DNA from: a virus
DNA length: 22,323 nucleotides
Strand: one strand, 5' to 3'
IMG/VR virus record: IMGVR_UViG_3300006802_000652
Coordinates: 1-22,323 of that record
Made by a program: the position numbers and the translations under genes. This document shows, piece after piece, positions 1 through 22,323 of the stretch (the first letter of the stretch is position 1; every line of letters starts with the position of its first letter). The notes beneath the pieces are model-generated. The model ran no database searches, was not told the DNA's origin, and saw only the letters and a list, made by a program, of their open reading frames with translations.

Positions 1-111
1 ACTGGCGGTGCTGGTAACGTAATACAGATTGGTTTTGAAACTGAGATTAGCAGCCAAGAGTTTAGTGTGCAACGGCTGGACATTTTTGTTAAGACAGGAA
101 GGATGATTTAA
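1..111 (+). CDS. C-terminal end of a structural (probably tail) protein, partial
   Basis: Frame 1 is open from the first base to a TAA at 109-111 and encodes the last 36 residues of a protein that begins upstream of the window. The visible part is beta-rich, with alternating polar and hydrophobic residues and an ending like IFVKTGRMI. It overlaps the next ATG by one base (TAATG), which suggests translational coupling. Its place just before a tail-fibre-like module and internal virion proteins suggests a tail or head-tail stabilisation protein, but too little is visible to name a family. Confidence 0.6.
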   Translation, partial: TGGAGNVIQIGFETEISSQEFSVQRLDIFVKTGRMI

Positions 112-326
112 TGTCTAACTATACCAAAACAGTGAACTTCGCTGCTAAAGACGCTTTGCCTAGCGGAGACACGGGAAAGATTGTTAAGGGTACTGAGATT
201 GACACGGAGTTTAACAACATTGCTACGGCTGTTGCTTCTAAGGCTAACACCACTGCTCCAACTTTTTCAGGAACTGTAACCATAACTACGCTTGATGGGG
301 CTACCATTAGCGGTGGCACTTACTAA
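111..326 (+). CDS. Short tail-fibre-type N-terminal module protein (71 aa)
   Basis: This is a 71-residue protein with an AGGAAGG ribosome site upstream. Its start (NFAAKDALPSGD, then KGTEIDTEFN) matches the pattern seen at the N-terminus of many phage tail-fibre or tail-spike proteins, where it is followed by long beta-helical repeats. Here the protein stops after a short Thr/Gly-rich stretch, so only the attachment-type module is present as a free protein. It may be a small virion adaptor or the remnant of a longer fibre; the stop is clean and the next gene starts 10 bp later, which favours a genuine short gene. The family resemblance is from memory of phage proteins. Confidence 0.6.
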   Translation: MSNYTKTVNFAAKDALPSGDTGKIVKGTEIDTEFNNIATAVASKANTTAPTFSGTVTITTLDGATISGGTY

Positions 327-335
327 GGAAACATT

Positions 336-1145
336 ATGGCTTTTGAATGGACACAATTAGTACCTATCGTTGGCGGTTTGCTAGGCGCTAGTGAAGCATC
401 TTCTGCTGCTGACCGAGCCGCTGCTGCAAACATTGAAGCTGCTAAGATTGCCTCTGACGCCGCTAAGTTCCGTCCTTACGCAATTAGCACTGGCTTCGGT
501 ACCTCATACTTTGACCCTTCTAAGAGTCAGGCAGGTTATGAGATTGACCCTCTGTTGGCGGCGTTTAGGGACAAGTTTTATGGCACTGGGGCACAGTTTT
601 TAGACCAATTACAAGTTGACCCTCAGGCGGCTGCACAGCAGTATTATCAAGAGCAGCAGGCTCTGATGGCTCCACAGCGTCAAGCAGAAGATATTGCCCT
701 ACGTCAACAACAACTACAGAGTGGGCGTATTGGGTTGGGTGTCAGTGGTCAGGCTTTGGGTGCTGGCGCTCCTGGTGTTATCAACCAAGGGCAGTACCAG
801 CGTGACCTAGCCCGTGCCCAAGCAGATGCTATGCTGGCTGCACAGAGCCGTGAACGTGCCCAGTCAGACATTGACCGACTAATTCAGCGTGGCACTGGGT
901 TGTTCCAAACTGGTCTTGGTGTTGAAGAACAAGCACTGCGTCCCCTTACCATTGGTGCTGACATTGGCTCACGTCAGGCTGTCTCAGGTGGTCAACAAGC
1001 CAATGCCCTGCTGCAAGGTGGTCTTGGGGCTGCTCAGGCTAACTTGGCAGGCGGCATCGGTGCTGCTAACGCGCTACTTGGTGGCGCTCAGGCATTTAGT
1101 GGGTTGTTTGCCCCTCAACGTAAAACTAGCATTTACGGTCAATAA
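336..1145 (+). CDS. Putative internal virion / DNA-ejection protein (269 aa)
   Basis: This 269-residue protein is rich in Ala, Gln and Gly. A hydrophobic N-terminal stretch (VPIVGGLLGA, about residues 9-18) is followed by a long helical region with many QQ and AQ pairs and a Gly/Ala-rich C-terminal third (about 215-255) built from AQANL / GGLGAA-type segments. That composition is typical of podovirus ejection proteins, which are packed in the capsid and released ahead of the DNA to form a channel. The start has AAGGAA upstream. It is the first of three consecutive genes with this character, in the T7 gp14-gp15-gp16 arrangement. The role is inferred from composition and order; no catalytic motif is visible. 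Confidence 0.5.
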   Translation: MAFEWTQLVPIVGGLLGASEASSAADRAAAANIEAAKIASDAAKFRPYAISTGFGTSYFDPSKSQAGYEIDPLLAAFRDKFYGTGAQFLDQLQVDPQAAAQQYYQEQQALMAPQRQAEDIALRQQQLQSGRIGLGVSGQALGAGAPGVINQGQYQRDLARAQADAMLAAQSRERAQSDIDRLIQRGTGLFQTGLGVEEQALRPLTIGADIGSRQAVSGGQQANALLQGGLGAAQANLAGGIGAANALLGGAQAFSGLFAPQRKTSIYGQ

Positions 1146-1154
1146 GGAATAAAC

Positions 1155-2414
1155 ATGGCTGACGGACTATTTTCATATCAAACTCCTGGGCAACTACAGC
1201 AAGAGTATCTCAGCAACCTAATTCAACCTGTAGGTGGTGGTAACTTGTACAGTCAATTGGTACAAACCATGTCCAACGCAGGACGGATGATGGGGTATGG
1301 TGCTGGTCGTATGTTTGGTGGTCAAGTGCCCGGTGAAGCAAAGAACGCAGCAATCCAAAGTGTGTTTGAGCAGGTTAAGGACATCCAAGACCCTGCACAG
1401 CAGTACACTGCGGCATCTCAGTTGTTCTTGAAAGCTGGCTTCCCTGACTTGGCTATGCAAGCACGTAAGACTGCACAAACTCAACAATTAACCGGTCTTC
1501 AATTAAAAGAAGCTGAACGTAAAGAAGCAGAAGCACAAGCAGCACAAGAAAAAAATAAAGCTAGAGAGGTGGCGCTTCAAGCGGCTTTTGCTAAGGGAGC
1601 GTCCGATAAAGAAATTTTATCAATATACACTCAATATGCTTCTCCTGATGTTGCTTTCAAAGGAATCAATGACCGTATAGCAAAACAACAAGCATTAGAG
1701 GCAAAAGCTGAAGAGACACGTCTAGCACGTGACGATAGACTAGAACGTATGGAGCAAGAACATCAAAATAGGCTTGTTTTATTACAAACTGCAAACGCTT
1801 CCCGTGAAGCAATAGCAGCAGAAAGCAGAAGGGGAAGAGAAGAAATAGCACGATGGAATATAGCATCTAGAGAGGCTACGGCAAAAGAACGTATTGCAGC
1901 TAACTTGCAACAAGCTAAATTGGTAGCAGAATTAAGAAATAAAAATATGCCAAAAGACGCGGCAGAAGCTGTTGCTAGTATTGATGCTATACAGGCAACT
2001 CAAGCAAACGGTATGCAATTGATTGCAAGAATTGATAAACCTGAAGTAAGTGAAGATGCCTTTACTAATTACAGTGCTGTTAAACATTGGATTAATGCAC
2101 AACGAGGAATAGCTACAGATGAATCTATTTTAGTTGAAGACGCTAGAACATGGATTAGAGAACAAGTAAACACTATTTTACAGGCTGCTAAAGGTGTGCA
2201 AACTGAAGGGGACGCACAACGAGCAGAGGGTATTATTGCTTTAACCACTGGTAAATTAACTAAAAAAGGTATGTTAAACGCTATACAGAAAGTTATTAAG
2301 TTTGGTAACGATGTTTCTAATAGACAAGATAGGTATGTGTTTAATCGAACAGGGCGTAATTACATTCCCACTGCGGCATCTACACCTCCTGACATTGCTG
2401 GTATTCGTAACTAG
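1155..2414 (+). CDS. Putative internal virion protein, coiled-coil (419 aa)
   Basis: The start is supported by AAGGAATAAAC before the ATG. After a Gly/Met-rich N-terminal segment (about residues 25-60), residues 110-270 are strongly helical and charged, dominated by A, E, K, R and Q, and should form a long coiled coil. The C-terminal part is more globular. There is no signal peptide or enzymatic motif. It lies between two other long virion-type genes and resembles the middle internal core/ejection protein of T7-like phages in position and composition. From about 1500 on the DNA becomes noticeably A-rich, matching the Lys/Glu/Ala content. Confidence 0.5.
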   Translation: MADGLFSYQTPGQLQQEYLSNLIQPVGGGNLYSQLVQTMSNAGRMMGYGAGRMFGGQVPGEAKNAAIQSVFEQVKDIQDPAQQYTAASQLFLKAGFPDLAMQARKTAQTQQLTGLQLKEAERKEAEAQAAQEKNKAREVALQAAFAKGASDKEILSIYTQYASPDVAFKGINDRIAKQQALEAKAEETRLARDDRLERMEQEHQNRLVLLQTANASREAIAAESRRGREEIARWNIASREATAKERIAANLQQAKLVAELRNKNMPKDAAEAVASIDAIQATQANGMQLIARIDKPEVSEDAFTNYSAVKHWINAQRGIATDESILVEDARTWIREQVNTILQAAKGVQTEGDAQRAEGIIALTTGKLTKKGMLNAIQKVIKFGNDVSNRQDRYVFNRTGRNYIPTAASTPPDIAGIRN

Positions 2415-2422
2415 GAATAGAC

Positions 2423-4690
2423 ATGGCATTAAACATTACACATATAAAAGAAAAATATCCTGAATATGCTAATATGTCTGATGACGATGCGGCTAAACAG
2501 ATACATAGCAAGTTCTATTCAGATATGCCTTATGAGAATTTTAAGGCTAAGATAGGAATGACTGCGCCTGTAGAAGCAACTACAGAGAAGCCTGCTGAAG
2601 CTGAAATGACCACTCTTGAGCGTATGGGACTTGCTCCCGGCGGCTACACTCCTGAAAGAGGGAGGGAGCAGATTCGTAGTCTAGTAGCACCACCTGTACA
2701 GATTGCAAAAGGAGCAGTTCTTGACCCATTAATAGGCGCTACACAGCTTTTTGGGCGTGTGGCTGAAGATGAAGAGGGTCAACAATCGTTTGATGAGTTT
2801 GTAAGATGGTATAAAAAGAACATTGAAAAAGTAACAGGTGAAGGGTTTTCAGCAGGCGAGTTGGCTGGTGCAATGGTTTCACCTATTAATAAAATATTTC
2901 CCGGCGGTGGAGTATCTACAAGTCTTCCTAAAACCATTGGTCGTAGTTCTGTTATGGGCGGCGCACAGGCAGTTTTACAGCCGGTAACATCAGATGACTT
3001 TTGGGCAGATAAACAACTTCAAGCAGGTATTGGTCTTGCGCTTGGAGGTGTTATTCCTTTAAGTGTTGTTGGTTTGGGTAAAATTAGCGATATTCTTTCT
3101 AATGTAAACTTAACCACTAGAGCAAAACAACTTGCTGTTTGGAAATATCTAAACGGTATGCTTGGTGAAAACCCAGGCGATGCTATAAATAAATTAAGGA
3201 ACGCACAAGAATTAGTAGCAGGAAGTAAACCTACAGCAGCAGAAGTGTTAGGTGAAACTCCAGCAGGTGTACGTATAGGCGCTGAACAAGCTAGACTTGC
3301 AGCTAAACCTGCTGTTGGAGCAGAGCCTTCACCAACATCATTAGAGTTTGCTCAGAGAGAAATGGAACAACAAGCTGCTCGTAGGGCTGCTTTAGAGCCT
3401 ATCGCTGCTCCAAGAGGTATGACTGTAGAAGGTTTAGAAGCAGGACGGGCAGCACAAACACAGGCGTTGCGCGACCAAGCACTAGCATCTGCTAACGTGT
3501 ATGGTGAAACTGCTCCAAGCATAGCACAGAAGGCAGCGCAGAACGAGAGGTTTGCTCAGCGCACTTTACAGGCTGAAGGAAAAGCCCTGACTGAAGAGGC
3601 TCAGGCTATAGAACGTGCTAACAACTGGTCTCCTGTTCCGGGTATGCCTCAGATTTCAGGACGTTATAGCCCTAATATGGAAAGGGCACTAGAGAATAAA
3701 CTAGCTGCTGGTGAAGCTAAAGAAGCAGGTGCTGTTTTAAAAGCAAACCGTGATTTCAGAGTGGCTCAACTTAAGAGTTTGAATGACGAGGGCTACTATC
3801 CTTTGCAACCACAGGGCGCTGTCAAAGAAATTAACACAATTATGAACTCTCCGGGTCTAAGGGCAAAAGATGATGTTGTGTCTGCTCTAAGTAAAGTTAA
3901 AGAAAAAATTACAGCTTTAACTGATGAGAATGGTTTTATCAATAGTCAAGATTTGTATGCAATCAGGCAAGATATTGGTAACGATATTAGAGTGGCTATG
4001 GGTGATAAAGCAACAGGTCAACAAAACTTGATTGCTAAACTAGAAAAGCAAATTCAAATACAAATGGATGCTGCTATTAACAAAGCCGCCGGTGATACCA
4101 CTTGGAGTCGTTACTTAAAAACTTATACCAAATACTCTGACAGAATAAATAGAATTAAACTAGGTAAGGCTTTTCAAGCTAAATTAACAAGTGCTGTTGG
4201 TATTGAACAGGCTGGTGCATTTGCAGAGGCTGTTAGAGATTCAGCACCACTTGTACAAGCAGCAACAGGTATACGTAGGGATGCTTCTCAAGTCCTGTCT
4301 ACAAAAGAAATGGACATTCTTAAGCGAGTACAGGCTGACTTAGCTAGGTCTGTTAAGGCAAAAGAAGTGGCAAACAGAATGAGCCAAAGAGCGCCTGAAA
4401 CAATTTCCCAACAGCGCATGGCTAATTGGTTAGATAGGGGTGTAACTATAGGTAAAGCGTTAATAGATGCACTACAGAGAGGCAACCAAGCTAAAGTGGA
4501 CGAACAGTTAACACGTTTAATGTTAAATCCACAAGAGATGGCTTCTTTCCTTGAAGTTATACCTAAGCAGAGTTTTCCACAACTTGTAGGTTCTATATTT
4601 AAGGTTGGGTCGCCAAAAGCAAGGTTAGCGTTTTACCAGCGATTTGGAGTTGGAGTAAGTGCAGAAACAGCAGAAGGCGCTGCTCAGTAA
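2423..4690 (+). CDS. Large putative internal virion protein (755 aa)
   Basis: This is the last and longest gene of the rightward virion cluster, with AGGAATAGAC before its ATG. Residues 1-45 (KEKYPEYANMSDDDAAKQIH then SDMPYENFKAKIG) form a short domain seen at the N-terminus of many phage internal-virion and virion-peptidase proteins. A Gly-rich hydrophobic stretch at about 197-220 could insert in a membrane, and the rest is mostly long Ala/Gln/Glu helices. It corresponds in position to T7 gp16, but at 755 residues it is about half that length and I see no transglycosylase motif. It ends just before a strong terminator. A DNA-ejection role is inferred. Confidence 0.5.
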   Translation: MALNITHIKEKYPEYANMSDDDAAKQIHSKFYSDMPYENFKAKIGMTAPVEATTEKPAEAEMTTLERMGLAPGGYTPERGREQIRSLVAPPVQIAKGAVLDPLIGATQLFGRVAEDEEGQQSFDEFVRWYKKNIEKVTGEGFSAGELAGAMVSPINKIFPGGGVSTSLPKTIGRSSVMGGAQAVLQPVTSDDFWADKQLQAGIGLALGGVIPLSVVGLGKISDILSNVNLTTRAKQLAVWKYLNGMLGENPGDAINKLRNAQELVAGSKPTAAEVLGETPAGVRIGAEQARLAAKPAVGAEPSPTSLEFAQREMEQQAARRAALEPIAAPRGMTVEGLEAGRAAQTQALRDQALASANVYGETAPSIAQKAAQNERFAQRTLQAEGKALTEEAQAIERANNWSPVPGMPQISGRYSPNMERALENKLAAGEAKEAGAVLKANRDFRVAQLKSLNDEGYYPLQPQGAVKEINTIMNSPGLRAKDDVVSALSKVKEKITALTDENGFINSQDLYAIRQDIGNDIRVAMGDKATGQQNLIAKLEKQIQIQMDAAINKAAGDTTWSRYLKTYTKYSDRINRIKLGKAFQAKLTSAVGIEQAGAFAEAVRDSAPLVQAATGIRRDASQVLSTKEMDILKRVQADLARSVKAKEVANRMSQRAPETISQQRMANWLDRGVTIGKALIDALQRGNQAKVDEQLTRLMLNPQEMASFLEVIPKQSFPQLVGSIFKVGSPKARLAFYQRFGVGVSAETAEGAAQ

Positions 4691-4727
4691 ACTAAAAAGG
4701 GGACTACTAAGTCCCCTTCTTTTTAGT
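4691..4727. terminator. Bidirectional Rho-independent terminator between convergent operons
   Basis: GGGGACT (4699-4705), loop ACTA and AGTCCCC (4710-4716) form the core hairpin. It is flanked by ACTAAAAA (4691-4698) and TTTTTAGT (4720-4727), so a T-run follows the stem on both strands. It sits between the end of the rightward virion genes and the end of the leftward replication operon, and the last leftward stop codon (4723-4725) lies inside it. Confidence 0.93.
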
Positions 4728-4926
4728 CAAAAATCTCCTCGTCTACTTCACCAAAGTCCCCTAGGTAGATGGCGAGTAGGGGAAGTCGGATAATAATGCC
4801 AACGAAAGCCGCCAGCGTCTTCTCCTCGTTCCCTTCCTCGTCCTCCACCCCGACAACGTGGATGATGTCCTCATTGTGTTCGATGTCAAAACCGAACCCG
4901 TTGCGGAAGTGAAAAACAATTCTCAT
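4723..4926 (-). CDS. Small hypothetical protein (67 aa), last gene of the leftward operon
   Basis: The chosen ATG at 4926 overlaps the TGA that ends the nrdJ reading frame (ATGA), typical coupling; an upstream ATG at 4953 would overlap nrdJ further and is less likely. The protein begins with beta-type residues (MRIVFHF), has an acidic middle (VEDEEGNEE), a hydrophobic segment FVGIIIRLPLLAIYLG that could be a buried strand pair or short membrane segment, and an acidic tail. No family is recognised. Its start is coupled to translation of the nrdJ 3' end, so the TAA inside nrdJ could lower its expression. Confidence 0.6.
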   Translation of the reverse strand: MRIVFHFRNGFGFDIEHNEDIIHVVGVEDEEGNEEKTLAAFVGIIIRLPLLAIYLGDFGEVDEEIFD

Positions 4927-5312
4927 CGGATGGGACACGCGCCGGTTGCACACTCATCTTCATCAAGACCAATAGTAGCCTCGTCAATCTGAGTGATTAG
5001 CGTGGTAGATGCCACCATCTTGTCATACTCCTCCTTGGTGATTTCCTCCAGAGGTGCTTGCTTAAAGCCATGCTCAGAGTGCAGAAGGAACGACAAACTC
5101 TTGTGGTTGTTCTTGTAGAACTTCTTCAGATACTTACGAATCTCAGGTAGTTCTTCCTTACGGTAGTAGATGGTGCAGGACACGCTGTTGTCGCTCCAGT
5201 CCTTCTGTAGCCGTTTAACAACCTCCAACTGGTCAATGGCAGTCATCTCAGCAGCCAACCGTGTCCCTTCGGGGAAGGCAAATGGGAATGACACCACAAC
5301 CGTGCTATGGTC
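4923..5312 (-). pseudogene. nrdJ: C-terminal part of NrdJ, separated from the main ORF by an in-frame TAA
   Basis: This stretch continues nrdJ in the same reading frame after the TAA at 5313-5315: NFDGS, stop, DHSTVVVSFPF. It encodes about 129 residues, including conserved class II C-terminal features and the tail ECATGACPIR with the two re-reduction cysteines (C-x4-C). I see no good ribosome site near the internal GTG at 5297 or the later in-frame ATG, so independent translation is doubtful. One base change (GAA to TAA, for example) would explain it. It could be a nonsense mutation, an assembly error, or stop-codon readthrough. Without this tail the enzyme could not be re-reduced normally. 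Confidence 0.8.
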
Positions 5313-6830
5313 TTAAGAGCCATCAAAGTTCATCTGATACTCCACTGGATACCCGTTCTGACGGCACACGTCCACCAAGGCATGATTTGAGGCTATACGG
5401 ATACGACGAATCATGTACTGGCTGTAGCCCGGATGTGCCCCCGGAGTGACTCCTGGGAGCAACGAGAGGGTTCCTGAAGGCTTAACAGTCGTTAGTTTGA
5501 TGGATTTGTTGAACTCATGCTTAGCACTGTACCACTCGTCATAAGTACGCAACTTTTTATACGCCTCTTCCAGCCAGCCCTTCTGCTCCTCGCTTGCCTG
5601 TAGGTAGCCAGTCACACCGATGCCCATACGCATATTCTTATGGACAATCTCTTCGGTTTCAGGAAGGTGGCAGGGCAGGTTCAGGCTGTGCTTGTTGATG
5701 CGGTATAGCAACGTGGCAATGTCCACAAACTCCTTGAACGAGGTGACGTTGGGCAGGTAGATTTCTGCCAAGCAGCACGTCTCGAAGTTTGCTAGACTTT
5801 GTTCAGCACAGGGGTTGTAGCCTTGTACGTCAGGGTCAGGGTAGCGAGTATCCCCAAGTCGCCCTTCCTTGCGTGACAGGCGCAGGTTAATCAAACCGTA
5901 GGGTTCACCCTTGCCCTCGTAGCCGTCCCAGAAGTACTCGTGCAGGTCGTTAATGTCGTTGCACACAACGCTGTTGTTGGACATAGCGCGCCAGCTAGGG
6001 ATGTTGCCCATGTCCCAGCGTTTAGCCAACAAATACTCCACATCATCAGGGTCACCAATGGCAATCTGTGCTGAACGGCGTACATTACCAGCCACCACAA
6101 TGGAGCCAATGGTGTTCATGATGTCTAGAGCATCCACCGGGCGTATCTTTTTACCCGCTCTTTTCGTGAGTACATCACTGATTTGGTCAATTCCTTGGCA
6201 AAGTATTTCAGCCCCTGAAGCAGTGCCACCGAAGCCCTTGATAGGCGCTCCCTTACCACGGATATTAATTGTGCTGTAGGAGAAGCTGCCGGGTTTATCT
6301 GAAAGGAATGCGGCTTTAAGAGTTTTGCCGAGTAGCTTAACCCACCCCTCCCGACTGTCAGGAACAATAAAATCAGCGTCAGTAGTGTCAAGCCGCTGAG
6401 GGCTAGTAAAGTGTAAATTAACAACAGGCAATTTGTCAACGTTCTTACGCTGAATATTGTATCCAACTCCGCTCCCCAACATCAATAAATCCATAGCCCA
6501 AGTGAATGGACGCACTGGGTCATCCACCACTGTAAACGCACAGTTCTGTAGCGAGGCAAGACCAAGGCGGTCAACAGTAGAAGTACCTAGCTGCCACAGA
6601 AAGCGCCCTGCGACAGTTCCTTTGAGTTCCAGTAGGTATTGTTCTAGTCGTGCTTGCTCTTCTGCGTCAAAGCCACAACCAAGTTGGTCATTAGCAGCCT
6701 TGACAACCCTCCCTACCGTGTCTTTGAATTCTTCTGTCGCACTGTTAGCATCACCTTCGTCAAGCCTCCGTGCATAGGTGCGCTTGTAAGTGATGTAGCC
6801 AATGCTTGACCACGGTGTTTCAATTGTCAT
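5313..6830 (-). CDS. nrdJ: Adenosylcobalamin-dependent class II ribonucleotide reductase, main part
   Basis: NrdJ reduces ribonucleotides to deoxyribonucleotides using a B12-derived radical and needs no second subunit. This ORF gives about 505 residues starting at the ATG at 6830, which has AGGAG 7 nt upstream; the TTG one codon earlier is less likely. Visible features are the first redox Cys in LQNCAFTVVDD (about 97), the NPCAEQ motif with radical Cys and catalytic Glu (about 341-343), and the partner Cys in ETCCLAE (about 352-353). The reading frame stops at TAA 5313-5315 and continues in frame to 4923, for a total of about 635 codons counting the stop position, close to other phage NrdJ. 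With ThyX it would supply dNTPs for replication. Confidence 0.93.
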   Translation of the reverse strand: MTIETPWSSIGYITYKRTYARRLDEGDANSATEEFKDTVGRVVKAANDQLGCGFDAEEQARLEQYLLELKGTVAGRFLWQLGTSTVDRLGLASLQNCAFTVVDDPVRPFTWAMDLLMLGSGVGYNIQRKNVDKLPVVNLHFTSPQRLDTTDADFIVPDSREGWVKLLGKTLKAAFLSDKPGSFSYSTINIRGKGAPIKGFGGTASGAEILCQGIDQISDVLTKRAGKKIRPVDALDIMNTIGSIVVAGNVRRSAQIAIGDPDDVEYLLAKRWDMGNIPSWRAMSNNSVVCNDINDLHEYFWDGYEGKGEPYGLINLRLSRKEGRLGDTRYPDPDVQGYNPCAEQSLANFETCCLAEIYLPNVTSFKEFVDIATLLYRINKHSLNLPCHLPETEEIVHKNMRMGIGVTGYLQASEEQKGWLEEAYKKLRTYDEWYSAKHEFNKSIKLTTVKPSGTLSLLPGVTPGAHPGYSQYMIRRIRIASNHALVDVCRQNGYPVEYQMNFDGS

Positions 6831-6981
6831 CAATTTCTCCTTCTAGTTTATCGAACTTATCTTCAATCACATCCATAAAAGCATTAACAATGTCCGAACT
6901 GTTCAGATTCAACACCTCGACAAGTGTTATTTCATCCAGCCGTTTTAGTTTTTCTGCTAGTTCTAGTATTGTTAGTGCCAT
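6820..6981 (-). CDS. Small conserved phage-type protein (53 aa)
   Basis: An ATG at 6981 opens a 53-codon frame ending with TGA at 6820-6822, overlapping the nrdJ start downstream and the phosphoesterase end upstream. The sequence is a short amphipathic Leu/Glu-rich helix pair (LELAEKLKRLDEITLVEVLN, then IVNAFMDVIED) with an acidic tail. Small proteins of this kind (LAEKL, then LDE, LVEVL, ending in acidic residues) recur in replication operons of marine and freshwater podoviruses. The function is unknown. The AGGAG used by nrdJ lies within its 3' end. Confidence 0.72.
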   Translation of the reverse strand: MALTILELAEKLKRLDEITLVEVLNLNSSDIVNAFMDVIEDKFDKLEGEIDDN

Positions 6982-7735
6982 AGGCTTCCTTCAAATAATG
7001 AATAGATATGGGCATCTCATCAAAAGCACCATTCACCACTTCATTCAGCATCCACACGCCCGACCAGCTACCGTTGGTTTGTGGGTTTAGATAGGATTCG
7101 TCATGCTGGTAGTAAATGCCACCAAAGATGCCAGTAACACGAGTGCCATCTGCTTTCCTGCTGTACGCTATTGCCCTGTCTTGGACGTGTCCCATAACAC
7201 AACTCATGTGCTTTTTAGCAAGTAACAGGTTAGGCGAAGAAACGGGACGCCCCATCACACCACTGGTGAAGTAGTGAGAATAAGCAATCCCGTCTATAAC
7301 TACCACTTCTAGGAAGTCATAAACCTCCCAGCCGTGTTTCTTTAAGTTGAAGTCATGAAAGCCAATCAACCCGTCCAGTTTCCTGTCACTGTTGATAGCC
7401 CGTAACACCCTCTCCTCGTGGTTGCCCATCAGGAACACTAGGCGGGGGTTCCATGCTTTTAACTTCCTACGCTTGCGGCGTTCAATCTCAGCCGTCACAG
7501 GAGCCATGAAAGCGTCCATAGCAGCGTTACCTGCCTTAACGTCCTCCATGTACGTCCTGCCCTCAAAAGCCTTCTTACCGACATCGTAAACAGACAGAGA
7601 GGGCATATCCCAGTGGTCGCCCAAATGGACAATCACTTCAGGACATTTGTCTGCTGCATACTTCCCCGCCCACTCCATGTGTTCATGGTTGTTACCGGGT
7701 TTGCACTGGGTGTCAGGAATTACTAAATGTCTCAT
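6932..7735 (-). CDS. Calcineurin-like metallophosphoesterase (267 aa)
   Basis: The metal-binding motifs of the calcineurin-like superfamily appear in order: DTQ (8-10), GDHWD (39-43), GNHEER (104-109), a histidine in YSHYF and GHVQD in the last third. Such enzymes hydrolyse phosphodiester or phosphomonoester bonds with a two-metal centre; relatives include SbcD/Mre11-type nucleases and small phosphatases. At 267 residues it is a single-domain enzyme without the SbcD capping domain. AGGAG lies 7 nt before the ATG, inside the end of the upstream gene. Its place between thyX and nrdJ suggests a role in DNA or nucleotide metabolism, but the substrate cannot be told from the sequence. Confidence 0.82.
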   Translation of the reverse strand: MRHLVIPDTQCKPGNNHEHMEWAGKYAADKCPEVIVHLGDHWDMPSLSVYDVGKKAFEGRTYMEDVKAGNAAMDAFMAPVTAEIERRKRRKLKAWNPRLVFLMGNHEERVLRAINSDRKLDGLIGFHDFNLKKHGWEVYDFLEVVVIDGIAYSHYFTSGVMGRPVSSPNLLLAKKHMSCVMGHVQDRAIAYSRKADGTRVTGIFGGIYYQHDESYLNPQTNGSWSGVWMLNEVVNGAFDEMPISIHYLKEAYGTNNTRTSRKTKTAG

Positions 7736-7952
7736 TCTGCTTCTCCTGCACGAGTTCTAGCCCTTCTTCAACACGAGCCACTACGCCATGATAGCCAGTG
7801 CTTTCTAGGAAGGTACAAAACTCTAAAAGGACACTGTGCCAGCGGATGCCATCAGGAAAGAAGCAAGCGTGGTCAATGTCCTTGCGTGGGAAGAAGCGGT
7901 CAACACTTTCAACCTCTTCGTCAGTGGTGTAACCAAACCGATAAGTCTGCAT
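7713..7952 (-). CDS. Hypothetical protein (79 aa)
   Basis: A 79-codon ORF starts at an ATG preceded by AGGAG 8 nt upstream, immediately after the thyX stop, and its 3' end overlaps the metallophosphoesterase start by 23 bp. The protein has mixed composition with several aromatic residues (YRFGYTT, RFFPR, CFFPDGIRWH) and a Glu-rich C-terminus. I do not recognise the family. The tight packing and good ribosome site make it a real gene. Confidence 0.7.
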   Translation of the reverse strand: MQTYRFGYTTDEEVESVDRFFPRKDIDHACFFPDGIRWHSVLLEFCTFLESTGYHGVVARVEEGLELVQEKQNETFSNS

Positions 7953-7955
7953 TGT

Positions 7956-8582
7956 TCATTCTCCTTTTTTGGTGAACAAAAGCGGGAAGTTCAATTGTAA
8001 CACAGAACGGCACTCTTCTGCAACCTCTCTGTGTTCTTTTTGTGTAGATGGGTCAGTACGGACGTCAATGTAGTGTAGCCATGAACGAATACTACCAGTC
8101 ATGTACATCCTACTGGTGGTTAGCCCCTCGGGTAGCAGCTTACGCGCCACCTCCTTAGCTATCCCATGCTCCAGTGCCCGTTCATAGACAAACCGACACT
8201 CCTTCAGCACCCTCTCCTGCATCTGACGCCACCACTCTTGCTGGTTCTTGTCGTTGATGGGGAGACTGTTCTGTCGGTTCTTATCATCCTGTGCCCTAGC
8301 CTCTGAAAACTCGTAGCCATCTGCCACTGCATATCGTTGGCTAAACTCTTGGAAGCTGAAACTACGATGCCGTAAGATTTGACGTGCAATATCTCGTGTT
8401 GTTTCAATCTCCAAACAGGCGTGTACCATCTCAAAAGGACTCCAATGCTTGTTACGCATCAAATATCCAATCAACTTCTCGTGTGGCGCATCAATCACTT
8501 GGTTGGCGGGATTACTTACCCGTGCCATGTAAGCAATGAGGCGTTCTCCATCAGGGGTTGACCATATTTCTCGTACTTTCAC
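7956..8582 (-). CDS. thyX: Flavin-dependent thymidylate synthase ThyX (208 aa)
   Basis: ThyX makes dTMP from dUMP using methylene-tetrahydrofolate, with FAD and a reduced pyridine nucleotide. The signature RHRSFSFQEFSQRY (residues 71-84) fits the ThyX motif RHR-x-x-S-x-N/Q-E-x-S-x-R-Y, and HWSPFEMV (46-53) is the conserved upstream block that contacts FAD. The C-terminal EGLTTSRMYMTGSIRSWLHY matches the substrate-binding region. The length of 208 residues is normal. The start is GTG at 8582, overlapping the upstream stop as GTGA. Together with nrdJ it lets the phage make dNTPs in a host that may lack ThyA or shut down synthesis. Confidence 0.97.
   Translation of the reverse strand: MKVREIWSTPDGERLIAYMARVSNPANQVIDAPHEKLIGYLMRNKHWSPFEMVHACLEIETTRDIARQILRHRSFSFQEFSQRYAVADGYEFSEARAQDDKNRQNSLPINDKNQQEWWRQMQERVLKECRFVYERALEHGIAKEVARKLLPEGLTTSRMYMTGSIRSWLHYIDVRTDPSTQKEHREVAEECRSVLQLNFPLLFTKKGE
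7994..8023 (-). promoter_or_regulatory. Possible sigma-70-type promoter inside thyX
   Basis: On the minus strand TTGCAG (8023-8018) is followed after 18 nt by TACAAT (7999-7994), preceded by TG at the extended -10 position (TGTTACAAT). It would serve the genes downstream of thyX. It lies in coding sequence, so chance is a real possibility, but the 11-mer TGTTACAATTG recurs exactly at the 16300 promoter candidate. Confidence 0.28.
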
Positions 8583-8722
8583 GCAGCCTCCATATAAAGT
8601 CCAACATTACCTAGTGCATAACCTAAGAAGGCGATGCCCAGCCCAGTTTGTCCCTTGATGAACAGGTCACCAGCGACAACCAAATATACCACACCAATGG
8701 TGGCGATTAACCAACTAGCCAT
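8579..8722 (-). CDS. Small membrane protein (47 aa)
   Basis: The ATG at 8722 opens a 47-codon frame ending with TGA at 8579-8581, overlapping the thyX GTG start as GTGA and the upstream stop as ATGGCTAG. Residues 4-19 (WLIATIGVVYLVVAGD) form one clear membrane helix, and residues 27-44 (GLGIAFLGYALGNVGLYM) form a second, Gly-rich one. Two-helix miniproteins like this are common in podovirus early and middle operons; their function is mostly unknown. The double overlap suggests its translation is coupled to both neighbours. Confidence 0.7.
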   Translation of the reverse strand: MASWLIATIGVVYLVVAGDLFIKGQTGLGIAFLGYALGNVGLYMEAA

Positions 8723-8927
8723 TGAGATACCCCAGCACAGTTTTGAAGGCAGCTATGTGACGTTTTATCTCTTTTAAGTCCTCATCTTTATCTTTTTCAA
8801 ATATGCCTAGAGGGTGTCCCTCCTTACGCGCACGTTGGTTTAGTTTCAACTCAGCAATAGTGTCCTTAAGATAATCCACAGTGACTTCGTTCGCACTTTC
8901 CCACGGCACTTTAACTTTGTACTTCAT
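8715..8927 (-). CDS. Hypothetical protein (70 aa)
   Basis: The ORF starts at an ATG inside the 3' end of the preceding small gene and stops 8 bp into the next one. The protein is highly charged with a Lys/Glu-rich helical core (DTIAELKLNQRARKEG, then EKDKDEDLKEIKRHIAAF) and lacks Cys. It would be a small soluble helical protein. No family is recognised; reality is supported by overlaps with genes on both sides. Confidence 0.68.
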   Translation of the reverse strand: MKYKVKVPWESANEVTVDYLKDTIAELKLNQRARKEGHPLGIFEKDKDEDLKEIKRHIAAFKTVLGYLNG

Positions 8928-9063
8928 TGTTCAATTCCATAGCTGCCTTCTCAAGTGCCGCTAATATACCGATACGAGCAAAAGACTCCATCTCTTCTTG
9001 AGTCATCTCAACAATGCAATCAGCACTGCCGTCCTCGTTTTCACTAATCTCCTTTACTTCCAT
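8911..9063 (-). CDS. Small acidic protein (50 aa)
   Basis: ATG at 9063 to TAA at 8911-8913 gives 50 residues beginning MEVKEISENEDGSADC and continuing with IVEMTQEEMESFARIGILAALEKAA. The second half looks like an amphipathic helix of the type 'T-x-E-E-M-x-x-F-x-x-x-G-I-x-x-A-L', common in small phage proteins of unknown role. It overlaps the next gene start by 17 bp and lies just after the stop of the coiled-coil gene. Its function is unknown. Confidence 0.65.
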   Translation of the reverse strand: MEVKEISENEDGSADCIVEMTQEEMESFARIGILAALEKAAMELNNEVQS

Positions 9064-9064
9064 A

Positions 9065-9193
9065 TCATTGTTTCCTTTTTTCTATCTGTTCTTTTTGCTG
9101 TTGAATTTCTTTGGCTTGTTCTTCTAGTTGCTTCCTCTGAAACTCAATGTCTTTCTTTTGAAGCTTGGAGTTTTCTAGATTACTCTTTTCCAT
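9065..9193 (-). CDS. Coiled-coil miniprotein (42 aa)
   Basis: ATG at 9193 to TGA at 9065-9067. After the first ten residues the protein is one continuous charged helix (QKKDIEFQRKQLEEQAKEI and onward) with regular hydrophobic spacing, so a short coiled coil is expected. It overlaps the HNH gene stop by 14 bp and has AAAGGAAAG about 6 nt before the ATG. Low complexity makes homology hard to judge; position and overlap support it as a gene. Confidence 0.6.
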   Translation of the reverse strand: MEKSNLENSKLQKKDIEFQRKQLEEQAKEIQQQKEQIEKRKQ

Positions 9194-9611
9194 ATCTTGC
9201 TTTCCTTTCATTCTCGGTTTTTATCCCGTGACAAGTGTGGCATAGAACCTGAAGGTTGTCCACTTCGCAAAACATCCGATTGATTATCTCTGTCCAGTCC
9301 GTGAGTATTGCTGGGATGCGCTTAGATGGGTCAAACACTGGTTGTATGTGGTCAACGTGAACCTCGTCAGATTTGAAAAGACGTGTACACCCTGCACATT
9401 CGTACATCTTGCGCTTCCGTCCTGTTGCCTTGTCAACCCGTATCCCTCTTTCTGCTGCTTTCTTTGCATCGTGAAAGGCTCCCCACTTACGCATTGCTGC
9501 GCGTAGCACCCCAACAATAAAACTCTTGAACCGAGATTCAGTCCACCTTCCGTTGTTTCTTGTTCGCTCGACTCTTGGGCTTGACTTCTTCTTTGCTGCT
9601 CTCTTCGGCAT
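9180..9611 (-). CDS. HNH endonuclease (143 aa)
   Basis: The start is the ATG at 9611, which shares a base with the upstream TGA; the TTG one codon earlier is unlikely. The N-terminus is very basic (PKRAAKKKSSPRVERTR), suiting DNA binding. The nuclease core has a structural zinc pair C72-x2-C75, the catalytic VHVDHIQP (H88), N119 in VDNLQVLC, and C124-x2-C127-H128. HNH proteins nick or cut DNA with one metal ion. It sits inside the replication operon with overlaps on both sides, so it looks like an operon member rather than a recent homing insertion. It may do the job of T7 endonuclease I, for which no homologue is seen here (inference). Confidence 0.88.
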   Translation of the reverse strand: MPKRAAKKKSSPRVERTRNNGRWTESRFKSFIVGVLRAAMRKWGAFHDAKKAAERGIRVDKATGRKRKMYECAGCTRLFKSDEVHVDHIQPVFDPSKRIPAILTDWTEIINRMFCEVDNLQVLCHTCHGIKTENERKARYGKE

Positions 9612-9901
9612 CAAGCGGTGCCTCGTAGGTATTGATAGAGAAGTTGGGAAAAGCCTTCCACCAGTTTTTCATCATGGTCATCGGTGTTGCCCATTGTGTA
9701 AAAGATGGCATGAACCAGCTCATGACAAAATGCTTGTTCTGTTTGTTGTTTTGACATTCCTTGTCTGATTGTGATGGTGTTTGTATCATTGTCACATTGT
9801 CCTAAATCTGATAGTGTTTCTGAAAATACCACACGCCAGTCCATACCTGCTAGTCTGAACTGGGTGGGCACCAAAGTTGATTCTTCTCGCGTCTTAGCCA
9901 T
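9611..9901 (-). CDS. Small HExxH metallopeptidase-like protein (96 aa)
   Basis: The motif HELVHAIFYTMG (60-71) is a zincin HExxH site, followed about 15 residues later by EKLVEGFSQLLYQYL, where the Glu in LVEGF is a plausible third ligand. This fits compact phage metallopeptidase-like proteins related to the SprT/ImmA group. The N-terminal half is beta-rich. The ATG has GGGAG upstream and the gene overlaps the exonuclease 3' end by 52 bp and the HNH start by 1 bp. The role is unknown; removal of a host regulator or repair factor is one possibility. It resembles the HELAH domain of the ArdC-like protein at 17919-18692 only in the motif. Confidence 0.75.
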   Translation of the reverse strand: MAKTREESTLVPTQFRLAGMDWRVVFSETLSDLGQCDNDTNTITIRQGMSKQQTEQAFCHELVHAIFYTMGNTDDHDEKLVEGFSQLLYQYLRGTA

Positions 9902-10530
9902 AGCAATCTCCCGTTTTCAAGTACTCTCTCTGCGCCCAGTGCCTCCACACAAACGGCATACAACTCTTGTTCTGTCTTGGCGTCCTTTAGCATCTTCTCT
10001 GCCTTCTTGTCGCCAACACCGTGTATACCTTGGATGTTGTCTGCTCTGTCGCCTGTCAATATCTGCCTGTAGAAGAAACGCATCCCCTCTTCGGCAGTCA
10101 CATAATACTTGTCTTTCTTCACAAAATTGTAGTGCCATCCAGCCACCTGATTGAAGTCTTTGTCGATTGATACCATGAGTGCATCATCGCCTAACTCTGT
10201 GGCGCGGATAGCGATAAGGTCATCTGCCTCTTCACCATCCGATACTGTTGCACCCCAAGCATCGACCATGTACCCACGCAGAAACTCCAGGTGGATGGGC
10301 TTTGCTACATCTTTTCTGTTCCCCTTGTACGGGGCGGTTGTTGCTACTGTGTTACGGAAGTTGTTTTTGCCAGTAAGGAACAACTCATGGGTGTTGACAT
10401 CTAGGTCTACGTAGAGTATCTCTTCCAAATAAGAAGACAGCGTGTAAGCTGCCTTCTCTTCTGTATCCTCTTTACAGGCAAACCCTATTCGATAACTGAG
10501 TACGTCAGCATCAATTAGGGCTATGGTCAT
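9850..10530 (-). CDS. 5'-3' exonuclease, T7 gp6 / FEN-like (226 aa)
   Basis: The conserved acidic metal ligands of the flap/5' nuclease family are present: D7 and D9 (LIDADVLSY), E100-E101-x-D103-D104 (DGEEADDLIAI), D123 and D125 (SIDKDF), and D161/D164 (TGDRADNIQG). A helix-hairpin-helix follows at about 166-182 (GIHGVGDKKAEKML). The enzyme removes RNA primers and degrades host DNA in T7-like phages. At 226 residues it is shorter than T7 gp6 (about 300). The start ATG at 10530 overlaps the upstream TAA by one base. It lies beside the ssDNA-binding protein and polymerase. Confidence 0.93.
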   Translation of the reverse strand: MTIALIDADVLSYRIGFACKEDTEEKAAYTLSSYLEEILYVDLDVNTHELFLTGKNNFRNTVATTAPYKGNRKDVAKPIHLEFLRGYMVDAWGATVSDGEEADDLIAIRATELGDDALMVSIDKDFNQVAGWHYNFVKKDKYYVTAEEGMRFFYRQILTGDRADNIQGIHGVGDKKAEKMLKDAKTEQELYAVCVEALGAERVLENGRLLWLRREKNQLWCPPSSD

Positions 10531-10973
10531 TACAACATTTCTTCCTCTTCCTGTTTTTCAGGCACATACTCGACCAACTCTTTCACGACTACGTGGAAGT
10601 CATTGGCTTTAGCGTGTGCCGTGGGTGACACACCACTACGAGTTTTAACCTTCCATTCGCGGGAAGACAACGCTTTAATAACTGCCACACTGCCGTTACC
10701 AATGGTGGTAGGGTCAATGGGATTACCGTCCATGTCAGCAGCACGAAACTCGTACATACTCTTGCAGACAATGAATTTACCACGGTTGTACGGGTCATTC
10801 TCTTTCTCTTTGGGAGTGATGTTCAGTTCGCTTTGAAGCCGCTGCACTGTTACATCGTCAAGATTGCCTAGTTGCAACTCATACTTACCGTCATCACTGA
10901 AAGCAGTGTTCTTGTTAGTCATGTTGTAGCAAAAAAACAATTTGCCTTGGATTTTGATGTACTTTTCGCTCAT
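10530..10973 (-). CDS. Putative ssDNA-binding protein, gp2.5-like (147 aa)
   Basis: The protein has a beta-rich body of OB-fold size and ends in an acidic tail, EKQEEEEML, with an aromatic/hydrophobic patch before it. That tail design is shared by T7 gp2.5 and bacterial SSB, where it contacts polymerase and helicase. The gene lies between polymerase and exonuclease genes and overlaps the exonuclease start by one base. The start is an ATG with AAAAGGAAA upstream. Direct sequence identity to gp2.5 is not obvious by eye, so the call rests on size, tail and position. A promoter candidate lies just upstream (11008-11036), which would suit a protein needed in high amounts. Confidence 0.68.
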   Translation of the reverse strand: MSEKYIKIQGKLFFCYNMTNKNTAFSDDGKYELQLGNLDDVTVQRLQSELNITPKEKENDPYNRGKFIVCKSMYEFRAADMDGNPIDPTTIGNGSVAVIKALSSREWKVKTRSGVSPTAHAKANDFHVVVKELVEYVPEKQEEEEML

Positions 10974-11007
10974 AGTTTTTCCTTTTCTAAGGAGTTAAAG
11001 AAACCTG

Positions 11008-11036
11008 ATTGTACCACAAAAGAATGTTTAATGCAA
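11008..11036 (-). promoter_or_regulatory. Candidate promoter upstream of the ssDNA-binding protein gene
   Basis: On the minus strand TTGCAT (11036-11031), 17 nt spacer, then TACAAT (11013-11008), preceded by TGG (extended -10). It lies in the only sizeable gap of this part of the operon (54 bp between genes) and would start transcripts near 11001, about 28 nt before the ATG. Confidence 0.5.
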
Positions 11037-11228
11037 GGGGGAATCGTCTGCAATTTCATACATTCTTGAGTAGGAATTGAGTAGCATATCTAATACTAAA
11101 GTAGCAGGTGTATCAGGATGATGCCACAAAATTAACCTATTATTCTTAAGCCCAATAACCACCAGGTCATCGCAGCCTAAAAACTTTTCAACAAATTCTT
11201 CCTCGTCCATCAGTGGGTGTCCTTCCAT
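11028..11228 (-). CDS. Hypothetical protein (66 aa)
   Basis: The ATG at 11228 lies inside the 3' end of the DNA polymerase gene (19-bp overlap). The protein has an acidic N-terminal helix (MDEEEFVEKFLG), a strand-rich centre (LVVIGLKNNRLILWHH) and a helical end (LVLDMLLNSYSRMYEIAD). It looks like a compact alpha/beta mini-domain. No family is recognised. The -35 element of the downstream promoter candidate overlaps its last codons. Confidence 0.65.
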   Translation of the reverse strand: MEGHPLMDEEEFVEKFLGCDDLVVIGLKNNRLILWHHPDTPATLVLDMLLNSYSRMYEIADDSPLH

Positions 11229-12904
11229 GTCTTACCAATCTTGTACTCCCCATCAAGAGGACAACGTAGCCCCAGTGTAACCCCAGCGTTGCGGATTGCC
11301 ACCATAGCAGCTTCACCAACAATGTTTGCATACATGGGTGGTGTCTCTATCTGCCACTCGTCATGCACGTTAGCGCACAACCCAAAGGGTATTTTCTTTT
11401 TGTTCAGGTCACGCCACAGGATGCACAGGGCTTGCTTCATCACTAACGCACCAGCACCTTGGAGTAGAGTGTTAAGGGCAGCGTGTTCGGAGCGCACCCA
11501 AATTTTTCTACCATCCAGCCCCGGTAGCCAACCACGACTTGCCAACCCCTTAACCTTATCCTGTAAATCAGCGAGGGCGGGTGTTTGGGATAGAAAACGT
11601 GCCTTAATCTTCTGTCCCTCACTAGCACTACCATTGATGATTGACCCGATTTTCGCATCCCCCGCGCCATACAAGAAAGCATAGATGAATGTCTTCGCTT
11701 TTGGTCTGTCAGGGAGTCCCGCCGCCTTTTGGTTCTTCGTGTGTATGTCGCCATTGAGTATCTCCTGTGTGTACTCGTCATCCTTCATGTAGTGTGCCAG
11801 CATCCGTAGTTCCAACCCTGAAGCATCAGCGCCTACCAGCACCCAGTCATCCTTTGCACGAAACAACTCCCTGCACTCTGCACCGTATGGGCTAGACACG
11901 CTAGGGACTTGCGCCATGTTAGGACTGCGGTGTGTCATACGTCCTGTAATGGCGCCGTTGGTGATAACGCTTCCGTGGATTTTCCCATCTTCTTTGACTT
12001 CTTCAAACCATCCTTTGAGCAGTCCAATTCGCTTTTGCAGCAGCAGGTACTCGTTGAACAACTTGGCTTCCGGGCGGTCAATTGATTCCAGCACCTTCTC
12101 GTCAACCACCACGTTCCCTTTGTCAGTAGTCGAAGAAAACCGAACACCAAGCGCCATAAGCCTCTCAGCAATCTGTTTACGAGATGCAGGGTTGAAAACC
12201 TCCACGCTATCTTTGAGCCGCTTACCTGTTTTCTCACTATAGCGTTCCTTAACAATGGGAGGGAAAACCTCTTGCAGTTCAGCTTCAATATCAGCCACCC
12301 TGCCTGACAACTCAGCCAGTAGCGCCGTAGCCTTCTCAGAGTCAAAAGTAAAGCCATTTTGCACCTGCTTTTGAATGATAGCTGCCACCCTGTGTTCCAA
12401 GTCTATGCTTTGTTCGTTAAACTCTTTCAGTTCATGTTCTAAGAAGCGGTGAAGCAACACCAGTAGTTCAACATCCCGCTTGCAGTAACGCTGCATTGCT
12501 GCTTCATGTGGTTCATTGAAGTGACTTAAATCACCTTTAGGGATAACACGTTCACCACGTATACGCCAGTACAGGCGAGAATAATCAATCTTCTTCTTGC
12601 CCAGTCTTTTTCCCCATGCGTCTAGACTGTGCCCTCCGTCTAGCGATGGATTGGCTAACCTGCTCATAATCAAGGTATCGGTCGCTTTCGTCAATCCAAT
12701 CCTCGTCTTCCACAACCTGTTTAGGATTGGCGCATCGAATCCAATTAAATTGTGTGCCACTATCTTTTCTGCGCGGTCGAGCAGAGGGCTTAGTGTTCTT
12801 GGCTCCGTATGACATTTATACTCCTTACTGTCTGTGTCAAACGTGTAAACGCACCACACCTTTGTAGGGGGCACGTTTGTCTCGCAGTCCAAGTAGACAA
12901 TCAC
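11210..12904 (-). CDS. DNA polymerase, family A, T7-like, with 3'-5' exonuclease (564 aa)
   Basis: Proofreading domain: D6-x-E8 (DCETN), HNLIGFD (51-57), and Y140-x3-D144. Polymerase domain: thumb/palm GSVITNGAITGRMTHRSPN, motif A GADASGLELR (358-367, catalytic D360), motif B R400-x3-K404-x3-Y408-x5-YGAG, motif C VHDE (513-516). All key residues are intact. Tyr408 matches T7 Tyr526 (E. coli position 762). The protein is 564 residues against 704 in T7; between the helix ending QEVFPPIV and FNPASR (about 213-241) there are fewer than 30 residues where T7 has its thioredoxin-binding insertion, so host thioredoxin is probably not used. The start is GTG, overlapping the upstream TGA, with AGGGGGAGG before it. 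Confidence 0.97.
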   Translation of the reverse strand: MIVYLDCETNVPPTKVWCVYTFDTDSKEYKCHTEPRTLSPLLDRAEKIVAHNLIGFDAPILNRLWKTRIGLTKATDTLIMSRLANPSLDGGHSLDAWGKRLGKKKIDYSRLYWRIRGERVIPKGDLSHFNEPHEAAMQRYCKRDVELLVLLHRFLEHELKEFNEQSIDLEHRVAAIIQKQVQNGFTFDSEKATALLAELSGRVADIEAELQEVFPPIVKERYSEKTGKRLKDSVEVFNPASRKQIAERLMALGVRFSSTTDKGNVVVDEKVLESIDRPEAKLFNEYLLLQKRIGLLKGWFEEVKEDGKIHGSVITNGAITGRMTHRSPNMAQVPSVSSPYGAECRELFRAKDDWVLVGADASGLELRMLAHYMKDDEYTQEILNGDIHTKNQKAAGLPDRPKAKTFIYAFLYGAGDAKIGSIINGSASEGQKIKARFLSQTPALADLQDKVKGLASRGWLPGLDGRKIWVRSEHAALNTLLQGAGALVMKQALCILWRDLNKKKIPFGLCANVHDEWQIETPPMYANIVGEAAMVAIRNAGVTLGLRCPLDGEYKIGKTWKDTH

Positions 12905-13242
12905 ACGCCTCCCCCTAGTATTGACGATGCAGGAACAGTGTAGGGGACACCACTGACCCGCACCTCTTGTTCCATTTCCTGTACAAGTCTGTTTAGGTAG
13001 AATTGTGCCTTCTTAACATCCTCTGCGCCATTCTTGTGCTTGTAACGCCACAAGTACTTCAGGATGTTACCCACCAAGTAGGCGTCAAAGCCATCACCAA
13101 GTGCAGCCTTGATAGCCTCAATGGTTTCAATGCCACCTTGGGTGTAGTGGCTGGGATGGTTCACCATGTCCTGATGTGTCGTGCCGTTAAACATCTGCTG
13201 ATACTCCTCAATCTCCATAGCCAAAGTACTCATCTTACCCAT
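12901..13242 (-). CDS. DUF3310-type phage protein (113 aa)
   Basis: The core VNHPSHYTQGGIETIEAI followed by YLVGNILKYLWRYKHKNG and DVKKAQFYLNRLV is the signature of the DUF3310 family, found in many phages and often labelled nucleotide-kinase-like without proof. The protein is mostly helical. It lies between the primase-helicase and polymerase genes, overlapping the former by one base (TAATG) and the latter by four, so it is made along with the replisome. A link to nucleotide metabolism or replication is only inferred from position. Confidence 0.88.
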   Translation of the reverse strand: MGKMSTLAMEIEEYQQMFNGTTHQDMVNHPSHYTQGGIETIEAIKAALGDGFDAYLVGNILKYLWRYKHKNGAEDVKKAQFYLNRLVQEMEQEVRVSGVPYTVPASSILGGGV

Positions 13243-14828
13243 TACAAGCCCTCATCAATAACGGTTTCACTGAGTATACCAGTTGAGCGGTCATATAGCA
13301 ACCCAAAACGTTCAGCCGTAGCCCGACCAGTAAACCTGTCCTTCAGCACCCTGAATGTCGTTGTCTGTCGCATCACTGGGTCTTTGTGCTGCTTGTCCCT
13401 CTCCAGCCCAAACATATAGTGGCTCCACCTCGCAATGGCTCGACTGCCAGTGAAGTGCTTCTCCATCACCCTGCCGCCTTCCTCGTGTGGCTTACCGTCA
13501 GGGGTGGTTAGGTGGGAGACAAAGTGGATGATTAGGTTGTCTGCCTGTGCCAGCCCTGCCATGTCAGCCATAATTGCATCCAGTGCCCGCCTCTCGTCCT
13601 GCTCATTAGCCGATAGTGCGGTTAGGTGGTCTAGGTAGATATGGTCAATGTCGTATGCCTTAGAGAAGTATTTGATTATGCGTTTAATGCTGCTCCAGTC
13701 CTTAGCACCAAAATGCTCCATCATGTACAACTGCCCACGCTTCTCCAACCTGTTCACACTCTCCTCATACTCCTCACGCGTCCAGAACGCATCAGGAACA
13801 TGGTAGAGGCGTTTGTCAAGTTTCCCTGCGACCCTTTGTGCCGTTTCTACAACATTCTGTTCTAGGTAAATGACCCCAACTCTCTTGCCTAGATGCTCAA
13901 TATCATAGGCAATCTGTTGCGTAAATACATCAGTTTTACCAATACCTACACCAGCACCGAAAGCATACAACTCCCCCTTCCTGCGCCCGTATGTCAGGGA
14001 TGTCAAGGTGGGGAAACACCACGGCACTCCAGGTTCAGGCGGGGCTAACAATCTCTCCCTGATGTCTGACACCGTGACAATGCCTTCAGGGCGATATTCT
14101 TCTGCTTGCCACCATAGCTTGCCAAACTGCCTCTCCTGACGTGCTGACAAGTAGTCACAGGCGTCCTTAAAGTCGGGGTCATGCTTGAACACCTTAGCCT
14201 TGCCAGTGAACAGTTCTGCCACCTCCTGTGCAGCCTCCTGCCCCTGCTTGTCGGCGTCAAAGCAAATGACAATGGTGTCAAAGCTATCCAGCCACTCGTA
14301 ATTCTCCTGACAGTCCTTACGTGCGCTGCTTGCCCCGTTCCTGACACTAACCACGGGGTAGTTCCCAAGCATTTGGTAGGCTGCTAGGGCGTCAAACTCC
14401 CCTTCGACCAGCGTGACAAACTTACCGCCCTTGGGGAACAGGTGCTGCCCAAACAGTTTGCCAGCCTTCCAGTCACCCTCAATGCGAAAGTCCTTCTCAG
14501 GCGTCCTAACCTTCTGCGCTACCTTGCAGCCCTTGCAGTCGTGGTAGGGAAAGAAGACCAGCTTGTCGGTTTGCTTCACCCCAAAATGCTTTGCCGAGTC
14601 GGTGGAGATACGTCTGCCTGAAAACCCCCCGTAGAACGCATCAGATGGCTCTGTGAGCGGTTTTTTTGATGGGTCGTGTTGCAAAACGTGTCCTTTCTGT
14701 TTTAAGCCGTCCTTGGGGCTATATCGCTTGTTACAAGAGAAACAAAAACCACTGCCATCTGCTTCTTCTGAAAAAGCATTGCTGCTTGTACACATAGGGC
14801 ATGGTTGGTGAGTCTTTTCAAATGCCAT
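13242..14828 (-). CDS. Primase-helicase, T7 gp4-like (528 aa)
   Basis: The protein joins a DNA primase and a ring helicase. Numbering from the ATG at 14828: zinc finger C10-x2-C13 and C29-x2-C32; TOPRIM primase with LVEGEFDAL (E142) and CFDADKQG (D191, D193); RecA-type helicase with Walker A GAGVGIGKT (K298), YLEQNVVETAQR, and IYLDHLTAL as the Walker B-type strand. The length is close to T7 gp4 (566). I prefer the ATG at 14828, preceded by AAGGAAG, over one eight codons earlier that lacks such a site and would lengthen the overlap with the upstream gene. It unwinds DNA and primes lagging-strand synthesis for the polymerase. Confidence 0.96.
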   Translation of the reverse strand: MAFEKTHQPCPMCTSSNAFSEEADGSGFCFSCNKRYSPKDGLKQKGHVLQHDPSKKPLTEPSDAFYGGFSGRRISTDSAKHFGVKQTDKLVFFPYHDCKGCKVAQKVRTPEKDFRIEGDWKAGKLFGQHLFPKGGKFVTLVEGEFDALAAYQMLGNYPVVSVRNGASSARKDCQENYEWLDSFDTIVICFDADKQGQEAAQEVAELFTGKAKVFKHDPDFKDACDYLSARQERQFGKLWWQAEEYRPEGIVTVSDIRERLLAPPEPGVPWCFPTLTSLTYGRRKGELYAFGAGVGIGKTDVFTQQIAYDIEHLGKRVGVIYLEQNVVETAQRVAGKLDKRLYHVPDAFWTREEYEESVNRLEKRGQLYMMEHFGAKDWSSIKRIIKYFSKAYDIDHIYLDHLTALSANEQDERRALDAIMADMAGLAQADNLIIHFVSHLTTPDGKPHEEGGRVMEKHFTGSRAIARWSHYMFGLERDKQHKDPVMRQTTTFRVLKDRFTGRATAERFGLLYDRSTGILSETVIDEGL

Positions 14829-15309
14829 CTTCTTCCTTGTAGTTTGGTTCAAATGTCGGGTGGGTGTCTGTTCTCAATAGCCTAGTCTGGATGTTGCGCA
14901 CCTTCTCCACATAATCGTCCAGCTTCTTTTGCTTTGCTTTAACTTGCAATTGTAGTACATACCCCAGCTTGTTGATTTCTTCTTCAGTCCACATACCGCG
15001 CTGGGTTTGCAAAAACTTGTCGTAATGCCACTCTAAAAATTCAAGCCTACTTATGGTATCAGCCAACGCTTTGTCTCCTAGGTTCACGTTGCACTCGCTG
15101 CAACAAGGTAACAAAACCGCCGGTATGCCGTACTTTCTGCGCTCCTCGTAGGGCATATAGTCAATCATCGTCAGGGGTGGTACATGGTCTAAGGTGTCGG
15201 CAGGCGCATTGCAATAGAAACAAACATACCCCTCGTCCATGTAGTGCCTAATGTACTTAAACCCGTGCATGGCTAAAAGGTGCTGCCTGTTTCTATCTTT
15301 TTTATTCAA
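14818..15309 (-). CDS. HNH-type endonuclease / zinc protein (163 aa)
   Basis: The pattern C30-x2-C33 (CFYC), LDHVPPL (D41-H42) and PCCSECN (C69/C70, C73) with N74/N76 is a treble-clef HNH-like core; the C-terminal half is helical and charged (LQVKAKQKKLDDYVEKVRN). Such proteins are usually metal-dependent nucleases. The start is most likely TTG at 15309, with TTTGGAG just upstream; the next in-frame ATG is at residue 14. It overlaps the primase-helicase by 11 bp. In T7 a Holliday-junction-cutting endonuclease I is encoded near the helicase, so this protein or the one at 9180-9611 may take that place (inference). Confidence 0.72.
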   Translation of the reverse strand: MNKKDRNRQHLLAMHGFKYIRHYMDEGYVCFYCNAPADTLDHVPPLTMIDYMPYEERRKYGIPAVLLPCCSECNVNLGDKALADTISRLEFLEWHYDKFLQTQRGMWTEEEINKLGYVLQLQVKAKQKKLDDYVEKVRNIQTRLLRTDTHPTFEPNYKEEDGI

Positions 15310-15358
15310 ACATACTCCAAATTAAAAACAAACAAAAGCCAATTATAAGTGCAATCAT
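15302..15358 (-). CDS. Possible 18-aa single-span membrane peptide
   Basis: ATG at 15358 to TAA at 15302-15304 encodes 18 residues, almost all hydrophobic (MIALIIGFCLFLIWSMFE), enough for one membrane helix. The ATG overlaps the upstream TGA as ATGA, and its last codons carry the GGAG used by the HNH gene. The length is at the limit of what can be believed. The strict coupling to both neighbours is the main support; it may act as a tiny membrane peptide or only keep ribosomes moving to the next gene. Confidence 0.42.
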   Translation of the reverse strand: MIALIIGFCLFLIWSMFE

Positions 15359-15540
15359 AGGGGTGTATTCTCCCACAACACACTCATATCTTCTTTTTCT
15401 TTTTCTGTTAATTCACGTCCCATTTTACGTTTTAATTCGCTTTTAAGTAAATCAAACATCGGAAAGAATCCTATTTTCAAACACGCATCTGAAAATTCAT
15501 GTGCAGAAAAATGTACTTCCCACTCAATGTTTTTATCCAT
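15355..15540 (-). CDS. Hypothetical protein (61 aa)
   Basis: The ORF has AAAGGA 7 nt before its ATG. The protein has an aromatic N-terminal part (IEWEVHFSAHEFSDACLKIGFF) and a basic helical C-terminal part (KSELKRKMGRELTEKEKEDM). No family is recognised. It is separated from the zinc-finger gene upstream by 65 bp with no evident structure and is coupled (ATGA) to the small membrane peptide downstream. Confidence 0.62.
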   Translation of the reverse strand: MDKNIEWEVHFSAHEFSDACLKIGFFPMFDLLKSELKRKMGRELTEKEKEDMSVLWENTPL

Positions 15541-15605
15541 TTTCAGTCCTTTACTTCTATGTTTACATTAAAAGACAATTACATAAAAGAATAACATCTC
15601 TAGTG

Positions 15606-15809
15606 TTACTCAGTGTTACTTCTAAGTATAGCAATATCCATGCCAACCTCTCCAGTCTCCTGTCTCAGGTCTGCTCTGTCAATTGTTTTTAACTCAGAAT
15701 TAATTGTTGAATAACACGAGCTGCACATATCAATGTATTCATTTGTTAATACACTTCTACGTGTAGCCTCGTAGTCGTCAAGTGGTTCATTGCAGCAAAT
15801 ACACCTCAC
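15606..15809 (-). CDS. Small zinc-finger protein (67 aa)
   Basis: Two cysteine pairs, C-I-C-C near residues 3-6 and C-x2-C in MCSSCY (29-32), separated by a conserved-looking DDYEATRRS segment, make a one-zinc ribbon. Small proteins with this CCxxPL, then EATRRS, then DMCxxC layout are found in many T7-like and cyanobacterial podoviruses, with unproven roles. The start is GTG at 15809, preceded by GGGGA and overlapping the TGA of a 17-codon ORF (GTGA). No ATG lies upstream in the frame before a stop. Confidence 0.72.
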   Translation of the reverse strand: MRCICCNEPLDDYEATRRSVLTNEYIDMCSSCYSTINSELKTIDRADLRQETGEVGMDIAILRSNTE

Positions 15810-15859
15810 CGCAACATCCCCAAAAGCCGTATCACTTTGTTAATTAATTTATTCACCAT
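15806..15859 (-). CDS. 17-codon leader-like ORF before the zinc-finger gene
   Basis: ATG at 15859 to TGA at 15806-15808. It has the best ribosome site in the area, AGGAGG with a 4-nt spacer, and encodes a basic hydrophobic peptide (MVNKLINKVIRLLGMLR). Its TGA overlaps the GTG of the zinc-finger gene. It could be a true short peptide, amphipathic and membrane-active by composition, or a leader that delivers ribosomes to the weaker GTG start. Confidence 0.42.
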   Translation of the reverse strand: MVNKLINKVIRLLGMLR

Positions 15860-16038
15860 AGCGCCTCCTGTGCGGTTTCAATGTATTGCTTGTTCAAAAC
15901 CTTTTGCACCTTGTCCTGATATTTCTCAAGCTCTACCATTTGCTCATACGTCATACCATTGCAAAAAGGGTTAATCCACCTGCCCCAGTCATCCATGATG
16001 TCGGGCGCTGGGCTTCGCAGTTCAGTCCGTGCCGCCAT
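15853..16038 (-). CDS. Hypothetical protein (61 aa)
   Basis: I choose the ATG at 16038, preceded by CGGAGAAAACT, over the ATG at 16083, which would overlap the upstream gene by 62 bp. The protein has a middle part rich in aromatic and small residues (DDWGRWINPFCNGMTYEQM) and a helical C-terminus. No known family is recognised. The short overlaps with both neighbours (17 and 7 bp) fit the packing of this operon. Confidence 0.6.
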   Translation of the reverse strand: MAARTELRSPAPDIMDDWGRWINPFCNGMTYEQMVELEKYQDKVQKVLNKQYIETAQEALW

Positions 16039-16276
16039 AGTTTTCTCCGTAAAGGTCTTCCATTGTGTCCTCGTCATAACCATCCTCGTCCAGCATAGCG
16101 TCTTCTGCCTGCTGCTCTGCCCAGTCTATGACGTGCTCGTCCAGCAAGTCCTGAATCATTACGCTCTTGTGTTTTATATGCTCCACAATGCTCTCCTTTT
16201 GAAACACCGAAAACATGATTTCCAATTCCACGCCATCATAGGTGCGGGTTATGGTTTTCTCGTAAACGCCGTGCAT
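16022..16276 (-). CDS. Acidic hypothetical protein (84 aa), first gene of the replication operon
   Basis: A strong site (AAGGAG, 5 nt before the ATG) starts this ORF directly behind a promoter candidate. The first half is a mixed beta/alpha stretch with VYEKTITRTYDGVELEIMFSV. The second half is strongly acidic: about 17 of the last 43 residues are Asp or Glu, with few basic residues (AEDAMLDEDGYDEDTMEDLY). Such a tail may mimic DNA or bind basic proteins. Being the first translated gene of the operon would suit an early inhibitor of a host DNA-binding protein, but this is speculation; no family is recognised. Confidence 0.68.
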   Translation of the reverse strand: MHGVYEKTITRTYDGVELEIMFSVFQKESIVEHIKHKSVMIQDLLDEHVIDWAEQQAEDAMLDEDGYDEDTMEDLYGENYGGTD

Positions 16277-16299
16277 GACTTCTCCTTATGCGTTGCACA

Positions 16300-16308
16300 A
16301 TTGTAACA
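16300..16308 (-). promoter_or_regulatory. Extended -10 promoter candidate for the replication operon
   Basis: On the minus strand TGTTACAAT (16308-16300) gives an extended -10 element; the region 17 nt upstream (TTTCAG) is a poor -35. A start near 16293 would leave a 17-nt leader before the first gene. It lies just past the terminator at 16376-16428, where a new transcript would be expected. TGTTACAATTG also occurs at the thyX candidate. Confidence 0.45.
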
Positions 16309-16356
16309 GGAATCGAACCAAGCTGAAACCCCCGTATTTAGTGGCTTCTGACCGAC

Positions 16357-16378
16357 CTCTACCTAAACTCTACCTAAA
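16357..16378. repeat. Perfect 11-bp tandem repeat
   Basis: CTCTACCTAAA occurs twice with no spacer (16357-16367 and 16368-16378). The 11-bp period is close to one helical turn, as for a protein bound side by side. It lies between a terminator and a promoter candidate, so it may be a regulator site. Confidence 0.8.
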
Positions 16379-16428
16379 AACACCCCATACCACAATAGTA
16401 CTTTTTCAGTACATCATTGTAGTATGGG
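16376..16428 (-). terminator. Rho-independent terminator ending the accessory operon
   Basis: Read on the minus strand: CCCATAC (16428-16422) pairs with GTATGGG (16390-16384), the next position forms a U-G wobble, then ACAAT pairs with ATTGT, and after a small internal loop GTACT pairs with AGTAC, with loop GAAAA. GTG and TTTTT (16380-16376) follow. The wobble pair exists only in minus-strand RNA (C-A on the other), and the T-run is on that side, so it acts on leftward transcripts from the accessory block. Confidence 0.75.
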
Positions 16429-16456
16429 AAACAATAAGAAAGTTAACACAAAAGCA

Positions 16457-16711
16457 TTAACTGTACATCTTACCGTCCAACTTCACCCACAATATGGTGC
16501 TTCGATTAATGGCACGATAGCCCCGCGCACGATTGTCAAAAATGGTTATGTACTTTTCAGGGTCTAGGGTGCTTACACCCCCTGCTAGGTGCTTTGTAAC
16601 CCCCAGGCGTCCGTTTATGACCCGCTCCGTGCCGTCTTTTTTTACGAAACACACCGACACAAAGCGCCCATTGCTGCGCTCAATAATCTGTTCTTTGATT
16701 GTCTTATTCAT
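16457..16711 (-). CDS. SH3-like beta-barrel phage protein (84 aa)
   Basis: The order RFVSVCFVKKDGTERVINGRLGVTKHL, then STLDPEKYITIFDNRARGYRAINRSTILWV matches a small all-beta protein widespread in phages and annotated as an SH3 beta-barrel fold protein; the GRLGV and YRAIN segments are its hallmarks as I recall them. It probably binds nucleic acid or protein, without known activity. The ATG has GAGGAG upstream and overlaps the preceding TGA (ATGA). It is the last gene before the terminator at 16376-16428. Confidence 0.72.
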   Translation of the reverse strand: MNKTIKEQIIERSNGRFVSVCFVKKDGTERVINGRLGVTKHLAGGVSTLDPEKYITIFDNRARGYRAINRSTILWVKLDGKMYS

Positions 16712-16989
16712 ACCATCTCCTCGTATTGTTCAATAATAGCGTCCATCAAGTCCGACTCTGCCATGGTTAATTGCAACAAAGCGGGGAAAACTCTTAAGCT
16801 TTCCAGCATGGCAATTATCATAGCTATGTCTTTCTTGTTTGTCTCGTAAAAATTACGGGCGCTCTTTACAAGGGCATCCCGATGTTGCGCGTTAAGCACA
16901 CCATAAGAATTGAGACGCCCATACTCTTCCTTCATCTGCATATAACGCAGCATGGCTTCATCTTCTGAATAATACTCAAACCTACTCAT
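16708..16989 (-). CDS. Hypothetical helical protein (93 aa)
   Basis: The likely start is the ATG at 16989, with AAAGG 8 nt upstream; a GTG three codons earlier is possible. The protein is nearly all helix, with Met-rich segments (EAMLRYMQMKEEYGRLNSYG; DIAMIIAMLESLRVF; MDAIIEQYEEM). No cysteine or catalytic motif is present. It is coupled to the SH3-like gene by an ATGA overlap and overlaps the end of the upstream gene by 8 bp. No family is recognised. Confidence 0.65.
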   Translation of the reverse strand: MSRFEYYSEDEAMLRYMQMKEEYGRLNSYGVLNAQHRDALVKSARNFYETNKKDIAMIIAMLESLRVFPALLQLTMAESDLMDAIIEQYEEMV

Positions 16990-17161
16990 TGTCTGCACCT
17001 TTCAAGCTAGGAATAAATTTAATGTTACCGTGCCAGCACTCGACCTTGCAGCCAGCACGCAGGAAATCTTCTACCACGCTCTCCACTGTAACCCAGTCGT
17101 TTAGCTCATGGTAGTGCGCCATTCCATCAGCAGCTACCGCCAAAACCTTATAATCCATCAT
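16982..17161 (-). CDS. Hypothetical protein (59 aa)
   Basis: ATG at 17161, or its neighbour at 17158, to TAG at 16982-16984, with AAAGGG just upstream. The protein starts MMDYKVLAVAADGMAHYHEL and continues WVTVESVVEDFLRAGCKVECWHGNIKF, an alternating strand-helix-strand pattern of a small alpha/beta fold. No family is recognised. It overlaps both neighbours by a few bases. Confidence 0.62.
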   Translation of the reverse strand: MMDYKVLAVAADGMAHYHELNDWVTVESVVEDFLRAGCKVECWHGNIKFIPSLKGADNE

Positions 17162-17307
17162 CTAACCCTTTCCAAAATTGACATTATCAAACACACAAGC
17201 CCTACCGCGCTACAAAAAGGTTGCATCTGGTGCGCCCCCATTGTAAACACGGATAACACGGCGCACAAGGCAAACCAATAGCCCATGCACAACCAAAACG
17301 CGCTCAC
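17158..17307 (-). CDS. Small two-span membrane protein (49 aa)
   Basis: The frame is open further upstream to a TTG, but the GTG at 17307 overlapping the preceding TGA (GTGA) is the natural start and gives 49 residues. Two hydrophobic helices are visible: about residues 3-23 (AFWLCMGYWFALCAVLSVF) and about 31-45 (FCSAVGLVCLIMSIL), with a basic end ERVR. It is rich in Cys and Met. It forms a coupled set with the preceding one-span protein; their role in the envelope is unknown. Confidence 0.55.
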   Translation of the reverse strand: MSAFWLCMGYWFALCAVLSVFTMGAHQMQPFCSAVGLVCLIMSILERVR

Positions 17308-17444
17308 CACATAAGCGCTGGCGCAGCCATCACCAGTGCAGTGAACACACAAGCCCAAAGAAAATCAGTTAACCATGTGCCCTTGCTTTCCTGTTCCACC
17401 GCGTGAAAGTCACTAAGGTTTGCATTTTGCCTGTACTTATCCAT
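17304..17444 (-). CDS. Small one-span membrane protein (46 aa)
   Basis: The ATG at 17444 has AAAGGGG and A-rich spacing before it, as for other genes of this block; an upstream in-frame ATG at 17486 would overlap the preceding gene by 50 bp. The first 22 residues are polar (MDKYRQNANLSDFHAVEQES), followed by one membrane helix to the C-terminus (WLTDFLWACVFTALVMAAPA). The N-terminus would face the cytoplasm if the polar part stays inside. No family is recognised. Confidence 0.58.
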   Translation of the reverse strand: MDKYRQNANLSDFHAVEQESKGTWLTDFLWACVFTALVMAAPALMW

Positions 17445-17607
17445 TGTTTTCCCCTTTGTAGGTTGGCGCACATTCGTGGCACACATAAGTAAAAGGGCGA
17501 GCGTCTAAATCCGCAAACACCTTAGACTCGTCTTTGAGTTTGCAACACTCGCAACAAATCACTTGCAACCCATTATGCCGGTTTGGTTTCACTTGCTGTA
17601 AATTCAT
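17437..17607 (-). CDS. Small zinc-ribbon protein (56 aa)
   Basis: ATG at 17607 with AAAAGGG upstream; TAA at 17437-17439. The cysteine pattern CCECC at 18-22 and CHEC at 43-46 gives a C-x2-C plus C-x2-C ribbon, with FADLDARPFTYV between. It resembles the zinc miniprotein at 15606-15809 in size and layout though not in sequence. It may bind nucleic acid or a host protein. Function is unknown. Confidence 0.65.
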   Translation of the reverse strand: MNLQQVKPNRHNGLQVICCECCKLKDESKVFADLDARPFTYVCHECAPTYKGENNG

Positions 17608-17628
17608 TGTTTACCCTTTTATTAAGAA

Positions 17629-17841
17629 TTATTCAACCTTAGCTATTAGACCGTCTACCATTTTAACCCTTGCGAAGAACTCTCGCTTGTGTCCAGTTAG
17701 GTGGGGTCTATTGCAGCCAGTTAAAAAGCCATTGTCCAAGTATTCTAGACCGAACATCGAGGTTTCCATGTATTGCAATGGCTTACCGATATTGGCTTTC
17801 AAGTCCTTTTTGGTGGGGTAGTCAAATACTAGCATTTTCAT
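17629..17841 (-). CDS. Hypothetical protein (70 aa)
   Basis: This short alpha/beta-type protein is preceded by TTGGAG; either of two close ATGs (17841 or 17835) may be used. Features include LVFDYPTKKDLKANIG near the start and FFARVKMVDGLIAKVE at the end. No family is recognised. It follows the first copy of the repeated hairpin module (17854-17922) and would be transcribed from the promoter candidate contained in it. Confidence 0.62.
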   Translation of the reverse strand: MKMLVFDYPTKKDLKANIGKPLQYMETSMFGLEYLDNGFLTGCNRPHLTGHKREFFARVKMVDGLIAKVE

Positions 17842-17849
17842 TTACTCCA

Positions 17850-17879
17850 ATTGTGGTTGAATGACTCGCACCAATGCAA
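17850..17879 (-). promoter_or_regulatory. Promoter candidate in hairpin module 1
   Basis: Minus strand: TTGCAT (17879-17874), 18 nt, CACAAT (17855-17850). Weak alone; supported because the same TTGCA position and a hexamer at similar spacing recur in module 2. Confidence 0.28.
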
Positions 17880-17922
17880 GCCCCAAAAGCCCCATTGTGT
17901 AGGGCTTTTGAGAATGCACTAC
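17854..17922 (-). repeat. Repeated intergenic hairpin module, copy 1
   Basis: Plus-strand order: TGGTTGAA (17854-17861), 13 nt, TGCAAGCCCC (17875-17884), a 9-bp hairpin CAAAAGCCC / GGGCTTTTG (17884-17892 / 17902-17910) with loop CATTGTGTA, then GAGAATGCACTAC (17910-17922), which includes the ardC stop. Copy 2 at 18711-18780 keeps the flanks and loop ends but has a different stem. It could work as a leftward terminator followed by a promoter. Confidence 0.8.
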
Positions 17923-18692
17923 GCGCCAGCTTTAAGTATCTTATCAGCAGCCCCAAAGATACGTTGTGCGCTCTTATCTGTAATATCGTTGCCCTGCAGC
18001 CAGCCCTGTATATAGCCCCTGCTCTCATGCAAACCATTTAAGCCCAGCACACTGCAAAGAATATAAGCCACGCTCTCGGCTTCAACTTCGCGCGTATCCC
18101 TTGGGGTTTTCTCATCATCAGCTAACAGGGTATGCTCTTTGGTATGCCCCAGCACTACGTGCGCTAACTCGTGAAATCTGGTTTTATGCGGCAGTGCTGC
18201 AATAGGGTTTATTGCAATAGTGTCGCCCTGCGCGTACCCTTGGCAATTCCCATTCGCGTGACTGAATGGCACTTGTGTGATGCCCAGTGCAGCCAAGGCT
18301 TTGTCACTATCCCAAGCTGGCGTCTTTTGCTCTTTGGCATAATCGTTGCCCTCAGTATCGGACAATAAAAACCAATTGCGCTTCAACACAAACAATTGCA
18401 TTTTATCGCCGGTCTTCTCGCCGGTGTCTTTGTCTTTTTTGTCAAACATGATGGGCATACATAATTGAATTGCTTTCGCGCCCTTTTTCACTTGACGCCC
18501 AAGCGCTTGCCAATGCTTGTAGGTTGCCAATGGTGCAAGCTCTACACCACGCGCTGCACATTGTGACCACGCCAGCAATTGATTGCCAACACTATAATCA
18601 TGAAATGCCGCATATGCACTTGAAATGATGCCCGGTTTGTTTACCGCGTCACGCAGCAACCCAGCCCATGCAATTGTCTTATTCTCGCCCAT
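17919..18692 (-). CDS. ardC: ArdC-type antirestriction protein with HExxH peptidase domain (257 aa)
   Basis: The N-terminal part has ArdC features: FHDYSVGNQLLAWSQ (30-44), then YKHWQALGRQVKKGAKAIQL (58-77), a domain that binds single-stranded DNA. The C-terminal part is a zinc-peptidase-like domain with FHELAHVVLGH (173-183) and REVEAESVAYILC (201-213), where E205 fits the third ligand. ArdC proteins are known from conjugative plasmids, where they protect incoming DNA from host restriction; at 257 residues this one is somewhat shorter than plasmid forms. The ATG at 18692 has GAAAGGG upstream. It sits in the leftward accessory block near the putative early promoter, fitting early anti-defence expression. 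The activity itself is inferred from family. Confidence 0.85.
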   Translation of the reverse strand: MGENKTIAWAGLLRDAVNKPGIISSAYAAFHDYSVGNQLLAWSQCAARGVELAPLATYKHWQALGRQVKKGAKAIQLCMPIMFDKKDKDTGEKTGDKMQLFVLKRNWFLLSDTEGNDYAKEQKTPAWDSDKALAALGITQVPFSHANGNCQGYAQGDTIAINPIAALPHKTRFHELAHVVLGHTKEHTLLADDEKTPRDTREVEAESVAYILCSVLGLNGLHESRGYIQGWLQGNDITDKSAQRIFGAADKILKAGA

Positions 18693-18706
18693 GTCTTACC
18701 CTTTCG

Positions 18707-18735
18707 TTTATGGTTGAAATAGTGGCTTTGTGCAA
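18707..18735 (-). promoter_or_regulatory. Promoter candidate in hairpin module 2, upstream of ardC
   Basis: Minus strand: TTGCAC (18735-18730), 17 nt, CATAAA (18712-18707). Both boxes are weak; the layout matches module 1. Confidence 0.25.
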
Positions 18736-18780
18736 GCCCCTAAGCCAGCATTTTAGGTACTGGCTTAGAGAATGCACTAC
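18711..18780 (-). repeat. Repeated intergenic hairpin module, copy 2
   Basis: TGGTTGAA (18711-18718), 12 nt, TGCAAGCCCC (18731-18740), 9-bp hairpin CTAAGCCAG / CTGGCTTAG (18740-18748 / 18760-18768) with loop CATTTTAGGTA, then GAGAATGCACTAC (18768-18780). The stem differs from copy 1 at several pairs yet still pairs fully, and the loop keeps CATT and GTA at its ends. Confidence 0.8.
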
Positions 18781-18790
18781 AGGGTAAACC

Positions 18791-19651
18791 CTAATGCACT
18801 GCTATCACAATCGGCAAGCCCTTAAGCTTTTGCATACCGCACGCGTGCCCTTTACCCGTGCAGCTACCGCAAGCGCCCGGACATGGGAAAGCTTTAGCAC
18901 TGAAAGCTTGGCGCAACAGTTTATTAATCACTGGCGTGCCATGCTCAATGCTTTTTACTTTGCGACCAATTGACACTGCAATAAAATCGCCCCTAGTTAT
19001 CGGCAGGGCTTTGATGCGCGCCACTGTATCGGCGCTGCTATTGTGACCACTTGACACATTGAGCACGTAATTTGATGGATAAGCGCCCTGATACGCCAAC
19101 AAAGCATTAAAGCTTTTTGAATACCCGTAAACGCGCGCTTTGCTACCCCGGATTAAATCAAACCAAAATGCGACATCGTCTACACTGCTAAAGTCACCGT
19201 CCACATAAAGCCTCAAATCATACGGGGCTTGGGCTTTGGCATCAATTGACGCAAAAGCTTGCACAATGGCGGGTTTATTAAAGCGCAGCAAGTAGGCATT
19301 TTGGCATTGACGTGCAAATGCTGCTGGATACCGCCAAGCCCTGAAGCTATAGCAAAAGTCTAGGCAAGCCCCAGCGCCGGGGCACGTCACACCGGGTAAA
19401 CTACTGAAAGCTACAAAGGGCAGTTTAGAGTTACCATCATGCGCGAAAATCGTAAACGCTGGCGCTGCAGTGGTGAATACACTGCGAAGCTTTGCAAACG
19501 ATTCACGCCAGCCCTTTGATGCAAACGCTGGGCTTGCAGCTAAGGTATCCAAAGCTTGCAATGCTTCGCGCTGCGTGCCCGTTTGCACCACGTGAGCAAG
19601 CTCGTAAAGCTTTGGGGTTTTCTTTGCGGTAGGTTTGAAAATTTTAACCAT
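18791..19651 (-). CDS. GP88-like cysteine-rich phage protein (286 aa)
   Basis: Two cysteine clusters are visible: C90-x5-C96-x3-C100 in TCPGAGACLDFCYSFRAWRYP, and C257-x3-C261-x2-C264-x6-C271 near the C-terminus. Between them lies an alternating strand-helix series (DLRLYVDGDFSS; FWFDLIRGSKARVYGYSKS; YVLNVSSGHN) suggesting an alpha/beta barrel. The first cluster and CYSFRAWRYP recall the phage/plasmid GP88-type family, whose function is unproven; a metal or Fe-S site is likely. The ATG at 19651 has AAAGGGG upstream. Eight AAGCTT hexamers lie in the gene, in all three frames. It directly precedes ardC, separated by hairpin module 2. Confidence 0.6.
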   Translation of the reverse strand: MVKIFKPTAKKTPKLYELAHVVQTGTQREALQALDTLAASPAFASKGWRESFAKLRSVFTTAAPAFTIFAHDGNSKLPFVAFSSLPGVTCPGAGACLDFCYSFRAWRYPAAFARQCQNAYLLRFNKPAIVQAFASIDAKAQAPYDLRLYVDGDFSSVDDVAFWFDLIRGSKARVYGYSKSFNALLAYQGAYPSNYVLNVSSGHNSSADTVARIKALPITRGDFIAVSIGRKVKSIEHGTPVINKLLRQAFSAKAFPCPGACGSCTGKGHACGMQKLKGLPIVIAVH

Positions 19652-19805
19652 TGTTTGCCCCTTTGTTTGCTTCGTCTACTGCCTTGGCAAGCGCCATAAG
19701 TTCGTCACGCGCCATTGCCCTACCCTGCTCAGTGCCTGATTGCAGCGCCATGATAAGGGCAGGCATAATGGCTTGCCATGTAGGGGTTATGTCAATTGTT
19801 TGCAT
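19644..19805 (-). CDS. Small conserved phage protein (53 aa)
   Basis: ATG at 19805, with GAAAGGG upstream, to TAA at 19644-19646, overlapping the next ATG. The start IDITPTWQAIMPALIMALQSG, then GRAMARDELMALAKAVDEA, matches a miniprotein family common in phages and prophages of proteobacteria (ITPTW, then LPALLAALE, then A-R-E-E-L-x-R-M-A). It is probably helical and soluble. Function is unknown, but it often lies near GP88-like or similar accessory genes. Confidence 0.75.
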   Translation of the reverse strand: MQTIDITPTWQAIMPALIMALQSGTEQGRAMARDELMALAKAVDEANKGANNG

Positions 19806-19810
19806 GATGG

Positions 19811-20035
19811 TTACCCTTTCAATGGTGTAGTCAATTTAAATGCTATGGCTTTGGACTCGCAGCGCTGCAAACCCTGCCGCATTGCCAGTAAATCCACTTC
19901 CTGCTCTACGTTAACTATGTCGTTGCACGTTAGTAGTGTGTCCGTGTCGCCTTGGTGCTTGGCGTAGTGCATGGTGTACCGCAGCCCATTGTCTCGGACA
20001 CTGCGGCGCGTGGCTTTGTAAATTTCCCTATTCAT
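19811..20035 (-). CDS. Hypothetical protein (74 aa)
   Basis: The ATG at 20035 has AAAAGGGG upstream and overlaps the preceding TAA by one base. The N-terminus is basic (MNREIYKATRRSVRDNGLRY) and the middle polar with two cysteines (C37, C59) not arranged as a zinc motif. No family is recognised. It is a member of the leftward accessory operon, close behind its promoter. Confidence 0.62.
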   Translation of the reverse strand: MNREIYKATRRSVRDNGLRYTMHYAKHQGDTDTLLTCNDIVNVEQEVDLLAMRQGLQRCESKAIAFKLTTPLKG

Positions 20036-20214
20036 TATTCGCCCCTTTTCAAAGCTGCAGGCATGGCGCGCTCGCCCCTAAGCTGCCCCACCACGTAATA
20101 AATGCGCCTCTCATCGTCCGCAGCCAAGCGGCTTAAGTCAAGCGCAGGCAAGCCCTTTGCTGCACGTTTAAAGGCTATGTGATGCCATGCATTGAGTGTC
20201 TTTTCTGAATACAT
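20035..20214 (-). CDS. Hypothetical protein (59 aa), first gene of the accessory operon
   Basis: ATG at 20214, with GAAAGGGTTACACA before it, to TAA at 20035-20037. The protein is basic and helical with a start KTLNAWHHIAFKRAAKGLPALDLSRL and a charged middle ADDERRIYYVVGQLRGERAMP. It may bind nucleic acid by its charge, but no family is recognised. It is the first leftward gene after the non-coding hub, with an untranslated leader of about 45 nt carrying one arm of an inverted repeat. Confidence 0.68.
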   Translation of the reverse strand: MYSEKTLNAWHHIAFKRAAKGLPALDLSRLAADDERRIYYVVGQLRGERAMPAALKRGE

Positions 20215-20242
20215 TGTGTAACCCTTTCATTGTTGTTGATGG

Positions 20243-20265
20243 TGAGACAAAAATCGCGCGTCTCA
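20243..20265. promoter_or_regulatory. Inverted repeat overlapping the leftward -10 box
   Basis: TGAGAC (20243-20248) and GTCTCA (20260-20265) form a 6-bp inverted repeat with an 11-nt spacer. One arm overlaps the -10 hexamer of the leftward promoter and the other lies in the leader, so it may be an operator or a 5' RNA hairpin. Confidence 0.5.
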
Positions 20266-20292
20266 TATACTTATGTGAAAGAATCGTGCCAA
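20264..20292 (-). promoter_or_regulatory. Leftward sigma-70-type promoter of the accessory operon
   Basis: Minus strand: TTGGCA (20292-20287; 5 of 6 matches), 17 nt, TATATG (20269-20264; 4 of 6). The predicted start is near 20257, about 43 nt before the first ATG at 20214. Confidence 0.55.
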
Positions 20293-20299
20293 CTCGGAC

Positions 20300-20580
20300 T
20301 TATCCCCAGGTTATACCTTATCGTTTACCCTATGTGTTACCTATTGTGCTACTGCTATATAAACCTATAGTATTAACATTACAACTTATCCACAACTTGT
20401 TATTGAGAATCATTCTCGTTTAGACGTGTTGTTGGCTGTATGGTTATATAAGTGTAGGTGCATAATAGTGCTTATGTAGCACCCACCATGGCATACATCT
20501 TGCTTACTATCCAGCCTGTGCATAACTTTGTGGATAACTACCATGCACTACTTTGGTGCATAGGATAACTCTGTGGATAA
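20300..20580. other. oriC-like cluster of DnaA boxes
   Basis: Three perfect DnaA boxes TTATCCACA: 20386-20394 on the plus strand, 20529-20537 and 20572-20580 on the minus strand. A fourth with one mismatch (TTATCCCCA) is at 20300-20308. An AT-rich stretch (about 20354-20384) abuts the first perfect box and could be a melting region. The layout fits a replication origin that uses host DnaA; in bacteria DnaA also regulates transcription, so promoter control is the alternative. Confidence 0.65.
20404..20418. promoter_or_regulatory. 7-1-7 palindrome, operator- or Fur-box-like, copy 1
   Basis: TGAGAAT-C-ATTCTCG is a near-perfect inverted repeat resembling the core of Fur boxes (GATAAT-type 7-1-7) and also typical of repressor operators. 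It lies 9 bp after a perfect DnaA box. Confidence 0.5.
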
Positions 20581-20604
20581 CTACCATGCACTACTTTGGT
20601 GCAT
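20529..20604. repeat. Two 33-bp direct repeats, each with a DnaA box and inner dyad
   Basis: Identical 33-bp units lie at 20529-20561 and 20572-20604 (period 43 bp). Each starts with TGTGGATAA (DnaA box, minus strand) and ends with the dyad ATGCAC-TACTTTG-GTGCAT. Extra GTGCAT/ATGCAC half-sites occur at 20458, 20518 and 20633. They look like iterons of an origin or regulator sites. Confidence 0.9.
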
Positions 20605-20787
20605 CAGTGTATGCTTATATAGGAATACAACCATGCACCAATATGGGGCGGGGAGGGGATTGCCCTGGAGTAAATTTTTATGTACCCGCTGAGATACAAA
20701 AAAGGAGCAAAATAGGTAAAAACTATCCAGTAATTGGGGACACCACAATGTAAACTATCTTGTTGATTCTAAAAAGAAAACACTAAA

Positions 20788-20802
20788 TGAGAACTATTCT
20801 CA
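20788..20802. promoter_or_regulatory. 7-1-7 palindrome, copy 2
   Basis: TGAGAAC-T-ATTCTCA has the same arms and spacing as the site at 20404-20418, about 380 bp away. The pair may bind one regulator and loop the DNA between them. Confidence 0.5.
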
Positions 20803-20853
20803 ATAAGGAATAACAAAAGGTGGACAGAACAGCACACAGAAGTGACGCAGAAG

Positions 20854-20907
20854 CTGCACAGAGCAAGACATAAAAGTAACTACACAGTCTGCACAGAGCA
20901 ACACATA
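20854..20907. repeat. Two 19-bp direct repeats with one mismatch
   Basis: CTGCACAGAGCAAGACATA (20854-20872) and the same with C for G at position 14 (20889-20907), period 35 bp. A related AGCAACACA follows near 20922 and ACAGCACACAGAAG precedes at about 20828. The plus strand here is T-poor. They lie just upstream of the rightward promoter. Confidence 0.8.
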
Positions 20908-20944
20908 GAGTGTCACCTCTAAGCAACACAAAAGCATAAAAACC

Positions 20945-20973
20945 TTGACTTTTTAGTAAAAATATGCTATAAT
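20945..20973 (+). promoter_or_regulatory. Near-consensus sigma-70 promoter, rightward
   Basis: TTGACT (20945-20950; 5 of 6), 17-nt spacer rich in A/T, TATAAT (20968-20973; 6 of 6). The predicted start is near 20980-20981, exactly at the base of the stem-loop that follows. It would drive the small-terminase, holin and endolysin genes with a leader of about 150 nt. Confidence 0.88.
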
Positions 20974-20980
20974 CGGGCTT

Positions 20981-21051
20981 ACTAAAGAGAATATGACGAG
21001 TAAGGGCTGTTTTAATAATAATAAATACAACTCGTCACCAATCTCTTTAGT
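20981..21051 (+). promoter_or_regulatory. Long stem-loop at the 5' end of the rightward transcript
   Basis: ACTAAAGAGA (20981-20990) pairs with TCTCTTTAGT (21042-21051), and TGACGAGT (20994-21001) pairs with ACTCGTCA (21030-21037), leaving a small internal loop and a 28-nt A/U-rich loop. The base of the stem coincides with the expected transcript start. It may shield the 5' end from decay, control translation, or act at DNA level; no T-run follows, so it is not a typical terminator. Confidence 0.75.
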
Positions 21052-21104
21052 TACACAGTGTAACACAATGTTACATAGTGTGTTCGGTGTAACACGGTAA
21101 CACC
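21050..21104. repeat. Cluster of five GTTAC/GTAAC half-sites
   Basis: Half-sites start at 21050, 21060, 21070, 21089 and 21097; the first three are phased by 10 bp with alternating orientation, giving overlapping palindromes TTACAC-A-GTGTAA (21051-21063) and TGTAAC-ACAAT-GTTACA (21059-21075). A CACGG-TAACA-CCGTG hairpin overlaps the last. It lies in the leader just before the small-terminase-like gene, so it may be its binding site or a repressor array. Confidence 0.6.
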
Positions 21105-21130
21105 GTGGCAAATTAAAGAAAGGTTCCATA

Positions 21131-21484
21131 GTGGGTAGACCTAGGAAAGATGTTGTTAAAAGCAAAACCAAGGGTAGTCGTGGTGTTGTTGGAAGACCCA
21201 AGGGGGACGCCTCAATCATTAACGAATACAAGGCACGTATGTTGGCATCGCCCCGCAGTGAGAAGGTGTTAAATGCAATATACGATGCTGCCTTAGATGC
21301 TGAACACAAGAATCAGGCTGCTGCGTGGAAACTGATTATGGATAGGTTTTTGCCCCTGTCGTATTTTGAAAAGGATGGGCAGAACAGTGGTAGAGCCAGC
21401 ATCAGTATAAATATCACGGGTGTTGGAGAGAGCCAGCCTGAGATTGTTCAAGATATTACGGACGTGGAGGTGAGGGATGATTGA
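21131..21484 (+). CDS. Putative terminase small subunit-like DNA-binding protein (117 aa)
   Basis: The start is GTG with AAAGG 7 nt upstream. The basic N-terminus holds two AT-hook-like cores, GRPRK (2-6) and GRPKG (21-25), followed by a helical body (INEYKARMLASPRSEKVLNAI; AALDAEHKNQAAAWKLIMDR) and a beta-type end (SISINITGVG). Similar proteins lie by the packaging and lysis genes of marine podoviruses and are taken as small terminase or DNA-maturation proteins that recognise the packaging site. The call is by resemblance and context; the large terminase is not in the window. It overlaps the holin start by 8 bp. Confidence 0.55.
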   Translation: MGRPRKDVVKSKTKGSRGVVGRPKGDASIINEYKARMLASPRSEKVLNAIYDAALDAEHKNQAAAWKLIMDRFLPLSYFEKDGQNSGRASISINITGVGESQPEIVQDITDVEVRDD

Positions 21485-21881
21485 TGCACTGCTGAACATC
21501 GGCGGTAAGCTGGTAGACAAACTTATCCCTGACCCAAAGGCTAAAGCTGCTGCTCAGTTAGAGTTGGCTAAGATGGCTCAGGATGGGGAGTTGGCTAAGT
21601 TGGCTAACGAAACTGACCTGTTCAAGACAGAGCAGAACAACCTTACTGGCAGGCATCAGGCTGACATGGCGAGTGATAGTTGGCTTAGTAAGAATATACG
21701 CCCGATGACACTGATAGCCATCCTCACAGGATATTTTGTTTTTGCGTTGATGTCTGCTTTTGACCTAGACACCAATGCTGCTTACGTGGAGTTGTTAGGA
21801 CAATGGGGGATGCTTATTATGTCATTCTACTTTGGCGGGCGCACCTTAGAAAAAATCATTGACCTAAGGAAAAAACCATGA
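21477..21881 (+). CDS. Holin, GTA/3TM-holin type (134 aa)
   Basis: The N-terminal two-fifths is a charged Ala/Lys helix (PKAKAAAQLELAKMAQDGEL). WLSKNIRPMTLIAILTGYFVFALM (69-92) gives one membrane helix, and LLGQWGMLIMSFYFGGRTLEK (106-126) gives another. The SKNIRPMT and FGGRTLEK segments are hallmarks of the 3TM holin family first described in gene transfer agents. Holins permeabilise the inner membrane at the end of infection so that endolysin reaches the wall. The start has GGAGGTGAG upstream. It overlaps the endolysin start as ATGA, a normal lysis cassette. Confidence 0.88.
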   Translation: MIDALLNIGGKLVDKLIPDPKAKAAAQLELAKMAQDGELAKLANETDLFKTEQNNLTGRHQADMASDSWLSKNIRPMTLIAILTGYFVFALMSAFDLDTNAAYVELLGQWGMLIMSFYFGGRTLEKIIDLRKKP

Positions 21882-22323
21882 AGTTTTCACTGAGTAAACG
21901 CAGTCTGGACAGGTTGGAAGGTGTGGATGAAGACCTTATTAAGGTGGTGAAGTTTGCCATTGGGATGACCCGCACTGACTTTGGTGTCACCGAGGGCTTG
22001 CGTTCCATTGCACGTCAAGAGGAATTGGTCAACAAGGGTGCTTCCAAGACAATGAAGAGTATGCACATCGTAGGACGTGCTGTTGACTTGGTGGCTTACG
22101 ACAACGGCTCTGTGGTGTGGGAACTACCTTTCTATTTTGATGTTGCTGACGCCATGAAAGAGGCAGCAGTGATGGTTGATGTGCCTTTGCAGTGGGGAGC
22201 AGCGTGGCACATTGAGGACATACGTAAGTTTGATGGGAGCATGAAAGATGCTTACAACGCCTACGTTGACCTACGCCGCAGTCAAGGAAGAACGCCATTC
22301 ATTGACGCCCCTCACTTCCAAAT
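21878..22323 (+). CDS. Endolysin, M15-family peptidase, cut by the window end
   Basis: The ATG overlaps the holin TGA (ATGA) and has AAGGA upstream. About 148 residues are visible, with the reading frame still open at 22323. Zinc ligands of the M15/VanY-like L-alanyl-D-glutamate peptidase fold are present: H63 and D70 in SMHIVGRAVDLV, and H146 in DAPHFQ. WGAAWHIEDI (106-115) is typical for phage members. It would cleave peptide stems of peptidoglycan once the holin opens the membrane. Only the last few residues seem to be missing, since these enzymes usually end shortly after the PHFQ motif. No Rz/Rz1 genes are seen in the window. Confidence 0.92.
   Translation, partial: MKFSLSKRSLDRLEGVDEDLIKVVKFAIGMTRTDFGVTEGLRSIARQEELVNKGASKTMKSMHIVGRAVDLVAYDNGSVVWELPFYFDVADAMKEAAVMVDVPLQWGAAWHIEDIRKFDGSMKDAYNAYVDLRRSQGRTPFIDAPHFQ

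Follow-up and report, generated by a model that had tools for sequence, protein, structure and literature searches.

What does a single in-frame TAA mean in a phage gene that is otherwise open from its start to its end? The question is raised by nrdJ in a virus record of 22,323 bases (IMG/VR class), the whole of which is called the window here. The window is probably a fragment of a larger genome, the nearest complete relative measuring 54.8 kb, and no near match to its whole length was found in the phage collection. The gene lies on the minus strand; it opens with an ATG at 6830 and closes with a TGA at 4925-4923, forming a frame of 635 codons (6830-4923) that is open apart from the TAA at codon 506 (5315-5313, appearing as TTA on the plus strand). 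The residues remain in frame on both sides of it (...QMNFDGS-TAA-DHSTVVVSFPFAF...), alignment with relatives reveals no frameshift in nrdJ, and the downstream part, hereafter the tail, holds no further stop or frameshift. The TGA of nrdJ overlaps the ATG of the next small frame as ATGA at 4926-4923 (Table 1). A preliminary description of this locus, which had reported a lone TAA without frameshift and a coupling of the downstream stop to the next gene, was therefore right in its coordinates and residues. Elsewhere in the window, a frame at 17919-18692 matches the PHROGs anti-restriction family phrog_7245 (E 8e-21).

Table 1. Features of the interrupted nrdJ frame and its downstream neighbour (window coordinates)
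Feature	Coordinates	Strand	Remarks
In-frame TAA, codon 506 of nrdJ	5313..5315	-	Glu (GAA) in 13/13 closest relatives
Upstream part (head) of nrdJ, 505 codons from the likely ATG, plus the TAA	5313..6830	-	Contains the family-invariant Cys97, Cys341 and Cys352
Downstream part (tail) of nrdJ, 129 codons plus TGA	4923..5312	-	Last barrel strands and helices; C-x4-C pair Cys627/Cys632
Next small frame, 67 aa, without PHROGs match	4723..4926	-	ATG overlaps the nrdJ TGA

Judged by its sequence, the nrdJ product is a monomeric class II ribonucleotide triphosphate reductase (RTPR), dependent on adenosylcobalamin (B12), and the class II identity given in the preliminary description is borne out by both pieces of the gene. 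The PHROG family phrog_367 (701 positions) is matched at 25-565 by the head and at 570-697 by the tail, and the RTPR profile TIGR02505 (724 positions) at 5-562 and 604-724, respectively. With contiguous profile matches on either side of one stop, the arrangement is not due to chance. The TIGR02505 scores of 277 bits for the head and 63 bits for the tail are to be read against a cut-off of 340 set for whole proteins; an intact relative of 95% identity itself scores 339.7 against the cut-off of 340.05. PF02867, PF17975 and PF21995 all score above their cut-offs in the head, as expected of the RNR barrel fold with its class II insertion domain. The active-site and turnover cysteines, namely Cys97, 341 and 352 in the head and Cys627 and 632 in the tail, are all invariant in the alignment of relatives, and the last two form the C-x4-C pair that had been noticed in the downstream part. 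The RTPR of Lactobacillus leichmannii (PDB 1L1L; TIGR02505; PHROG 367) resembles the window's protein in sequence over nearly its full length and in the conserved cysteines, including the C-terminal C-x4-C. It was the only solved relative found by sequence at E <= 0.001 and is also the best fold match, with a Z of 43.7 over 599 residues for the model of an intact relative. An RTPR would be expected to come from one uninterrupted frame; the gene in the present record differs in being broken at codon 506.

The place of the stop in the fold was determined on an AlphaFold2 model of the intact 95% relative (locus L092; pLDDT 88, pTM 0.89). In this model, codon 506 is the first residue of a strand (506-518), beyond which come helices 531-544 and 558-575, strands 553-556 and 578-583, and then the flexible tail that carries Cys627 and Cys632. 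In the window, the match to the Pfam barrel domain reaches position 5094, at about codon 579 and some 73 codons beyond the stop, and 17 columns that are invariant in 53 relatives also lie beyond it. The preliminary description had set the stop just before the re-reduction tail, and on this point it has to be corrected: the TAA falls inside the catalytic barrel, about 120 codons ahead of the C-x4-C pair, with core strands and helices between. Deprived of the end of the barrel and of the 17 invariant residues, the 505-residue product should be misfolded or dead as an enzyme, a predicted defect that goes beyond the loss of the re-reduction tail. Such predicted inactivity argues against the production of two useful enzyme forms.

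The preliminary description had also proposed to compare the codon in related phage nrdJ genes. Three scans of IMG/VR provided 152 loci in which nrdJ could be aligned, representing 138 distinct sequences, 136 of which cover codon 506, and every one of these has a sense codon there. Residue 506 is Glu in 87 and Asp in 29 of them; the codons are GAA (55), GAG (32), GAT (27) and GAC (2), with scattered other sense codons in distant members. The 13 closest relatives (94-95% amino-acid and about 84% nucleotide identity) all carry GAA and show no gap around the position. At this codon the window departs from these relatives by one base, a G to T change in the coding sense. No other viral contig was found to contain the 18-mer bearing the TAA in an exact search, from which very near copies may be hidden. 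The nearest complete phage record, the circular 54.8 kb genome of Podoviridae sp. ctYwJ313 (MW202701), has its exonuclease, HNH endonuclease and RNR genes in a similar order and encodes a class II RNR with 73% identity over all 635 residues, but as one unbroken 635-residue CDS (6791-8698).

The only stops found anywhere in the nrdJ genes of relatives lie far from codon 506, within an insertion at the catalytic cysteine codon of one locus (L124, IMGVR_UViG_3300020045_002306). This 174-base insertion (3330-3503), full of stops, sits in the codon of Cys341 and holds AGACTA and ATAGTC motifs; were splicing to join the T that opens the Cys codon to GT GCG GAA, the exon upstream would end with T and the insertion with G. 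The insertion is thus a candidate for a group I intron of very small size, with no match in Rfam up to E = 1. Two further loci, from MAGs labelled Omnitrophota (L159:4002-4975) and Neisseriaceae (L160:4005-4960), are each interrupted at Cys341 by an in-frame insertion of roughly 320 residues. With matches to intein-splicing domains (below the Pfam cut-off) and to LAGLIDADG endonucleases, the two insertions are likely inteins, located at the same site as the L124 insertion. An intron or intein at codon 506 was also considered and rejected, no relative having an insertion there and Rfam finding nothing in the window.

How long the stop has been in place can be approached through the selection acting on either side of it. 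In pairwise comparisons with close relatives, made at synonymous distances of about 0.7-1.4, dN/dS is 0.045-0.057 for the head (median 0.052) and 0.021-0.070 for the tail (median 0.048). The mean dN observed for the tail (0.046) is no greater than the value of 0.052 that the constraint of the head would predict, and the tail is not enriched in residues specific to the window (5/129 vs 11/505 in the head; Fisher p=0.34). Were the tail unconstrained, each 0.05 of neutral distance should bring it about 15 amino-acid changes and close to one new stop. Since tail and head share the same dN/dS of about 0.05, full selection has acted on the tail up to a very recent time, or does so still. We infer that the stop has been present for only a small part of the phage's branch (roughly 5% or less), that it is not real, or that it is read through with high efficiency. 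As a separate observation, tail codon 571 (5118-5120) encodes Phe, which is found in none of the relatives, nearly all of which have Asn or His.

A tail as constrained as the head would suit a TAA that is functionally read through or suppressed, so that full-length NrdJ would still be made, perhaps with the help of a suppressor tRNA in the host or phage. Residue 506 is variable among relatives (E, D, Q, L, S and others) rather than strictly conserved, and the protein would therefore probably accept a residue placed there by suppression. We nonetheless regard this reading as improbable. TAA serves as terminator for 6 of the 17 complete genes listed in the window (against 7 for TGA and 4 for TAG), no tRNA, and hence no suppressor, was found in the contig, which is partial, and the RNA downstream of the TAA shows no unusual structure (z = -0.14). 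Programmed readthrough would call for a conserved stop; with a stop in none of the 138 distinct relatives (136 covering the codon) and a sense codon in every close one, there is no sign of it. More doubtful still is the idea that the phage lineage retains the TAA and, by efficient suppression, makes full-length NrdJ, the stop then serving to switch dNTP supply according to the host. The preliminary description had listed among the possible origins of the stop a readthrough giving two enzyme forms, and this proposal finds no support, given a truncated form without the end of the barrel, no relative with the stop and no readthrough signal; of the other origins listed there, a nonsense mutation of recent date, variation within the population and an error of assembly are all retained. 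Its view that genome-wide recoding is unlikely holds: a genome reading TAA as sense was rejected, since TAA ends 6/17 genes and is seen nowhere else inside a gene that has comparators.

Class II RNRs made of two chains do exist, and both chains are required (PMC4520616). In Pseudomonas aeruginosa, the barrel is whole in NrdJa and the turnover part resides in NrdJb, a separate 229-residue protein (PMC4520616, PMC9669993). The window resembles this system in having the C-terminal turnover part of a class II RNR in a separate reading frame, and a 505-residue head assembling with a re-initiated tail could be imagined in the same way, the more so as GTG codons occur in frame 6 and 7 codons past the stop. 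These GTGs are not preceded by a Shine-Dalgarno-like motif, and no start signal for a second chain was found near the stop; internal re-initiation there was rejected on this ground. The break also differs from the known one: NrdJa retains its catalytic barrel (PMC9669993), whereas the window's frame is cut between barrel strands, with the barrel match extending to 5094 and core strands past the stop. The sole strong motif, an AGGAGG located 11 bases ahead of an in-frame ATG at codon 605 (5016-5035, minus strand), would fit a 31-residue peptide with the C-x4-C pair; close relatives have Leu instead of this Met, and the motif is probably a chance occurrence. Altogether, a working split enzyme is the least credible of the readings considered.

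In our assessment, the TAA is very probably a nonsense change of one base, private to this record, very young and without a function of its own, in a phage nrdJ that is otherwise normal, even though an intact and constrained tail would equally be expected if efficient readthrough still made the full-length protein. We infer that the stop is not a maintained feature but arose recently or is an artefact. It would be either a real, recent mutation abolishing the RNR of the sequenced phage, or of a share of its population, or a one-base error of the metagenome consensus.

The chances are close to even that the consensus or the assembly is wrong at one base and that the phage's own gene is intact. 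A single base is concerned, there is no other lesion in nrdJ or in the neighbours that have comparators, the TAA occurs in no relative and the tail shows no relaxation. Moreover, G to T is a common direction among oxidation artefacts of sequencing libraries. Consensus errors are, however, rare at reasonable depth. That the nonsense mutation is real and recent, or a variant within the population, and leaves the phage without a working RNR of its own and dependent on the host enzyme, is a serious possibility of somewhat less than even probability. A phage RNR supplements the host's own enzyme, and such mutants must arise since 191 codons of the nrdJ frame are one substitution away from a stop. 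Against this reading, codon 506 is open in all relatives examined that reach it, and a dN/dS of about 0.05 denotes strong selection for a functional protein, under which a null allele should stay rare. Because a null allele would be unlikely to become the consensus of a gene under such strong selection, our judgement leans slightly towards the consensus error.

The genes of the window that have comparators are otherwise intact and contain no other interior stop, and the change at codon 506 is most likely of an ordinary kind that involves no new mechanism. The case carries a caution for the study of phage genes in metagenomes: a lone in-frame stop in a contig is not evidence of recoding or of a split enzyme unless it is shared by relatives or confirmed by reads. 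Should the stop be real and fixed, this phage would have just lost its own ribonucleotide reductase despite strong past selection to keep it.
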